Positions 1 through 64,000 of a stretch of 64,000 nt of DNA are shown piece after piece. Source of the stretch: an uncultured Erysipelotrichaceae bacterium (GTDB taxonomy: Bacteria > Bacillota_I > Bacilli_A > Erysipelotrichales > Erysipelotrichaceae); the NCBI GenBank assembly GCA_947569705.1, contig CANOSP010000001.1:62001-126000 (forward strand), given 5' to 3'. Both the position numbers and the translations under genes were made by a program. Under the pieces are notes generated by a model, which saw only the letters and a program-made list of their open reading frames with translations, was not told the DNA's origin and made no database searches. Positions within the stretch are counted from its first letter, which is position 1; every line of letters starts with the position of its first letter.

Positions 1-1
1 C

Positions 2-229
2 AATGCCTTTTTACCGGAGATGAAGCAGTATTTGAAGCATCCGGATCAGGCGCAGACGGATACGTTAAAGCAAATCGCGGATATGGTCTTTTTAGAATGC
101 TCCCCGAGTGCAATCAAATATATTTTATCAAGGCAGAGAAAGTGTCAGAATATTCTGCGTCTGCCGTTAGTACCGTTAAGCACGAATGCCGAAGCGATTA
201 TTGATGATTTCTTCGGTTTTGACAAATAA
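2..229 (+). CDS. dapA: 4-hydroxy-tetrahydrodipicolinate synthase, C-terminal part
   Basis: The reading frame is open at the left window edge, so only the last 75 residues are seen. The end carries the helix and motif typical of the DapA C-terminus: an SAIKYIL-type helix, then RLPLVPLS and an acidic tail. DapA condenses pyruvate with aspartate semialdehyde in the lysine/diaminopimelate pathway in the cytosol. The start and the active-site Lys lie outside the window. A related aldolase of the same family cannot be excluded from the tail alone. Confidence 0.75.
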   Translation, partial: NAFLPEMKQYLKHPDQAQTDTLKQIADMVFLECSPSAIKYILSRQRKCQNILRLPLVPLSTNAEAIIDDFFGFDK

Positions 230-276
230 CAGCAGTTTTTTGCATTTATAAGCTTTATACTACAAGCGGTGATACC

Positions 277-465
277 ATGTTACAGGTCAAGGTTTTTGAT
301 GAAGCACATGAGGATGATTTAAGTGAAGCGATTAATACGTATTTAAGCAATCATCCCGATATTGAACTGTTAGATATCAAATATGCCGCAGCGATCGGTG
401 TCGATAAAGAGGAACAGCTGTATTGTTTCAGTGCCATGTTAATTTATCGTGATAAAGCTGCATGA
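277..465 (+). CDS. Cse60-like sporulation protein
   Basis: This is a 62-residue soluble protein beginning MLQVKVFDEAHEDDL, which matches the small sporulation protein Cse60, a sigma-E-dependent Bacillus product. AAGCGGTGATACC before the ATG gives a usable ribosome site. The molecular role of the family is unknown. It sits between the dapA tail and another small gene of sporulation type, which agrees with the sigK and gerM genes further along. The function is inferred from family resemblance only. Confidence 0.65.
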   Translation: MLQVKVFDEAHEDDLSEAINTYLSNHPDIELLDIKYAAAIGVDKEEQLYCFSAMLIYRDKAA

Positions 466-498
466 AGCTGCCATAATAATCTTGTGGAGGTGAATCTC

Positions 499-663
499 AT
501 GCAGAACAAAACCGAAATTTTATGCAATGTGCATTCTTGTGAATTTCACAAAGAAAATCACTGCACGGCAAATTGTATCAGCGTAGGCTGTGATGACTGC
601 ATTATGCCGAATCAGTGCAGTGAGACGAAGTGTGCTTCATTCCGCTGCAACTGCAGCAAATAA
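499..663 (+). CDS. DUF1540 cysteine-rich small protein
   Basis: This 54-residue ORF contains ten cysteines in the spacing of the DUF1540 family: CNVHSCEFHKENHC, then CDDC and a CSETKCASFRC tail. GTGGAGGTG lies 7-8 bases before the ATG. DUF1540 proteins occur widely in spore-forming Firmicutes. Their function is unknown, and metal or disulfide binding is an inference from the cysteines. A strong terminator follows directly, so this gene ends a transcript. Confidence 0.8.
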   Translation: MQNKTEILCNVHSCEFHKENHCTANCISVGCDDCIMPNQCSETKCASFRCNCSK

Positions 664-690
664 AAAGTGATCGAATCAGATCACTTTTTT
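662..690 (+). terminator. Intrinsic terminator after the DUF1540 gene
   Basis: AAAAAGTGATC and GATCACTTTTTT pair as an 11 bp stem around a 6-base loop, followed by a T run. The stem overlaps the stop codon. Confidence 0.85.
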
Positions 691-739
691 TACTATCTGT
701 CGATGAGTTTATGTTATAATAATAAAAGAGGTGATCGTA

Positions 740-1291
740 TTGCGAAAACTGATTCTATTACTTGTTCTGACTTTATGCGTCAGTGCATGTTCCGATCGAA
801 ATACCAAAGATAAAGAATTTCAAAATACATATAACAGTTTTGTCGATTCTATTTTAGATAATAACGGTGCCGATACGGCTGAAATTCCGTTTGCGCATCA
901 TTTGGAAGTGACAAAGGAAAGCAGCGGAGAATATCGCTATGCGATTACGATTGATGATCCGAAAGTAGCGATGTATCATATTCAGATGATGGTTGTCGAT
1001 AAAGCAGCCGGCGGACAATATCCGTTTCTCGGTTTATTGAATGATGAGGAAATGTTTTCCATGATTCCCAATCAGGAAAATAAGGATAAATATTTTGTGA
1101 AGGGTGTTGTACTGGAAGGATTGAGTCCGAATCCGAAGTTCACTTTATATGTACAGGTCAGTTGGAAGGATTATGCGCAAATTAATACAAGCACGGTATT
1201 TTTCAGCTATACCTATGATTATGAGAAACAGAACGCAAATAATAAGCAGCCTGTAAATGATAAGGAAAAAGAAAATGCAGAAACCGAATAA
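740..1291 (+). CDS. Putative lipoprotein, unknown function
   Basis: The product has about 183 residues with an N-terminal signal of type II: a basic start, hydrophobic LILLLVLTLCV and a lipobox VSAC. The mature part is hydrophilic, rich in Asp, Glu and Lys at the end, and matches no family I recognise. A GTG lies at 731 in the same frame, but AGAGGTGAT at 727-735 fits the TTG at 740 as start. The end overlaps the following flippase gene, so the two are probably cotranscribed. The lipid anchor would place it on the outer face of the membrane. Confidence 0.6.
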   Translation: MRKLILLLVLTLCVSACSDRNTKDKEFQNTYNSFVDSILDNNGADTAEIPFAHHLEVTKESSGEYRYAITIDDPKVAMYHIQMMVVDKAAGGQYPFLGLLNDEEMFSMIPNQENKDKYFVKGVVLEGLSPNPKFTLYVQVSWKDYAQINTSTVFFSYTYDYEKQNANNKQPVNDKEKENAETE

Positions 1292-3032
1292 GCGTAAGCA
1301 ATCGGTAATAGCAGGTGGTCTCATCAGCACTGCCGGTATCTTTTTTGCGAAATTCCTCGGTCTGTTTTATGCAGTTCCGTTTAATTCCATACTGGGCGGC
1401 GGCGTGAATGTCGCTATCTACGGTGTGGCTTTTAATATTTATAATTACGTATTGAATATTTGTTTGGCAGGTATTCCGTTTGCGATCGCTACGCTTGTTG
1501 CGAAATATGCATCGCGCGGTGATTATCAAACGGCTTTGCTCGTAAAGAAGATCGCATCGCGTTTTATGATCGGCTTCGGTGCCTTGGCAATGCTGTTTAT
1601 GTTGGTGTGTGCCGCTCCGTTTGCGCCGATGCTGCTGCCGGAAAGTGCTTCCTTGAGCGAAGCGGGAGCTGCCGGTAATATTGAAGTTATGCGCAATGTA
1701 TTGATGCTTGTTGCGCTCGCTGTATTTTTTGTACCGATTTTATCTTCGATTCGCGGCTTTTATCAAGGTTTAAAAGATATGGAAATCTATGCCCTTTCAC
1801 AAGTGCTGGAACAAATTGCCCGAGTTGCTTTTCTGCTTGTATCCAGTGCGATTGCGGTTTATCTGTTCCGTATGGATCGAACATGGGCGGTGTATTTCGG
1901 AGCGTTTTCTACAAGTATTGCGGCAATTTTAGCAATCATTCATATACGCTTTTATGATCGACAACAGATGAGACAGATTCAGCTTGCGGCAAGTAAACAA
2001 GAGGTTTCACCCAATACGGATCAACAGAGTATATTTCGTGAATTGATCTTTATATCGATACCGTATTTATTTGTGGCAATTTTTGGATACAGTGATTCAA
2101 TTATTAACAGCTTTATGTTAAAAAGCGGTATGGAAGCTTATTATTTGGCACACGGTGGGGGAGTTGAGGTAAACGGACAGCTGGTTCTCGGTGATTTAGC
2201 TAATGCACAGCTGACTGTGATTATCGGCGCAATCAATTATGCGATTGTTAAGCTGATGTCAATTCCGATGGTTTTGGCCCCCGGATTTTCCAGTGCCATC
2301 TTGCCGCATATAACGTCGGCACTGACACAGAAAAAATATAAGCTGGTGCGTAAAAACATCTGCGACTGTATCGATACAGTGCTGTATATCGCACTTCCGG
2401 TCTGTTTTTGCCTGTTTGTTTTTGCCAAACCGATCTATGCAATTTTATTTCCGCCCGGTGCTTATCCTGCCGGCGCAGATGCAGCTCATCAAGTATTAAG
2501 CTCTGAGCAGGCACTGGATCTTTGCGCACAGGTGCTGAAATGGTTCTCCGTGGAAGCATTTCTTTCCACTATGGGTCCGATTTTCAATGCATTGATGATG
2601 GCGGTGGAACTGCGTAAATTAAATATTCGCAATTTAGCGCTTACGGTAATATTAAAATTCATCATTACTTATCCGATGCTGCTGTGGCTCGGATATCCGG
2701 GATTGGTACTATCCAGTGTGATCAGTAACGGCTTGTTCTTCCTGTTAGACGGCTATGCGCTCACAAAACGCTTTTCGATCAAATGGAAATACACTCTGCA
2801 TCGCTTGGCGGTAATGGGCGGCGGCTTGGTGCTGATATGGCTTGTACAGATCATATGCAGTATGATCAGTTTACAGGGATACGGAGCCGGACGCTTGATT
2901 TCAATGATGCAGCTGGGGATCAGCGGATTGCTGGCGATGATTGCTTATTTCGGCTTTACCTATGTATTCGGATTGCCGCAAGTGATTTTGCATATCGATT
3001 TATCACGACTGCGGAAAGGGAGGAAATCATGA
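1275..3032 (+). CDS. murJ: MurJ/YtgP-type lipid II flippase (MOP superfamily)
   Basis: A 585-residue polytopic membrane protein with 13-14 hydrophobic segments. It shows the N-terminal signature of the SpoVB/YtgP group, GGLISTAGIFFAKFLGLFYAVP. These proteins move lipid-linked peptidoglycan precursors across the membrane. The ATG at 1275 follows AAGG at 1262-1265; the upstream in-frame ATG has no such site. The next gene encodes an RsuA-type pseudouridine synthase, which mirrors the ytgP-ytzG pair of Bacillus and supports MurJ/YtgP over a capsule flippase or SpoVB. The ATGA overlap with rsuA shows one operon. Confidence 0.75.
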   Translation: MQKPNKRKQSVIAGGLISTAGIFFAKFLGLFYAVPFNSILGGGVNVAIYGVAFNIYNYVLNICLAGIPFAIATLVAKYASRGDYQTALLVKKIASRFMIGFGALAMLFMLVCAAPFAPMLLPESASLSEAGAAGNIEVMRNVLMLVALAVFFVPILSSIRGFYQGLKDMEIYALSQVLEQIARVAFLLVSSAIAVYLFRMDRTWAVYFGAFSTSIAAILAIIHIRFYDRQQMRQIQLAASKQEVSPNTDQQSIFRELIFISIPYLFVAIFGYSDSIINSFMLKSGMEAYYLAHGGGVEVNGQLVLGDLANAQLTVIIGAINYAIVKLMSIPMVLAPGFSSAILPHITSALTQKKYKLVRKNICDCIDTVLYIALPVCFCLFVFAKPIYAILFPPGAYPAGADAAHQVLSSEQALDLCAQVLKWFSVEAFLSTMGPIFNALMMAVELRKLNIRNLALTVILKFIITYPMLLWLGYPGLVLSSVISNGLFFLLDGYALTKRFSIKWKYTLHRLAVMGGGLVLIWLVQIICSMISLQGYGAGRLISMMQLGISGLLAMIAYFGFTYVFGLPQVILHIDLSRLRKGRKS

Positions 3033-3730
3033 TGCGATTAGATAAGCTGCTGGCCCATGCAGGATACGGAAGTCGCAAGGAAGTAAAGGCATTGATCAAA
3101 GCGAAGCTGGTCAGTGTCAACGGTGCTGCCGCTCTGAAAGATAAGCAACAAATAGATGAATTCCATGATATTGTCTGTGTTGACGGCGAGCCGATTCAGT
3201 ATGCAAAATTTCAGTTTATAATGATGCATAAGCCGGCAGGCGTTATCTGTGCCAACCGCGATGATTATCATGAAACGATCATGGATCAGTTTGAAACCTT
3301 TATCGGTACCGATATGTTTCCGGTCGGCAGATTGGACATTGACACCGAAGGACTTGTACTGATCTGTAACGATGGTAAACTGGCTCATCGTCTGCTTTCA
3401 CCGAAGCATCATGTGGATAAATGCTATGAGGTGCATTTGGCAAAGCCGATCGACGATACACAGCTGGCAAAACTGAGCGAGCCGCTCGATCTCGGTGATT
3501 TTATCACGCAGCCGGCACAAGTTGAAGTCATAACGGATACATGTATCGCTCTGGTGATCCAAGAAGGAAAATTTCATCAGGTCAAGCGTATGATGAAAGC
3601 TGTTGACAATGAAGTTGTTTATTTAAAACGCTTGCGTTTCGGTCCGTTAATCTTGGACGATACATTAGAGGTCGGAGAATGGCGGTATTTAACCCAAAGT
3701 GAAACGGAAGCATTGTATGCGATAAAATAA
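3032..3730 (+). CDS. rsuA: 16S rRNA pseudouridine synthase, RsuA family
   Basis: The 232-residue protein has an N-terminal S4 RNA-binding domain (MRLDKLLAHAGYGSRKEVKALIK) and a synthase domain with the catalytic motif GRLDIDTEGL, where Asp102 is the nucleophile. It modifies uridine in small-subunit rRNA. ATG codons at 3029 and 3032 are both possible. The 3032 start has 8 bases after GGGAGG and gives the usual MRLDKLLA beginning. The frame stays open far upstream, but that part lies inside murJ and is not homologous. Confidence 0.88.
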   Translation: MRLDKLLAHAGYGSRKEVKALIKAKLVSVNGAAALKDKQQIDEFHDIVCVDGEPIQYAKFQFIMMHKPAGVICANRDDYHETIMDQFETFIGTDMFPVGRLDIDTEGLVLICNDGKLAHRLLSPKHHVDKCYEVHLAKPIDDTQLAKLSEPLDLGDFITQPAQVEVITDTCIALVIQEGKFHQVKRMMKAVDNEVVYLKRLRFGPLILDDTLEVGEWRYLTQSETEALYAIK

Positions 3731-3742
3731 GGAGAAAACTTT

Positions 3743-4615
3743 ATGAAACAATATTTAGATTTATGCAGACATGTATTAGAACACGGAGAAGATCGACTGG
3801 ATCGTACCGGTACCGGAACTCGTTCCGTATTCGGCTATCAGATGCGAATGGATTTACGCGAAGGCTTTCCGCTTCTGACAACTAAAAAAGTATTTTTTCG
3901 CGGTATGGCGGAAGAACTGCTTTGGATCATTTCCGGTAATACGAATATACAGCCGTTAGTAAAGAAAAATGTAAGAATCTGGAACGAATGGCCTTATGAA
4001 AGCTTTAAGGCATCTGATGCTTATCAAGGAGAAACAATGGAAGAATTCATCGAAAAAATCAAAAACGATGATGCATTTGCCGAAGTGTACGGAAAACTCG
4101 GACCTGTTTACGGTAAGCAATGGCGCGATTTTTTCGGAAAGGATCAGCTTGCCGAATTGATCGATCATTTAAAGAATGATCCGTTTTCCCGTCGTCACAT
4201 CATCTGTGCATGGAATCCTGCGCAAATTGATGAGATGGCACTTCCGCCTTGTCATGCCTTTATTCAGTTTTATGTCAGTGCCGACCGCAAATATTTATCA
4301 TGTCAGCTGTATCAGCGCAGTGCCGATATTTTCTTAGGAGTACCGTTCAATATTGCATCCTATGCGCTGTTCACTCATATGCTGGCTCAAGTATGCGGTT
4401 ATGAAGCAAAAGACTTCGTGCATACATTCGGCGATGCACATATTTACTTAGACCATATGCCGCAGATTAAGGAACAGCTTTCACGCAATCCGCTGCCGTT
4501 ATGTAAATTGGAATTAAATCCCGATATTAAACAAATTGAGGATTTTACATATGATGATATGAAGCTGGTCGGTTATGAATCTCATCCGGCTTTGAAAGGT
4601 AAGGTTTCTGTCTGA
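3743..4615 (+). CDS. thyA: Thymidylate synthase
   Basis: A 290-residue ThyA that converts dUMP to dTMP with methylene-tetrahydrofolate. It has the phosphate-binding RTGTGT loop with Arg21, Arg150-Arg151 and the catalytic Cys170 in [12 protein letters not shown]. It is longer than the 264-residue E. coli enzyme because of an insertion around residues 88-110, as in Lactobacillus. The next gene is dihydrofolate reductase, overlapping by one base, so the dihydrofolate made here is recycled by its operon partner. Confidence 0.96.
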
Positions 4616-5085
4616 TGATTTCGCTGATTGTTGCGCATGATGAAAATATGGCTATCGGTAAAGACGGATGGATGCCGTGGAATCTGCCCGAGGATTTGGC
4701 ACATTTTAAAAAAGTGACTTTACATCATGCGATTTTAATGGGAAAAGTAACATTTGAAGGAATGAAAAAACCGTTGCCGAAGCGTCATACTTATGTTGCC
4801 ACAAGAAATCAAGACTATCACTTTGATCATGAAGATGTAACGATCGTTCATGATTTGCCGTCCTTTTTAGCGGAATGGAAGGAAAAGCCGGAGTGCCTCT
4901 ATGTTTGCGGCGGTGCCAATATATATGAACAGGCTTTGCCTTATGTAGATGAGATGTGGATTTCTTACGTTTGCGGTAACCATGAGGCAGATACTTATTT
5001 TCCTGCTTATGAGCCAAAGGATTTTATCGTTGTTTCCAAGGAAACAATGAAAGATTTTATGATTATCCATTATCGAAAGAAATAG
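4615..5085 (+). CDS. folA: Dihydrofolate reductase
   Basis: A 156-residue DHFR. It shows [18 protein letters not shown] at the N-terminus, the substrate-pocket acidic residue Asp27 in LPEDLAHFK, ILMGKVTFEGM, and the NADPH-binding CGGANIYE. It reduces dihydrofolate to tetrahydrofolate. The ATG shares a base with the thyA stop (TGATG), which indicates translational coupling. The size and motifs are those of a chromosomal enzyme; nothing points to a mobile trimethoprim-resistance type. Confidence 0.95.
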   Translation: MISLIVAHDENMAIGKDGWMPWNLPEDLAHFKKVTLHHAILMGKVTFEGMKKPLPKRHTYVATRNQDYHFDHEDVTIVHDLPSFLAEWKEKPECLYVCGGANIYEQALPYVDEMWISYVCGNHEADTYFPAYEPKDFIVVSKETMKDFMIIHYRKK

Positions 5086-5098
5086 AAAGAGGCAGGCT

Positions 5099-6406
5099 AT
5101 GCGATTTGTTGAAACCATAGAAAAAAAGAAAGCGGGCAAAGCATTATCAAAGGCAGAGATCTATCATTGGATTCAAGGCTATTGTAACGGTGAAATTCCT
5201 GATTATCAAGTCAGTGCGCTTTGCATGGCAATCTGTTTTCAGGGAATGGATTCACAGGAAACGGCATGGCTTTGCGAAGCGATGTTACACAGCGGTGAAC
5301 AGTTGGATTTAAGCAGTATCGGCGGCTGTATTTGTGATAAGCATTCTACCGGCGGTGTCGGAGATAAAACCAGCTTGGCGCTTGCGCCGATGGTAGCCGC
5401 ATGCGGCGCTAAGATTGCAAAAATGAGCGGCAGAGGTCTCGGTCATACCGGCGGGACTTTAGATAAGCTGGAATCAATCACATCATTTCGGATTGTTCAA
5501 AACGAACAGGATTTTATTCGTCAAGTCAATGAAATCAATTTGGCGATTATCGGTCAAAGCGATCGACTCGTACCGGCAGATCGTTTGTTGTATGCGCTGC
5601 GTGATGTGAGCGGAACGGTTGATTCTATTCCGCTGATCGCATCAAGCATCATGTCAAAAAAGCTGGCATCCGGTGCCGATACAATTTTATTGGATGTGAA
5701 ATACGGAGAAGGTGCTTTTATGCCGACGGCAGAGAAGGCAGAGGAATTGGCAAACGCGATGATTGCGATCGGAAAACATTTTCATAAGGATACAAGAGCG
5801 ATGATTACCAATATGGATCAACCGCTCGGCATGGCAATCGGCAATGCATTAGAGGTGAAAGAGGCAGTCGCTGTGCTTCAGGGCAGAGGACCGCACGATG
5901 TTACACAGCTTTGCATAGAGGCAGGCAGTATTATGTTAATGCAGGCAAAACTGGCTGATGATAAGCAAACAGCACAAGCGCTGCTACAGGAAGTGATCGC
6001 TGACGGCAAGGCTTTTACTAAGCTGAAGGAAATGTGCAGCTGTCAGGGCGGTGATGTCAATCAGCTGGAACATTTAGAACTGCTTCCGCAAGCAAAGCAT
6101 ATTATTGAACTTCCTTCTAAGCAAAGCGGTTACCTTTCTCGCCTGCACGCACAAAAGCTGGGAATTGCCGCAATGCAATTAGGCGCAGGCAGAGCGACAA
6201 AAACAGATCAGATCGATCATGCGGCAGGAATTGTACTGCGTCATAAGGTCGGAGATTTTATCGCTCAGGGGGAAGTTCTCGCTGAGGTGCATACAAATAC
6301 AGAATTAAGTAATGAATGGATTGAGGCTTTTTATGATGCTGTTGCTTACAGCGACGAAAAGATCGAAGCACAGCCGTTAAATGCTAAAATCATTGATAAC
6401 GGGTAG
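5099..6406 (+). CDS. pdp: Pyrimidine-nucleoside phosphorylase
   Basis: A 435-residue member of the thymidine/pyrimidine-nucleoside phosphorylase family, with the hallmark KHSTGGVGDKTSL (residues 81-93) and SGRGLGHTGGTLDKLE. It cleaves thymidine and uridine with phosphate to give base and pentose-1-phosphate. It lies 13 bases after folA behind AAAGAGGCAGG, so it completes a thymidine-metabolism operon with thyA and folA. The length agrees with Bacillus Pdp rather than a shorter DeoA. Confidence 0.93.
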   Translation: MRFVETIEKKKAGKALSKAEIYHWIQGYCNGEIPDYQVSALCMAICFQGMDSQETAWLCEAMLHSGEQLDLSSIGGCICDKHSTGGVGDKTSLALAPMVAACGAKIAKMSGRGLGHTGGTLDKLESITSFRIVQNEQDFIRQVNEINLAIIGQSDRLVPADRLLYALRDVSGTVDSIPLIASSIMSKKLASGADTILLDVKYGEGAFMPTAEKAEELANAMIAIGKHFHKDTRAMITNMDQPLGMAIGNALEVKEAVAVLQGRGPHDVTQLCIEAGSIMLMQAKLADDKQTAQALLQEVIADGKAFTKLKEMCSCQGGDVNQLEHLELLPQAKHIIELPSKQSGYLSRLHAQKLGIAAMQLGAGRATKTDQIDHAAGIVLRHKVGDFIAQGEVLAEVHTNTELSNEWIEAFYDAVAYSDEKIEAQPLNAKIIDNG

Positions 6407-6422
6407 AAATACTCGTTTTTTT
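6399..6422 (+). terminator. Terminator after pdp
   Basis: ACGGGTA and TACTCGT (one G-T pair) form a hairpin with loop GAAA, followed by seven T. The stem contains the pdp stop codon. Confidence 0.75.
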
Positions 6423-6552
6423 ACAGTGAAAAAGCAATGCTTCTAAATATGGAATAATTTGGCTTTTTATTTTGACTTTCCTGTACATCCATAGTAAAAT
6501 TAACTTAGAAAAAGATTCATGGGTAATATGCAAAAGGAAAGGAAGTGTCAGT

Positions 6553-6957
6553 ATGAAAAAGCTTATGATTACCGGAATCACTGTATTTGCATTGTATGTA
6601 TTAGCCATTGCCTTATCAACAGCGAATGATATGGTAAGAGCAGCTCCGGGTATGCCTGATCATTGGAGAATCGCCGACGTTGATCTAAAAGCTTGGACGA
6701 CTCCGTTAGCTGCCGGAGAAGAAATTGAATTCACGGTGGACGCAAAAAATTTATTCGCAGACTATACCATCGTGACAATCGAAGCCGCAAATGTTAAGAT
6801 TGAAACCGAAGACGGAATTGAAGTGTGCAATAAATTAGACACTTACGGAACTTGTGAGAATATTATTAACGGCGGCGGTAAAACAAAGTATATTGTAAAA
6901 GTCCCGTATGATCGTAATCTAGCCGGCTTTATTGTAAAATCCGCATATTATTATTAA
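6553..6957 (+). CDS. Secreted protein of unknown function
   Basis: 134 residues with a Sec-type N-terminal segment (MKKLMITGITVFALYVLAIALSTA) and a beta-rich exported part. Two cysteines eight residues apart (C-NKLDTYGT-C) could form a disulfide, and the protein ends SAYYY. The ATG at 6553 has AAAGGAAG eight bases before it, so an in-frame start further upstream is not used. It heads a three-gene cluster of small exported or membrane proteins just before two ABC transporters. A secreted peptide handled by those transporters is possible, but I do not recognise the family. Confidence 0.6.
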   Translation: MKKLMITGITVFALYVLAIALSTANDMVRAAPGMPDHWRIADVDLKAWTTPLAAGEEIEFTVDAKNLFADYTIVTIEAANVKIETEDGIEVCNKLDTYGTCENIINGGGKTKYIVKVPYDRNLAGFIVKSAYYY

Positions 6958-6980
6958 AACAATAAGAAAGGGAACTGAAA

Positions 6981-7184
6981 ATGAAAGCTAAGAAATTCGC
7001 TGAACTGTTATTATCGACAAATATCATCTGTGCCGCAATTTCGATTTGCACCTACTTTTTAATAGACAGTTTTATGGCTTTAGAGTCAAACTCCGGAGCA
7101 CTTCGCTCGTTGATCATTTTATCAGTCATCTTCATTGCGGCAGCGATTGTATGTGCTTATCGAATTTTAAAGGATGATAACTGA
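6981..7184 (+). CDS. Small two-helix membrane protein
   Basis: 67 residues with two hydrophobic segments (about 10-30 and 43-62), short charged ends and a KDDN tail. GAAAGGGAAC precedes the ATG. It overlaps the next gene by ATGA and follows the secreted-protein gene by 23 bases, so the three form one operon. The small size and position resemble immunity or accessory proteins of peptide-export loci, but there is no family match. Confidence 0.55.
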   Translation: MKAKKFAELLLSTNIICAAISICTYFLIDSFMALESNSGALRSLIILSVIFIAAAIVCAYRILKDDN

Positions 7185-7723
7185 TGAAACTTATGAAGAA
7201 AGTACCGGCTGTTTTAATCCTATCCATGGGTATGATTGTCTCACTGTCCTTCTTTTATCTGTTTCAAGATCATGATGCAAAACATTGGAGTAATGCCGCA
7301 GCGGCAGCGGCTTTAACCGCCTTTGAAAATCATGGGAATATTAAGGATGACAATACTTATTGCGGCGCATGGATTGATGAGGAAAACATTCCTCATATTG
7401 CCTTTACCAATAATGATTATGAAACATCCGCAAGAGACAGCGGCATTGTTTATGAGGTCTTTAAGCATTCCTTTCAAGAGTTAAGTTCACTTCAAAAGCA
7501 TATTGACAAAGATGTAACGTTATATTCTAAGATTAATTATACGTCTATATCAGAAAGTGAAAATGCGTTGGAAATCGCATATTTGAACGAAAGTGATTTA
7601 GATGATATAAAAACGATCGTATCTGCTTATAATCATAAACAGATTAAAATCAATTATGTGTATGATCCGAATCAGGCTCATAATATTCCGGGTAAATACG
7701 AAGGGGAAGTGAACAACGAATGA
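7184..7723 (+). CDS. Membrane-anchored extracytoplasmic protein
   Basis: 179 residues. An N-terminal hydrophobic anchor (VPAVLILSMGMIVSLSFFYLF) is followed by an outer domain of about 150 residues with one Cys and no repeats. There is no lipobox, so it is a signal-anchored protein. It is translationally coupled to the small membrane protein before it through an ATGA overlap. A terminator follows, which separates this trio from the ABC transporter transcript. Function unknown. Confidence 0.55.
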   Translation: MKLMKKVPAVLILSMGMIVSLSFFYLFQDHDAKHWSNAAAAAALTAFENHGNIKDDNTYCGAWIDEENIPHIAFTNNDYETSARDSGIVYEVFKHSFQELSSLQKHIDKDVTLYSKINYTSISESENALEIAYLNESDLDDIKTIVSAYNHKQIKINYVYDPNQAHNIPGKYEGEVNNE

Positions 7724-7743
7724 ATCAGAGCATTTGTTTACAC

Positions 7744-7773
7744 AAGAAATCGTTGCGGCGGTTTCTTTTTTTT
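7744..7773 (+). terminator. Terminator after the small exported-protein trio
   Basis: AAGAAATCG and CGGTTTCTT pair (one G-T) around TTGCGG, followed by a run of eight T. Confidence 0.8.
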
Positions 7774-7796
7774 GATGTGTATTAATTATGATGAAT

Positions 7797-7812
7797 GATT
7801 ATCATGATAATC
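7797..7812. promoter_or_regulatory. Perfect 16 bp palindrome, Fur-like box
   Basis: GATTATCATGATAATC reads the same on both strands. On the minus strand it continues as ATGATAATCATT, which is identical over 12 bases to the core of the Fur consensus. It lies about 80 bases before the likely promoter of the ABC transporter pair. The regulator is not known; Fur family is an inference from the site. Confidence 0.4.
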
Positions 7813-7890
7813 TTTTATTGAATATTTTCTAATCAATGATTGTTTGTGATAAATCGCTTAGCTAATATTCAGGTTTCTTTTGAATATGTT

Positions 7891-7919
7891 TTGACTTTAG
7901 TAATTAAATCTTGTAAACT
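7891..7919 (+). promoter_or_regulatory. Probable promoter of the ABC transporter pair
   Basis: TTGACT at 7891-7896 and TAAACT at 7914-7919 with 17 bases between them. Just upstream, ATATTCA and TGAATAT (7865-7887) form an inverted repeat that could be an operator. Confidence 0.45.
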
Positions 7920-7976
7920 ATAAATAGTAAGCAACACGGGGATTTGTATGATTTCAATTTATGGGAGGATTATATT

Positions 7977-9995
7977 ATGAAAATTACAGGGCTGCACAAA
8001 AACTATCAGAATCAAAACGATACGGCATGTGTCTTTCAAGACTTATCATTTGAAATCACGCAATGCGGTTTATATTTGTTGCTTCAGGAAAGCGGTGGTG
8101 GGAAAACAACTCTGTTTCGCATCCTGTCCGGTGAAGATAAAGATTATCAGGGAGAGGTTTCGATTGACGGAAATCTTGTCATGATTGACCAAGAAGTGCG
8201 TCTGATGGAATCCATGAGTGTATGGCAGAACTTAACGATGGTGAGTGAGGATCATTCAAAGATTACTTCATTGTTAGAGATGATGCAGATGCAGGAACAT
8301 CGCAATAAAAAAGTAAAGCATTTGTCATTAGGGCAAAAAAAGCGAGTACAAATCATTCGTGGCTTTTTAATGCAGCCATCAATTTATTTGTGTGATGAGC
8401 CGACAGCTTCGCTTGATGAAGAAAATGCTCATATTATTATGGAGTTTCTGAAAAAACGCAGTGAACAGGCATGTGTGATTGTGGCAACTCATGATGAAGT
8501 CTTATGTAAGCCATATGCCGATTGTGTGATGAAGCTGTATAAAGATCATATGGATACAGAAGCATTACATCAAGAAAAGCGCAATGAAATACCGAAAATT
8601 AATAAACAAACAAAACAGAAAAGAAAACAACAAATACTTTTTGCTTGTCAAAGACAATTATCAAGAAAAAAAGAAACGTTTTTTACGTTAATGTTGCTTT
8701 GTTTTCTATTTTTTACTGCTTATATCGGAATAGTAGGAACAAATATATTCCAAAAAACAGCACAGTATGAGTATATATGGAAAAACGGCGAAAATCATCT
8801 GCGTTCGCAACCTAAGGAAGAACCGATAGAAACCGATGATAACCTGCAAACCTTACAGTATTATTTTGGCCAATATGATTTATATACTTATGAAGACGCT
8901 AAAAAACTAAATGAGGCAGATCCTGCGATAATTGGATATTACTTGGGGTGGGATGCCGATGTATATTCAAATATGGATTCTATAGAGAACGGTCTTGTGG
9001 AGTTAAATGAATCTTTTTATGAACAGTTTTTTCATAGATATGATCAAAACGGATTAGGCGGTCCTGAATTTCCTGCTTTTGATTTTTTCGGCATTTATTC
9101 TAAATATGATTTATCAGATGATAAACGCATCTTCTTATATGAAATGTTCGATCAAAAAAAGCTGCCGTTGCTTTACGGCAATTATATGAGCGATATAAAA
9201 GATGTAATTATTTCAGCTAACTTGGCAGAAATGTTATGTAAATTTTATAATTGTGATACGATTGATCAATTAATCGGGCGTGATTTAACTCTTTATACGC
9301 AATACATTTATGAAACTGATGAAGAAGATGAAGACATTGAACTTTATATGAAAGAGGATGTAGAAAAGAAGGCTTTTCATTCTAAAATCGTCGGTATAAC
9401 TGCTTATCAAAACTTAAGTCAGTATCAAGTGTTTACACAGGATCAGGCATATACAAGCACTATGCGTAAGAATTATCAATATCAGTGTGAGGATATGCAA
9501 TACCACCATCTTGATTTAATCATTGATCCTGCCGCAGCTGATTTTGATATAACACGTACTAATGCAAATAAATTATTAAACAAGGAAAAGAATGAATTTG
9601 TTTTCTTTCAAGACAGTATCACATGGAATGAAGGCTTTGAACCGACGATATTTCATCAACAGTCCGTTCGGCTCTATCAAAGTATTGCATTAGCGTTATG
9701 TGCTTTCTTGATCGGATTCTATATGGTTGAAAAACTGTTTTTCAGAAAACGTGAGAAAAAGGAGGCATTGATTATGAAAAGCTTAGGATATTGTTATGCG
9801 TTTGTGGAACAGATACAGGCATGGATGTTATTAGGAGCTGTACTGCCGAGTGTGCTACTTCTTTACGGCATCTTATTAATGAGTGATTTCGGAAAACAAA
9901 TCGGCTTTCAACCGTTACTGATATTAGCGGTATGGGGAATCATGATCATCATATGCAGTTTGTTAAATGCACTGCGTGTTAGAAAAACAAGGTAG
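7977..9995 (+). CDS. ABC transporter, ATPase fused to MacB-like permease
   Basis: 672 residues. The ATPase domain (about 1-200) has signature LSLGQ and Walker B IYLCDEPTASLD. One helix near 235 follows, then a large outer domain (about 255-560) and three C-terminal helices, the MacB arrangement. Such transporters act on peptides, lipoproteins or drugs at the membrane rather than moving a solute through a channel. The Walker A is unusual: QESGGGKTT (37-45) has Gln where the family has Gly. GGGAGG lies eight bases before the ATG at 7977. The second transporter follows after four bases, which suggests a heterodimer. Confidence 0.8.
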   Translation: MKITGLHKNYQNQNDTACVFQDLSFEITQCGLYLLLQESGGGKTTLFRILSGEDKDYQGEVSIDGNLVMIDQEVRLMESMSVWQNLTMVSEDHSKITSLLEMMQMQEHRNKKVKHLSLGQKKRVQIIRGFLMQPSIYLCDEPTASLDEENAHIIMEFLKKRSEQACVIVATHDEVLCKPYADCVMKLYKDHMDTEALHQEKRNEIPKINKQTKQKRKQQILFACQRQLSRKKETFFTLMLLCFLFFTAYIGIVGTNIFQKTAQYEYIWKNGENHLRSQPKEEPIETDDNLQTLQYYFGQYDLYTYEDAKKLNEADPAIIGYYLGWDADVYSNMDSIENGLVELNESFYEQFFHRYDQNGLGGPEFPAFDFFGIYSKYDLSDDKRIFLYEMFDQKKLPLLYGNYMSDIKDVIISANLAEMLCKFYNCDTIDQLIGRDLTLYTQYIYETDEEDEDIELYMKEDVEKKAFHSKIVGITAYQNLSQYQVFTQDQAYTSTMRKNYQYQCEDMQYHHLDLIIDPAAADFDITRTNANKLLNKEKNEFVFFQDSITWNEGFEPTIFHQQSVRLYQSIALALCAFLIGFYMVEKLFFRKREKKEALIMKSLGYCYAFVEQIQAWMLLGAVLPSVLLLYGILLMSDFGKQIGFQPLLILAVWGIMIIICSLLNALRVRKTR

Positions 9996-9999
9996 AATT

Positions 10000-11745
10000 A
10001 TGAATGTTTTAACAGTAAAAAATATAAAAAAATCATTCGGTGACAAACTTGTTTTGGACGACATCAATTTTACGGTTGAGCATCCGGGATTGTATTTACT
10101 ATACGGAACCAGCGGCGGCGGAAAAACAACCTTACTTCATATCATTGCCGGATTTATGAAACCGGACGAAGGAAGTGTGACTGTTTTTGAAAATACCGAA
10201 ATTGCTTATAGCTTTCAAGACAGTGAATTACTTCCTGATTTCACGGTAGCGGAAAATATTGCGTTGGCTGATCAATTACATGCAAAGCCTTCTCAAACGG
10301 AACGGATTGTCAGGGAATTAAACATTGCTCATTTAACGGATCGTTATCCTCATGAATGTTCACAGGGACAGAAAAATCGCATTGCGCTGGCACGTGCTTT
10401 ATGCATGGATGCACCGATTCTTTTAGTCGATGAACCGACCGAGGCGTTAGATGCGGATAATCGCAGCCGGGTCAAAAAGCTGCTCCAACAAGCAGCTGAA
10501 ACGCATATTGTGATCGCGGTGACTCATGATCGGGAATGGATTGAGAGTGCAGAGGCTTGTGTATATGAATTGAAATATCAAAAATTAACCTGTATCCGCA
10601 CTTGTGAGCATCAAAATACCCTTTCAAGCACATCATCATCTGCGCTGCATCGCCCGTTTTTACAAGCGACGATGAAGCGCATCATGAAACCGCGCATGGA
10701 AGCGAACAGATGGCTGTTTTTACTGCTTTCAATCTTTTTGGTTGTATTAACCTTATTGCCAAGTGTTTTGTTTTCTGAGGAATACCGTAAGGAATCTTTA
10801 AACGCTAATGTTATATATGTGGATCGCGGTTATTCCGAAACAGCGTTTTCCTATCGTGAAGCTGAGGTGATACCTGCGTTTGATACTTTGCCTGTGAAAA
10901 CAAAGCGCTATAAAATTCGACTGTATCCGTATCGTGAAAATACGGCGAATCTCACTGTTGAGGGAAAACAGAACATCAGCGGCTATGAAATTATCATCAA
11001 TCAACATACTGCCGAAGCAATCGCCCAAGCGCAGGAAGTCGATGCTCAACAATTACTCAATCAAACACTTTCCGTACCATTTCGCCTTTACGGCAGTGAA
11101 TATTGTATAGATATGAAAATCGTCGGAATTATTCAGGAAAATGATGTTGCCGAACAAATGCAGATTTATTATCATAAGCCTGCGATAGATGCATATTTAC
11201 AAACGCTGTATCCAAAAGAGGAATTGATCGAAGACGCCAACATCTATATGTTGGAAGTACCTGAAAATGAAGTGATTTCCACCTATGAGAATCTACAGGC
11301 AAGCTATCCAAGCTTTGATCTGTATAACAGTATGATTTATGAACATGATACACGCGTTGAACACTTTGCGAAATATCAAATCATTTATTATATTATCACA
11401 GCAGTCTTTATTTGTTGTACAAGCTTGTTCTATATCTATTATCAAATGAAAGAGATGAATGCTTACTTAGCACAGTTTGTTATTTTGCATATGTGCCAAG
11501 TAAAGGAAGCTTTATTGGCAAGACAATACCGTACAATCAAATGGCTTCATCAGTTAAAATTGTCATTATTATCGGTTATTTTATTATATGTAGGGAATTA
11601 TTATCTCAATGTTTCCGATGTATTGCTTGCGGTAACGACAATGACGATCTTAGGGATTCCGATGCTTGCGATTTTATTTATTTCATTTCGGATTAAAAAG
11701 ACATCTTTCTCTGCGGTTTTGCAGAAAGATAAGGATCAAAAATAA
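10000..11745 (+). CDS. ABC transporter, ATPase fused to MacB-like permease (second copy)
   Basis: 581 residues with the same layout as its neighbour: ATPase at about 1-205 with canonical Walker A GTSGGGKTT (36-44), signature CSQGQKNR and Walker B ILLVDEPTEALD. A helix near 245, a smaller outer domain and three C-terminal helices follow. AAGG at the end of the previous gene serves as ribosome site for the ATG at 10000. The two proteins differ strongly outside the ATPase, as expected for two halves of a heteromeric transporter. The substrate is unknown; the small secreted proteins upstream are candidates. Confidence 0.8.
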   Translation: MNVLTVKNIKKSFGDKLVLDDINFTVEHPGLYLLYGTSGGGKTTLLHIIAGFMKPDEGSVTVFENTEIAYSFQDSELLPDFTVAENIALADQLHAKPSQTERIVRELNIAHLTDRYPHECSQGQKNRIALARALCMDAPILLVDEPTEALDADNRSRVKKLLQQAAETHIVIAVTHDREWIESAEACVYELKYQKLTCIRTCEHQNTLSSTSSSALHRPFLQATMKRIMKPRMEANRWLFLLLSIFLVVLTLLPSVLFSEEYRKESLNANVIYVDRGYSETAFSYREAEVIPAFDTLPVKTKRYKIRLYPYRENTANLTVEGKQNISGYEIIINQHTAEAIAQAQEVDAQQLLNQTLSVPFRLYGSEYCIDMKIVGIIQENDVAEQMQIYYHKPAIDAYLQTLYPKEELIEDANIYMLEVPENEVISTYENLQASYPSFDLYNSMIYEHDTRVEHFAKYQIIYYIITAVFICCTSLFYIYYQMKEMNAYLAQFVILHMCQVKEALLARQYRTIKWLHQLKLSLLSVILLYVGNYYLNVSDVLLAVTTMTILGIPMLAILFISFRIKKTSFSAVLQKDKDQK

Positions 11746-11783
11746 GGAATAGGTTCAAATAATAACCAATGATCATTAGATCG

Positions 11784-11818
11784 GATTCTCTTGAATGATA
11801 GAGAATCTTTTCTTTTTA
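11784..11818 (+). terminator. Terminator after the ABC transporter pair
   Basis: GATTCTCT and AGAGAATC form an 8 bp stem around TGAATGA, followed by a T-rich tract. Confidence 0.75.
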
Positions 11819-11936
11819 TCAGCGAATCGTATAATTATGAGAAAAGGGAAATCGAGATCTTTGCATTTACATAAATTTATTATGCGACAGGCTGAATAAT
11901 CAAAAAACTTACAATAAAAACTATTTTATTAAACAT

Positions 11937-11970
11937 GGTACTTGACAATGCAAGGTACTGGATGTATTAT
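11937..11970 (+). promoter_or_regulatory. PadR operon promoter with overlapping dyad
   Basis: TTGACA (11942-11947) and TATTAT (11965-11970) are 17 bases apart. GTACTTG and CAAGGTAC lie on either side of ACAATG, so an imperfect dyad covers the -35 box. This is where an autoregulating PadR repressor would bind; that role is inferred. Confidence 0.5.
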
Positions 11971-11988
11971 AATAGTGAGGTGAAGGTA

Positions 11989-12312
11989 ATGAATACCCAA
12001 TTTAAGAAAGGGGTACTGGAGCTGATTGTGTTATTATCCGTAAATAAAAAGGATATGTACGGATATGAATTGGTAAATGAAGTCAGTAAGGTCGTAAATG
12101 TCAATGAAGGCACGATCTACCCGCTGTTAAAGCGTTTAACCAATGAACACTATTTTGAAACCTATTTAGAGGAATCCAAGGAAGGACCGCCCCGAAAGTA
12201 TTATCGTCTGACAGAGTCCGGCAGAAAACAGAAAAAAATACTGCTGGCTGAATGGACAACCTTTCATGAGCAAGTCAACGCATTTATCAAGGAGAGTGAA
12301 AAAGATGAATAA
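11989..12312 (+). CDS. PadR family transcriptional regulator
   Basis: 107 residues forming a winged helix of the PadR type: FKKGVLELIVLLSV, MYGYELVNEV, EGTIYPLLKRL and the GPPRKYYRLTESG wing. These proteins repress stress or efflux genes and often their own operon. The ATG at 11989 follows GAGGTGAAGGT; an upstream in-frame ATG lies inside the promoter. It overlaps the DUF1700 gene by eight bases. PadR-DUF1700 is a common pair in Firmicutes. It might also control the ABC transporters just upstream. Confidence 0.88.
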   Translation: MNTQFKKGVLELIVLLSVNKKDMYGYELVNEVSKVVNVNEGTIYPLLKRLTNEHYFETYLEESKEGPPRKYYRLTESGRKQKKILLAEWTTFHEQVNAFIKESEKDE

Positions 12313-13303
12313 AGAACAGTTTATTGCTTATATGAATCAGCATTTGGCTGTCATCAAAGAAGATGAGTGAAAAGATATTATTGATGAATACATCAATCAT
12401 ATTGATGAAAAAGTATCTGAGGGAATGAGTGAGGAAGAAGTTATTGAAAGCTTCGGAAATATTGATGAAATGATTAAAGAAATATTAGATGCTTATAATA
12501 TTGATCCCAAGCAGGCAAAAAGCACTGCCAGCGGGTTCGATAAAAAAGTCAATGAAGTGCTGGATGTTCTGTTTGAAGGCTTTCAAAGCTTTTTAAGCAA
12601 GATTACAAGCATGGATGTCGACAGCATCGTCAGACTGATGTTCGAGGTACTGGTTGTATTGCTCGTTCTTGCAATTCTTAGAATTCCTTTTGAGATTATG
12701 GAATCGATCGGCGCATCCTTACTCAAAAGCTTGTTCGGCTATGGTATCGGAAGTACATTCGCATGGATATGGCATTTAATTTGCAGCATCCTGTATATCG
12801 TAATGTTTATTGTGGCTTTAATTAATGTGACAAGCAGACGCTGGGCGCATTTTAAAGGAAAACAGAACACACCGATCATGGATGATGTAAAAGAAAGCTT
12901 TAACTTTGAACAAGCCAAGGAAGCGGTACGCCGCTTTACCGAAGGAGTCGCTCAAAGCGAACAGGAAGAAGCATCGGATTCAGAATCAGACGATGACAGT
13001 GATAAGGAACAAGCGGAAAAAACAACAAAACAGGGCCATCGTTATTCTTACGAGGCAAAGCACGATTATGAATACCATCATCCTTCTTTATTAAGAATCT
13101 GTATGCAGATATTCGGTTTTCTGTTTATGATTCCGTTTATTATGACTGTTGTTGTGCTGTGCTGTCTGTTGGCGTGGCTGATAGCGATGAGCTTTCAGGG
13201 AGTTACCGTTGTCGGCTTCTATTTCTTAGTAATCGGAGCGATTATCGGATGCAGCGGCGTGATCTCATTGATTGATCGCTATTTATGCAAAGGAGGACAT
13301 TAA
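12305..13303 (+). pseudogene. DUF1700 membrane protein interrupted by an in-frame TGA
   Basis: Translation from the ATG at 12305 gives MNKEQFIAYMNQHLAVIKEDE, a typical DUF1700 start. Codon 22 (12368-12370) is then TGA, and the frame continues as KDIIDEYINHIDEKVSEGMSEEEV with the family's conserved acidic helix. CGA or AGA would restore it. The rest has two or more membrane segments (about 95-150 and near the C-terminus) and an acidic linker. The next ATG (12425) has only a badly spaced GAGGG. So the gene is broken unless readthrough or reinitiation occurs; a sequencing error is also possible. Confidence 0.65.
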
Positions 13304-13304
13304 T

Positions 13305-13760
13305 ATGAGAAAATTTATGGTTTGTATGGTTGTTTCTATGGTCTTTCTTTCCATCGGTTTCGCTCTGTGTCTATTTGAATTATCTGACTATGAGTTTGTG
13401 GAATATAATGAAATTGCCGAAACTACCGTCTTGGATACTACCGTCAGTGAGCATAATAAGCTGCGTTTGGATATCGACGATGATATTCGCATTGCGTTTG
13501 AATATGATGAAGATGCCAAAGATAAGGTCAGTATTGAATTCAGCAGTTTATTAAACTATAAGAAAAATGACAGCCGCATTAAGATTAAGGATCTTTCTTG
13601 GTCATGGTCAAGCTGGAAAAAGTATTATACGATATTTATTGACGGCTTGCGTGATCATAAATTAACCGCATTTCATCCTCATTATACAAATGACGATGTT
13701 GAACTTGTGACCGTCACTTGTTCCAAAGCAGCTGAAAAGTGGATTGAAATTCATAATTAA
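13305..13760 (+). CDS. Membrane-anchored protein downstream of DUF1700
   Basis: 151 residues: an N-terminal hydrophobic segment (MVCMVVSMVFLSIGFALCLF) followed by an exported beta-rich domain. AGGAGG lies before the ATG at 13305, one base after the previous stop region. PadR-DUF1700 operons often end with a DUF4097 adhesin-like protein of 250 residues or more. This one is in the same position but much shorter, so it may be a truncated or divergent member. Confidence 0.5.
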   Translation: MRKFMVCMVVSMVFLSIGFALCLFELSDYEFVEYNEIAETTVLDTTVSEHNKLRLDIDDDIRIAFEYDEDAKDKVSIEFSSLLNYKKNDSRIKIKDLSWSWSSWKKYYTIFIDGLRDHKLTAFHPHYTNDDVELVTVTCSKAAEKWIEIHN

Positions 13761-13832
13761 CAAACGGATACAAGGAGAATAGGATAATTACATTGTTTTG
13801 AAACAAATTTTCATTAAATGTAAAAAAATACA

Positions 13833-13861
13833 TTGACGAATGAAATAAAATGATGTATAAT
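13833..13861 (+). promoter_or_regulatory. Strong sigma-A promoter of the small RNA
   Basis: TTGACG (13833-13838) and perfect TATAAT (13856-13861) are separated by 17 bases. No start codon with a ribosome site follows before the terminator at 13965, so the transcript is probably noncoding. Confidence 0.7.
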
Positions 13862-13867
13862 AATACC

Positions 13868-13987
13868 ATGATTTTAATCATCGTACTCAAGCAAGAATGA
13901 CCTAATATCCCTTACCCCTCCTTGTTTCCAATCTATCCTGATATTCTTGCATGAGTTTGTAAGGAACCGTTATTCAACGGTTTTTTT
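13868..13987 (+). ncRNA. Putative small RNA with anti-Shine-Dalgarno loop
   Basis: A transcript of about 120 bases is bounded by a consensus promoter and a terminator. It starts with a small hairpin (ATGAT/ATCAT), then a 14-base arm at 13885-13898 pairs with 13943-13956 (ACTCAAGCAAGAAT with ATTCTTGCATGAGT, one mismatch). The 44-base loop is pyrimidine-rich, looks unstructured and contains CCTCCTT at 13917-13923, the 16S anti-Shine-Dalgarno core. The terminator stem is AACCGTT/AACGGTT (13965-13982) with seven T. C-rich loops of this type mark trans-acting sRNAs in staphylococci and streptococci. I recognise no known class. Confidence 0.55.
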
Positions 13988-14091
13988 ATGGGAGAAATGA
14001 TTAGAAAACAGTTTTTTATATAGGAAAGCTGTTGAATTTAATAAAAACGGTTCAGAAATGATCTCATTCCAAAGGAAATATCCGTTATACT

Positions 14092-14120
14092 TTGTAAAAT
14101 GAGGCGAAACTGTGTATAAT
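14092..14120 (+). promoter_or_regulatory. Promoter of lspA-rluD
   Basis: TTGTAA (14092-14097) and TATAAT (14115-14120) with a 17-base spacer, 36 bases before the lspA start. Confidence 0.5.
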
Positions 14121-14155
14121 ATACTCGTATTTTAAGAAAATGAAAAGGTGAAGTC

Positions 14156-14623
14156 ATGAAGTTCAAACATGTTTTAATAGGAATCGCAACGATTCTCATC
14201 GATCAAATCACAAAGATTGCGGCAGCTTCTTCGTTAAGCAGCGGAAGTATTACGATAATTCCCGGCTTTTTTCGTTTTACCTATGCGGAAAACAGCGGTG
14301 CTGCATGGAGTATGCTGGAAGGGAAAATGTGGTTCTTTTACATTATCACGGTGATTGCGTTAATTGCCATGGTGATGTTTTATCGCAATCAAGCAGACAG
14401 TGATGAGTTGGTTAAGGTATCACTGGTACTGATGATGGCAGGAACAATCGGTAATTTTATCGATCGATTATGCTTTCAGCATGTACGTGATTTTTTAGAT
14501 TTTACTATATTCGGATATGATTTTCCGATTTTTAATGTTGCGGATATGGCACTTTGTATCGGCGTATTCCTGATTATCGTTGATGTATTGCTGGAAAACA
14601 GCGGGATTACATTAAAAAAATGA
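14156..14623 (+). CDS. lspA: Lipoprotein signal peptidase (signal peptidase II)
   Basis: 155 residues with four membrane helices and the family motifs NSGAAWS, GNFIDRL with catalytic Asp103 and FNVADMAL with catalytic Asp130. This aspartic protease removes signal peptides from prolipoproteins after lipid attachment, and several lipoproteins in this window need it. GTGAAGTC precedes the ATG. It overlaps rluD by ATGA, the same lspA-rluD order as in Bacillus. Confidence 0.95.
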   Translation: MKFKHVLIGIATILIDQITKIAAASSLSSGSITIIPGFFRFTYAENSGAAWSMLEGKMWFFYIITVIALIAMVMFYRNQADSDELVKVSLVLMMAGTIGNFIDRLCFQHVRDFLDFTIFGYDFPIFNVADMALCIGVFLIIVDVLLENSGITLKK

Positions 14624-15531
14624 AACAGATCTTACAGGTAGAGGAAGCATTTCATCAACAGCGAATTGATAAATATCTCAGTGATCAGGCAGCGGATTTA
14701 TCAAGAAGCAGAATTCAGGAATTAATTAAGCAGGGAAATGTGCTGATTAATGAAAAAAGCTGTAAAAGCAATTCTAAAGTAAAATGCGGTGATGTGATTG
14801 AAATCAATGTGCCGGAAGATGTTGAGATTGCGGTAGAGCCGCAGAATATTCCGATCGATATTTGTTATGAAGACAGTGATGTCATTGTGATTAACAAAGG
14901 CAAGGGAATGGTCGTGCATCCGTCAGCGGGGCATTATCGGGACACACTGGTAAATGCGTTATTATTTCACTGCAAGGATCTTTCGGGAATAAACGGTGAA
15001 CTGCGGCCGGGAATCGTGCATCGTATTGATAAGGATACAACCGGTTTAATAATTGCCGCAAAAAATGATGCGGCACATCGTTCTTTGGCGGAACAACTGC
15101 AGAAAAAAGAAGTGAACCGTTTGTATTATGCACTGGTTCACGGTGTCATTCAACACGATTTCGGTACGATTGATGCGCCGATTGCCCGAGATCCGAAAGA
15201 TCGTCAAAAAATGACGGTGGCGCAAAACGGCAAAGCGGCACGAACACATTTTAAGGTGTTGGAACGCTTTCGTGATTTTACCTTGCTGGAATGCCGTTTG
15301 GAAACAGGCAGAACGCATCAGATTCGTGTACATATGAAATATATCAATCATCCGGTAGCGGGTGATCCGAAGTACAGCTATCGTAAAGTATTTCGCGAGT
15401 ACGGACAATACTTACATGCGCATCAACTGACCTTTGTCCATCCGCGCACGAAGGAAACGATTGTAGTTGAAGCAAAGTGTCCAAAGTATTTTGAAGCTAC
15501 TTTACAAGAATTAAGAGAAGAAATGAGGTGA
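14620..15531 (+). CDS. rluD: 23S rRNA pseudouridine synthase, RluA/RluD family
   Basis: 303 residues with an S4 domain (about 14-75) and a synthase domain containing HRIDKDTTGLII, with catalytic Asp137. RluD-type enzymes modify 23S rRNA helix 69. Coupling with lspA fixes the start. Family membership is clear; the exact target uridines cannot be read from sequence. Confidence 0.9.
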   Translation: MKQILQVEEAFHQQRIDKYLSDQAADLSRSRIQELIKQGNVLINEKSCKSNSKVKCGDVIEINVPEDVEIAVEPQNIPIDICYEDSDVIVINKGKGMVVHPSAGHYRDTLVNALLFHCKDLSGINGELRPGIVHRIDKDTTGLIIAAKNDAAHRSLAEQLQKKEVNRLYYALVHGVIQHDFGTIDAPIARDPKDRQKMTVAQNGKAARTHFKVLERFRDFTLLECRLETGRTHQIRVHMKYINHPVAGDPKYSYRKVFREYGQYLHAHQLTFVHPRTKETIVVEAKCPKYFEATLQELREEMR

Positions 15532-15537
15532 TCCGAT

Positions 15538-16791
15538 ATGGAGCCGATCAAAGAAGAACTTTATACATTCCAGCTGTTGCATTTTTTAGTCAGTGAGTAT
15601 CATTATCAAATTGTGACTGTTAGACAACAGCGACATGAAAAATGGTTGATGAATCCCACGCATCCGAATTATCCGGTCATCTTTTTAACTACAGCTGATA
15701 AAGAACAGCTGGAAACGAAAATGCAGAGTATCAGTCGTGTTCATCAGGTGATTTCAGAAATGATTCAAAAAGAGAATGAACTGTTGATATTAAATACGAA
15801 TGAAACAGCCGAATTATTGCAGGAGACGGGATTTATGCAGGTACCGATTCATCCCGGAAGCTGTGAAGATGAAAAAGTCAGCGAGCATTTCACAGGAATT
15901 GAGGGCGCTGTTCATGAGGTTGAGGATCAACAAAAGGAATTGATTAAGCTGACCCATTCACTCGAACAAATCCAAAATGAAGAAATCCGTCGTTTGAAGC
16001 AGGGGTTTGCGAAAAAGATGCCGGTGCTGACAACGGCCGTCGTCGCAATCTGTATGATTATATGGCTGCTTGTAGCACTGTTGTCCTCCTATTTGGAAAA
16101 CGACATCATTGCGGCACTGCTCGGCGGTGCTTATTACAAAATGAATATCATCGCACTTCATGAATACTGGCGCATGATTACAGCCGGTTTTCTGCATTTA
16201 GATATTATTCATCTGTTATGTAATATGATGGCATTGTATTCGATCGGTAAGGTATGCGAGCGCGCATATACGAAGTTTCAGTATTTGACGATACTGATCG
16301 GATCGATTATTATCGGGAATCTGTTCGTATTCTTAACCGAAGGCAATTCTATCTGTTTGGGCATCAGCGGCGGTGTATTCGGATTATTCGGTGCGGTCAT
16401 TGTGATGCTGTTTGCGGACGGAAGCATTCAAAATCCGATGATCAAGGCTTCGGTTATGCGCCTGTTAGTAATGAATGCGCTGATTTCACTGTTGCCGGGA
16501 ATTTCTTTGTTTGCTCATTTAGGCGGATTTGTCGCCGGCGGATTTATGGGTGTGATCTTTACCAAGGAACCGCGTTGGTCTCATTTGCGTATTCATGTGA
16601 CAATCAGCTTTGCGATTCTGGTCGGTCTTTCCTTCGGTATGGCTTCTAAAGTTGATTTGATCGATCCTTTGGATCGTCAAATCGATCGAACCTATTATCG
16701 CACCGTAAAGGCATTGGGGCTTGACAGCTATGCACAGCGTATTCAAGACGGCTATTTGCGTTATTATTCAAAGGAGGATCTCGGCTTATGA
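15538..16791 (+). CDS. Rhomboid family intramembrane serine protease
   Basis: 417 residues. A soluble N-terminal domain of about 160 residues is followed by a six-helix rhomboid core with HEYWRMITAGFLH, catalytic Ser277 in GISGGVFG and catalytic His327 in FAHLGG. It resembles GluP/YqgP of Bacillus, which cleaves membrane proteins, but lacks that protein's C-terminal TPR part. GAGGTGATCC precedes the ATG. It lies in one operon with rluD and the dCMP deaminase gene, which overlaps its end by four bases. Confidence 0.9.
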   Translation: MEPIKEELYTFQLLHFLVSEYHYQIVTVRQQRHEKWLMNPTHPNYPVIFLTTADKEQLETKMQSISRVHQVISEMIQKENELLILNTNETAELLQETGFMQVPIHPGSCEDEKVSEHFTGIEGAVHEVEDQQKELIKLTHSLEQIQNEEIRRLKQGFAKKMPVLTTAVVAICMIIWLLVALLSSYLENDIIAALLGGAYYKMNIIALHEYWRMITAGFLHLDIIHLLCNMMALYSIGKVCERAYTKFQYLTILIGSIIIGNLFVFLTEGNSICLGISGGVFGLFGAVIVMLFADGSIQNPMIKASVMRLLVMNALISLLPGISLFAHLGGFVAGGFMGVIFTKEPRWSHLRIHVTISFAILVGLSFGMASKVDLIDPLDRQIDRTYYRTVKALGLDSYAQRIQDGYLRYYSKEDLGL

Positions 16792-17273
16792 AACGAAGCG
16801 ATGTATTAACATGGGATGAATATTTTATGGGAATGGCGCACTTAAGCGCACGACGCAGTAAGGATCCCAGTACGCAGGTCGGTGCCTGTATCGTATCGTC
16901 ACAGCATCGTGTTGTCGGAATTGGCTATAACGGCTTTCCCAACGGCTGCAGCGATGATGAATTCCCTTGGGAAAGGGAAGGTTCCTTTGCCGAAACGAAG
17001 TATCCGTTTGTCGTTCATGCGGAGTTGAATGCGATTTTGAACAGTACGCAGAATTTACAGGGATGTACGATTTACGTTTCTTTATTTCCGTGCAATGAAT
17101 GCGCAAAGGCAATCATTCAAAGCGGTATTTCCCGTATTGTCTATGAATGTGATAAGTACGCAGACAGCGATGAGGTAAAGGCAAGCAAGCGTATGTTAAT
17201 GGCAGCTAATATTGAATTGATTCAACTGCCTTATGCGATTGAACTGCAGGTATCTCGAAAAAAGGAAATTTAG
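16788..17273 (+). CDS. comEB: dCMP deaminase (ComEB family)
   Basis: 161 residues with the zinc cytidine-deaminase fold: His77 and Glu79 in HAEL, Cys102 and Cys105 in PCNECAKAI, and the dCMP-type substrate loop GYNGFPNG. It makes dUMP from dCMP for thymidylate synthase, which is also in this window. AGGAGG lies in the end of the rhomboid gene. The gene closes the lspA operon. The length is normal; the name ComEB rests on the family. Confidence 0.9.
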   Translation: MKRSDVLTWDEYFMGMAHLSARRSKDPSTQVGACIVSSQHRVVGIGYNGFPNGCSDDEFPWEREGSFAETKYPFVVHAELNAILNSTQNLQGCTIYVSLFPCNECAKAIIQSGISRIVYECDKYADSDEVKASKRMLMAANIELIQLPYAIELQVSRKKEI

Positions 17274-17296
17274 CACATAAAAAAGTTAAAATAAAT

Positions 17297-17329
17297 AAAA
17301 AAGTCTGATCAATAAATATCGGACTTTTT
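17297..17329. terminator. Bidirectional terminator between comEB and rnhC
   Basis: AAAAAGTCTGA and TCGGACTTTTT pair (one G-T), with A and T runs on both sides, so it can end both converging transcripts. Confidence 0.75.
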
Positions 17330-17351
17330 ACGTATTTCAGGCAGAAAAATT

Positions 17352-18227
17352 TTAAATTCCTGCTTTTTTTGTATTCGCAAAATGAAGCTTGGCAACTTGA
17401 TTCAGTGCCTCTTTTCCGTGCAGTCGGACAAATTCGACAATATTTTGATCAACTTTGGCAGAAGCTCCCTTTAAGAATGCAAAATCATATTTTTCACACA
17501 TTGCCGCAAAAGCTTTCAGAAAGGCATAGCGGGCAATGACCGAAGCAGCGGCGACTGCCATATATTTGTTTTCTGCCTTTGTTTCAAAATGAATGCCTTG
17601 AATGACTTCTCGCTCTTGTTTTAAATAGCGATAATAGCTTTCCTTCCTTACAAACTGATCAATAATAATATGCTTCGGCAATTCATTCAGCTTATGCTTT
17701 AAATGCACAAACGCTTGGTTATGAAGCTTGCTTTTGATCGCAACCATATTATATTGATCATGAATGCGATTATACGTTTGATTATCTAAAATTAACAGGG
17801 AATGAGGTAAACGCTCTGTTAACTGACTGCCGATGCTCAGAATTGTATCATCCTTCATTGCTTTGGAATCTTGTATGCCTAAAGGTTTCAGCCAGCTTGC
17901 CTGTTCTTCATCGACATAAGCTGCACAGACGCAGACCGGTCCGAAATAATCACCGGTACCGACTTCATCACTGCCACACTGCGGATAAGTGACTTTCACT
18001 GTTTTTTCCGTTAATTGATTCGGGGTGCTTTGATAGGAAGACGCATGAAAATCGGCACCTTCTCCTTGAAAAACCACCTTTCCCGATTCATAGGCGGTAA
18101 TCACGCAGTCACTCAGCTTGAGCTGCCAATGTGCGTACGCCGGGGTTTTTCGCCGCTCTGCCATCGGATAACGCTGAAACAGATCATCAATTTGTTGTTT
18201 GGTACATGTGATCGAAACGGTACTCAT
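17352..18227 (-). CDS. rnhC: Ribonuclease HIII
   Basis: 291 residues: an N-terminal TBP-like substrate-binding domain (about 1-75), then an RNase H type 2 domain with GSDEVGTGDYFGPV, where Asp87 and Glu88 are metal ligands, plus later acidic residues and AAASVIARYAFL. It degrades RNA in RNA-DNA hybrids. AGGAG lies upstream of the start. RNase HIII next to cvpA and mutS2 is a conserved Firmicutes neighbourhood. Confidence 0.93.
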   Translation of the reverse strand: MSTVSITCTKQQIDDLFQRYPMAERRKTPAYAHWQLKLSDCVITAYESGKVVFQGEGADFHASSYQSTPNQLTEKTVKVTYPQCGSDEVGTGDYFGPVCVCAAYVDEEQASWLKPLGIQDSKAMKDDTILSIGSQLTERLPHSLLILDNQTYNRIHDQYNMVAIKSKLHNQAFVHLKHKLNELPKHIIIDQFVRKESYYRYLKQEREVIQGIHFETKAENKYMAVAAASVIARYAFLKAFAAMCEKYDFAFLKGASAKVDQNIVEFVRLHGKEALNQVAKLHFANTKKAGI

Positions 18228-18501
18228 AAACTATCTCCTGTTCTCATATTGTAAAAGCTGTAAAAATGTTATCATAAAACGGCAGGAAAGGGAAGTGCTT
18301 CTGTTTAATTCCTCGGTTGACTTTGGTTCATGATTTCATTCGGATTTTCAGTTGAAACTACTTGTACGGTATTTAAAAATCTGTCATAATTTACTTGAAA
18401 CAGTAAACGATAGTATCGATTGATCTACTTGTTGTTTGCGTATCTGTTCATTCCGTGTTAAAATATAAGCCGTGTCTAAGCACAGATTAAGAGGTGTAAA
18501 T
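18228..18501. other. Divergent intergenic region rnhC / cvpA
   Basis: No ORF or stable hairpin is visible. For the plus strand, TTGCGT (18435-18440) and TTAAAA (18458-18463), 17 bases apart, are a weak promoter candidate for the cvpA-mutS2-uvrC operon. The minus promoter of rnhC should also lie here. Confidence 0.35.
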
Positions 18502-19179
18502 ATGTTATTTCCAAGTGAATATATATATGTTTTAAATATTGCGGTAGTATTAATGATTGCGATTTTTGCCTACAGCGGTTATCGCCAAGGCTTTTTATTA
18601 AAAATATTAGGCTGCTTCGGGTTTTTGTTATGCGGACTTTTGTCATGGTGGTTATCGGCACCGTTGGCAAAGGTGATTCCTTTATATCCGCATGATATGA
18701 CACCGCTGGCTGATACGATTGCGGCTCCCGTATTTTATGAACTGTTAAATCGTTCGCTGTTATTTATTGTGTTATTTATCCTGTTATCTGTTTTCGTTCT
18801 TTTCCTGAAACCGATTCTAAAGGTTGCGGGCAAGCTTCCGATTATTCAGGAAGTCAATGTGCTGCTCGGAACGGCAATCGGCGCATTACAGGGTTTGGTA
18901 GCGGTTATGGTACTATCTTTTGTATTTACGACACCGTTGTTTGCGAACGGTACTCATATTGTAAATGAAAGCTTTTTAAAACCGGTCAATGCGATCAGTG
19001 AAGGCTTATTGTTTTTTGCGGATGATACGATTGCGGAATTAAAGTCGGTACAAAAAATTGTGACCCCTTCTACCGTTTTGGAACAAGAGGATCTTACTCA
19101 TATCAAGGAATGGCTGATGCGTCATGACTTAGAGGAAGGAAAGGTCAACCGATTGCTGCAACAGCTTGCAGGTGAATAA
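18502..19179 (+). CDS. CvpA family membrane protein
   Basis: 225 residues with about four membrane segments and the CvpA layout: short N-terminus, helix, YRQGFLLKILG loop, further helices and a soluble C-terminal tail. It corresponds to YshB, which lies between rnhC and mutS2 in Bacillus. GAGGTGTAAAT precedes the ATG at 18502; the earlier in-frame start lies in the promoter. The role of the family is uncertain; colicin V production is a historic name. Confidence 0.8.
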   Translation: MLFPSEYIYVLNIAVVLMIAIFAYSGYRQGFLLKILGCFGFLLCGLLSWWLSAPLAKVIPLYPHDMTPLADTIAAPVFYELLNRSLLFIVLFILLSVFVLFLKPILKVAGKLPIIQEVNVLLGTAIGALQGLVAVMVLSFVFTTPLFANGTHIVNESFLKPVNAISEGLLFFADDTIAELKSVQKIVTPSTVLEQEDLTHIKEWLMRHDLEEGKVNRLLQQLAGE

Positions 19180-19180
19180 T

Positions 19181-21511
19181 ATGAATGAATATCAAGCCTT
19201 ACAATTTGAAGAATGTAAAGCACAGATAGCGGCATATTGTCGATTTTCTTTAGCGCGCGAGTTATTGACAAAACAGATGCCGTCTTTTTCCTATTTATGG
19301 ATCAAACAGGAAACAAAACGAACCAAAGAAGCGATTTCATGTGTAATTCGTTATGGGATGCTGCCGCTTCCCGGCTTATTTGACATTACCGATGCGCTTG
19401 CTGATGCTTGTAAGGACAAAATGCTGCGTCCTTATGATCTCAATCGAATTGCCCAACAGGTGAATTGTATCGGCGCAGTTGCGCATTATCGCAAGCAGTG
19501 TGAGGTAAAAACACCTTATTTAGATGAGTTGTATGATGCATTTACAAACACCGACCGCTTGGCGAACGCAATCGCTGCCTGTATCAATGCGCATGATGAA
19601 GTGATGGATCATGCGTCGGCGAAGCTGTTTTCACTGCGTAAAAGCATTCGTATGTGTGAGGGTGAAATTGCTGCCGAGGCACAGCGCTATATCGCTTCCA
19701 ACGGCAGTAAGCTGACGGATACGATTACGACAACGCGGAATCAGCGCGTATGTGTATTAGTTAAAATCAGTGAAAAAAACAGCGTGCATGGCTTTGTTCA
19801 CGGTGAGAGTGCATCGGGTCAAACCGCTTATGTGGAACCGGCTGCGCTGTTTCAATTAAATAATAAATTAGCGTCCCTGCAAAGTCAGGAACGTGAGGAA
19901 ACTGCGCGCATTCTTAAAGAGCTTACCGCGCTGGTAAAGGATAACAGTGATGCGTTATCAGCGAATCAGGAAACATTTACGCTGTTAGATGCATATTTTG
20001 CCAAAGCACAATATGCGAAGGAACATAACGGCTGTATGGCGCATACAGAACAAAACGGCAAGCATCTGTATTTAAAGGAACTGCGTCATCCGCTGATCGA
20101 TCCTATGCAGGTTGTTGCGAATACATATGAACTGAAACCGCCGTATCATACGCTGTTAATTACCGGCAGTAACACCGGCGGAAAAACCGTCACGTTAAAA
20201 AATATCGGCTTGGCCGCATGTTTGGCGCAAAGCGGTATGCCGATTTTGGCAGAGCGTGCAGTCTTACCGTTTTTTACACAAATTTTTATCGATATTGGAG
20301 ATGATCAGTCGATTCAGGAATCACTGTCAACTTTTTCTGCGCATATCTCTAAGCTGGCGAAAATCTGTGATCATGTCAGTGAGGACTCACTCGTATTATT
20401 AGATGAGTTAGGCAGCGGTACCGATCCGAAGGAAGGAGAATGTCTGGCAGTGGCACTGTTGGACGAATTATGTGCATCGAAAGCTTTTGTTTTGGCAACC
20501 ACTCATTATAACGGATTGAAAAGCTATGCGAAAAAACAGGATAATATTTTGATCTCCGGAGTGGAATTCGATTTAGAACAAATGAAGCCGACTTATCGCT
20601 ATTTGGAAGGTGTCAGCGGTGCTTCCAATGCACTGGCAATCGCTCGCCGTTATCATATGAAGGAACATATCCTGCAAAAAGCACAGGCACTGCGTGAGGA
20701 AAGCCAAAGCGATCAAGAGCGGTTGATGGAAAAGCTGGAACAAGAAGCGAATGAATTGGAACAGCGCAAAGCACAAACGGAATCGGTCTTACAAGACGTA
20801 AAAGCACTGCGCGAAAGCTTACAAAAGGAGCGAGAGCGTTTTGAAAAGACGAAACAGCGTACCCTCGATGAACTCAAGGAACGCTATGAACAACAGCTGA
20901 GTCAAACTATCAGTGAAGCTGAATCCTTGTTGGAAGAGCTGAAGCAGCTGCCGCAGGATGTAAAGCCGCATGTGCTTGCGGAAGCGACGAAACAGCTGTC
21001 TGACTTCCATATCGAAGAGGAAGAAGCAGAACAGGAATCGGTTGAATTTCATATCGGTGATCGTGTCAGTATCCGCCATTCGCATACGGTAGGAGAAATT
21101 ATTGAATTGAAAAAAGATAAGGCATGTCTGCTTGTCAACGGATTGCGCATGAATACGAAACAACAAGATCTGATCTTACTGGAACGGGCAAATACGAAAA
21201 AACGCAGTAAGGAAAAAGGCTATCAGATTCATAAGACAAGCACTCATTTCTCAATGGAATTGAATTTGATCGGTATGAAGGTTGCGGAAGCACTTTTAAT
21301 CGTTGACAAATATTTAGATAATGCAATTTTAAATAAGGTGTATTCCGTTCGCTTGATTCACGGCAACGGCACCGGGGCATTACGAAACGGCATTCATCAA
21401 TATTTGAAAAAGGATGCTAAAGTAGAAAGCTATCGATTAGGCGCTCAGGGCGAAGGCGGGACGGGCGCTACTGTCGTGACATTGAAAAAGGCAGGGAAGC
21501 GTCATGGCTAA
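19181..21511 (+). CDS. mutS2: Endonuclease MutS2
   Basis: 776 residues: MutS core and clamp region, ATPase with Walker A ITGSNTGGKT (about 327-336) and LLDELGSGTDP, a long coiled coil (about 515-620) and a C-terminal Smr nuclease domain (about 690-776) with LNLIGM and HGNGTGALR. MutS2 acts against homologous recombination and in ribosome rescue in Bacillus. AGGTGA before the ATG at 19181 fixes the start. It overlaps uvrC by eight bases. Confidence 0.95.
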   Translation: MNEYQALQFEECKAQIAAYCRFSLARELLTKQMPSFSYLWIKQETKRTKEAISCVIRYGMLPLPGLFDITDALADACKDKMLRPYDLNRIAQQVNCIGAVAHYRKQCEVKTPYLDELYDAFTNTDRLANAIAACINAHDEVMDHASAKLFSLRKSIRMCEGEIAAEAQRYIASNGSKLTDTITTTRNQRVCVLVKISEKNSVHGFVHGESASGQTAYVEPAALFQLNNKLASLQSQEREETARILKELTALVKDNSDALSANQETFTLLDAYFAKAQYAKEHNGCMAHTEQNGKHLYLKELRHPLIDPMQVVANTYELKPPYHTLLITGSNTGGKTVTLKNIGLAACLAQSGMPILAERAVLPFFTQIFIDIGDDQSIQESLSTFSAHISKLAKICDHVSEDSLVLLDELGSGTDPKEGECLAVALLDELCASKAFVLATTHYNGLKSYAKKQDNILISGVEFDLEQMKPTYRYLEGVSGASNALAIARRYHMKEHILQKAQALREESQSDQERLMEKLEQEANELEQRKAQTESVLQDVKALRESLQKERERFEKTKQRTLDELKERYEQQLSQTISEAESLLEELKQLPQDVKPHVLAEATKQLSDFHIEEEEAEQESVEFHIGDRVSIRHSHTVGEIIELKKDKACLLVNGLRMNTKQQDLILLERANTKKRSKEKGYQIHKTSTHFSMELNLIGMKVAEALLIVDKYLDNAILNKVYSVRLIHGNGTGALRNGIHQYLKKDAKVESYRLGAQGEGGTGATVVTLKKAGKRHG

Positions 21512-23294
21512 TATGGCAAATATCGAGGATAAGTTAAAAATATTGCCGGCTTTGCCGGGCTGTTATCTAATGAAAAACCAGGACGGCGATATTATCTATG
21601 TCGGCAAGGCAAAAAAACTGAAAAATCGAGTGCGGCAGTATTTTGTCGGCGCTCATGATTTTAAAACACAGCGTTTGGTTGCCAATATCGATGATTTTGA
21701 ATTTATTGTGACCGGCAGTGAAAAGGAAGCGTTATTGCTGGAAATCAATTTGATCAAAAAGCATACTCCGCCGTATAATATCATGTTTATGGATGATAAA
21801 ACTTATCCGTATATCAAGCTGACCAAAGAAAAAGCGCCGATGTTAAAAGTGGTACGCAATACCAAGGATAAGAAAGCGGAATATTTCGGACCGTTTCCCG
21901 ATTCATCAGCTGCTTGGGAAACAATGAAGCTGTTAAATCAGCTGTATCCGCTGCGTAAATGTGCGCGGCTGCAAAAAAAAGAGTGCTTGTATTATCATAT
22001 GAAGCAATGCTTAGGTCCTTGTGTCAATGAAATAGATGATGCATGTTATCAGAAAATGGCAAATGAAATCCGTAAGTTTTTAAAAGGTGATGTAAAAGAG
22101 ATGCTGAATCGTTTAAAAACGGAAATGGAACAGGCGAGTGCAGCACTTCAATTTGAAAAGGCGAAAGAAAAACACGATTTAATTCAAGCTATTACACATG
22201 TGACAGCTAAGCAGCAGATTGATTTCAAGGACCGCAAGGATCGTGATGTATTCGGCTGTTATGTGGATAAAGGCTATATTTCCATTCAAGGCTTTTTCTT
22301 ACGCGGAGGCAAGCTGTTAGAGCGCACTCTGCATATTACTCCGCTGTATGAAAGTGAAGAAGAAGCGTTTTTATCTTTTATCTTGCAGTATTATGAGCAG
22401 CATCCGCTGCCGCAGGAGATTTTACTGCCGCAGTATTATGATATTAGTGTATTGGCACAAACGCTTGATACAAAGCTGCTTCAGCCTTTGCGCGGTGATA
22501 AGCTGAAGCTGGTGGAAATGGTAATTGCGAATGCCAAAAATGTTCACCAACAGAAATTTGAACTCGTAGAACGTAAAGAAAATCGCCGTGAAGAAGCGAT
22601 GATGCAATTAAATGAGATTTTTCAAAAAGAAATTCATCGTATTGAAATCTTTGATAACTCGCATATCTCGGGAAGCTTTAATGTATCCGGCATGGTCGTA
22701 TTTAAAGACGGAGAGCCGTGCAAGCAGGATTACCGCCTGTATAAGCTCGGTCCTTATGTCTCTGATTTAGATTCTATGAAAGAGGTTGTTTATCGTCGTT
22801 ATTTTCGTTTATTAAAGGAACACAGCCGTTTTCCCGATTTATTGATTGTGGACGGCGGCTGGTTACAGATTGAAGCTGCCAAGGAAATATTATCGGCACT
22901 GGAAATTGATCTTACGCTCTGCGGTCTTGTGAAGGATGATAATCACCGCACGAATGAACTTATGGATGCCGACGGCAGAATTATTCCGATTCGCCGTGAT
23001 TCCTCATTGTTTTTCTTATTGACGCAAATGCAGGATGAAGTGCATCGTTTTGCGATTTCTTATCATCGCAAGCTGCGTAATAAAGCGATGACCAAATCAA
23101 TTTTAGATGAAGTAACGGGCATCGGCGAAGTGCGCAAAAAAGAAATCTGGAAGCATTTTAAGAGCATGAAGCGCTTAAAGGAAGCAAGTGTTGAAGAAAT
23201 TGCCGCTGTTGTACCGCAGGCGGTTGCCCAAAATATCTATGATGTATTACATAATCCTAACCAAAATGATGATTCTGCATATGATAAACTGTAA
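21504..23294 (+). CDS. uvrC: UvrABC system protein C
   Basis: 596 residues: GIY-YIG nuclease domain (about 12-95) with PGCYLMKNQDGDIIYVGKAKKLKNRV, UVR motif (about 205-240), RNase H-like second nuclease (IFDNSHISGSF, near 385) and C-terminal helix-hairpin-helix. It makes both incisions in nucleotide excision repair. It is coupled to mutS2 and follows it in the same operon, as in other Firmicutes. Confidence 0.96.
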   Translation: MANMANIEDKLKILPALPGCYLMKNQDGDIIYVGKAKKLKNRVRQYFVGAHDFKTQRLVANIDDFEFIVTGSEKEALLLEINLIKKHTPPYNIMFMDDKTYPYIKLTKEKAPMLKVVRNTKDKKAEYFGPFPDSSAAWETMKLLNQLYPLRKCARLQKKECLYYHMKQCLGPCVNEIDDACYQKMANEIRKFLKGDVKEMLNRLKTEMEQASAALQFEKAKEKHDLIQAITHVTAKQQIDFKDRKDRDVFGCYVDKGYISIQGFFLRGGKLLERTLHITPLYESEEEAFLSFILQYYEQHPLPQEILLPQYYDISVLAQTLDTKLLQPLRGDKLKLVEMVIANAKNVHQQKFELVERKENRREEAMMQLNEIFQKEIHRIEIFDNSHISGSFNVSGMVVFKDGEPCKQDYRLYKLGPYVSDLDSMKEVVYRRYFRLLKEHSRFPDLLIVDGGWLQIEAAKEILSALEIDLTLCGLVKDDNHRTNELMDADGRIIPIRRDSSLFFLLTQMQDEVHRFAISYHRKLRNKAMTKSILDEVTGIGEVRKKEIWKHFKSMKRLKEASVEEIAAVVPQAVAQNIYDVLHNPNQNDDSAYDKL

Positions 23295-23320
23295 GCATCA
23301 TAAGTATAGGGGGTATCAAT

Positions 23321-23527
23321 ACGCAAACGATATTAACGAGGCGAGAAAAGCAGGTGTTTGATTTACTCATTCAGAATTACAGCACCAAAGAAATCGCTGC
23401 GATGATGAAAATCTCGGATAAAACCGTACGCAATCATATTTCTAATGTGATGCTGAAACTGGGTGTCAAGGGAAGGGCACAGGCAGTAGTAGAGCTGTTA
23501 AAGCTGGATGAACTTCATTTACAGTAA
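23321..23527 (+). CDS. gerE: GerE-like LuxR-type regulator without a standard start codon
   Basis: The frame encodes about 68 residues of a LuxR/GerE helix-turn-helix: LTRREKQVFDLL, STKEIAAMMKISDKTVRNHISNVMLKLGVKGRAQAVVELL. It is very close to Bacillus GerE, the late mother-cell spore regulator, which also follows uvrC-region genes. No ATG, GTG or TTG exists between the upstream in-frame TAA (23285) and the domain. AGGGGG at 23308-23313 is seven bases before ACG at 23321, so initiation at ACG, or at ATC 23315, is suspected. Start decay to a pseudogene is the alternative. Confidence 0.6.
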   Translation, partial: TQTILTRREKQVFDLLIQNYSTKEIAAMMKISDKTVRNHISNVMLKLGVKGRAQAVVELLKLDELHLQ

Positions 23528-23536
23528 AGTATAGTG

Positions 23537-23561
23537 AAAGACCGATCACTTCGGTCTTTTT
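23537..23561 (+). terminator. Terminator after the GerE-like gene
   Basis: AAAGACCGA and TCGGTCTTT form a stem with loop TCACT, followed by a T run. Confidence 0.8.
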
Positions 23562-23798
23562 GCTTTCTCGGCAAAGCGTTTGTTTCAATCTGTTTTTTAG
23601 AGATTTCCGCTATCAATGAGTATGTGTATGTGATATAAAAGATACAGAAGAATCTTCTGACTCATAAATGCAAGATAAAATTGGTTATGAATCAAATAAA
23701 TCAACGACTGATGCAATCACTGCACAGAGTTTCAAATTACTTATAAATGATTTCATCATGTCTTGAAGTGTGATATAATACACTGTGAGGTGTGCAAT
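23562..23798. other. Intergenic region before the VanY-like gene
   Basis: No ORF is seen. A TATAAT lies at 23773-23778, flanked by AGTGT and ACACT, a short inverted repeat over the -10 box that could be an operator. The -35 box is weak. Confidence 0.35.
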
Positions 23799-24860
23799 AT
23801 GAAAACAAAGCGAATCCTGTTTATCGCAAGCTTACTTGTTTTATTCAGCATCTGTTTTACGGTGATGAATCGACACTATGATGAGCTTGCACGTTATCCT
23901 TATGTGACAAATGAAAATCGTGAGACGATTGTAAAGCATTTATCCAACGAAGATATTAATTATATGATTTCACAACAATTAAAGCCGGAACAGTTTTTAC
24001 CGTATATCGAAACAAAAGGCTTTTCGCTGCGCAATACGCTTTGGTATAATCGTGCAAAGGAAATTCAACCGGCTGCCAATGAAGTCATTGTTGCTTTTAT
24101 CAATGATTTTAAAAATCGTTTAGATTATGCCGGATTGGAAACACTGTTACAGGCATATTCTTATGATACGCTGCGTACATTTTATGAGGAAGAAAATGAT
24201 TATATCCAAAATGCCGCGATCGTTAATAATCCTTCTGCGTTATTAACCTTGATTGATGAAAATGAGACTTTGTATACGTATGAACCGAAAAAACTCGTAA
24301 GTATTGCCGATTTACCGCATGTATCATTGGTAGACGGGAAAAGCGACATCAAAGTTTCGGAAGAAGTCAGTAAGCCGCTCCATGAGCTTTGCAGCAATAT
24401 TGCGAAAACAAACAATAAGACATGCGGCAATCTGATCATTACCGCGGGTTATATCTCTTATGAGGATCAAATGCCGATTTATGAAAGCATGATGTTGAAG
24501 TACGGCAAGGATGAATTCCGTCTTTATTGGGATTATCCGGGACAGAGTGAATATCAGTTGGGAACACTGATCCGCTTTCAGCCGGTAGGGCGTGAAGACA
24601 GCAAGGTCGATGATCAATCACTTCCGATCGCACAGTCAAAAGATGATAAAGAAGCGGAAAACGAAGCGAGTAAGCTTTCAAAGTGGCTGGAAGAAAATGC
24701 CTATAAATACGGTTTTGTCGTGCGTTATCCAAAGGATAAGGAAGCTGTGACTAAAAAGCTGTATCAGCCTTTTACGCTTCGCTATGTCGGTAAAGATGTT
24801 GCGGAATCACTGTATCAAAATAAACACGTATTAAATGAATATAAAGTAGAAATCAAATAA
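23799..24860 (+). CDS. VanY-like protein lacking the zinc and catalytic residues
   Basis: 353 residues: signal anchor (about 5-24), a 170-residue N-terminal region, then a VanY/M15B-type domain recognisable from ITAGYISYEDQ, PGQSEYQLGT, ENAYKYGFVVRYP and LRYVG. The SxHxxGxAxD motif reads S250-E-Y252-Q-L-G-T-L-I-R259, and the ExxWH region reads Q323-P-F325-T326. The His, Asp, Glu and His needed for zinc and catalysis are therefore gone. It is probably a non-catalytic peptidoglycan-binding protein outside the membrane. It lies directly before murL-murD, in the same direction. GAGGTGTGC supports the ATG at 23799. Confidence 0.65.
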   Translation: MKTKRILFIASLLVLFSICFTVMNRHYDELARYPYVTNENRETIVKHLSNEDINYMISQQLKPEQFLPYIETKGFSLRNTLWYNRAKEIQPAANEVIVAFINDFKNRLDYAGLETLLQAYSYDTLRTFYEEENDYIQNAAIVNNPSALLTLIDENETLYTYEPKKLVSIADLPHVSLVDGKSDIKVSEEVSKPLHELCSNIAKTNNKTCGNLIITAGYISYEDQMPIYESMMLKYGKDEFRLYWDYPGQSEYQLGTLIRFQPVGREDSKVDDQSLPIAQSKDDKEAENEASKLSKWLEENAYKYGFVVRYPKDKEAVTKKLYQPFTLRYVGKDVAESLYQNKHVLNEYKVEIK

Positions 24861-24876
24861 CAGACGGGAGAAGCCT

Positions 24877-26232
24877 ATGAATAAATATCTTGAATTCAGA
24901 GAACGATATCCGTTGTTTTCTTATCATGGATATCATATAGAAGAAACAAGCGATGCGATTATGTTTCGCTATGATTTTGAAATTGCCGATTTAGCTTCGT
25001 TTCATCCGACTTGGACGATTAATAAGTCGCATATCAAATATTTTGATCAAAATGATGAGATTATACAAAAGCTGATTTTTTCCATCGGCATGGTAGAATT
25101 ATCAAGCTATTGGAAAATCACCTGCTCTCCGTTAGTGGAAATTCATGCGGCACAGTTGGATGAACAACAGCTTGCCTGGTGGAAAAAGCAGTATTTTCTG
25201 GGCTTGCAGGAATTTTTCTATACAAACGGAATTCAAGCGAATGAAGCTGATTTTATGCATATTAAGACACTGGGAAATTGCTTTGCGAAGACAGCGGGCA
25301 AAAGAGAATTGAGCGGCTGTATGATTCCGGTCGGCGGCGGAAAAGACTCTGCGGTAACGATTGAATTGTGTAAACAACTGGATATGAGACTTTGTGCTTA
25401 TATTATTAATTCTCGCAAGGCAACACAGGACAGTGTGGAGGTCGGCGGATTCAATGAGGAAGCTGTGATCAAGGTAAAACGGACGTTAGATGCGAATATG
25501 CTGGAATGTAATAAAAAAGGCTTTTTGAACGGTCATACGCCGTTTTCGGCTTTGGTAGCATTTTCAGCTACTTTATTTGCTTATTTGAATGATCTGCACT
25601 ATGTGGTTTTAAGCAATGAGGACAGTGCGAATGAAAGCACCGTTGCCGGAACACAGATCAATCATCAGTATTCCAAAAGCTTTCAGTTTGAACAGGATTT
25701 TCATGAATATGAACAAGCCTATATTAACAGCGGTGTTTATTATTTCTCATTGTTGAGAGGGTGGTCGGAATTTCAAATTGCCCGTCAGTTCGCAAAGTAT
25801 CCGCAGTATCATCAGTTGTTCAGAAGCTGTAATGTCGGCAGTAAAAGTGATATATGGTGCGGAAATTGTCCGAAATGTCTGTTTGTCTATTTGATTCTGT
25901 CACCGTTTTTAACCGATGCGGAAATGGTTTCTATATTTAACAAGAACCTGTTAAATGATGAAACATTACTTCCGATTATGGAACAGCTGATCGGCTATCA
26001 GAGTGAAAAGCCGTTTGAATGCGTGGGAAGCAGGGAAGAAGTGAACACGGCAATCTGTATGAAAATTGCGGCTTTGGAAGCACAAAAGCAGCCGTTGCCG
26101 CAGTTATTGGCGCATTATTGTACATTGCCGCAGTATGAGCGTTATCGTAATCAAGAAAATCCGTATGAGCATTATTTCAATCGAGAGAATTTAATTCCCG
26201 AAATATTCTTGTCACTTGTGAAAGAAGGATGA
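24877..26232 (+). CDS. murL: UDP-MurNAc-L-Ala-L-Glu epimerase (MurL family)
   Basis: 451 residues with a PP-loop ATP site MIPVGGGKDSAVTIEL (about 149-164), a conserved SNEDSANEST region and a WCGNCPKCLFVYL cysteine motif. This is the MurL family, known from Xanthomonas, which inverts the terminal L-Glu of UDP-MurNAc-L-Ala-L-Glu to D-Glu using ATP. The next gene, overlapping by four bases, is a murD, the known partner in that pathway. Both would act in cytosolic peptidoglycan precursor synthesis. No experiment in this group is known to me. Confidence 0.75.
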   Translation: MNKYLEFRERYPLFSYHGYHIEETSDAIMFRYDFEIADLASFHPTWTINKSHIKYFDQNDEIIQKLIFSIGMVELSSYWKITCSPLVEIHAAQLDEQQLAWWKKQYFLGLQEFFYTNGIQANEADFMHIKTLGNCFAKTAGKRELSGCMIPVGGGKDSAVTIELCKQLDMRLCAYIINSRKATQDSVEVGGFNEEAVIKVKRTLDANMLECNKKGFLNGHTPFSALVAFSATLFAYLNDLHYVVLSNEDSANESTVAGTQINHQYSKSFQFEQDFHEYEQAYINSGVYYFSLLRGWSEFQIARQFAKYPQYHQLFRSCNVGSKSDIWCGNCPKCLFVYLILSPFLTDAEMVSIFNKNLLNDETLLPIMEQLIGYQSEKPFECVGSREEVNTAICMKIAALEAQKQPLPQLLAHYCTLPQYERYRNQENPYEHYFNRENLIPEIFLSLVKEG

Positions 26233-26234
26233 TT

Positions 26235-27527
26235 ATGCCGCCGATTATTGAAGAATTAAAAAATAAGCGCATCGCGATATTGGGATTCGGTAAGGAAGGA
26301 CAGTCTACCTATCGCTATATCAGAACATACTTGCCGGATCAAGAAGTTACGATTGCGGATATTCATCCGATCGATACAAGTGAGCTTACGCATGTAAAGA
26401 CAATGATCGGAGCGCACTATCAAGAACTGGATGATTTTGATGTTATTATGAAAAGTCCCGGTATTGTTTTGACGCATGAATTGCCGCAGGAAAAGCTGAA
26501 TTCACAAACGAATTTATTTTTAAAGCATTACGGACATCAGACGATCGGTATTACCGGTACCAAGGGAAAAAGTACAACAGCCTCGTTATTGCATCATATC
26601 TTGAAACAATATCGCAGCTGCGTATTACTCGGCAATATCGGTAAGCCGGCTTTTGATCAGCTGGATATGATTGATCAGGATACCGTAATCGTCTATGAAC
26701 TTTCTTGTCATCAGCTGGAATATGCACACTATTCTCCGCATTACGGTGTACTGCTTAATTTATATGAAGAGCATTTGGATCATTACGGCACTTATGAAAA
26801 ATATGTGTATGCGAAGGAAAATATTTGGCGCAATCAATCAAAGGATGATACGATTGTTTTGGAAGCGGCTTTGGTGAATTCAAATATAAACAGCCGGATT
26901 ATCAAGGCTTCCATGAATAATGACGAAGCTGATATTCATATCGATGAATCGACATTGTATATCATTCAGGAAGAAATCATTCTTCAGGATCAGGATACCG
27001 CATTGTTGGGGAAGCATAATCGCTATGATATTGCCATCGTATTCTATTTGGCTGGGCAGTGGGGAGTATCCTATAAGCAGTCTCTCAACGCTTTAAAAAG
27101 CTTTACACCGCTGGCACATCGATTGCAGTATGTCGGTTGTTTTCATGATCTGCACTGGTATGATGATTCTATTTCCACTATTTGTGAAACGACTATCCAA
27201 GCATTGATCGCACTGCCGAAAACCGATACGCTGTTATTGGGCGGTATGGATCGCGGAATTGATTATACACCGTTGGCTGATTATTTAAACGATCATCCGA
27301 TTCACCATGTTATCTTAATGTATGACAGCGGTGCGGTACTTGCGAAACTGTTGAAAATTCCTTTTACCGTCGTTGCCGACCTGAAGGAAGCGGTGGAGAC
27401 GGCAAAGCAAGTCAGTCGAAAAAATGCCTGTGTATTGTTATCTCCGGCAGCCGCAAGCTATGGCTTTTTTAAGAATTTTGAAGAACGCGGCGATTGTTAT
27501 CAGAAATATATCCAAAATGAAGCATGA
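26235..27527 (+). CDS. murD: Mur ligase, MurD type (probable MurD2 partner of MurL)
   Basis: 430 residues: N-terminal Rossmann domain (IAILGFGKEGQSTYRYI), ATP site GITGTKGKSTTA, central SCHQLE and NLYEEHLDHYGT, and a C-terminal domain with LLGGMDRGIDY and LLSPAAASYGFF. MurD adds glutamate to UDP-MurNAc-L-Ala. Next to murL it probably adds L-Glu, as Xanthomonas MurD2 does; this substrate is an inference from position. ATG codons occur at 26229 and 26235. AGAAGGA is six bases from the second, which is preferred. Confidence 0.8.
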   Translation: MPPIIEELKNKRIAILGFGKEGQSTYRYIRTYLPDQEVTIADIHPIDTSELTHVKTMIGAHYQELDDFDVIMKSPGIVLTHELPQEKLNSQTNLFLKHYGHQTIGITGTKGKSTTASLLHHILKQYRSCVLLGNIGKPAFDQLDMIDQDTVIVYELSCHQLEYAHYSPHYGVLLNLYEEHLDHYGTYEKYVYAKENIWRNQSKDDTIVLEAALVNSNINSRIIKASMNNDEADIHIDESTLYIIQEEIILQDQDTALLGKHNRYDIAIVFYLAGQWGVSYKQSLNALKSFTPLAHRLQYVGCFHDLHWYDDSISTICETTIQALIALPKTDTLLLGGMDRGIDYTPLADYLNDHPIHHVILMYDSGAVLAKLLKIPFTVVADLKEAVETAKQVSRKNACVLLSPAAASYGFFKNFEERGDCYQKYIQNEA

Positions 27528-27545
27528 TTTTGGTCATGCTTTTTC
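27521..27545 (+). terminator. Terminator after murD
   Basis: AAGCATGA and TCATGCTT form an 8 bp stem over the murD stop codon, followed by a T run. Confidence 0.8.
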
Positions 27546-27616
27546 AATCCATTGATCGTTCAGAAAAACTGACATATTTTTATGTGACACCTCATAAGCT
27601 TTAATCAGGTGATAAT

Positions 27617-28336
27617 ATGTTTTCAGTAATGTTTGAGATATTGTCAAACGCACTTGCTTATGTCGGCTATATTCGCAATAACTCCTTTGCTCAGCCATTG
27701 TCTAAAGAAGCCGAAGCCGCCTGTATCGAACGCTTAAATGCTCAGGATCCGAAAGCTCGTGAAGAATTGATCGAGCATAATCTTCGCTTAGTAGCGCATA
27801 TTGTAAAAAAATACGATATTAAAAAGGAACAGACCGAGGATTTGATCAGCATCGGCACAATCGGTTTAATCAAGGCTGTCGATTCCTTTAAAAGTGAAAA
27901 GGGGCATAAGCTGACTACTTATGCTTCACGCTGTATTGAAAATGAAATCTTAATGTATTTGCGCAGTTCACGCAATTATTTTCAAAATGTTTCGTTAAAT
28001 GATCCGATCGCTACCGATAAAGACGGCAGTGAAATTACACTGATTGATGCGATTGCGGCTCCTCAAGATAAAAGCATTATTGATACAATGATCTTAGATG
28101 AACAGATTGAGCGTTTAAAAAGCTATATTCATGTGTTGGACGGAAGAGAACTGGAGATCATTACCAAGCGTTTCGGTTTGTACGGGCAAAAAGAGTTGAC
28201 GCAACGAGAAATCGCGGATCAGATGAAAATATCACGTTCTTATGTGTCGCGTATTGAAAAGCGGGCTTTTATGAAAATCTATCGGGAATTTAAGAAACAT
28301 GAGAATGAGAAAAAGCGCAAGCACAGTGATCTTTGA
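27617..28336 (+). CDS. sigK: RNA polymerase sigma-K factor
   Basis: 239 residues: a short pro-like N-terminus ending YVGYIRNNSFAQPLS, region 2 (NLRLVAHIVKKYDIKKEQTEDLISIGTIGLIKAVDSF, CIENEILMYLR) and region 4 (LTQREIADQMKISRSYVSRIEKRA). It matches Bacillus SigK along its full length, with VSLNDPI and DKDGSEITLID. Sigma-K drives late mother-cell genes of sporulation. The gene is not split by a skin element. CAGGTGATAAT precedes the ATG. GerE and GerM homologues nearby fit a sporulating host. Confidence 0.93.
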   Translation: MFSVMFEILSNALAYVGYIRNNSFAQPLSKEAEAACIERLNAQDPKAREELIEHNLRLVAHIVKKYDIKKEQTEDLISIGTIGLIKAVDSFKSEKGHKLTTYASRCIENEILMYLRSSRNYFQNVSLNDPIATDKDGSEITLIDAIAAPQDKSIIDTMILDEQIERLKSYIHVLDGRELEIITKRFGLYGQKELTQREIADQMKISRSYVSRIEKRAFMKIYREFKKHENEKKRKHSDL

Positions 28337-28360
28337 CAGTGAAGAAAGAATTACTTTCAG

Positions 28361-28387
28361 GCAGAACAGCAGCTTCTGCTTTTTTTA
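28361..28387 (+). terminator. Terminator after sigK
   Basis: GCAGAA and TTCTGC pair around CAGCAGC, followed by seven T. Confidence 0.75.
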
Positions 28388-28459
28388 CGGCAGTCGATTT
28401 GTATCATTTACGGTTCTTTTTTATTTATGTTGCTCATAAACTGGGATAGAGGTGAACAT

Positions 28460-29437
28460 ATGAAACAATATCGAAAGCAGGTCGCATGTTTATTCGGCGC
28501 CATTGCGGTATTCTCTTATTTAAGTATTCATTATTTTTCAATGGATGATAAAAAGGAAAGCATTACCGTAATGGAAGAAGATGATTATAAAAGACTGCAG
28601 ATTTATGTATTGGATCAGGATAATACATTGATCCCGATGGATAAGAAAATAGCTTCTGATACGGCACTTGAAGAACAACTGAAACAGATGATATCAGCTA
28701 TGTGTGCCGATCAGGTAAAAGGTGATTTCACCGGTGTTTTGGGAAAGGGTACGGCTTTGACTAAGGTCAAGGTGGAAAACGGCATGGCGTCGCTGTATTT
28801 CAATGAATCATTTGCGGCCTATGAGAAAGAACAGGAACTGCAAGTGTTAGAGGCAATCACATGGGCTGCCACGCAATTTGATGAGGTATCTCAAGTACAG
28901 CTGTATTATCATGATGAACTCCTTCATGAGATGCCTTTGGATCATACACCGATTCCCGATCCGTTAGATCGTTCGTTAGGCATCAATCATTTTGAATCGG
29001 CAAGTGCTTCATTAAACAGCAGTGATTCAATTATTGTGTATTATGTGAAGCAGATTGACGGCAATGATTATTTTGTTCCGAAAAGCAAAAGAATCAACGG
29101 AAACGGAAATGATTTGGAAACAGTGGTAAAAGAAGTTTTAAAGGATGTATCGGTATCCAGTGAACTGAGTGCACCGTTGTATCAGGAACAAATAGCGGCT
29201 ACCGAATTGCCGAAACATGAGAATCAAACATTGATCGTCAATATGAATCATGCTTTATTGAATGATGAACGAACAGCCAAGCAGTCTGCTTATGAGGCTT
29301 TGATTCTGTCTTTGGCAAATAATTTCGAGGTTGACGAGGTAAAGGTGTATGTAGAGGATAATGTTGTTTCACTGCACGGATCTAATGAAGAGGCTGTTTC
29401 TGTTTCTTCTTTGCATTATAATCCGATACCTTTTTAA
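28460..29437 (+). CDS. gerM: GerMN domain protein (GerM-like)
   Basis: 325 residues with an N-terminal anchor (VACLFGAIAVFSYLSIHYF) and two GerMN repeats (about 45-160 and 185-315), as in Bacillus GerM, which is needed for normal engulfment and germination. GAGGTGAAC precedes the ATG at 28460. There is no lipobox Cys at the end of the anchor, whereas Bacillus GerM is a lipoprotein, so this one would be held by its helix. The metallophosphoesterase that follows also lies near gerM in Bacillus (ysnB). Confidence 0.8.
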   Translation: MKQYRKQVACLFGAIAVFSYLSIHYFSMDDKKESITVMEEDDYKRLQIYVLDQDNTLIPMDKKIASDTALEEQLKQMISAMCADQVKGDFTGVLGKGTALTKVKVENGMASLYFNESFAAYEKEQELQVLEAITWAATQFDEVSQVQLYYHDELLHEMPLDHTPIPDPLDRSLGINHFESASASLNSSDSIIVYYVKQIDGNDYFVPKSKRINGNGNDLETVVKEVLKDVSVSSELSAPLYQEQIAATELPKHENQTLIVNMNHALLNDERTAKQSAYEALILSLANNFEVDEVKVYVEDNVVSLHGSNEEAVSVSSLHYNPIPF

Positions 29438-29499
29438 TCTTTTGGTTTTAACCTGCGCCTTATTTGTGGTAAAATAATAGCGTAAGGTGGTGTCGCATA

Positions 29500-29961
29500 A
29501 TGAAAATCATTGTAGTGAGTGATTCTCATGGCTTCAACAGTCGCTTATATGAAGTATTAAATATAGAGAGTGATGCAGATTGTTTTATTCACTGCGGAGA
29601 TATTGAATGCAGTGAGGATGCATATCCGATGTATCATACGGTTCAGGGAAATAATGATTTGTTTTGCGATTATCCGCAGAAAATTATTTTACCGGCGATG
29701 GGACATCGGATTTTGGTCATGCACGGCAATCAGTTCCCGTATCGGCAAAGATTAGAGCGCATGGCTGAGTTTGCCAAGCAGGAGCATTGTGATATATTCT
29801 GTTACGGTCATTCGCATATTGCGGCGATTGAGCAATTAGATCAAGTGTTATTATTGAATCCGGGATCGCTTTGGCGTTCGCGTGACGGCAGGGGACCTTC
29901 TTATGCCGTATTGTATTTGGAAGATCAGGACATCAGGGCGGAGATTAAGTTTATAGATTGA
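29500..29961 (+). CDS. YfcE/MJ0936 family metallophosphoesterase
   Basis: 153 residues with all five metal motifs in order: DSHG (8-11), CGDIE, GNND, MHGNQ and GHSH. These small enzymes hydrolyse phosphodiesters with Mn or Ni; the natural substrate is usually unknown. It corresponds to Bacillus YsnB near gerM. AAGGTGGTG precedes the ATG. A gene for a membrane protein follows after 31 bases. Confidence 0.88.
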   Translation: MKIIVVSDSHGFNSRLYEVLNIESDADCFIHCGDIECSEDAYPMYHTVQGNNDLFCDYPQKIILPAMGHRILVMHGNQFPYRQRLERMAEFAKQEHCDIFCYGHSHIAAIEQLDQVLLLNPGSLWRSRDGRGPSYAVLYLEDQDIRAEIKFID

Positions 29962-29992
29962 CAGTATCCTACGCGATTAAGAGGGTGATGAT

Positions 29993-30928
29993 ATGAAGCG
30001 AAGATACAGTATCAGTCTCGGACTTGCGGCGATCGGAAGCATTGCATATCTCGCCTTATTGGGATGGTATGTGTCTACGCTGCTTCAGGGCGGTGATACC
30101 GGTTATCCGGTAACTGTGGAAGATTTGCCTTTTTCGCTGATTCTTCATATTTGTTTGGCAGTAATCGCTGCTGCATTTACATGGACAGCGTTTTTTACGA
30201 ATATATTACCGGTTGCGCTTGCGGCTTGTATTTGTTATGCAATCGGCGGGATTATTTTTTATCATTATTTGTTATTCTGTGCGCCGTTGATCATCTTAAC
30301 GATTGTCGGTTCTGTTTTCTGTTCTAAACAGAAGAAGAAAAAGCAGGATAAACCGGAAGAGGTGATGCTGCAGCAGAAAAAGACGCTTCCGGAAAAAAAG
30401 CAAGTGCATAAAGAAGTGCATGAAAAAAAGCCGCAGATGCAGCGGAATACGCGACAGCAAATGTTGACTCGCAGAATGCAGCAAAATCATAACACAACGA
30501 TGCAGGGAAATGCACCGATGTTTCAGGCAAATTATGTACAGCCGATGGTTCAGCCGTTTTATACGCCGATGCAGGACCCTTATGCGCCGTTGGCTCAGGG
30601 GAATATGATGCAACCGATGGCTCAACCTGCAATGGTACAGAACGGTATGTATCCATATCCTGTATATAATAATGAGCAGTTTGCAGCGCAGCAGCCGATG
30701 CTTCAGCTTCCGTATCATGCAATGCCTGCAAATCCTAACAACGCTTTTCAGCAAGGCGTTCCGACAGCTGTACAGACTCCTTTTCCGCAGCCGAATCAGT
30801 TTCAGTCACCGGGTCTTGTAAATATGCAGAATCCACCGGGAACAGTGCCGCAGCCGCATGCCGGTCATACTCGCGGTGAGGGTTATTTTGATGATTACGG
30901 TAACTTTCATCCGGGCAGAGGACAATAA
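29993..30928 (+). CDS. Membrane protein with Gln/Met/Pro-rich tail
   Basis: 311 residues. Four hydrophobic segments in the first 107 residues are followed by a Lys-rich stretch and a tail of about 180 residues built from Q, M, P, A and Y, with imperfect repeats such as MVQPFYTPMQDP, then a Gly/His end. The tail looks disordered and is probably cytosolic because a Lys cluster precedes it. GAGGGTGATG precedes the ATG. The repeats give long shadow ORFs on the other strand. Family unknown. Confidence 0.6.
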   Translation: MKRRYSISLGLAAIGSIAYLALLGWYVSTLLQGGDTGYPVTVEDLPFSLILHICLAVIAAAFTWTAFFTNILPVALAACICYAIGGIIFYHYLLFCAPLIILTIVGSVFCSKQKKKKQDKPEEVMLQQKKTLPEKKQVHKEVHEKKPQMQRNTRQQMLTRRMQQNHNTTMQGNAPMFQANYVQPMVQPFYTPMQDPYAPLAQGNMMQPMAQPAMVQNGMYPYPVYNNEQFAAQQPMLQLPYHAMPANPNNAFQQGVPTAVQTPFPQPNQFQSPGLVNMQNPPGTVPQPHAGHTRGEGYFDDYGNFHPGRGQ

Positions 30929-30952
30929 TTTTCAATTCATTCTTGCAATTCA

Positions 30953-30981
30953 GATAATAATTTGGTATTATATCTTAGCAA
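30953..30981 (+). promoter_or_regulatory. tRNA-Arg promoter
   Basis: TTGCAA and TATTAT about 17 bases apart, ending a few bases before the tRNA. Confidence 0.5.
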
Positions 30982-30984
30982 GTT

Positions 30985-31061
30985 GTCTACGTAGCTCAGC
31001 TGGATAGAGCATGCGCCTTCTAAGCGCACGGTCGGGGGTTCGAGTCCCTCCGTGGACGCCA
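30985..31061 (+). tRNA. tRNA-Arg (anticodon UCU), CCA encoded
   Basis: A 77-base cloverleaf: acceptor GTCTACG with CGTGGAC, D arm GCTCAGCTGGATAGAGC, anticodon stem GCGCC/... with loop CTTCTAA (anticodon TCT), T arm GGGGGTTCGAGTCCCTC, discriminator G and CCA at 31059-31061. An integrase tail lies directly downstream on the other strand, so the 3' end has probably served as an attachment site. Confidence 0.95.
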
Positions 31062-31070
31062 TTAGGATTT

Positions 31071-31110
31071 ATAAAGGCTTTCTGAAATAGGCGGAAAGCC
31101 TTTATTTATT
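31071..31110 (+). terminator. Terminator after tRNA-Arg
   Basis: ATAAAGGCTTTC and GAAAGCCTTTAT form a 12 bp stem followed by a T-rich tract. Confidence 0.8.
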
Positions 31111-31111
31111 T

Positions 31112-31310
31112 TTAATTAAGTCGTTTATTTTCTGATTCTAAATTTAACACATTTTTAACACACGTTGAGTTAAAGACATCATTTACAACCTGTTTTTTAT
31201 GGTCTTCGCCGACGTGTGTATAGAGTGATAAAGTTGTGTTAAAATTGCTGTGTCTCATAAGATCTTGAGCTGTTTTGACATCTACCTCATTATTGACACG
31301 CAACGAGTAT
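31112..31310 (-). pseudogene. Tyrosine recombinase (integrase), C-terminal remnant
   Basis: About 60 residues match the end of phage and ICE integrases: VDVKTAQDLMRHSNFNTTLSLYTHVGEDHKKQVVNDVF, which holds the last catalytic His and the Tyr nucleophile. Everything before it, including the HxLR box, is missing; the frame upstream (to 31375) is not integrase-like. It points at the tRNA-Arg 3' end 50 bases away. This is the typical leftover of an excised or decayed element. Confidence 0.8.
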
Positions 31311-31403
31311 ACAGCGACTTGTAACAAATGAAAAGGTATATAGTACTTAAGCGTGATATATGGTACAATAATCACGCCACATTGTGGCAGGAGGTAAGGC
31401 CAT

Positions 31404-31556
31404 ATGCCCCCTCAATCCCATACCACCGATAGGTATAGCATGGCAGAACGTATTCAAGTAAGTGTTTCATTATGTGTTGTTCGATTCGATGTATTCAGAG
31501 TTTTTGACGCTTGTCGTCTTACTCTTGATTATCAGAGAACTGAAGAAATAACATAA
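31404..31556 (+). pseudogene. Holin-like (type I) toxin gene remnant with frameshift
   Basis: AGGAGG precedes an ATG whose frame reads MPPQSHTTDRYSMAERIQ, as in short Firmicutes holin-like toxins, then runs into polar residues. From about 31462 the +1 frame encodes a hydrophobic helix with a basic tail, SEFLTLVVLLLIIRELKK, ending at 31551. One base change in length near 31460 would join the two. A terminator follows at 31578-31610 (GGAAGGTG/CATCTTCC). No antisense antitoxin promoter was identified. Confidence 0.35.
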
Positions 31557-31577
31557 TGATGCGCTGAAAGAATACGT

Positions 31578-31610
31578 AAAAAAGGAAGGTGCTGGTAACA
31601 TCTTCCTTTT
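31578..31610 (+). terminator. Terminator after the toxin remnant
   Basis: AAAAGGAAGGTG and CATCTTCCTTTT pair with one G-T around CTGGTAA. Confidence 0.7.
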
Positions 31611-31844
31611 CTGTTTGCAAGCATATCATTATGCTTCGTTCGATTCATTGTTATTATATGCTTTATTTTCGGATAAATCAAGACTTTTTTAACTTATTTA
31701 ACAGCACACAATGATAGGTTCAGGCACATATCACATATATAATAATTTAGGGATACCATATATCGCTTTCGCTTCTTTTTATACTTACGCTTTACCCAAA
31801 AAACAATATAATCACATACTTTACATATGACACCTTGTATTGTA
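31611..31844. other. Intergenic, no gene seen
   Basis: AT-rich sequence between the toxin remnant and the bactofilin terminator. I see no ORF, stable hairpin or RNA gene. Confidence 0.4.
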
Positions 31845-31871
31845 TAAAAAAAGAAGGAGTTTGCTCCTTCT
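31845..31871 (-). terminator. Terminator of the bactofilin gene
   Basis: AGAAGGAG and CTCCTTCT form an 8 bp stem with loop TTTG. On the minus strand a T run follows. Confidence 0.75.
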
Positions 31872-31877
31872 GATCAA

Positions 31878-32606
31878 TTAATGATGGTTATGCTCATTAA
31901 AGTAAACATCTTGGCGGATTGTAACATTTCCTTGAATAACAGCGCCGCGGTCAACCTGAATCGCATTCGCATTCATATCACCGACAATTGCACTTGTAGA
32001 CAAGAAATGAACTGCTTCTGTGACTGTCGCATTTCCCTTAATACGACCGCCGTTTAACAGATTATAGGCTTCAATATTACCGTCAATGGTAGAAGTTTCG
32101 GAAATCTCCATATTGCCGCTGCAGCCAATATCGCCCATAATAAATGCGTTGTCAAAAAATGCATTGGTACAACTGATGGTTCCTTCGATAACACCGTATA
32201 CCGACAAATTCGCATTACACAGCACATCACCCTTAATATGCCCGCGAATAATTAAGTCTCCGTCAGCTTCCACATTACCGTTAATTACAGTACCCTTAGA
32301 TATGGTTGTTTTATCTGTTTCAGAATGATTCACTGTTTGGAAAGAATCCGTATAATAATCATTTTGGTAATCTTGTTGATAATCCTGTGAATTGATATTC
32401 TGTTGATTATATTGTGAATCATTGATTTCCGGTTCCGGCATTACATCTTCGGTATGCATAGTATTGTAAGCTTCCTGCATATAAGCATCCTCACGATAGG
32501 CAGCTTCCATATCATCTTCAACAGTGTTCGTCTCCTGCGGCGGGATCGGTGTCTCCGGCTGATTTTTTTGTGCATACAGCTGTTTTTGTCGTTCATACCA
32601 TTTCAT
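31878..32606 (-). CDS. Bactofilin (polymer-forming cytoskeletal protein)
   Basis: 242 residues: a hydrophilic Q/N/E/Y-rich N-terminal region of about 100 residues, then a right-handed beta-helix domain of short repeats such as GTVINGNVEADGDLIIRGHIKGDVLCN, diagnostic of bactofilins. These proteins polymerise without nucleotide and help cell shape or localisation at the membrane. GGAGGGAAAGAAAT lies upstream of the start. The N-terminal region probably carries the membrane or partner contacts. Confidence 0.9.
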   Translation of the reverse strand: MKWYERQKQLYAQKNQPETPIPPQETNTVEDDMEAAYREDAYMQEAYNTMHTEDVMPEPEINDSQYNQQNINSQDYQQDYQNDYYTDSFQTVNHSETDKTTISKGTVINGNVEADGDLIIRGHIKGDVLCNANLSVYGVIEGTISCTNAFFDNAFIMGDIGCSGNMEISETSTIDGNIEAYNLLNGGRIKGNATVTEAVHFLSTSAIVGDMNANAIQVDRGAVIQGNVTIRQDVYFNEHNHH

Positions 32607-32859
32607 ATTTCTTTCCCTCCAGTATGTGTCAATTCTACATCATTTATTATTATAGCATTAATTTCAATCAATTACATCTTTTATTCTATCTTTTTTATTT
32701 TAAACACCTTTATTTCAGCGCTTCGATCGTTTTTTTAGTGAAAAAAGCCTTTAGATTTCATCAAAATAAATGATCGATCGTTTTTCTGTTGCTTATTCTT
32801 GCCATAAGCAAGGGCATTATGGTATCATTTTAACATTGTGAAATTAAGGATGTGAAGCT

Positions 32860-33717
32860 ATGCGAAAATCAACCGCAAATATTATGTTAGTAATCGTTAC
32901 GATCATCTGGGGAGGTGGATTTATCGCAACCAGTGCGGCTTTAGATGATTTGGCGCCGTTTACGATCTTAATGATTCGTTTTTTAGGCGCCGCAATTTTG
33001 CCGATTATCTTATCTTGGAAGGCATTACGAAACTTATCCGCCACGGCAATAAAGCGCGGTCTTTTCTGCGGGGTCTTGTTATTTCTTGCATTTGCGTTTC
33101 AAACATTCGGACTGATGTATACAACACCTTCTAAGAATGCGTTTTTAACCGCAACCAATGTAATTCTTGTGCCTTATTTATTGTGGCTTATCTTAAAGCG
33201 TAAACCGACCAAAAAAGAAATGCTGGCATCTACCTTATGCGTAATTGGCATCGCTTTATTGACTTTAAGAGTGGACGTGATCCAACTGAATATCGGTGAT
33301 CTTCTCTCTTTCATCTGCGCGATCTTTTTTGCCGGACATATGATTGCGCTTGAAAAATCAGCTCCGCAAGCGAATGTATTTGCGATGACGGCTTTACAAA
33401 TGATCAGTGCCGGCGTATTATCGGCTGTATTTGCCCTTACGATCGAAGGAGTGCCGAAAGCCATTCCCCAAACGGCATCGGTTGCGCTTGGATACTCTAT
33501 CATCTGTTCAACTATGTTGGCATATCTGTTACAGACATGGGCGCAAAAATATACAAGTGCCAATCACGCTTCGATGATTCTCTCTATGGAAGCATTGTGG
33601 GCTTCTTTCTTTTCTTATTGTTTCTTTCAAGAAACGATGAGTGCAACCATGTTAATCGGTGCGGCATTTATTTTTCTCTCAGTTATTTATATTGAATATC
33701 AGCCGAAAAAGGAATGA
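32860..33717 (+). CDS. DMT superfamily transporter (EamA)
   Basis: 285 residues with ten predicted helices in two EamA halves: an N-terminal VTIIWGGGFIATSAAL and a second half ending MEALWASFFSYCFFQET. These carriers export metabolites such as amino acids or purines; the substrate is unknown. AAGGATGTGAAGCT precedes the ATG. It is a single-gene transcript between bactofilin and the hydrogenase gene. Confidence 0.88.
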   Translation: MRKSTANIMLVIVTIIWGGGFIATSAALDDLAPFTILMIRFLGAAILPIILSWKALRNLSATAIKRGLFCGVLLFLAFAFQTFGLMYTTPSKNAFLTATNVILVPYLLWLILKRKPTKKEMLASTLCVIGIALLTLRVDVIQLNIGDLLSFICAIFFAGHMIALEKSAPQANVFAMTALQMISAGVLSAVFALTIEGVPKAIPQTASVALGYSIICSTMLAYLLQTWAQKYTSANHASMILSMEALWASFFSYCFFQETMSATMLIGAAFIFLSVIYIEYQPKKE

Positions 33718-33838
33718 AGTGATTCATATCCGGCATACAATAGAACGCTTATTGACTTTTGACTTTAAATTAAGATTCATTCTGATAAAAACAGAAATTG
33801 AAAAGTAATTTTTTTCTTTTCAAGCATTTATTTTGTGG

Positions 33839-33867
33839 TATAATTAAGCTTGTGAAAATACTTACAA
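33839..33867 (+). promoter_or_regulatory. Hydrogenase promoter with Rex-like operator
   Basis: TATAAT at 33839-33844 has a weak -35 box. TTGTGAAAATACTTACAA (33850-33867) follows at the expected transcription start. Its left half is the exact Rex half-site TTGTGAA and the right half differs at two positions. Rex is the NADH-sensing repressor that controls hydrogenase and fermentation genes in clostridia. Confidence 0.5.
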
Positions 33868-33912
33868 GGTAAGGGAACAGAAATAACTCGAATGAGGAAA
33901 CAGGAGGAAACT

Positions 33913-35361
33913 ATGTCATTATTTGAACATGAAGCAAGACAATTCAAATTCGATGTGCTGCGTGAGGTAAGCCATCGTTGCTTTGAGGGTAAATTAACTG
34001 ATTCTGTTGTGGATGAATTGGCTTATTTATTAATTCCGGGCAAGCATGCCAACTTCCGTTGTTGCGTATACAAGGAACGTGAAATTATTCGTCAGCGAAC
34101 ACGTATGGCAATGGGGAAAGCACCGATTCCGACGGAAAACGATAACCCGCGACAAATCGTCAGAGTAATTGAGGCAGCCTGTGATGACTGTAATATTCAT
34201 AAAATTTTAGTTACGGATAACTGTCGTAAATGTATGGCAAAATCATGTATGGCGGCATGTAAGTTTGATGCGATGAAAATGGGACCGGATCATGCATATA
34301 TCGATTATGATAAATGTAAAGAATGCGGTGCTTGTGTAAACGCTTGTCCGTTTAATGCGATTGTGGAAACACAGCGTCCATGTAAAGCGAGCTGTCCGGT
34401 GGATGCCATCAGTATGGATGAAAACGGATTGGCACAGATCGATGAAGAAAAGTGTATTAATTGCGGCGCTTGTCAGGCAAAATGTCCGTTCGGTGCGATT
34501 GAAGATATGTCATGGATGACACAGGTAATCGAAGAACTGACTTCGGGTACGAAAATGTTTGCGATTTTTGCGCCTGCTATTCAAGGTCAGTTTGATAATG
34601 CGACATTGCCGCAGATCAAACAAGGGATTCGTGAATTAGGTTTCGAGGAAGCATATGAAGCGGCAATCGGAGCTGATGCGGTGGCATGGTATGAACGTGA
34701 GGATGCATTAAAACATAAGGAAGAGGGCAAAAAGATTACGACCTCTTGCTGTCCTGCATTCGTAAATATGGCAAAGCAACATTTCCCAAGTGTTTATGAA
34801 AACAATGTATCACATATGGTTTCACCGATGGTGGCAATAGGACGATATTTGAAACATCATTATCCTGATCATAAGTTGGTATTTGTCGGTCCGTGTGTGG
34901 CAAAAAAACAAGAGGTACAGGACTCCTGCATTGATTACTGCCTGACCTTTGAGGAATTGGCTGCGATGATGATCAGCCGTCATATTTCACCGGAAAATGT
35001 AACACCGAGTGAAGCAGATATTGCATCTGCCTACGGTCGTAACTTTGCGATCGGCGGAGGTGTATCAAAAGCGATGCTGCAGGCGTTAAAGGAAAACAGT
35101 GAAGATGCGGTAAGTGCCGAATATGCAGACGGTGCCGCTGCTTGTAAAAAGGCACTGCTGCTGATGAAGGTCAATCGTTTCCAAAGTGATGTACTTGAGG
35201 GAATGGCATGTGTCGGCGGCTGTATCTGCGGTCCGGCAGCGATTGAAAATGCCCCGAAAATCAAACAGCGAATGGCAAAAGAAAATGCCGAAATCAAAGA
35301 AAAAACAATTACTTCAACTTTACAGCAGTTTGATTTCAGTGATATTGATTTGCATAAATAA
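33913..35361 (+). CDS. [FeFe] hydrogenase, monomeric group B type
   Basis: 482 residues. Several Cys-rich ferredoxin-like clusters (about 95-205, e.g. CKECGACVNACP and CINCGACQAKCP) precede the H-cluster domain with L1 TSCCPAF, L2 GPCVAKK and L3 GMACVGGCICGP. L2 has Gly for Met and L3 lacks the usual GGG, as in group B enzymes such as those of clostridia. It probably makes H2 from reduced ferredoxin. AGGAGG is five bases before the ATG at 33913; the ATG at 33892 lacks a site. No maturase genes are in the window. Confidence 0.85.
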   Translation: MSLFEHEARQFKFDVLREVSHRCFEGKLTDSVVDELAYLLIPGKHANFRCCVYKEREIIRQRTRMAMGKAPIPTENDNPRQIVRVIEAACDDCNIHKILVTDNCRKCMAKSCMAACKFDAMKMGPDHAYIDYDKCKECGACVNACPFNAIVETQRPCKASCPVDAISMDENGLAQIDEEKCINCGACQAKCPFGAIEDMSWMTQVIEELTSGTKMFAIFAPAIQGQFDNATLPQIKQGIRELGFEEAYEAAIGADAVAWYEREDALKHKEEGKKITTSCCPAFVNMAKQHFPSVYENNVSHMVSPMVAIGRYLKHHYPDHKLVFVGPCVAKKQEVQDSCIDYCLTFEELAAMMISRHISPENVTPSEADIASAYGRNFAIGGGVSKAMLQALKENSEDAVSAEYADGAAACKKALLLMKVNRFQSDVLEGMACVGGCICGPAAIENAPKIKQRMAKENAEIKEKTITSTLQQFDFSDIDLHK

Positions 35362-35398
35362 GCGAAAAGCTGTCTGAAAAACAGGCAGCTTTCTTCGC
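35362..35398 (+). terminator. Terminator after the hydrogenase gene
   Basis: A long hairpin pairs GCGAAAAGCTGTCTG with CAGGCAGCTTTCTTCGC around AAAAA. The T run is interrupted. Confidence 0.65.
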
Positions 35399-35457
35399 AT
35401 TTCGGTTTTATGTGCTGTAAATACCTTTTAAGTGAATAAGAAAGTAGGATAATACTT

Positions 35458-35955
35458 ATGATTTGGCAAAACAATGAAGTGATCGAAGCAGAAATTACCG
35501 ACGGGATTGCGGTTGATTTTATACAAAATCGTTTTGTGATCGCAATCAAAGATCAAGTATGGACAGATTATGAAAGAAAAGCTCTAAAACAAAATCCGCT
35601 TCATATTTATTTCGGATATGAACGAATTTGTGCCTTTTTCTTATTTGAAAATACCGATTCAATAGATACCAGTGATGCGATATTTGATATTCACGGCTGT
35701 GAAGAAAGCGAGCAATTATTGGAACAGGAGCAGTATGATATTGAAATTTATTTGATTGATGAACAAAATCATGTTTGTGCAAGCCGTTCTGTTTCCTTAG
35801 ATAAAGCTGCCAGTAAGCTGATTCGTGAAACCTTAGCCAAACAGTCAAGTGCTGTTTACGATGATGCCGGGTTTGATCGAGCGCTGTATAAGCTTCAACA
35901 TACGTATGAACCGTTTGAAATGGAACAGCTGGCATTGCTTAAGGTATCCTTTTAA
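35458..35955 (+). CDS. Conserved-looking protein of unknown function
   Basis: 165 residues, soluble, acidic, without signal or membrane segment. It begins MIWQNNEVIEAEITDGIAVDF. No motif or family was recognised. It stands alone between two terminators with a weak ribosome site (AAAGTAGGATAAT). Codon use resembles its neighbours, so it is probably expressed. Confidence 0.55.
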   Translation: MIWQNNEVIEAEITDGIAVDFIQNRFVIAIKDQVWTDYERKALKQNPLHIYFGYERICAFFLFENTDSIDTSDAIFDIHGCEESEQLLEQEQYDIEIYLIDEQNHVCASRSVSLDKAASKLIRETLAKQSSAVYDDAGFDRALYKLQHTYEPFEMEQLALLKVSF

Positions 35956-35978
35956 CAGCTGATGGAAAATAAATGATG

Positions 35979-36009
35979 AAAAAAACTTATCCGGCAAGAT
36001 AAGTTTTTT
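35979..36009. terminator. Bidirectional terminator, unknown gene / lactate permease
   Basis: AAAAAACTTATC and GATAAGTTTTTT form a perfect 12 bp stem around CGGCAA, usable from both sides. Confidence 0.8.
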
Positions 36010-36086
36010 GATCGATTATTTGTACAATATGATATTAATTTTTTCACGTTATTGTATCAATGAATATGATAAGTAAAGGATTTAGG

Positions 36087-37655
36087 TTAAACCAACAGGT
36101 GAGCGAGACCGGCACCGCAGTATACAATGACAGCCATAATGATAACATACGCAAATGCATATTTTGCGATGCGCGACAGAATTTCGCCGTCTTTGCCGCT
36201 TAAGGCACAGGCTGCACAGCCGATCGCAATGCTTTGGGGTGATAACATTTTACCGGCACTTGTTCCCAGCGAATTCGCTGCGACCAGCCAGTATTCGTTT
36301 GCGCCGATTGCTCGAGCTGCTTCTAATTGTACATTACCGAACAATACCTCAGAACTTGTGCCGCTGCCGGTGACAAAGGTTCCCAACGCACCGATCAGCG
36401 GAGAAGCAAGCGGATAGAAGCTGCCGAGAACAACGACAAAGAATGCGGCAATATCGGAAATCATACCGGCATAACCCATGATTTTAGCACATGCCAATAC
36501 TCCCAACATCGTACAAATCGTCTTTGCCATTTGCTTAATCGTATCTTTCATGACCTTTATAAAATCCGCGAGCTTACATTTTTGAAAAATTCCGCCGAGG
36601 ATGCCGGATAATAAGATTAAGACACCCGGGGTATTGATCCATGTGAAAGTATACGGCGCAGCGCCTTCTCCCTGATAGATTGTTACAGCGGATTTGATTG
36701 CGCTCAGCGGTTCATTGATAAACGGTACAAGCTTGCTTGTCAGAAGCAGTAATACAAAGATGAGAATAAACGGTGACCATGCGACCAAAGCTTTTTTCAA
36801 AGTGATGGAATCATGCGCTTGGTCATCGACAATTTCCATGCGATAGGCTTCATCAACTTCATGATGCTTACTGTAAGAAGCCGCATAAGCAAAGGTTGCG
36901 CCCAAAGAACAAACACTGGCGATAATGACCGGTAAATCAGCGCCGATAAATTTAGCCGCAAGGATTTCCGGAATCACAAAGCTGAGTGAGGCTACGCTGA
37001 TAAAGGGAATCATGCCTTTTAAGCCTTTTCTTCCGCCGCTGACAAGCATGACCATTAAGAACGGTGAGATAAATAATAAGGGAGCGACTTGAATTGTTTG
37101 AACAAATGCCAGTGCAGTGCTGTCTAAACCGGTTACTCCTGCCAATGTTGCGGTCGGAATACCGATGGAACCAAACATCGTAGGACAGCCGTTTGCGATT
37201 AAACAGGCTAATATGGCTTCAATCGGAGAAAAGCCCAAGGCATACAGCATACTGGCGGGAATCGCGATTGCGACACCGAAGCCTGCCATACCCTCTAAAA
37301 AGCCGCCGAAGCACCAACCGATTAAGATAACAAGAATGCGTTTGTCACAGCTGATTGAGGTGATCATACGCTTGATAATATCCATCGCACCTGTATAAAC
37401 AGTTAGATTATAAGTAAATACTGCCGCAATGATAACCAGTACAATCGGCCAAAGTGCCATCGCGAAGCCTTCAAGCGCCGCACTGAAAGCTGCGTTCACC
37501 GGCATCTTCCAAATAAAAATCGCTTCGATAAAGGCAACGATACAAGCTCCGACAGAAGCAACATGCGCTTGCAGCTTCAATCCGCAAAGGGCAATAATCA
37601 GCCATATAATCGGCATCAAAGCTAAAATAAACATGATAAATACAGAATCAAACAT
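36087..37655 (-). CDS. lctP: L-lactate permease family transporter
   Basis: 522 residues, 13-14 helices, with family motifs GWCFGGFLEGMAGFGVAIAIPA, GCPTMFGSIGIPT and GTFVTGSGTSSEVLFG. LctP carriers take up lactate or glycolate with protons; direction in a fermenter could also be export. No lactate dehydrogenase or utilisation operon is adjacent. GAGGAGTGAG precedes the start. The promoter is covered by a palindrome (37703-37723). Confidence 0.9.
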   Translation of the reverse strand: MFDSVFIMFILALMPIIWLIIALCGLKLQAHVASVGACIVAFIEAIFIWKMPVNAAFSAALEGFAMALWPIVLVIIAAVFTYNLTVYTGAMDIIKRMITSISCDKRILVILIGWCFGGFLEGMAGFGVAIAIPASMLYALGFSPIEAILACLIANGCPTMFGSIGIPTATLAGVTGLDSTALAFVQTIQVAPLLFISPFLMVMLVSGGRKGLKGMIPFISVASLSFVIPEILAAKFIGADLPVIIASVCSLGATFAYAASYSKHHEVDEAYRMEIVDDQAHDSITLKKALVAWSPFILIFVLLLLTSKLVPFINEPLSAIKSAVTIYQGEGAAPYTFTWINTPGVLILLSGILGGIFQKCKLADFIKVMKDTIKQMAKTICTMLGVLACAKIMGYAGMISDIAAFFVVVLGSFYPLASPLIGALGTFVTGSGTSSEVLFGNVQLEAARAIGANEYWLVAANSLGTSAGKMLSPQSIAIGCAACALSGKDGEILSRIAKYAFAYVIIMAVIVYCGAGLAHLLV

Positions 37656-37687
37656 AAACTCACTCCTCTTAATACTTCCATCTTTTT

Positions 37688-37723
37688 ATTTTATTATGCT
37701 TTTAAACACATGTCCAGTGTTTA
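37688..37723 (-). promoter_or_regulatory. lctP promoter with palindromic operator
   Basis: On the minus strand, TGGACA (37711-37716) and TAAAAT (37688-37693) are 17 bases apart. The -35 box lies at the centre of the perfect inverted repeat TAAACAC-N7-GTGTTTA (37703-37723), a position suited to repression. Confidence 0.5.
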
Positions 37724-37892
37724 TTTATCTTTTTAATGCGCAATCTAATAATCAGACAATGGATCAGAATCGCTTGAATGATACAAAACGAGAATTAAGA
37801 AAACAGGGAATGATCTATCGGATTGAGCATACAATAAATAAGAGAAAGAATGTAAAGCATTCGTAAATGTAAAATGATTAGGGGGAATTTTT

Positions 37893-39062
37893 ATGAATAC
37901 ACAAACAGATACATCGTGCCTTTGCGCAACCTATCATCCTTATCCTATGGCGCCGATGGACGGCAAAGGCTGTTATTTGATCGATAATGAAGGAAATTCT
38001 TATTTGGATTTTATGTCGGGAATCGGTGTGAATATATTCGGATATGGTTACAGTGCATGGCAACAGGCGATGATTAAACAAATTTATCGTTTAACTCACT
38101 GTTCCAATTTATTGATGAATGAACAGGCAATCGAATGTGCAAAACTGCTTTGTGAAAAGACCGGATGTGAAAAAGTGTTTTTTGCGAACAGCGGTGTCGA
38201 AAGCAATGAAGCTGCGATTAAGGCAGCGCGCAAATACAGTCATGATCGTTACGGTGTCGATCGTTATGAAATTCTCACATTGACAAATTCATTTCACGGT
38301 CGAACAATTACTGCTTTATCGGCAAACGGGCAATCAATCTTTCATCAGCACTTCATGCCTTTTACTGCCGGATTTCGCCATGTTCATACAAATAATATTG
38401 ATGATTTACACAAAAAAATCAGTGAGAAAACATGTGCAATCATGATAGAATTGATTCAAGGAGAGGGCGGTGTCAATGAAATCTCTGCCGCCTTTGCGGC
38501 TGAAATTCAAAAAATATGCGATGCGAACGATATTCTTCTGATCATTGATGAGGTACAGACGGGAATCGGACGCTGCGGCTCATTGTTTCTGTATGAACAA
38601 TATCATTTACACCCTGATATTGTTACTTCTGCCAAGGCATTAGGGGCGGGAATTCCGATCGGCGCAGCCTTGTTTTTTCATAAAACCGCAGCTGTGTTTC
38701 AACAAGGAGATCATGGATCGACTTTCGGGGGAAATATGCTGGCTTGCGCATCTGCGAGCTTTGTTTTGCGGCATTTAGATGAAGCGCTGTATCATGCGAT
38801 CAGTGAAAACGGTATTTATTTGAAACAACAGCTGTTACAGTGTCCGAAGATTGAAAGTGTCAGCGGAAGAGGATTGATGCTCGGTATCGCATTTGATCAT
38901 CTCTCGGCTCAAAATATCGCAAAGCGCTGTTTTGAAAACGGTTTATTAGTTTCAACGGCAAAAAATCATCTGCGATTATTACCGCCTTATATTATTACAA
39001 AACAAGAAATTGATCATGGTGTTACCATATTAAAAGCAATACTCGCTACAGAAGGTGAATAA
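37893..39062 (+). CDS. argD: Class III aminotransferase, acetylornithine aminotransferase type
   Basis: 389 residues of the ArgD family: NYLDFMSGIGVN-like start, FFANSGVESNEAAIKAARKY, SFHGRTITALSANGQ, IIDEVQTGIGRCG, PLP lysine in TSAKALGAGIPIG, and HGSTFGGN. ArgD acts in arginine synthesis and can serve as succinyl-diaminopimelate aminotransferase. No arg gene is adjacent, so the role could be either. GATTAGGGGGAA precedes the ATG. Similar palindromes lie before and after the gene. Confidence 0.8.
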   Translation: MNTQTDTSCLCATYHPYPMAPMDGKGCYLIDNEGNSYLDFMSGIGVNIFGYGYSAWQQAMIKQIYRLTHCSNLLMNEQAIECAKLLCEKTGCEKVFFANSGVESNEAAIKAARKYSHDRYGVDRYEILTLTNSFHGRTITALSANGQSIFHQHFMPFTAGFRHVHTNNIDDLHKKISEKTCAIMIELIQGEGGVNEISAAFAAEIQKICDANDILLIIDEVQTGIGRCGSLFLYEQYHLHPDIVTSAKALGAGIPIGAALFFHKTAAVFQQGDHGSTFGGNMLACASASFVLRHLDEALYHAISENGIYLKQQLLQCPKIESVSGRGLMLGIAFDHLSAQNIAKRCFENGLLVSTAKNHLRLLPPYIITKQEIDHGVTILKAILATEGE

Positions 39063-39084
39063 AGACAGGCAAATTCATAAGAGA

Positions 39085-39107
39085 TTAAACGCACAGTCAG
39101 CGTTTAA
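39085..39107. repeat. Palindrome after argD, same form as the lctP operator
   Basis: TTAAACGC-N7-GCGTTTAA is an 8 bp perfect inverted repeat with a 7-base spacer and no T run. The arms and the spacer length match TAAACAC-N7-GTGTTTA at 37703-37723, except for one transition per arm. Confidence 0.5.
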
Positions 39108-39146
39108 ACAAGTTGTATTGATTACTGAAAACCTCCTTGTGATGAA

Positions 39147-39281
39147 TTGACTTTTTTTGATTCCTGTAATATGATAATTAAGCTGTAAACATACTGTTTT
39201 ATGCAGTACACAAGCATCTCGTGCATATCCTACCTTTACGGATATGATACAAATGCTTGTTTTTAGTTAGGAAGATAGACA
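39147..39281 (+). promoter_or_regulatory. Promoter and structured leader of pnuC
   Basis: TTGACT (39147-39152), a 17-base spacer and TATGAT (39170-39175). The leader of about 100 bases contains a small hairpin (TACTG/CAGTA), then a long hairpin: outer stem ACAAGCAT/ATGCTTGT, inner stem CATATCC/GGATATG, with an asymmetric internal loop. TTTTT follows and the pnuC ribosome site comes next. An alternative TATGCA/TGCATA pairing would break the inner stem. This resembles a riboswitch with terminator; an NAD-related ligand would fit the gene, but the class is not identified. Confidence 0.45.
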
Positions 39282-39869
39282 ATGAAAATAAAACTGCAGT
39301 CCTCAGTTTTTACAAGAAAAGAAAAAGGATTCTGGCTTTTATCAGTTCTGGTAATTCTTATCGCTTACGGAATTTATCGCCAAGACAGCCTGTTAAACGT
39401 CATCGCATCGATAACCGGCGTAAGTTCATTGCTTTATATCGCGAAAGGCAATCCGATCGGTCAGATCTTTGTGGTGATTTTCAGCTTGTTATACGGAGTG
39501 ATCGCTTATATGAATGATTATTACGGAGAAATGCTGACTTATGTAGGAATGACAATGCCGATGGCTGCTCTGTCTTTTTATTCATGGATCACTCATCCGT
39601 TTCAAGAGAATGCTTCACAGGTTCAGGTAAATACGCTCAATCGTAAAGAAATTGTTTGGTTATTTGTTCTTACTGCGATTGTTACCTTTGTATTTTATTT
39701 TATCTTAAAAGCCTTTTCCACTGCCAATTTAATATGGAGTACAATATCGGTAATGACAAGTTTTGCGGCTGTATTTCTCACTTATAAAAGAAGTGCTTAC
39801 TATGCAGTTGCTTATGCAATGAATGATTTTGTACTGATAATTTTATGGTCTTTTGCGTTTTTCAGGTAG
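39282..39869 (+). CDS. pnuC: Nicotinamide riboside transporter PnuC family
   Basis: 195 residues with seven hydrophobic segments and PnuC motifs: LLYIAKGNPIGQIFVVIFSLLYG, YYGEMLTYVGMTMPMAALSFYSW and the C-terminal YAVAYAMNDFVLIILW. PnuC takes up nicotinamide riboside for NAD synthesis; relatives carry thiamine or riboflavin. No thiamine or flavin riboswitch is present, which favours a nicotinamide vitamer. AGGAAGATAGAC precedes the ATG. Confidence 0.85.
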   Translation: MKIKLQSSVFTRKEKGFWLLSVLVILIAYGIYRQDSLLNVIASITGVSSLLYIAKGNPIGQIFVVIFSLLYGVIAYMNDYYGEMLTYVGMTMPMAALSFYSWITHPFQENASQVQVNTLNRKEIVWLFVLTAIVTFVFYFILKAFSTANLIWSTISVMTSFAAVFLTYKRSAYYAVAYAMNDFVLIILWSFAFFR

Positions 39870-40005
39870 CCGTCCTATCTGTCGGTGGTAATGTGCTTCA
39901 TTATTTTCTTTCTGTATGATATTTACGGCTTTATCAATTGGTCAAGGATGCGACAAAAACAACAACAGCTCACAAATGCAACAAATAATAGTAAGGAGAA
40001 TTGAA

Positions 40006-40503
40006 ATGGTTCAAAAGATGAGAAGAAACAAACAAAAATTATCGGCAGAGGAATGCGTTGCTTTACTAAAACAGAATACATCCGGGGTTTTGGCGCTTGT
40101 TGATAATGACGGATCTCCGTATGCCGTACCGCTCAGCTATGTATATTCACAAAACAAGCTGTATTTTCACAGTGCCGCGGAAGGTCATAAAATAGCGGCG
40201 ATTCAAGCATGTGAGAAAGCTTCTTTCTGTGTCATTGATCAAGACCAAGTAGTGCCTCAGGAGTACACCACATATTATCGCAGTGTTATCGCATTCGGAA
40301 CGGTGCGAATCTCAACCGATGCACAAGAAAGCGAAGCGGCAATGCGGCTTTTGGCATTAAAATATTATCCGCAGGACAGTGAAGAACATCGCATTCATAC
40401 GATTGAAGCATCAAAATCAGCTTACGAAGTTCTTGTTTTTACAATTGAGCGAATGAGCGGGAAACAGGCAAGAGAGCTGATAAAAGGGGAAAAGGGAAAT
40501 TGA
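40006..40503 (+). CDS. Pyridoxamine 5'-phosphate oxidase-like flavoprotein (NimA type)
   Basis: 165 residues with the split-barrel flavin fold of NimA-like proteins: TSGVLALVDNDGSPYAVPLSYVY, LYFHSAAEGHKI, CFCVI-like strand and an EYTTYYRSVIAFGTVRI segment. Such proteins bind FMN or similar cofactors; some inactivate nitroimidazoles, most have unknown roles. AAGGAG is seven bases before the ATG at 40006; the longer frame upstream is not part of it. Confidence 0.82.
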   Translation: MVQKMRRNKQKLSAEECVALLKQNTSGVLALVDNDGSPYAVPLSYVYSQNKLYFHSAAEGHKIAAIQACEKASFCVIDQDQVVPQEYTTYYRSVIAFGTVRISTDAQESEAAMRLLALKYYPQDSEEHRIHTIEASKSAYEVLVFTIERMSGKQARELIKGEKGN

Positions 40504-40672
40504 TCTTATCGTTTTTTTCATGTTTGAATAAAAAAAGTACAAACAAAAGTAAAAGATATACATATTAATGGTGATAATGAACAAATGCTTGGAAATGTAT
40601 AACAAAATCATGACATTTTTATTGAAATCCCCATGCCGTTTTGTTAAACTATTAACTAGGAGGTAAGGAACA

Positions 40673-41143
40673 ATGAAAAAATTATTAGCTTGCTTATTTT
40701 GTGCATCTGTATTATTAGCAGGATGCGGCGGCGGAAGTGATGATTCATCAGCAGCAAAAACAGGTGAAGGTACTGCAACATCTGAAAGCAACGGTGAAAC
40801 TTTAACTACAACTGCTAAGGTTGAAGTAGACGGCGACAAATTCACTAAAGTAGAAATCGATGAAACTTACAAAACAAAAGACGGTAAAGATACTACTAAA
40901 AAGGAATTAGGTGCTGACTACGGTATGAAAGATACCAGTGCAAAGATGGGTAAAATCGAAGGCGGTGCTGAATGGTTTGAACAAGTTAAATTCTTGGAAG
41001 ATTACATTGTGAAAAACGGTGTAGACGGAATTGAACTCGGTGAAGACGGTAAAGCAACCAACGAAGATGTTTTGACAGGCTGCACAATCAATATCAAGCC
41101 TTATGTTGAAGCTGTAAAAGCAGCAAAAGACAACGCAAAATAA
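40673..41143 (+). CDS. FMN-binding-domain-like lipoprotein (PplA-like)
   Basis: 156 residues: lipobox LLAGC (Cys18), a Ser/Thr/Gly linker, then a domain ending in NEDVLTGCTINI. The motif DxxTGCT has the pattern of the flavinylation site DxxSGAT recognised by ApbE, with Cys for Ala. The domain (TTTAKVEVDGDKFTKVEID, WFEQVKFLEDYIVKNG) resembles PplA of the Listeria electron-transfer system. A paralogue follows beyond an IS200 element, then NusG-II and Gx-transporter genes, the usual partners. Surface flavin electron carrier is the inferred role. AGGAGGTAAGG precedes the ATG. Confidence 0.65.
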   Translation: MKKLLACLFCASVLLAGCGGGSDDSSAAKTGEGTATSESNGETLTTTAKVEVDGDKFTKVEIDETYKTKDGKDTTKKELGADYGMKDTSAKMGKIEGGAEWFEQVKFLEDYIVKNGVDGIELGEDGKATNEDVLTGCTINIKPYVEAVKAAKDNAK

Positions 41144-41151
41144 GAACGAAG

Positions 41152-41180
41152 TATCAGGTCAATGACCTGATATTTTTTTT
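41152..41180 (+). terminator. Terminator after the first PplA-like gene
   Basis: TATCAGGTCA and TGACCTGATA pair perfectly, followed by eight T. Confidence 0.9.
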
Positions 41181-41313
41181 GTATCGAGAAAACCCCTTGT
41201 TGTACAAGGGGTTCAGAAAAGCTTAAGCGATGAAAAAAGTAACAAAAAAAAGAAAACTCCTTTATAATGAAAGTAGCTTGCCGAAGCACAAACATATAAA
41301 GGAGGATCCAAAA

Positions 41314-41778
41314 GTGGATATAGAAAGTTTAGCACATACAAAATGGAATTGCAAATATCATATAGTATTTGCACCAAAATATAGAAGAATGATAGTAAAT
41401 ACAAGGTTGAGAGAAGATATAGGGAAAATACTAAGAGAGCTGTGTGAAAGAAAAGGGATAGAAATAATAGAAGCACAAGTATGTCCGGATCATATACATA
41501 TGTTAGTAAAGATACCACCGAAAACAAGTATATCGTCATTTATGGGCTATCTAAAAGGAAAGAGCACATTAATGATATTTGAAAGACACGCCCAATTGAA
41601 ATATAAGTATGGACAGAGAAAGTTTTGGTGCAGAGGATATTATGTGGACACAGCAGGAAAGAATGAAAAAGTGATACGAGAATATATAAAGAATCAGTTG
41701 GGAGAAGATAAATTGTATGATCAGATGAGCATGAAAGAATTTATCGATCCCTTCAGCGGAGAGAAATATAAGAAGTAA
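41314..41778 (+). CDS. tnpA: IS200/IS605 family transposase TnpA
   Basis: 154 residues, full length for TnpA. HUH motif His60-Ile-His62 in PDHIHMLV, catalytic Tyr124 in IREYIKNQ, and the strand YYVDTAGKNEKV. It excises and inserts single-stranded DNA. The GTG at 41314 has AAAGGAGG nine bases before it and gives the normal length; an ATG at 41230 in the same frame would add 28 residues from the left end and is unlikely. The gene looks intact. Confidence 0.92.
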   Translation: MDIESLAHTKWNCKYHIVFAPKYRRMIVNTRLREDIGKILRELCERKGIEIIEAQVCPDHIHMLVKIPPKTSISSFMGYLKGKSTLMIFERHAQLKYKYGQRKFWCRGYYVDTAGKNEKVIREYIKNQLGEDKLYDQMSMKEFIDPFSGEKYKK

Positions 41779-41782
41779 CAAG

Positions 41783-41800
41783 AGCCTCCTTTAAGGAGGC
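41783..41800 (+). terminator. Hairpin after tnpA inside the IS
   Basis: GCCTCCTTTAAGGAGGC is a 7-8 bp hairpin directly after the tnpA stop. A second hairpin GCCTC/GAGGC lies near 41840-41853. Confidence 0.5.
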
Positions 41801-42051
41801 GGCAGGAAAAGAGTGCAAGCGGCAAGCTTTTCTCATCGCCTCTTTAGAGGCAGCAGGGAAAGGAGCCTTATAGGCGTAGTGAAAACCACCAGTTCAACTG
41901 GTGGTTTTATTTTCGTTGAGAATCGATCCTAATATGAAGTGAAATAGTATTGTTCTGACTGCTGTTTCAAGTATTTATGCTTAGACTGCTGATGCCGTGT
42001 ATAAATTTAAAACAAACAGCCATAATGATTGATGTAGCGGAGGTAATACAA

Positions 42052-42462
42052 ATGAAAAAAATATTCATGATAGCGCTGTTGACAATCCTGTGCGGCTGCG
42101 GCAAAGAAAATAAAGTGGAAAGTGAAGGCACTTATCAAAACGCAAAGGGTGAAACTACCACTGCGAAAGTAACCTTTGTCGATGATAAGATCAAAGAAAT
42201 CTATTTAGATGAAACAACCGGTGATACGACCAAGAAGACCTTAAAAGATGCTTATGATATGCGGGAAGCAAGTGCAATCGGTAAGAATTGGGATGAACAG
42301 GTTGCTTTCTTGGAAAACTATATCAAACGCAACGGTATTGAGAAGATCCAATTAGATGCGAGCGGTAAAGCGATGAATGAGGATATTCTTACCGGTTGTA
42401 CAATCAGTATTGACGGCTATATCAAAGCGATTGAGAATGCGAAAAACAAGCTGAATCAATAG
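42052..42462 (+). CDS. FMN-binding-domain-like lipoprotein (second PplA-like)
   Basis: 136 residues, paralogous to the gene at 40673: lipobox ILCGC, TTTAKVTFVDDKIKEIYLDE, WDEQVAFLENYIKRNG and NEDILTGCTISI with the same DxxTGCT motif. It lacks the long Ser/Thr linker. CGGAGGTAA precedes the ATG at 42052. It stands before the NusG-II and Gx-transporter genes but is separated by a terminator. Probable surface flavin protein by analogy; flavin attachment is not shown. Confidence 0.62.
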   Translation: MKKIFMIALLTILCGCGKENKVESEGTYQNAKGETTTAKVTFVDDKIKEIYLDETTGDTTKKTLKDAYDMREASAIGKNWDEQVAFLENYIKRNGIEKIQLDASGKAMNEDILTGCTISIDGYIKAIENAKNKLNQ

Positions 42463-42500
42463 TGTTTGAAAGCTGTTTTACATAATAAATATGAATATTA

Positions 42501-42532
42501 CTTTGGCAGATTGACGCTGTCAAAGTTTTTTT
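42501..42532 (+). terminator. Terminator after the second PplA-like gene
   Basis: CTTTGGCAG and CTGTCAAAG pair (one G-T) around ATTGACG, followed by eight T. Confidence 0.85.
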
Positions 42533-42681
42533 TATTGTAAATTGTTCTGCTTATTCATACTTCATATAAGTTCATTTTCAATGATGATGGGTAATAATGA
42601 AAAAATTATAAATTGATGATAAGGATTGCCTTTTTTTCAGAACCTAAGTATAATGATAGAGCTAAGCAACGGAGGTCGAAA

Positions 42682-43062
42682 ATGAATAAAGCGGATAAAA
42701 TATTTATCGTTCTTGTGCTTTTATCAGCGTTGTTGATGTATGTCCCTTTATTTATTCAGGATCAACAAAACAAAGATAAACAAAAGGAAGTCGTTGTGCA
42801 TTATCAAAATGAAGAGATTCTTCGTGTGGATCTATTACAGAATCATACCTATCAAGTACAGGCTACATTAGGTGAGGTTCAAATAGAGGTAAAGGACGGC
42901 GCAGTTCGCGTAGAAAAGGAAACATCACCGTATCATTTGTGTTCCATACAAGGTTGGGTAAAGGATACCGGACGTCCGATTATCTGTCTGCCTAATGAGT
43001 TAGTGGTGCAGATTGAAGCACAGGAACCTACAGATGACGGTGTTGATACGGTGATTCAATGA
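42682..43062 (+). CDS. NusG domain II protein (Eet-type)
   Basis: 126 residues: an N-terminal anchor helix (IFIVLVLLSALLMYVPLFI) and an outer domain of the NusG-II/DUF1312 type with GEVQIEVKDGAVRVEKETSPYHLCSIQGWVKDTGRPIICLPNELVV. These proteins pair with Gx transporters in electron-transfer and isoprenoid loci, including the Eet genes of Listeria. ACGGAGGTCG precedes the ATG at 42682. It overlaps the next gene by one to four bases. Confidence 0.8.
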   Translation: MNKADKIFIVLVLLSALLMYVPLFIQDQQNKDKQKEVVVHYQNEEILRVDLLQNHTYQVQATLGEVQIEVKDGAVRVEKETSPYHLCSIQGWVKDTGRPIICLPNELVVQIEAQEPTDDGVDTVIQ

Positions 43063-43559
43063 TGAAGACAAAACGAATGATGTATATTACGATGCTGGTT
43101 GCGATCAGTATTCTGTTTCACTTGATTGAATCTATGATTCCGCTTCCTTTGCCGATTCCCGGCTTTAAACTGGGTATCGCTAATATCGTCGGTCTGGTTG
43201 CTTTGTATATGTATGATGCGAAAATAATGTTTACAGTTAATTTCATGCGGGTTATCTTAGCCTCATTGATGCGCGGGATTTTGTTTGCGCCGGGCTTTTG
43301 GCTTTCGCTTTGCGGTGTGCTGTTGTCAAGCGGTGCGGCGATCATTGCCAAGCGCTGTACTCCGATGACTATATTCGGCGTCAGCTGTGCTTCTGCGGCG
43401 TTTCATGTGATCGGTCAAGTGATTGCTGTTACAATATTATATAGTCAGTTTTTAATGGGCGCATTACTTCCGATTTTATTATTGTTAAGTATTCCGACAG
43501 GCTTGTTTACCGGTTTTATGGCAAAGCAAGTCTTGAATCGGATTCAGATAGAAAGGTAG
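43059..43559 (+). CDS. Gx transporter family protein (Eet-type)
   Basis: 166 residues, five to six helices, ECF S-component-like fold, with FHLIESMIPLPLPIPGFKLGIANIVGL and NFMRVILASLMRGILF typical of the Gx/heptaprenyl diphosphate synthase component I family. Coupled to the NusG-II gene by overlap (ATG at 43059 or 43062). In Listeria such a pair belongs to the extracellular electron transfer cluster; elsewhere it lies beside polyprenyl synthases. No Ndh2, ApbE or quinone gene is in the window. Confidence 0.82.
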   Translation: MMKTKRMMYITMLVAISILFHLIESMIPLPLPIPGFKLGIANIVGLVALYMYDAKIMFTVNFMRVILASLMRGILFAPGFWLSLCGVLLSSGAAIIAKRCTPMTIFGVSCASAAFHVIGQVIAVTILYSQFLMGALLPILLLLSIPTGLFTGFMAKQVLNRIQIER

Positions 43560-43566
43560 GGATATT

Positions 43567-43824
43567 ATGGAAACATTTGTATATCAGCCGAAAGGAACTT
43601 GTTCCACAAAAATGGAATTTGAATTAGAGGGGAACATTATTCGTTCTCTGAAAGTAACCGGCGGCTGCAGCGGGAATTTACAAGGGATCTGCAGTATTTT
43701 AAAGGGTAAGCAGATTGATGAGGTACTGGACGCTTTCAGCGGTATTCGCTGTGGGTTAAAACCGACTTCCTGCCCCGATCAAATCGCTTGTGCGCTGAGA
43801 GAATATCAAAAAGCGCATGTATAA
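43567..43824 (+). CDS. TSCPD domain protein (TIGR03905 family)
   Basis: 85 residues with GTCSTKMEFELEGN, VTGGCSGNLQGICSILKG and the eponymous PTSCPDQIACAL. The domain also occurs at the end of some ribonucleotide reductases; the free-standing form has no known role, and metal binding by the four cysteines is likely. It follows the Gx transporter by seven bases behind AGGTAGGGAT and is probably in that operon. Confidence 0.85.
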   Translation: METFVYQPKGTCSTKMEFELEGNIIRSLKVTGGCSGNLQGICSILKGKQIDEVLDAFSGIRCGLKPTSCPDQIACALREYQKAHV

Positions 43825-43863
43825 CGAACCTGCTTGCATCACATACTTGTATTAGGTGATGAT

Positions 43864-43962
43864 ATGGAATATCCTAATCAACAGATTGCGGCAGTTTTAA
43901 AAGATTTGGGTATGGATGAAGCATTGATTTCCTTTATGACACAAAGAGGTCCGAGACGATAA
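43864..43962 (+). CDS. Small 32-residue ORF, unknown
   Basis: A strong site AGGTGATGAT precedes an ATG encoding MEYPNQQIAAVLKDLGMDEA and a basic end RGPRR. The spacing after the TSCPD gene (39 bases) and the terminator 15 bases after the stop suggest a real last gene of that operon. No family known. Confidence 0.4.
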   Translation: MEYPNQQIAAVLKDLGMDEALISFMTQRGPRR

Positions 43963-43977
43963 TCAAGCTTCTGAATC

Positions 43978-44002
43978 GGCAGGTGAACATCCTGCCTTTT
44001 TT
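43978..44002 (+). terminator. Terminator before the ilv region
   Basis: GGCAGG and CCTGCC pair around TGAACAT, followed by six T. Confidence 0.85.
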
Positions 44003-44071
44003 ATTTACGTGTACATTCTTGAATATTTTTCATTTATTCATGTTAAGTTACATAAATTTTCATGAAAACAC

Positions 44072-44100
44072 TTGACATTATAGGGGAAATGGTTTATTGT
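44072..44100 (+). promoter_or_regulatory. ilv operon promoter
   Basis: TTGACA (44072-44077) and TATTGT (44095-44100) with a 17-base spacer, about 35 bases before the leader peptide. Confidence 0.7.
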
Positions 44101-44134
44101 AATACCAACACTTAAGAGAAAGGATGTGGACTTC

Positions 44135-44221
44135 ATGTACTACTATTTCAGCGTGATATTGTTAGTCGTGATTATTATTCTCAAACAGTCTGCGTTTCTT
44201 TCGGTTAAGTTTGTCAGATGA
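44135..44221 (+). CDS. ilv leader peptide
   Basis: 28 residues starting MYYYFS and containing VILLVVIIIL, ten successive branched-chain residues (7-16), behind AAAGGATGTGG. The composition, the position after a strong promoter and the attenuator following it mark a translated sensor of charged Ile, Val and Leu tRNAs. The peptide itself needs no function. Confidence 0.8.
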   Translation: MYYYFSVILLVVIIILKQSAFLSVKFVR

Positions 44222-44276
44222 TTTTGAGGTTGTCTGGTTAAGAAAGAAAACGCAGCCGTAAAGTTGGCTGTTTTTA
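44190..44276 (+). promoter_or_regulatory. ilv transcription attenuator
   Basis: The terminator stem CAGCC (44253-44257)/GGCTG (44266-44270) with a T run lies before ilvA. The segment 44190-44202 inside the leader peptide gene (CTGCGTTTCTTTC) can pair with 44242-44255 (GAAAGAAAACGCAG), which takes away the 5' arm of the terminator. A ribosome stalled at the Val/Ile/Leu codons would leave 44190-44202 free and permit readthrough. A ribosome reaching the stop would cover it and allow termination. No T-box sequence is present here. Confidence 0.75.
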
Positions 44277-44297
44277 TTTTAGGGCAGGAGGAAATGT

Positions 44298-45500
44298 ATG
44301 GATTATAGAGAGGTAGAACAGGCGGCACATCGGTTAGCACCGGTAATCCATAATGTCAGAGTAACGAAGTCACAGACTTTTTCGGAAATGAGCGGCTGTG
44401 AGTTGTATCTGAAGTGTGAAAATCGTCAGAAGACCGGTTCTTTCAAGGTGCGAGGAGCTTATAATAAATTAGCAAAGCTGAAGGAAGAGCAAGGGGTCAG
44501 TGAAGTGATTGCATCAAGTGCCGGAAATCATGCACAAGGAGTGGCTTATGCCAGCAAATGCTTAGGGATTCATGCGACAATTGTTATGCCGAAAAGTACG
44601 CCGATTGCGAAAGTACAAGCAACGGCAGGGTATGGTGCCGAGGTTGTTTTGGCGGGTGATTGTTATGATGAAGCGTATGCGAAGGCAGTTTCTTTACAAA
44701 AGGAAAGCGGAGCGGTATTTATTCATCCTTTTGATGATGAAGATGTCATCGCGGGACAGGGAACGATTGCATATGAAATTCTGCATGATTTACCTAATGT
44801 CGATGTGATCGTAGTTCCGGCAGGCGGAGGAGGATTATTAAGCGGTATCGCGACTTATGTAAAAGCGATCAACCCGCGTATTAAGGTTGTCGGTGTACAG
44901 GCAGAGGGAGCGAATGCGATCGTCAATTCCTTCCAAAAGAAGAAGCATTGTACAACGAAAGCGGTCAATACGATTGCGGACGGTATTGCGGTTCAAAATC
45001 CGGGCAAAACCACGGTATCATTGATCAATCAATATGTAGATGAAATGGTCAGTGTCAGCGATGATGAAATCGCATCGGCAATCCTGTTATTACTGGAGCG
45101 TGAAAAACAGGTGGTGGAGCCGAGCGGTGCTGCACCTTTGGCAGCGTTGCTCAATCAGAAGCTGGACTGCAAGGGAAAGCGTGTCGTTTGTGTATTAAGC
45201 GGCGGCAATATCGACGTATCCTTTATTCATAAGGTGGTTGAAAAAGGCTTGTTGACACGCGGGCGCAATATGAAATTTAAAACCTTGATGCAGGATGTTC
45301 CGGGTGCCTTGGAACAGTTCTGTACCGTCGTGCGCCAACAAAATGCGAATATTATTGAAGTACAATATGATCGCTTTCAGGCAGATTTGGGACTGCGTGA
45401 AACGATTATCCATATGGCTGTGGAAGTCAGCGGTCGAAGTCACGGTGAGGCTTTGATTCAGGCGTTGAATGAAAAAGGCTATCACAGCGAAATAGAATAG
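44298..45500 (+). CDS. ilvA: Threonine ammonia-lyase (threonine dehydratase)
   Basis: 400 residues, PLP fold type II: KTGSFKVRGAYN with Schiff-base Lys50, SAGNHAQGVAYA, PAGGGGLLSG, and a single C-terminal ACT-like domain (about 325-400). It makes 2-oxobutanoate from threonine, the first step to isoleucine. The length and single ACT domain resemble the clostridial/TdcB-like form rather than the 514-residue E. coli IlvA. As first gene of an ilv operon it is probably the biosynthetic enzyme. GCAGGAGGAAATGT precedes the ATG. Confidence 0.93.
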   Translation: MDYREVEQAAHRLAPVIHNVRVTKSQTFSEMSGCELYLKCENRQKTGSFKVRGAYNKLAKLKEEQGVSEVIASSAGNHAQGVAYASKCLGIHATIVMPKSTPIAKVQATAGYGAEVVLAGDCYDEAYAKAVSLQKESGAVFIHPFDDEDVIAGQGTIAYEILHDLPNVDVIVVPAGGGGLLSGIATYVKAINPRIKVVGVQAEGANAIVNSFQKKKHCTTKAVNTIADGIAVQNPGKTTVSLINQYVDEMVSVSDDEIASAILLLLEREKQVVEPSGAAPLAALLNQKLDCKGKRVVCVLSGGNIDVSFIHKVVEKGLLTRGRNMKFKTLMQDVPGALEQFCTVVRQQNANIIEVQYDRFQADLGLRETIIHMAVEVSGRSHGEALIQALNEKGYHSEIE

Positions 45501-45516
45501 GAATGAGGTGTACATT

Positions 45517-47184
45517 ATGATGTTAAACGGATCACAGATTTTGATACAGTCGCTGATTGATCAAGGTGTAGATACTATTTTCGGCTATCCCGGAGGCAGT
45601 GTCTTAAATATCTATGATGCGCTGTATGATAAAAAAGATGAAATCAAACATGTGTTGACATCCCATGAACAAGGTGCGGCTCATGCGGCAGACGGTTATG
45701 CCCGTAGCACCGGAAAAACGGGCGTTTGTCTTGCGACGAGCGGACCGGGAGCGACCAATTTAGTTACCGGCATTGCGACGGCATATATGGACAGTGTGCC
45801 GTTAGTGGCAATTACAGGCAATGTAGCGAGTGATTTGATCGGACGTGATTCATTTCAAGAGGTAGATATTGCCGGCATTACCATGCCGATTACTAAGCAT
45901 AATTTTATCGTGCATGATGTTAAGGAATTGGCTTCTACCGTGCAGCTCGCATTTGAGATTGCGAATTCAAACCGTCCCGGACCGGTATTGATTGATATTC
46001 CGAAGGATATTACGGCGGCAGTTTGCGAATATGAAAAAATGCCGCGTTTTGAGAAACGTTCTGTTTCCGCACCGAAGCAGGAACAGCTTGATCAAGCGCT
46101 TGCGGCAATTAAACGCGCAAAGCGCCCGTTGATTTATGCCGGCGGCGGTGTGATCTCCGCAAATGCCTGTGAGGAATTAATGGCTTATTCAAAAAAGACT
46201 CAGACACCGATCTGTTGCTCGGCAATGGGCTTATCCTCTGTTCCTTACGATTATCAATTATATTTGGGAATGATCGGAATGCACGGTACACCGGTTGCGA
46301 ATTATGCGACATTGAATGCCGACTTGGTCATTGCGATCGGCGCGCGTTTTTCCGATCGTGTAGCGGGCAATCGCAAGAAATTTGCAAAGGATGCACAGAT
46401 TATTCATATCGATATTGATGCTTCCGAGATTTCTAAAAACGTGTCATGTGATATGGCTTTGGTCGGAGATGCAAAACAGATTTTGGCAGCTTTTAATAAA
46501 GCATTAGACGATCATAATCATGAGGAATGGCGCAAGACTTTGATTGATTTCCGCACCAAAATCGGTTTGAAAAAGCCGGCAGACGGTGATAAGGTAGATC
46601 CGCGTGATTTTATTTATACATTACATAAGCTGTTAGGTGATGATGCGATCATCGTTACCGATGTCGGTCAACATCAGATGATTACGGCTCAATATTATCA
46701 ATATTCCAAACCGCGCAGCTTTATCAGTTCCTGCGGGTTGGGAACGATGGGATACGGTATGGGGGCCGCAATCGGTGTCAAGACCGCGCATCCCGATCGT
46801 CCGGTTGTTTTGATTACCGGAGACGGCAGCTTCCATATGAATATGAATGAAATGGCTTGTGCCGTATCACAGAATTTACCGCTTGTGGTTCTTGTTTTCA
46901 ACAATTCGGTATTAGGTATGGTTCGCCAATGGCAGACGCTGTTTTATAAAAAACGTTACAGTCAAACTTCAATTAATCGTCAAACCGATTTCGTTAAGCT
47001 GGCTGAGGCATTCGGTGCTAAAGGGTATCGCATTGCTTTACGAAGTGAGATTGAATCGGTTATGAAAGAGGCGCTTGCATGCGGTAAGCCATGTATCATC
47101 GATTGTATTATTGATCCGGATGACGGTGTATATCCGATTATTCCGCCGGGTAAAGGCGCGGATGACATCATCTACGGAAATTAG
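45517..47184 (+). CDS. ilvB: Acetolactate synthase, large subunit
   Basis: 555 residues, thiamine-diphosphate enzyme: catalytic Glu in SHEQGAAHAADGYAR, FAD/central domain with PLVAITG and GARFSDRVAGN, and TPP motif GDGSFHMNMNEMA...NN. It forms acetolactate and acetohydroxybutyrate. GAGGTG at 45504-45509 serves the ATG at 45517; a GTG at 45508 lies within the ribosome site. The small subunit gene follows immediately, showing the anabolic form. Confidence 0.95.
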   Translation: MMLNGSQILIQSLIDQGVDTIFGYPGGSVLNIYDALYDKKDEIKHVLTSHEQGAAHAADGYARSTGKTGVCLATSGPGATNLVTGIATAYMDSVPLVAITGNVASDLIGRDSFQEVDIAGITMPITKHNFIVHDVKELASTVQLAFEIANSNRPGPVLIDIPKDITAAVCEYEKMPRFEKRSVSAPKQEQLDQALAAIKRAKRPLIYAGGGVISANACEELMAYSKKTQTPICCSAMGLSSVPYDYQLYLGMIGMHGTPVANYATLNADLVIAIGARFSDRVAGNRKKFAKDAQIIHIDIDASEISKNVSCDMALVGDAKQILAAFNKALDDHNHEEWRKTLIDFRTKIGLKKPADGDKVDPRDFIYTLHKLLGDDAIIVTDVGQHQMITAQYYQYSKPRSFISSCGLGTMGYGMGAAIGVKTAHPDRPVVLITGDGSFHMNMNEMACAVSQNLPLVVLVFNNSVLGMVRQWQTLFYKKRYSQTSINRQTDFVKLAEAFGAKGYRIALRSEIESVMKEALACGKPCIIDCIIDPDDGVYPIIPPGKGADDIIYGN

Positions 47185-47196
47185 GAGGTGAAGCAG

Positions 47197-48721
<1,525 letters not shown>

Positions 48722-48730
48722 GGAGAAATT

Positions 48731-50395
48731 ATGACAAGAGCGAGTGATAAGGTATTAAAAGGGGATCAGTGCGCCCCGCAGCGTTCCTTGTTTTATGCGC
48801 TTGGCTTAACAAAGGAAGAACTGGAAAGACCGTTGATTGCGGTTGTCAGTGCGTATTCCGAAATTGTTCCCGGACACGCTCATTTAGATAAGATTACCGA
48901 AGCAGTCAAAGCAGGGATTCGACTTGCCGGCGGTACACCGATAACGGTACCGGCAATCGGCGTTTGCGATGGGATAGCGATGGGACATATCGGAATGAAA
49001 TATTCCTTGGCTTCCCGCGAGCTGATCGCAGACAGTGTGGAAACAATGGTGATGGCACATGCCTTTGACGGTATGGTGCTTGTACCGAACTGCGATAAAA
49101 TCGTTCCCGGTATGTTCATGGGTGCTTTGCGGGTTAATTTGCCGGCATTGATCATGAGCGGCGGTGCGATGCTTCCGGGAAATTATCACGGCAAGGCAAT
49201 GAGTCTGTCTACGATGTTTGAGGCAGTCGGAGCGAAAAAAGCCGGGATGATTGATGAGGCGGAGCTTACTTATATCGAACAGAATGCCTGCCCGGGATGC
49301 GGAAGCTGTTCCGGTATGTTCACTGCCAACAGTATGAACTGTTTAAGTGAAGCAATCGGTATGGCACTGCCCGGCAACGGTACAATTCCTGCCGTATACA
49401 GCGAGCGTATTCAGCTGGCAAAGCATGCCGGTATGAAAATCATGGAACTGGTTGAAAAAGACATTAAACCGCGTGATATTGTAAATGAAGCAGCTATTCA
49501 TAATGCGTTGGCATGTGATATGGCACTGGGATGCTCATCAAACTCTGTACTTCATCTGTTAGCGATTGCGCATGAGGCGAAGGTTACGTTAGATCTTCAT
49601 AAAATTAATGAAATCAGCTCACGTACGCCGAATCTTTGTAAATTAGCGCCTGCAGGATCCGATCATATCGTTGATCTGTATCGTGCCGGCGGTGTCGCTG
49701 CCGTATTAAAGGAATTAGCGAAAAAACAGCTTGTTGATACTTCGGTAATGACCGTCAGCGGCAAAACAATGGCTGAAAATATCAAAGATGCCCTCAATCT
49801 GAATCATGATATTATCAAAGATATTGAAAAGCCTAATTCTAAGACCGGCGGTATTGCCGTATTATTCGGTAATTTGGCAACGGAAGGCTGTGTCGTGAAG
49901 CGATCTGCAGTCGCCGAGAAAATGCTTGTACATACCGGTACGGCACGGGTATTCAACAGTGAGGAAGAAGCGAATGAAGCAATTTACGGCGGCAAGATCC
50001 ACAAAGGTGATGTTGTGGTCATTCGCTATGAAGGACCGAAAGGCGGTCCGGGGATGCGTGAAATGTTAAATCCGACTTCTGCACTTGCAGGAATGAAGCT
50101 TGATGAGGATGTTGCGTTGATTACCGACGGACGCTTCTCAGGGGCTACTCGCGGTGCGGCAATCGGACATGTATCACCTGAAGCTGCAGCCGGCGGTATG
50201 ATCGGACTCGTTGAAGAAGGCGATCAGATTGCGATTGATATTCCTAACGGTACGATTGAATTGCTTGTAGATGAAGAAACAATTCTTCAGCGTAAGGAAA
50301 AATGGGTAAAACCGGAACCGAATGTCAAGGAAGGATGGCTGTATCGCTATCAGCGAATGGTTACTTCCGGCAGTAAGGGTGCGGTATTGGAATAA
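48731..50395 (+). CDS. ilvD: Dihydroxy-acid dehydratase
   Basis: 554 residues with iron-sulfur cysteines in NCDKIVPG and [21 protein letters not shown], and the C-terminal [11 protein letters not shown]. It makes the 2-oxo acids for valine and isoleucine. AAGGAG lies at the end of ilvC. The gene is the last of ilvA-ilvB-ilvN-ilvC-ilvD and is followed by a terminator; the leu genes are on the other strand 5 kb away. Confidence 0.96.
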
Positions 50396-50401
50396 ATAAT
50401 T

Positions 50402-50433
50402 AACCGTAATGACATTGATCATTGCGGTTTTTT
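50402..50433 (+). terminator. Terminator of the ilv operon
   Basis: AACCGTAATG and CATTGCGGTT pair (one G-T), followed by a T run. Confidence 0.85.
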
Positions 50434-50570
50434 AACTTATACAAACCTGTGACAAATGATATTGTAAGGATCTAAAAAGTATCTTGTATCAATTACAGAT
50501 TACTTTAAGGCTTCAAATAAAGCGAATAAAAGCGATTTGCCAATTAGCACATACAAATCAATGGTATAAC

Positions 50571-50594
50571 AAAAAAGAGGCTGTACACCTCTTA
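50571..50594 (-). terminator. Terminator of the GNAT gene
   Basis: On the minus strand AAGAGG and CCTCTT pair around TGTACAG, followed by six T. Confidence 0.7.
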
Positions 50595-50615
50595 AAACGG
50601 CTGATAGACTTATTT

Positions 50616-51038
50616 TTACTTATGCCATTGAAGCAGATTCTGCATTTGATGAGAATCAAGATTCTTTTGTTGCGAAACAATCTCAAAACCGTGCTTCTTA
50701 AAAAAATGCAGGGCAACTGTGTTTTTCATGTAAACTTCTGCTTGTAATTCATTGAAGCGTTGCTTTAAATATTCGATTAACAAAGAACCGAAACCTTTTC
50801 CTTGCTTACCGCTGATCACATACACTGCGATATATTTATCTTGTGCAATCACCGCAAAGCCGACGATGTGATTCTGTTCACAGATTACATAGGCAGGGGT
50901 ATCCATCAGTTTTTGCTTCACTTTATGGTATTGCTTCAGCCAAAACGATTGATCGATAAAGCGATGGGAAGACACAGTGGCAGTGATCCAAATATCCATT
51001 ATTTTATCAATTTCATTACGGTTCATCAATCGTATCAT
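50616..51038 (-). CDS. GNAT family N-acetyltransferase
   Basis: 140 residues with the acetyl-CoA motif ISGKQGKGFGSLLIEYLKQRF (V/I-x-x-x-x-Q/R-G-x-G) and a C-terminal YMKNTVALHFFKKHGFEI strand-helix. It resembles the YjaB-type subgroup; the substrate is unknown. It stands alone between the ilv terminator and a cupin gene in the same direction. Confidence 0.85.
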   Translation of the reverse strand: MIRLMNRNEIDKIMDIWITATVSSHRFIDQSFWLKQYHKVKQKLMDTPAYVICEQNHIVGFAVIAQDKYIAVYVISGKQGKGFGSLLIEYLKQRFNELQAEVYMKNTVALHFFKKHGFEIVSQQKNLDSHQMQNLLQWHK

Positions 51039-51111
51039 ATTTCATTCGCCTTTCTGTATTTGGTTTATTCTATTGCTTATTTTATAAATTGTATGTATGA
51101 ATTTCCTGTTT

Positions 51112-51453
51112 TTAATGATTTAATATCAAAGCGATAAAAACAAGCGGTTCTTCACCGATATTCTCAATTCCGTGGGAATTGCCTTTTGCGGTATATGTAC
51201 AAGCACCGGCATGCAGAATATGCTGTGCATCATTTTCCGTATACTTTGCCGTTCCTTGCAGGATATAATACGATTCACTGTCATTTGTATGTGTATGAAA
51301 TCCGATTGAAGCACCGACATCCAGCGTTACTCTTGCATACATGGCAGCCTGCTCCTTCAAACATTCACTCGGAAGCAGTCTTTCAATATGCGTTGTTCCT
51401 TTTCCGTTTGCTTTTTTCAGATGATGCTCAGTTTCACGATTGTTTGTGATCAT
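51112..51453 (-). CDS. Cupin domain protein
   Basis: 113 residues forming one cupin barrel with motif 1 GFHTHTNDSESYYILQG and motif 2 CTYTAKGNSHGIENIG; the His residues and Glu are present, so a metal is likely. Small cupins of this type have varied or unknown roles. GAAAGGAATG before the ATG at 51453 supports this start over one 51 bases upstream. Confidence 0.82.
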   Translation of the reverse strand: MITNNRETEHHLKKANGKGTTHIERLLPSECLKEQAAMYARVTLDVGASIGFHTHTNDSESYYILQGTAKYTENDAQHILHAGACTYTAKGNSHGIENIGEEPLVFIALILNH

Positions 51454-51554
51454 AAAATCATTCCTTTCATCAGTTATCATAATACAAATAAATAAAAAGT
51501 ACAAGAAAAAGACAAAAAGCTGTTATAATTAATGAAGAAAAGGAATGAAAATTT

Positions 51555-51947
51555 ATGCGAAATTACGGCTATGAGATATTATTATGTACAATTTGTTATA
51601 TGAGTATGCTCTTTTTCAGTCTGCCTACATACTTATTATGGCTGAAATATGCGGCTTTTGCGGAAATGCTGTTTTATATTGCCCGTTTTATATGTGTCAG
51701 ATTCAAACTTCATACGAAAAATAATCATTCGTTGTTACAGCTGTTCGGGTATATTGTGATGATCGCTTACTTGTTTGTTTGTATCGATACGTTTGTATTT
51801 CACGCATGGTTTCCGCTGCCCGGTTTATATCGCTATGCCGTTTTTGACTTCTATTTGTTCAGTGCGCCGCTGTTTCTTTTATCAGGGGTGTGTACAGAGT
51901 TAAAGAATGCATCGGCGGATAATCAACGCACAGGCTTTGAGCATTAA
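51555..51947 (+). CDS. Membrane protein of unknown function
   Basis: 130 residues with four hydrophobic segments and a hydrophilic C-terminal tail of 20 residues. AAAGGAATGAAAATTT precedes the ATG. No family is recognised. It lies alone between a divergent cupin gene and the YdeI-like gene, and codon use resembles the neighbours. Confidence 0.5.
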   Translation: MRNYGYEILLCTICYMSMLFFSLPTYLLWLKYAAFAEMLFYIARFICVRFKLHTKNNHSLLQLFGYIVMIAYLFVCIDTFVFHAWFPLPGLYRYAVFDFYLFSAPLFLLSGVCTELKNASADNQRTGFEH

Positions 51948-52000
51948 TAAGTTTTTGAAGGAATTGACAACATAATACGAAAATATCAGAAGGGGAATGA

Positions 52001-52564
52001 ATGATGAAAGAAATATTAGAATTTGCCGACAGAGAAGCATTCAGAACATGGCTCAGCGAACATTGCTTATCCGATGAGGGTGTTTGGCTGTTATTCGGAA
52101 AAGCCGGCGGTCCGAAGACAATCAAAGCGGCTGAGGCATTAGAGGAAGCGCTATGCTTCGGATGGATCGACGGACAAATGAAAAGCATTGATGATAAGAG
52201 CTATATAAAATATTTTTCACAGCGTCGTAAAAACAGTAAGTGGTCACAAAAAAATAAGCAGTTGACAGAAGCACTTGAAAAAAGCGGGCGCATGAGTGAT
52301 TACGGCAGAGCGAAAATAGCGGAAGCCAAGCAAAACGGTCAATGGAATGCGGCTAACACTTTAGAAATTACAGATGCTCATATTTCGCAGCTCGCTTCAG
52401 TATTAAAACAATATGAAACTGCTTATAATAATTTTCAATCGATGTCTTTATCTGTAAAGAAAACTTATACAAGAGCGTATTTTGATGCAAAGAGTGAAGA
52501 AGGCAAAGAAAAGCGCATCGCATGGATGGTGGAACGATTGAACCAAAACCTAAAGCCGATGTGA
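52001..52564 (+). CDS. YdeI/OmpD-associated family protein
   Basis: 187 residues: WLSEHCLSDEGVWLLFGKAGGPKTI, ALCFGWIDGQMKSIDDKSYIKYFSQRRKNSKWSQKN and the C-terminal helix FQSMSLSVKKTYTRAYFDAKSEEGKEKRIAWMVERL, typical of the YdeI/bacteriocin-protection family. The biochemical role is unknown. GAAGGGGAA precedes ATG codons at 52001 and 52004. Confidence 0.82.
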   Translation: MMKEILEFADREAFRTWLSEHCLSDEGVWLLFGKAGGPKTIKAAEALEEALCFGWIDGQMKSIDDKSYIKYFSQRRKNSKWSQKNKQLTEALEKSGRMSDYGRAKIAEAKQNGQWNAANTLEITDAHISQLASVLKQYETAYNNFQSMSLSVKKTYTRAYFDAKSEEGKEKRIAWMVERLNQNLKPM

Positions 52565-52750
52565 AACAGGATTACATACGATTTTTTTTAAATCTGTTAT
52601 AATAAAAAGAATTCAAATCTATAAATCTATCACCGATTTCTGTCAGATTGATATCAACGGTCATTTTGTAAATAAAAAGTGAAAACGCTATCTTTTACTG
52701 GTAATTATTATTGTTTTATGGTATATTACTATCACAAGAAAGGTGAGAGT

Positions 52751-53248
52751 ATGGATATATTAGATTCTTTAAAAAAAGCGATGGAGGAATATCGCACAAT
52801 TACCGGATTGCGCAGCTATTTGGTGTTAGATACGACCGAAATCAAAAGCGCATCTGAGCGTAATTACTTCTGTAAATGCCTGAAATCGAGTACTCAGGCA
52901 CTGAAACGATGTGAGGAATGCACACACGAATATTATGCACAGGCACGACAGGCGAATGAGGAATGTATTTATTCGTGCCATGCCGGATTGATCAAGTGGG
53001 CAGTTCCGGTGAATGATGATGATTTTCATTGTGTAATTATCTCGGAAGGTATTCTGTCACAGCGTCAGCTTGAGGAAGCGGATGAATGGACCGAATATTT
53101 AAGTAAGGAATATGAATTGCCGAAGGATATGATTAAAAACAATTTCCAAGTGATGGCAGTGATGAACGAAGCGCAGATGAATGCTTCGATTCAATTATTG
53201 AAGGACTTGGTTTCCTATCATTTGGCATTGTTTAAGGCTCATAAGGCA
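52751..53248 (+). CDS. PocR-type sensory domain protein, stand-alone
   Basis: 166 residues of a PocR ligand-binding domain: Cys residues in FCKCLKSSTQALKRCEECTHEYY and YSCHAGLIKWAVPV, then VIISEGILSQRQ. In other proteins this domain is joined to AraC regulators or histidine kinases and senses small molecules; here no output domain follows. AGGTGAGAGT precedes the ATG at 52751. The partner is unknown. Confidence 0.75.
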
Positions 53249-53252
53249 TAAG

Positions 53253-53293
53253 AAAACGATAACGGTTGCTTTCGGCAATCATTATCGTTTTTT
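53253..53293. terminator. Bidirectional terminator, PocR / AMMECR1 genes
   Basis: AAAACGATAA and TTATCGTTTT pair, with an inner TTGC/GCAA stem; A and T runs on both sides. Confidence 0.85.
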
Positions 53294-54593
53294 AATATTG
53301 TTCCAGTTGAAAACGCTCCATCACATAATATTCATCGGCGTCAATATTGCCTTTTTTTAAAGCCAGTGCCAATTGCTGCACCGGAGTTTGAATTCCCGAA
53401 GTATTCGGAAAGACAATGCCTTGTTTTTGATTATTCATTACGATGAGTCCGTCGTATTTTACATTGAGATCCTCGATGAAGAAAATCGGCTCATATTCAC
53501 TGAGAATATGAATTTTGATTTCACAGCGCATAAGCTGTTCTTTTGTCAGCGGTGGTTTTTGATTGTCGAGAAAACCGGCTGAAACCGCATGACGAACAAC
53601 TTCTTCCGCAATCGTTGGATAGATCGGGCGGGTCGTTCCGGCATATCCATATAGTTGATTATGAAGATAAAGTGAGACGATTACACCGCCGCGACGATTT
53701 AATGAGTCATCAAGCTGCGGCAGCTTCTTCATCATTTTACCGTGTTCCCAATAATAACGCATCGCATGACGCGCTAATGCGCAGTAAGGATTTTGATCCT
53801 TATTGTCAAAGGCGGCAACCATCCATCCGATACCGAACACTCCTTCATAGCTGATTACGGAGCTGCGAAATAAGGTTTCTTTTATCGCTCCTTTCATTAT
53901 CGAAAGAGCGGGAAGGATTGTCTGTCCGCTTAATTGAATAATATCCGAATTGATATGATCCCATGCTTCTAAATCATTATCTTTAATTGAGGTTAAAAGA
54001 AATTGATCGAAAATATTGGCTTCTTCAGCGAATCCGTAAGGACTGTCAGAACTGAGACGCTTGGATAGTTCACCGCTTACGATGATTACAATTCGCCGAT
54101 CAATGTCCTCAGCCGCCGCTGTAATACATTGTCCCAGCTGATCTAATTGTTCTTTATCCACATCAGAGATAGAAATGCGAACAACTCGATATCCGCTCAT
54201 ATATTGATTGATAAAGAACAGGGGAACCATGGTGCCGGTGTCTAATGTCGGCGCATCATCACCGCGTTTTCCGGCGGGAAGATGATTTCGTTTCGCTAAT
54301 GAACAGATCTGATTAACTAAAACACTGTCATATTCTACAGCGATCGCATATTCACGATGGTCGTATTTTGCAAAATTACCGACGGCCTGTTCTCCCGGCG
54401 CGATATGGATATAATCTTTATATCCGGGAGCTTTGGTTGAAATGATTACAATCGTATCAGGATGAAATTCACCGATTTCTTTAGCAATTTTATGATAAGC
54501 ATTGACGGTATCCTGAAACTGATCGTGTACTTCTTCATGGATCATCGGTAATAAAAGCGGTGAATGCGGAACGATATAGCCTGCACAAAGCAT
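53292..54593 (-). CDS. Extradiol-dioxygenase-like/MEMO domain fused to AMMECR1
   Basis: 433 residues. The N-terminal half (about 1-250) is a class III dioxygenase LigB/MEMO-like domain (GYIVPHSPLLLPMI, DTIVIISTKAPGY, IIVSGELSKR). The C-terminal half is an AMMECR1 domain (CALARHAMRYY, RRGGVIVSLYLHNQLYGYAGT, EIKIHILSEYEP, GIVFPN). The two belong to the AmmeMemoRadiSam system, whose third member, a radical SAM protein, is absent here. The AMMECR1 motif that normally reads RGCIG is changed to YGYAG. The function of the system is unknown. Confidence 0.8.
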   Translation of the reverse strand: MLCAGYIVPHSPLLLPMIHEEVHDQFQDTVNAYHKIAKEIGEFHPDTIVIISTKAPGYKDYIHIAPGEQAVGNFAKYDHREYAIAVEYDSVLVNQICSLAKRNHLPAGKRGDDAPTLDTGTMVPLFFINQYMSGYRVVRISISDVDKEQLDQLGQCITAAAEDIDRRIVIIVSGELSKRLSSDSPYGFAEEANIFDQFLLTSIKDNDLEAWDHINSDIIQLSGQTILPALSIMKGAIKETLFRSSVISYEGVFGIGWMVAAFDNKDQNPYCALARHAMRYYWEHGKMMKKLPQLDDSLNRRGGVIVSLYLHNQLYGYAGTTRPIYPTIAEEVVRHAVSAGFLDNQKPPLTKEQLMRCEIKIHILSEYEPIFFIEDLNVKYDGLIVMNNQKQGIVFPNTSGIQTPVQQLALALKKGNIDADEYYVMERFQLEQY

Positions 54594-54741
54594 CGTATCA
54601 TCTTCTTTCTGCGTATATGATTATAGTATCATTATATCGCGAAACTATCAAATAATTATGGGAGTAGCTGTATTCCCGTCATCATTTTTTTAGGTGTGGC
54701 ATAGAATAGGATTGAATTATTGAAAAATGGAAAATTTAGGA

Positions 54742-54769
54742 TAGACAAACGGTAATTTTCTGTTATAAT
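54742..54769 (+). promoter_or_regulatory. Promoter of the gene at 54831
   Basis: TAGACA (54742-54747) and TATAAT (54764-54769) with a 16-base spacer. Confidence 0.55.
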
Positions 54770-54830
54770 AATGTCAATTCAAGATTCATTTTTTTATATT
54801 GGGATCAATAATAGATCATACGGAGGAAAT

Positions 54831-55184
54831 ATGAAATTAAAAGAAATGGTATCCATGGATGTTTTAAAAGAGTTTGATTTTCATTTAGCCGAATACAATT
54901 CATTATCAGGCTTTCAGCGCTACACTAAGCACTATGGTGTTTTTTTAGTAACGATTTGTAATAATCAATTAGAAAAAGCAATTCATATTACATTAAATAC
55001 CGATGTGCGAAATGCGATGGAAGGGAATAGGATTGTGGCGAGTGTTCATCAAATCAATCATGATTTATGCCGCATGGCAAGCAGAGGTTATATTGAGCTG
55101 CCGCAGCCGTGCGTTGAGCCGATGGAGAATGACTGGGAGATGCAGATGACTGCCAGCAATCCGTTTGCGTTTATGATTGATTAA
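54831..55184 (+). CDS. Protein of unknown function
   Basis: 117 residues, soluble, without recognised motif. It begins MKLKEMVSMDVLKEFDFHLAE after CGGAGGAAAT. It has its own promoter and is followed 55 bases later by a DAK-module gene. The longer frame upstream (from 54771) is in the promoter region. Confidence 0.5.
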   Translation: MKLKEMVSMDVLKEFDFHLAEYNSLSGFQRYTKHYGVFLVTICNNQLEKAIHITLNTDVRNAMEGNRIVASVHQINHDLCRMASRGYIELPQPCVEPMENDWEMQMTASNPFAFMID

Positions 55185-55239
55185 GCGGCATGTTTTAATT
55201 TCTTTTTGGTTGATTTATATATGAAAGAAGGAGCGACGG

Positions 55240-55491
55240 ATGTTAGAGTTTAGATATGATACCCAGCTGTTGATTGAAGGTGAAAACCTTGATGAAAGTA
55301 CAATCAATGAATACTTTGTAAATCATTTTCAGGGTGATTGTTTATTGGCAGTAGGGGATGAGAATTTAATAAAGATTCATTTTCATACAAACGAGCCTTG
55401 GAAGGTACTTGAATATTGTTCGTCCCTAGGTGAAATTTTCGATATCGTGATTGAGGATATGGATCGACAATCACGGAATTTAAAAGGATAA
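55240..55491 (+). CDS. Stand-alone DAK phosphatase/YloV-like module
   Basis: 83 residues that match only the middle module of YloV/FakA-type proteins (DAK1_2): FRYDTQLLIEGENLDE, LLAVGDENLIKIHFHTNEPWKVLEYC and GEIFDIVIEDMDRQ. Full-length relatives have about 550 residues. A complete short gene with GAAGGAGCG before the ATG argues for a free-standing module rather than decay. The role is unknown; FakA relatives phosphorylate fatty acids. Confidence 0.7.
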   Translation: MLEFRYDTQLLIEGENLDESTINEYFVNHFQGDCLLAVGDENLIKIHFHTNEPWKVLEYCSSLGEIFDIVIEDMDRQSRNLKG

Positions 55492-55524
55492 GCAGTTGAT
55501 AGATTGGCTTTATAAAAGCTATAG

Positions 55525-55567
55525 AAAAAGCTTCCTGTTTTGCATATACATGCAACGGAAGCTTTTT
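55525..55567. terminator. Bidirectional terminator, DAK module / leu operon
   Basis: AAAAAGCTTCC and GGAAGCTTTTT pair, with an inner TTGCAT/ATGCAA stem. Confidence 0.85.
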
Positions 55568-55570
55568 TGA

Positions 55571-56644
55571 TTATTTGATATAAGATGTGATTTTATCGCC
55601 CATTTGTGAACAGGTAAGCTGTTCGCAGCCTTCTTCCATAATATCAACGGTACGATAGCCTGCGGATAATACTTCGTTGACAGCGGCAGTGATCTCATCA
55701 CTTTCCTCTGCCATATCAAAGCTGTATTTTAACATCATTGCGGCTGCTAAAATCGTTCCGATCGGATTTGCGATATTTTGACCTGCAATATCGGGAGCGC
55801 TGCCGTGAATCGGTTCATACATACCGGTATTGCTTTCGCCTAAGGAAGCACTCGGAATCAGACCGATGGAGCCGGTGATCATACTTGCTTCATCGCTCAA
55901 TATATCACCGAACATATTTTCCGTTACGACAACATCAAATTGTGCCGGATTTTTTACAATCTGCATGGCGCAGTTATCCACCAACATATCGCTGAGTTCT
56001 ACATCAGGATATTCTTGTGCAACTTCATGAACGATTTTACGCCATAGCCTTGAAGTATCTAAAACATTTGCCTTATCAACCGAAATAACGTGTTTATTGC
56101 GCTTGCGGGCTGTCTGAAAGGCAGTGTGTGCAATGCGTCTGATTTCATGCTCGCGATAAATCATTTGATCGCATGCGACAAGCTCATTGTTTTCCTCATA
56201 GGTTTTTTTATCACCGAAGTAAACACCGCTGATCAGCTCACGGACAACCATAAAGTCAATGCCTTGATCCACAATGTCTTTGCGCAGCGGGGAAGTATGA
56301 GCCAGCTGCTTCAAAATGCTTGCGGGTCTTAGATTGGCATAAAGTCCCATGCCCTTGCGAATCCCGAGCAGTGCTTTTTCCGGGCGAATCGACGGATCGA
56401 CTTGATCCCATTTAGGTCCGCCCACAGCGCCTAACAATACGCTGTCGCTGTCGATACAAGCTTGCAGCACTTCGTCGGTCAATGAGGTGCCGTAGGCGTC
56501 AATCGCACAGCCGCCTGCCAAAACCTCTTGATAATGAAATGTATGATGATGTTTTTCGGCGATGCGCTCTAATACCTTGATCGCTTCATTGACGATTTCC
56601 GGTCCGATGCCGTCACCTTTAATCACTGTAATATGCTTTTCCAT
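55571..56644 (-). CDS. leuB: 3-isopropylmalate dehydrogenase
   Basis: 357 residues: KGDGIGPEIVNEAIKVL, LLGAVGGPKWD, RELISGVYFG, DNCAMQIVKNP, and the NAD-binding GSAPDIAGQNIANPIG. It oxidises and decarboxylates isopropylmalate, the third step to leucine. Last gene of leuA-leuC-leuD-leuB; two bases separate it from leuD. GGAGATCAATAAC precedes the ATG. Confidence 0.96.
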   Translation of the reverse strand: MEKHITVIKGDGIGPEIVNEAIKVLERIAEKHHHTFHYQEVLAGGCAIDAYGTSLTDEVLQACIDSDSVLLGAVGGPKWDQVDPSIRPEKALLGIRKGMGLYANLRPASILKQLAHTSPLRKDIVDQGIDFMVVRELISGVYFGDKKTYEENNELVACDQMIYREHEIRRIAHTAFQTARKRNKHVISVDKANVLDTSRLWRKIVHEVAQEYPDVELSDMLVDNCAMQIVKNPAQFDVVVTENMFGDILSDEASMITGSIGLIPSASLGESNTGMYEPIHGSAPDIAGQNIANPIGTILAAAMMLKYSFDMAEESDEITAAVNEVLSAGYRTVDIMEEGCEQLTCSQMGDKITSYIK

Positions 56645-56646
56645 TG

Positions 56647-57138
56647 TTATTGATCTCCTTTGGCAATGCTTTTTAACAGACCGCCTTGTGCGATGATTTT
56701 TTTAATGAAATCAGGAAAAGGCTGTGCCTGATAAGATTCGTTTTTGGTATGATTGGTAATGATACCCTGATCGAAATCAATTTCGATTTCATCTTGATTA
56801 TCAATGCGTTCCGCCGCTTCTTCACATTCTAAGATGGCTAAGCCGATATTAATCGCATTGCGATAAAAGATGCGGGCAAAGCTTTTGGCAATTACGCAGT
56901 CAATACCGCTTGCCTTGATTGCGATCGGGGCGTGTTCTCGTGAGGAACCGCAGCCGAAGTTTTGTTCTGCGACCATAATGTCACCTTGTTTGACCTTTTT
57001 GGTAAAGTCTTCATCAATATCACACATGCAGTGGGATGCTAATTCTTTTTCATCACTCGTATTTAAATAACGTGCCGGGATAATCACATCGGTATCGACA
57101 TTATCACCGTATTTATGTGCTGAACCATGTGCCTTCAT
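56647..57138 (-). CDS. leuD: 3-isopropylmalate dehydratase, small subunit
   Basis: 163 residues, short archaeal/Firmicutes form of the aconitase swivel domain: [37 protein letters not shown] and [15 protein letters not shown]. It works with LeuC to isomerise isopropylmalate. One base separates it from leuC. Confidence 0.95.
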
Positions 57139-57139
57139 T

Positions 57140-58402
57140 TTACATTTCTCCTTTCGGACCGTCGATATAACCGGCTAATGCACTGTACGCAGCTACAGCC
57201 GGGGAAGCGAGGTAAATCTCGCTGGTAGTGTGTCCCATACGACCGACAAAGTTACGGTTTGTGGTTGCGACACAGCGCTCGTTCTCCGCTAAAATACCCA
57301 TATAGCCGCCGAGACACGGACCGCAGGTAGGGGTGGATACGATACAGCCGGCATCGATAAACGTATCGATATAGCCGCGCTTAATGCATTCCTTGTAAAT
57401 GCTTTGTGTGGCCGGAATAATAATTACACGTACATCTTTTGCGACTTTTTTTCCTTTTAAAATATCAGCCGCAATCTGCATATCGGAAATGCGTCCGTTG
57501 GTACAAGAACCGATCACTACTTGATCAATCGTGATTTGTTCATTGATTTCATCAATCGTCTTCGTGTTTTCCGGCAAATGCGGGAACGCTACGGTAGGGC
57601 GAATTGCGCTTAAATCGATGTCAATGATCGTGTCATAAGCGTCCATATCCGGTGTATAAATCTGATAATGGCGATTGACGCGATCCTTCATATAGGCGAT
57701 TGTAATATCATCGACTTCAAAGATGCCGTTTTTGGCACCTGCTTCAATTGCCATATTCGCAATCGTCAAACGATCGTCCATTGATAAAGAGGCAAGTCCT
57801 TCGCCGCCGAATTCCATGGACTGATACAAAGCACCGTCAACGCCGATTTTACCGATAATATGTAAAATGACATCCTTGCCGCTGACTCCGGCACTTAATT
57901 GATTGTGTAGCTCAAAGCGAATGGCGCTCGGTACCTTAAACCAGCAGCTTCCGCTTGCCATTCCGGCAGCCATATCACTGGACCCGACACCGGTAGAGAA
58001 GGCTCCCAGCGCACCGTAAGTGCATGTATGAGAGTCTGCGCCGATGATACATTCACCGGCAGCGACTAAACCTTTCTCCGGCAATAAGGCATGTTCGATT
58101 CCCATTTCACCGACATCATAGTAATGCTCGATTGTAAAGCGGCGGGCAAAGCTGCGGCAGGTTTTGCATTGTTGGGCAGCCTTGATATCTTTATTGGGCG
58201 CAAAGTGATCCATTACCATCGCAATTTTATGTTCATCAAAGACTCCCTGAAAACCATGCTTGTCAAATTCCTTGATTGCGACGGGAGAGGTGATGTCATT
58301 TCCTAATACAAGATCAAGCTTCGCATCGATCAGCTGTCCCGCTTTCACTTCGGATAATCCGGCATGTGCAGCCAGAATTTTTTGTGTCATTGTCATTCCC
58401 AT
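57140..58402 (-). CDS. leuC: 3-isopropylmalate dehydratase, large subunit
   Basis: 420 residues, short-form Leu[16 protein letters not shown] start, [24 protein letters not shown], cluster cysteines in [10 protein letters not shown] and PTCGPCLGG. Binds the 4Fe-4S cluster of the enzyme. AAAGGAG before the ATG at 58402 decides against the frame's upstream start, which lies inside leuA. Confidence 0.95.
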
Positions 58403-58406
58403 GCTG

Positions 58407-60083
58407 TTATTCTCCTTTTTCCTTTTGCTGAATTGCACGATTTAAGGCACTGCACAGTGCGCGCAGGGAAGCAGCGATAATATCGTCATGAATACCGACG
58501 CCCCATTGTTCCTTTTGCGTGCAATCTAAGATTTTTACATAAGCAACCGCCTTTGAGGAAGAGCCGCTGGTAAGCGCATGCTCACTGTAATGCTGAATTT
58601 CAAAGGTGCGATTCAAATGCTCACGCAGCGCGTTGGCAGCCGCATCCAAACGACCGTTTCCGTCACCGCTGATTTCCATTTCTTGATCATCATAGGTAAT
58701 ATGCAGCTGTGCATGCAGATGATCGCTGCGTTGGAAATGATAATCATGCAAAGTAATCGGTGATTTCACATTCATATATTCATTTGTAAATAACTCATAA
58801 ATTTCATTCGGCAACAGTTCTTTATGAGCGTGATCGCTGACGGATTTCATATAATAACCGACATTTTCACGCATTTCCGGCGGTAAAACAATACCGTAGC
58901 TTTCCTCAAGCACGTAATTGACTCCGCCTTTACCGGATTGAGAATTAATGCGGATGACATCGGTTTCGTATTCACGTCCGACATCTTTCGGATCAATCGG
59001 CAGATACGGTACATCCCATATCGTTTTCTTTTGTTCCTCACGCATATGCATACCTTTGGCAATCGCATCCTGATGGGAACCGCTGAACGCAGCGAATACC
59101 AGCTTGCCGGCATACGGCTGGCGCAGTGATACGTTCATGCGGGTATTTTGTTCATATACTTCAACGACATGCGGCATATCATGGAAGTTCAGTTTCGGAT
59201 CAACACCCATCGCATACAGATTCATTGCCAAGGTAACAATATCGACATTACCGGTGCGCTCACCGTTGCCGAACAGTGTTCCTTCAATGCGGTCTGCGCC
59301 CGCAAGCAAGCCCATTTCACTGTCCGCCACACCGCAGCCGCGATCATTATGCGGATGCAGGGATACGATGACTGCCTCACGACGATTCATATGCTTGCAC
59401 ATATATTCGATCTGTGATGCATATACATGCGGCATTGACATTTCAACCGTTACCGGAAGATTAATAATACATTTTTTATCCACGGTCGGCTCCCATACAT
59501 CGATGACGGCGTTGCACACTTCTAATGCATATTCTACTTCCGTTCCGGTAAAGCTTTCCGGTGAATATTCAAACGTATAATTCGCACCGCATTCTTCACT
59601 TAATTGCTTTAACAGCTTCGCACCGTCAATCGCAATCTGCTTAATTTCTTCCTTGCTTTTCTTAAATACTTGTTCACGCTGTGCTTTGCTTGTGGAATTA
59701 TACACATGCACCACGGCATTTTTACAGCCTTGCAGCGCCTCAAATGTCTTGCGAATAATATGCTCACGAGCCTGCGTCAACACCTGTACCGTCACATCAT
59801 CGGGAATTAGATTCTGTTCGATCAAAGTTCGTAAAAACGTATATTCGGTCTCACTTGCGGCAGGGAAGCCGATTTCAATTTCTTTGAAGCCGATTTCAAC
59901 TAATAGCTGAAAGAAACGCAGCTTTTCTTCTAAGCTCATCGGAACGATTAAGCTTTGATTTCCGTCACGCAAATCAACACTGCACCACATCGGTGCTTTT
60001 TCTACATATTCTTTTTTGGTCCATTCCAAACATGCTTCCGGGGGCATAAAATATCCCCTTTGATACTTCTGATACCCTTCCAT
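58407..60083 (-). CDS. leuA: 2-isopropylmalate synthase (LeuA2 type)
   Basis: 558 residues: metal and substrate motif [10 protein letters not shown] near the start, [37 protein letters not shown], and a C-terminal regulatory domain (about 430-558). The sequence is of the long IPMS2 class seen in Actinobacteria and fungi as well as some Firmicutes, rather than E. coli LeuA. It condenses acetyl-CoA with 2-oxoisovalerate. AAAGGAGG before the ATG at 60083 supports this start. It is the first gene behind a leucine T-box. Confidence 0.95.
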
Positions 60084-60104
60084 CGTTTTTTCCTCCTTTA
60101 TAAA

Positions 60105-60358
60105 ACAAAAAGCCTTCCTCTCCAAGAGACGAAAGCTTTACTTACGCGGTACCACTCTGATTGGCAAACTGCCCACTCAATCCATGAAAAACATGGCCGT
60201 TTGATAACGTAAGAGGTCTTACGGTACAGCCTACTGAAACTTCAGCCATACAACTAGCGAGTGAGGAGATAAAGGCTTCATTCTGTTTTACACCAACCAA
60301 CAGATCTCTATGAATCAGCGTTTTATCCGATCTCGCATCAAGCGTTTTTATTTGTATT
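60105..60358 (-). promoter_or_regulatory. Leucine T-box riboswitch of leuACDB
   Basis: The conserved T-box AGAGTGGTACCGCG lies at 60158-60145 on the minus strand. TGGT in it can pair with the ACCA end of tRNA-Leu. Stem I closes with GCGAG (60336-60332) and CTCGC (60261-60257). The codon directly before the A at 60262 is CTC (60265-60263), a leucine specifier. The terminator is formed by AAAGCTTTCGTCTC and GAGAGGAAGGCTTT, followed by T (60136-60105). Uncharged tRNA-Leu would permit transcription. Confidence 0.9.
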
Positions 60359-60364
60359 GCTATT

Positions 60365-60393
60365 AGAATACAAGGATTTGATGAAAATGTCAA
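60365..60393 (-). promoter_or_regulatory. leu operon promoter
   Basis: On the minus strand TTGACA (60393-60388) and TATTCT (60370-60365) with a 17-base spacer. A decayed copy lies near 63292-63330. Confidence 0.75.
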
Positions 60394-60537
60394 TCGTTTT
60401 CAGAAAAATTATGAAATAAATTACAGCGACTTTAAATAAAATGCAGAACAATAGGGGAGTGTTCCAAAGATTTCAATATTTCTGAGGCTTCAATCACTGA
60501 TTGATTCAATCTGATACCGAATCCTATATCAATATAA

Positions 60538-60957
60538 TTACTCTATATCAAAGCTTTCTGTTTTTAAATCACAATAATATCTGCCGCTCGCAGCAGTAAA
60601 CTTTAACACACAATAATCAGGATCAATGACTCCTTTTTTATAAAACATCGTATCGCCTTTTTCCCATATCATGTTTTTAGTTTCTTGGTCGGTTAAGACT
60701 TCCATTTTACCTTTCAACATTACACCGACATACTTAATCAATCCTTTATGATAAAAATATATGCTTGCATTTGGATTGTTTCTATATTGAGCGACTCTCA
60801 TAGATGATGTATTTGTAGAAAAGTAAAATTCTTTCAGTCCATTTCTTTTTCTCGGACTCAGCATTGCTTTTACATTAGGATAATTTTCATCATCGACGGA
60901 GCATATAAAACAGACCTTTTGTTTACCGATCCATGATTCTGTTTTTTTTAAATCCAT
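60538..60957 (-). CDS. Pyridoxamine 5'-phosphate oxidase family protein
   Basis: 139 residues with a split-barrel flavin fold: VCFICSVDDENYPNVKAMLSPRKRNGLKEFYFSTNTSS and ASIYFYHKGLIKYVGVMLKGKMEVL. It resembles the general stress protein 26 group, which binds FMN; the substrate is unknown. AAAGGAGAACAAT precedes the start. It begins the AT-rich block downstream of the leu promoter. Confidence 0.85.
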   Translation of the reverse strand: MDLKKTESWIGKQKVCFICSVDDENYPNVKAMLSPRKRNGLKEFYFSTNTSSMRVAQYRNNPNASIYFYHKGLIKYVGVMLKGKMEVLTDQETKNMIWEKGDTMFYKKGVIDPDYCVLKFTAASGRYYCDLKTESFDIE

Positions 60958-61035
60958 AATTGTTCTCCTTTATAATTTAGCGCTTATATATGTCCCGAAT
61001 TAACCATAAAAATAACATAGCTTTCAAATTATAAT

Positions 61036-61203
61036 TTAATCCTCTATTTTCATAATAATATCGTATGCATCGGAACATTCTTGTATTGATAGTTTTGTTT
61101 CATTAGCAAGAAATTTTATAGCTTCATCTTTAGCAGAAAAAGCTTTTAATAAATTTTTTACTTCTTTAAATTTTTCAATCGCTTTTTCAACTTCATTATT
61201 CAT
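61036..61203 (-). CDS. Small 55-residue protein, unknown
   Basis: The ORF MNNEVEKAIEKFKEVKNLLK continues with an Ala/Lys/Glu-rich helical sequence and ends KIED. GTGAGATGAG precedes the ATG. It appears all-helical and soluble. It lies between the PPOX gene and a small hydrophobic gene. Low GC. No family recognised. Confidence 0.45.
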   Translation of the reverse strand: MNNEVEKAIEKFKEVKNLLKAFSAKDEAIKFLANETKLSIQECSDAYDIIMKIED

Positions 61204-61230
61204 ATTCTCATCTCACTTTCATATTGTAAT

Positions 61231-61398
61231 TTATGCCTGTTTTTTACTCATCGATTTTCCGATCCAACCACCTGATATTGTACAACTCAAGCTTATTAAA
61301 CTCGAAAAAATACTTCCCGTTAAATAAACACGTATTCCTGTGCCGATTGTACCCGCTATTGTGCCTGCTGTAAAACCAATCATTGCAAAATCTTTCAT
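61231..61398 (-). CDS. Small 55-residue membrane peptide with GxxxG motifs
   Basis: The ORF starts MKDFAMIGFTAGTIAGTIGTG, continues through two hydrophobic stretches and ends KSMSKKQA. GCGGTGATC precedes the ATG. It has repeated Gly-x-x-x-Gly spacing as seen in pore-forming or bacteriocin-like peptides, but no leader-processing site. Its first 59 bases are about 75% identical to the start of the isochorismatase-like gene at 62392. Function unknown. Confidence 0.5.
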   Translation of the reverse strand: MKDFAMIGFTAGTIAGTIGTGIRVYLTGSIFSSLISLSCTISGGWIGKSMSKKQA

Positions 61399-61441
61399 AT
61401 ATGATCACCGCTGAAAAGTCCGATAGATCTTTCAGTTTCAT

Positions 61442-61774
61442 TATATCAAAAAAAGAACAAATTATAAATACGATGTTGATTTGTATTATCAGATTTATAG
61501 AGCAAAATCCGTAAATTTTGGGTGATTATTGTTCTTTGCAGATTTTAGACGTAAATTTTATAAAAAAGGTCTTGTTTGTGACGCGGCGTAACGATGTATA
61601 ATACATGTTAGGAGGTTTACAGATAAATTTTAATCTGTCTTCCAAATGTTAGTTATATCCGAGACTTGTTGTCCTATACTTTGATCTATATCATCGGTAT
61701 CTACAATTTCTTTTGAATCTTGAAGCATTTTATCATACAATTTTTACATGTTAAATGCTCATTCGTACCATTTT
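61442..61774. other. Intergenic region with a promoter-like site and a short ORF remnant
   Basis: On the plus strand a TATAAT (61597-61602) is followed by TTAGGAGG but no start codon. On the minus strand 61740-61630 is open for 36 codons (starting TTG or ATG 61728, ending IWKTD). This could be the tail of a lost gene. No clear terminator is seen. Confidence 0.3.
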
Positions 61775-62296
61775 TTAGTTCATATTTTTTATATAATTTA
61801 ATACTCTGGTTGTTAACGGCTTGAAGATTAAAAATATTAGATACCCGATAAATCCACCTATCACATTTGTTATTAAGTCCGTTATATCTGATGATCTAAA
61901 ATCATTTATCAATGGTTGCAGCAATTCTATGAATAAACTTAATAAAAAAGTATATAAAACAACTTCTAACACTTTAACATTTTCTTTTTTTACTAAAGGC
62001 AATAAAAATCCAAAAGGAATTGTCATTATAATATTTAATACGACTTGTCTGACAAAATCTCCTCTACTATTTAAAACATCAATAAAAGGAATTAAATTCA
62101 TTGAAGTATACGAGTGATTAAATATATATGGCAAAGCAGTTATTATCGGCATTAAAGTAAAATATAATACAAATGATAAATATATATACATTGTAGTATT
62201 AACAAGTAATACATCTTTTCCTTTTGCTTTCCATTTTTTATATAGTATAAAAACATATAAAATTATCAAAACAATAAAATCTGTTATTTCCTTCAT
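61775..62296 (-). CDS. VanZ family protein
   Basis: 173 residues with five hydrophobic segments and the VanZ pattern: YFTLMPI, NLIPF, QVVLNIIMTIPFGFLLPLV, ELLQPLIN and SSDITDLITNVIGGFIGYLI. VanZ gives low-level teicoplanin resistance by an unknown mechanism, but most chromosomal relatives are not tied to resistance. GTGAGGTAATT precedes the start. Low GC like the rest of the block. Confidence 0.85.
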   Translation of the reverse strand: MKEITDFIVLIILYVFILYKKWKAKGKDVLLVNTTMYIYLSFVLYFTLMPIITALPYIFNHSYTSMNLIPFIDVLNSRGDFVRQVVLNIIMTIPFGFLLPLVKKENVKVLEVVLYTFLLSLFIELLQPLINDFRSSDITDLITNVIGGFIGYLIFLIFKPLTTRVLNYIKNMN

Positions 62297-62391
62297 AATT
62301 ACCTCACTTTCAAATTCCGGTTAGTTGTTCTTTTGCCTGTATCTATAAAGACAGCAATTCTTTCAGTCAGCTCCGATTTACAACCCGGTAT

Positions 62392-62952
62392 TTATCTATT
62401 TATCAATTCAAGAGTTTTTTCAAATGAAATACATTCTGCGAATCTTCCGTTCCACAGGAACTCATTATAATATCTATAAGAATTTTCTGCTGTCATATAT
62501 TTATTATCAATCGTACTGTTTGTATTAGTCGGTACAATCATTTTAAACCCATGCTCAAAACCACATTTCACTGTTGCATCTATACAGTAATCTGTTTGCA
62601 GTCCTACAATAATAACTGTATCTTCGCCTTTTTCACGCAGGTAATCCAGCAACCCCGTATCTCTAAAAGCACTGTTTACATTTTTGTCAAAAACAAGCTC
62701 ATTTGGCATTGGCTGAAATTCTTCGTATATTTCATAGCCTAATGTGCCTTTCGTTAATTTCTGTCCGACACCATCATCATGTCTAACATCAATAACTTCT
62801 ATATTATTATTGCGTGCCTCTTTGATTAGTGTTTTAATGCGATATATAAAAGTCTGAAATTGATACAAGTCATCATTCATAATTAAATTTTGAGTATTAA
62901 CAGTGCCTAATATTGCACTTGCTGTAAAACAAAACGTTTCAAAATCTTTCAT
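62392..62952 (-). CDS. Isochorismatase-like protein with altered N-terminus
   Basis: 186 residues. The body fits isochorismatase-family hydrolases: DVRHDDG, FDKNVNSAF with catalytic Lys90, and GLQTDYCIDATVKCGFEHG with catalytic Cys123. The first strand is unusual: MKDFETFCFTASAILGTVNTQN, where the usual VDxQ is VNTQ, so the catalytic Asp is Asn19. The first 19 codons resemble the small peptide gene at 61231, so the gene may be a chimera. GGGAGTAAGAT precedes the ATG. Activity is doubtful. Confidence 0.7.
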   Translation of the reverse strand: MKDFETFCFTASAILGTVNTQNLIMNDDLYQFQTFIYRIKTLIKEARNNNIEVIDVRHDDGVGQKLTKGTLGYEIYEEFQPMPNELVFDKNVNSAFRDTGLLDYLREKGEDTVIIVGLQTDYCIDATVKCGFEHGFKMIVPTNTNSTIDNKYMTAENSYRYYNEFLWNGRFAECISFEKTLELINR

Positions 62953-63398
62953 ATATTATCTTACTCCCTGATTGTGGTTTACCGTAATAAGTGAATTGGA
63001 CAATCAAAAATTGCACCTATGAATCACTTCTGTCTTCTCAACAACCGGCTGTTTGTCTGTGAATCAATTATAGCATTTTTTGATCATAATAGGTAATATT
63101 ATTTATGATTAATTTAAAACATTGCTTCTATAGTAGATGTATAACCAGAGAAGGATATAAATAAAGACAGAAATAAAGCAGAATCTAAAATAGAAAAAAG
63201 AGGGGATAGTGTAAACTGCCGCAAAGTTAATTTATGCTTTTTAACTTATGAAAAGCAAAAGCGTTTATCATGTAAGCGATATTGTTTTCGGAATACAAGG
63301 ATTTAATGAAAATGCCGATCGTTTCAAATAAATCATGAATTGAATTACAACTGTTCAAAAGAAAATAAACAGAAAAGTGCAGAGAATTCCTAAATATA
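62953..63398. other. Intergenic region with decayed copy of the leu promoter
   Basis: No gene is seen. 63291-63380 resembles 60364-60455: both contain GAATACAAGGATTT and ATGAAAATG, followed by partly matching AT-rich sequence. On the minus strand the -35 of this copy is TCGGCA and the -10 is TATTCC, so the promoter looks dead. Confidence 0.5.
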
Positions 63399-63833
63399 TT
63401 ATTTTATGATGAAATCGCTCAAAATTCTATATATGCAATAAGCTGCCCATAATATCCATGTAATTGCCCATTCTTGCGTAATAATGCTGATGATTAAGTA
63501 TAAGCCTGCGACAGTAAGCGCGACTGTCCAATTCATAATTTTCTTGTTTCTTGTAATTGTTTGATCAGAAGCAACGATTAAATCAGACAGCACTCGTTCA
63601 ACCTTTTCACTTTCTTCAGAATCATTTTTTTCTCCGTTAAATAATTCTATAATAGATATATTTAAGCATTTAGCTAAAGGTTCAATCAATGAAATATCAG
63701 GGAAACCGATGCCACGTTCCCATTTAGAAACAGTCGCACTTGATATATGCAGTTCATTCGCTAATTCTTTTTGTGTTTTATTACTTTGTTTACGAAGATC
63801 CGCAATTAAGCTGCCTGTTTTTTTAGCGTCCAT
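63399..63833 (-). CDS. XRE family regulator with C-terminal membrane segments
   Basis: 144 residues: helix-turn-helix (about 5-60) with LIADLRKQSNKTQKELANELHISSATVSKWERGIGFPD, an acidic linker, then two hydrophobic segments (about 103-140). Such membrane-linked XRE proteins occur beside stress or antibiotic-response genes. AAAGGA is placed correctly for the ATG at 63833, not for the one at 63842. It is probably the regulator of the adjoining AT-rich block. Confidence 0.82.
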   Translation of the reverse strand: MDAKKTGSLIADLRKQSNKTQKELANELHISSATVSKWERGIGFPDISLIEPLAKCLNISIIELFNGEKNDSEESEKVERVLSDLIVASDQTITRNKKIMNWTVALTVAGLYLIISIITQEWAITWILWAAYCIYRILSDFIIK

Positions 63834-64000
63834 AAGAATCATTCCTTTCTTCTGTTGCTTTTATTATACACATTTATCATGAAAAGACTATCAACGCTTC
63901 GTTGAAAGTATGATTCATGTTATAAATAAGAAAGCATGAATTCCTATCAGCTGATATTTAATAAAACGATTCTTGTTGCACTGCGTATATTTGATCGATT

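Follow-up and report, generated by a model that had tools for sequence, protein, structure and literature searches.

A 155-nt stretch (positions 13833-13987) in the genome of an uncultured member of the Erysipelotrichaceae carries a single-copy gene that is best explained as specifying a trans-acting small RNA (sRNA) of about 120 nt, which would block the Shine-Dalgarno sequences of mRNAs; we put the probability of this reading at roughly 0.7. The RNA family itself is convincingly real. The gene is situated between a small gene ending at position 13760 and lspA (14156-14623; Pfam Peptidase_A8), within what is referred to here as the window, that is, the whole 64-kb stretch of DNA that was analysed, to which all positions given without a genome name refer.

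All elements of the locus are on the plus strand. A sigma-70 promoter, TTGACG-17-TATAAT, at 13833-13861 (-35 element at 13833-13838, -10 element at 13856-13861) agrees with the consensus at 11 of 12 positions and lies where the preliminary description of this DNA had placed it. Transcription would start at about 13868, where a 5' mini-hairpin begins (ATGATTTTAATCAT, 13868-13881; it folds in this genome and in G006). A closing stem follows, supported by both folding and covariation, whose 5' arm (13885-13899) pairs with its 3' arm (13942-13956) in the minimum-energy fold. The 14-bp stem of the preliminary description is thus borne out, with one A/A mismatch, but the pyrimidine-rich loop that it closes measures 42 nt (13900-13941) in the fold and not the 44 first counted. 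As had also been described, the loop contains the anti-Shine-Dalgarno core CCTCCTT (13917-13923), and the unit ends in an intrinsic terminator, for which folding gives a stem (AAGGAACCGTT/AACGGTTTTTT) followed by a T-run (13961-13987). A second C-rich loop element (CTATCCTGAT) is present at 13933-13942. A transcript of about 120 nt is expected. No open reading frame had been seen in it, and the only ATG frame at its 5' end, of 10 codons, is not conserved; a small-ORF reading fails, as no frame is kept among the members of the family. Judged by its sequence, the unit appears to be an independent gene with its own promoter and terminator and no ORF. It is present in a single copy; a covariance model (the second of two described below) found one match in 464 kb of the same genome (E value of 1.2e-12), the next having an E value of 0.86.

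The predicted structure is more stable than those of shuffled sequences. The whole 155-nt stretch has a fold z-score of -4.3, with none of 200 shuffled sequences folding as well, and the stem-loop by itself has a z-score of -3.6 (0 of 500 shuffles as good). In the structure ensemble of this sequence the anti-Shine-Dalgarno core is single-stranded, CCUCCUU being 93% unpaired.

The heptamer alone is weak evidence, as Shine-Dalgarno sites on the opposite strand read identically: CCTCCTT occurs 9 times in the window versus 3.4 expected, and many matches in an order-wide search for the pattern CCTCCTT-N-TTCCTAAT were reversed Shine-Dalgarno sites of rpsN (a recurring 30-nt match). The copy at 13917 is not such a site, because no start codon is found on the minus strand within 20 nt downstream of the AAGGAGG. 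The case for the sRNA rests on the combination of its parts and on their conservation, not on the heptamer.

Homologues were sought in 40 genomes, and the sRNA gene was found in 15 of them, belonging to seven GTDB genera of one family, the Erysipelotrichaceae. A plain DNA search (blastn) with the sequence itself recovered G006 (96% identity) and G002 and G005 (about 70%), all of the same genus and all upstream of lspA; in whole genomes, this search gave nothing beyond the genus. The same layout was read upstream of lspA in G003, Longicatena caecimuris and G012, G001 was added by the order-wide pattern search, and three genomes of genus g73 were added by a scan upstream of lspA. A blastn search with the Longicatena sequence found G081. 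A first covariance model, built from G081, Longicatena and G012 (three genera other than that of the window), found G068, and when seven held-out loci were scanned with it unfiltered, each yielded exactly one match, always the sRNA candidate; the locus in the window was matched at its exact place (E value of 0.079). A second model, built from these seven held-out loci, matched the unseen G012, G081, G073 and G087 in whole genomes (E values of 1.9e-8 to 1e-4) and gained G030, of the genus of Dielma, and G307. The assignment to Dielma is based on an lspA upstream region identical to that of a Dielma fastidiosa record, and the member from this genus neighbours lspA. G073 and Longicatena caecimuris have identical copies. 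Weak second-model matches in G004, G005, G183 and G084 were rejected, being either reversed Shine-Dalgarno sites or without promoter or terminator. No sRNA gene was found in the remaining genomes of the 40, including G004, which is of the same genus and 99% complete; this absence is not proof, as the second model also misses the diverged copies in G002 and G005.

In an alignment of 11 homologues with a mean identity of 51%, no contiguous block other than CCTCCTT is invariant. Some members were chosen through patterns, synteny or models that partly required CCTCC, which inflates this invariance. However, G006, G002 and G005 were found by blastn with the whole region, free of any such selection, yet they keep CCTCCTT. 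Folded independently, the core of every homologue formed an open loop closed by a stem, and CCUCCUU was predicted to be 70-98% unpaired in 12 members. In MAFFT alignments of the full set, the closing stems were out of register, and covariance models were used for this reason. In a seven-sequence alignment, 15 of the 16 stem pairs have changed on both sides, and 88.5% of the cells are paired, compared with 56% for shuffled columns and 35-47% for slid partners, although this alignment was fitted to the structure and so leans the pair count in its favour. Because of this, a test that needs no alignment was also run, in which the cognate 5' and 3' flanks of ten members outperformed swapped flanks (0 of 20,000 permutations as good). 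The preliminary description had made its claim depend on both arms of the stem, as well as the loop, being conserved in relatives; this was strongly confirmed, both by covariation and by the matches at held-out loci.

Other parts of the RNA are shared to varying degrees. Most homologues have the second C-rich element too, 3' of CCTCCTT and in the form YTTTCCT[AG]AT. Hairpins of the GATTT/AAATC type are found at the 5' ends in G003, G001, Longicatena and G012, and most homologues also have terminators, which differ in sequence. In genus g73 (L176, L180 and L288), the T-run comes directly after the closing stem; one hairpin appears to be both scaffold and terminator there, and the RNA is shortened to about 80 nt. 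A pseudoknot between the loop and the terminator spacer was considered and rejected, as 6 to 8 bp can form in the window sequence and in G003 while the others do not exceed chance.

The invariant block equals the core of the 16S rRNA tail, and this bears on a different reading, in which a protein that normally binds the 16S 3' end or C-rich RNA would be caught by the loop as a decoy or platform, and any regulation would be indirect, by titration. The 16S tail reads GATCACCTCCTT, and G003 and G001 carry the similar TTCACCTCCTT in the loop; a rigid stem-loop would also suit a protein. Nothing specific speaks against this reading, except that the sequence on either side of the core is variable and protein sites usually keep structure as well. 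We regard this reading as unlikely.

The position of the gene raises the question of whether the RNA instead acts in cis on lspA, as a leader or attenuator whose stem-loop and terminator control read-through. In most members the RNA immediately precedes lspA, and it has a terminator at its 3' end, as such a leader would. However, promoter-like TATAAT sequences are located 3' of the sRNA terminator and before lspA, at 14092-14120 in the window; the pairing of the loop with the terminator spacer is not conserved; and the RNA is kept at 5.4 kb from lspA in G081, where it follows a PadR-type operon, and at 0.8-1.6 kb in G068 and G030. Since the RNA moves away from lspA with its promoter, stem, loop and terminator intact, a leader function is very unlikely. 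Besides this lspA, a diverged paralogue (35% identity) was observed in the genome of the window, at G000:C22:2870-3295, and also in G002, G004, G005 and G006.

It would also be conceivable that the sRNA sponges, or is itself targeted by, another RNA with Shine-Dalgarno-like purine motifs, as its two C-rich loop elements would bind any purine-rich partner. We consider this quite improbable, given that no partner RNA was found and that the gene is single-copy with its own conserved promoter. That the RNA is the 6S RNA of the lineage, which likewise combines a long stem and a large unpaired region, or some other known housekeeping RNA, is largely refuted, as the sRNA has no Rfam match (RF00013 included) and a separate 6S candidate, matched over its full length, lies outside the window in the same genome (G000 C6:67629-67788, E value of 4.7e-6, below the gathering score). 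Most of the Erysipelotrichales 6S candidates that were searched score near or under the Rfam cut-off.

The promoter of the sRNA is conserved together with the RNA. Its spacer is 17 bp in 13 of 13 aligned promoters. Upstream of the promoter in the window lies an operator-like inverted repeat (TGAAACAAATTTTCA, 13799-13813), and the corresponding motif, TG[AGT]AA-N3-6-TTTCA, is present 21-46 nt upstream of the -35 element in all 11 homologous promoters (shuffled sequences gave a mean of 0.11 and a maximum of 2), a count whose significance is overstated because the motif was defined on those same sequences. The repeat spans several genera, and its stricter form, TGAAA-N2-5-TTTCA, occurs once in the window, at the sRNA promoter. 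CcpA and CodY were considered for it: the arms resemble cre sites, and the central CG is missing. The repeat is a candidate binding site for a regulator. A second inverted repeat, ATGT-N8-ACAT (13818-13833), overlaps the -35 element; it occurs once in the window, with 1.7 occurrences expected by chance, is common to G002, G005 and G006, and is only half retained elsewhere. We take it to be PadR-operator-like.

In the region preceding the sRNA gene (11935-13760), a PadR-type regulator (Pfam PadR, 2e-19) is encoded first, a HAAS/DUF1700-like membrane protein next and a DUF4097-like protein last; the latter two were named by eye, the listed ORFs having no Pfam match at 1e-3. The HAAS/DUF1700-like frame probably opens near 12306, upstream of the listed 12425. 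An operon of this PadR type adjoins the sRNA in G003 (L042) as well, and part of one does so in G081 and G068.

As a trans-acting regulator, the sRNA would have its transcription driven by the gene's own sigma-70 promoter and stopped at the intrinsic terminator, the long closing stem serving as a scaffold that holds the pyrimidine-rich loop single-stranded. The loop would display CCUCCUU, a copy of the core of the 16S rRNA 3' tail, together with the second C-rich element (YUWUCCURAU in RNA form), and would base pair in trans with the Shine-Dalgarno regions of a set of mRNAs. Such pairing would block 30S binding and repress translation without the need for Hfq; the preliminary description likewise proposed that many messages could be repressed. 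From these features we infer that the gene is expressed, that its RNA pairs with mRNAs and that the outcome is repressive; the covering of ribosome-binding sites is the likely mechanism. By analogy with the csRNAs, LhrC and alpha-r14, and given the fixed anti-Shine-Dalgarno core, repression through covered Shine-Dalgarno sites appears to be the best-supported reading. Hfq (Pfam PF17209) was not found in any of nine genomes (that of the window and eight relatives), and five control genomes were positive. The sRNA is therefore expected to act independently of Hfq, as is assumed for the C-rich sRNAs of Gram-positive bacteria.

The loop can pair with ribosome-binding sites of the AAGGAGG type. Of the 378 ORFs predicted in 464 kb of the genome, 30 have AAGGAGG and 64 have AGGAGG upstream of the start. 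Pairing at or below -18 kcal/mol was predicted for 75 starts versus 28 gene interiors out of the 378, and shuffled loops do equally well; the median pairing energies with start regions are alike for shuffled and real loops (-13.8 versus -13.6 kcal/mol). As shuffled loops reach the same median, the predicted pairing with starts reflects pyrimidine content rather than specificity. The top predicted targets are ftsE (first, -31.9), a cupin-type HTH regulator and hisB, all named by eye; for the same reason no target is claimed, and ftsE is only a lead.

In low-GC Gram-positive bacteria, the blocking of Shine-Dalgarno sites by unpaired C-rich motifs is an established mode of regulation (PMC4132741, PMC3091779). 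The sRNA itself matched no Rfam family at the gathering score, and a low-threshold scan (E values up to 10) gave chance matches only. The preliminary description correctly held its architecture to be unlike that of RsaE and of the csRNAs; the nearest design is that of the alpha-r14/NfeR1 ("cuckoo") sRNAs of the Alphaproteobacteria, in which an invariant anti-Shine-Dalgarno motif lies in unpaired hairpin regions while the stems are very different (PMC10746234). In both, an invariant motif is kept in a loop while the stems change freely, a shared design without homology, and both have an RpoD promoter with a conserved upstream stretch. However, alpha-r14 has three hairpins, each with CCUCCUCCC, whereas here one large loop holds CCUCCUU and the second C-rich element; moreover, the phylum is distant, there is no Rfam match or sign of common descent, and the host has no detected Hfq. 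The Streptococcus csRNAs, which belong to the CiaRH regulon, likewise end in an intrinsic terminator and leave unpaired a sequence that is complementary to Shine-Dalgarno regions; their anti-Shine-Dalgarno sequence lies between two stem-loops, usually with an anti-start-codon CAU, they occur in several copies, and their promoters carry the CiaR repeat TTTAAG-N5-TTTAAG (PMC3091779). Here, in contrast, the sequence lies inside a stem-closed loop, the gene is single-copy, and the promoter has the TGAAA-N-TTTCA element; no CiaR repeat was found in the 75 nt upstream of the -35 element in 13 members. RsaE/RoxS, FsrA and LhrC of the Firmicutes share a UCCC motif in small loops or linkers (PMC4132741). 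The sRNA resembles them in having a C-rich single-stranded motif thought to block translation initiation, but matches none of these families in Rfam. As each failed a defining feature, the sRNA was not filed under alpha-r14, csRNA, RsaE or 6S. It would work in the manner of the alpha-r14/cuckoo RNAs and csRNAs, without sharing descent with either. We file it as a new RNA family, absent from Rfam and from the literature searched, of an already known functional kind.

The Erysipelotrichaceae are abundant in animal guts, and in the literature and Rfam searched no trans-acting sRNA has been described for them; the one reported here is conserved, with its promoter, in seven genera. A broader reading, possible if rather doubtful, is that it might be a family-wide mimic of the 16S 3' tail, a global brake on messages with strong Shine-Dalgarno sequences in Hfq-free gut bacteria, switched by a dedicated regulator at TGAAA-N-TTTCA, the stem being free to change and the mimic fixed. 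Anti-Shine-Dalgarno regulators are already known from Alphaproteobacteria, streptococci, Listeria and staphylococci. If the trans-acting reading is true, such regulators would have arisen again, in a lineage without detected Hfq, and this single-copy gene would make a clean model in which to ask what gives selectivity to an RNA copying the tail of the ribosome itself.
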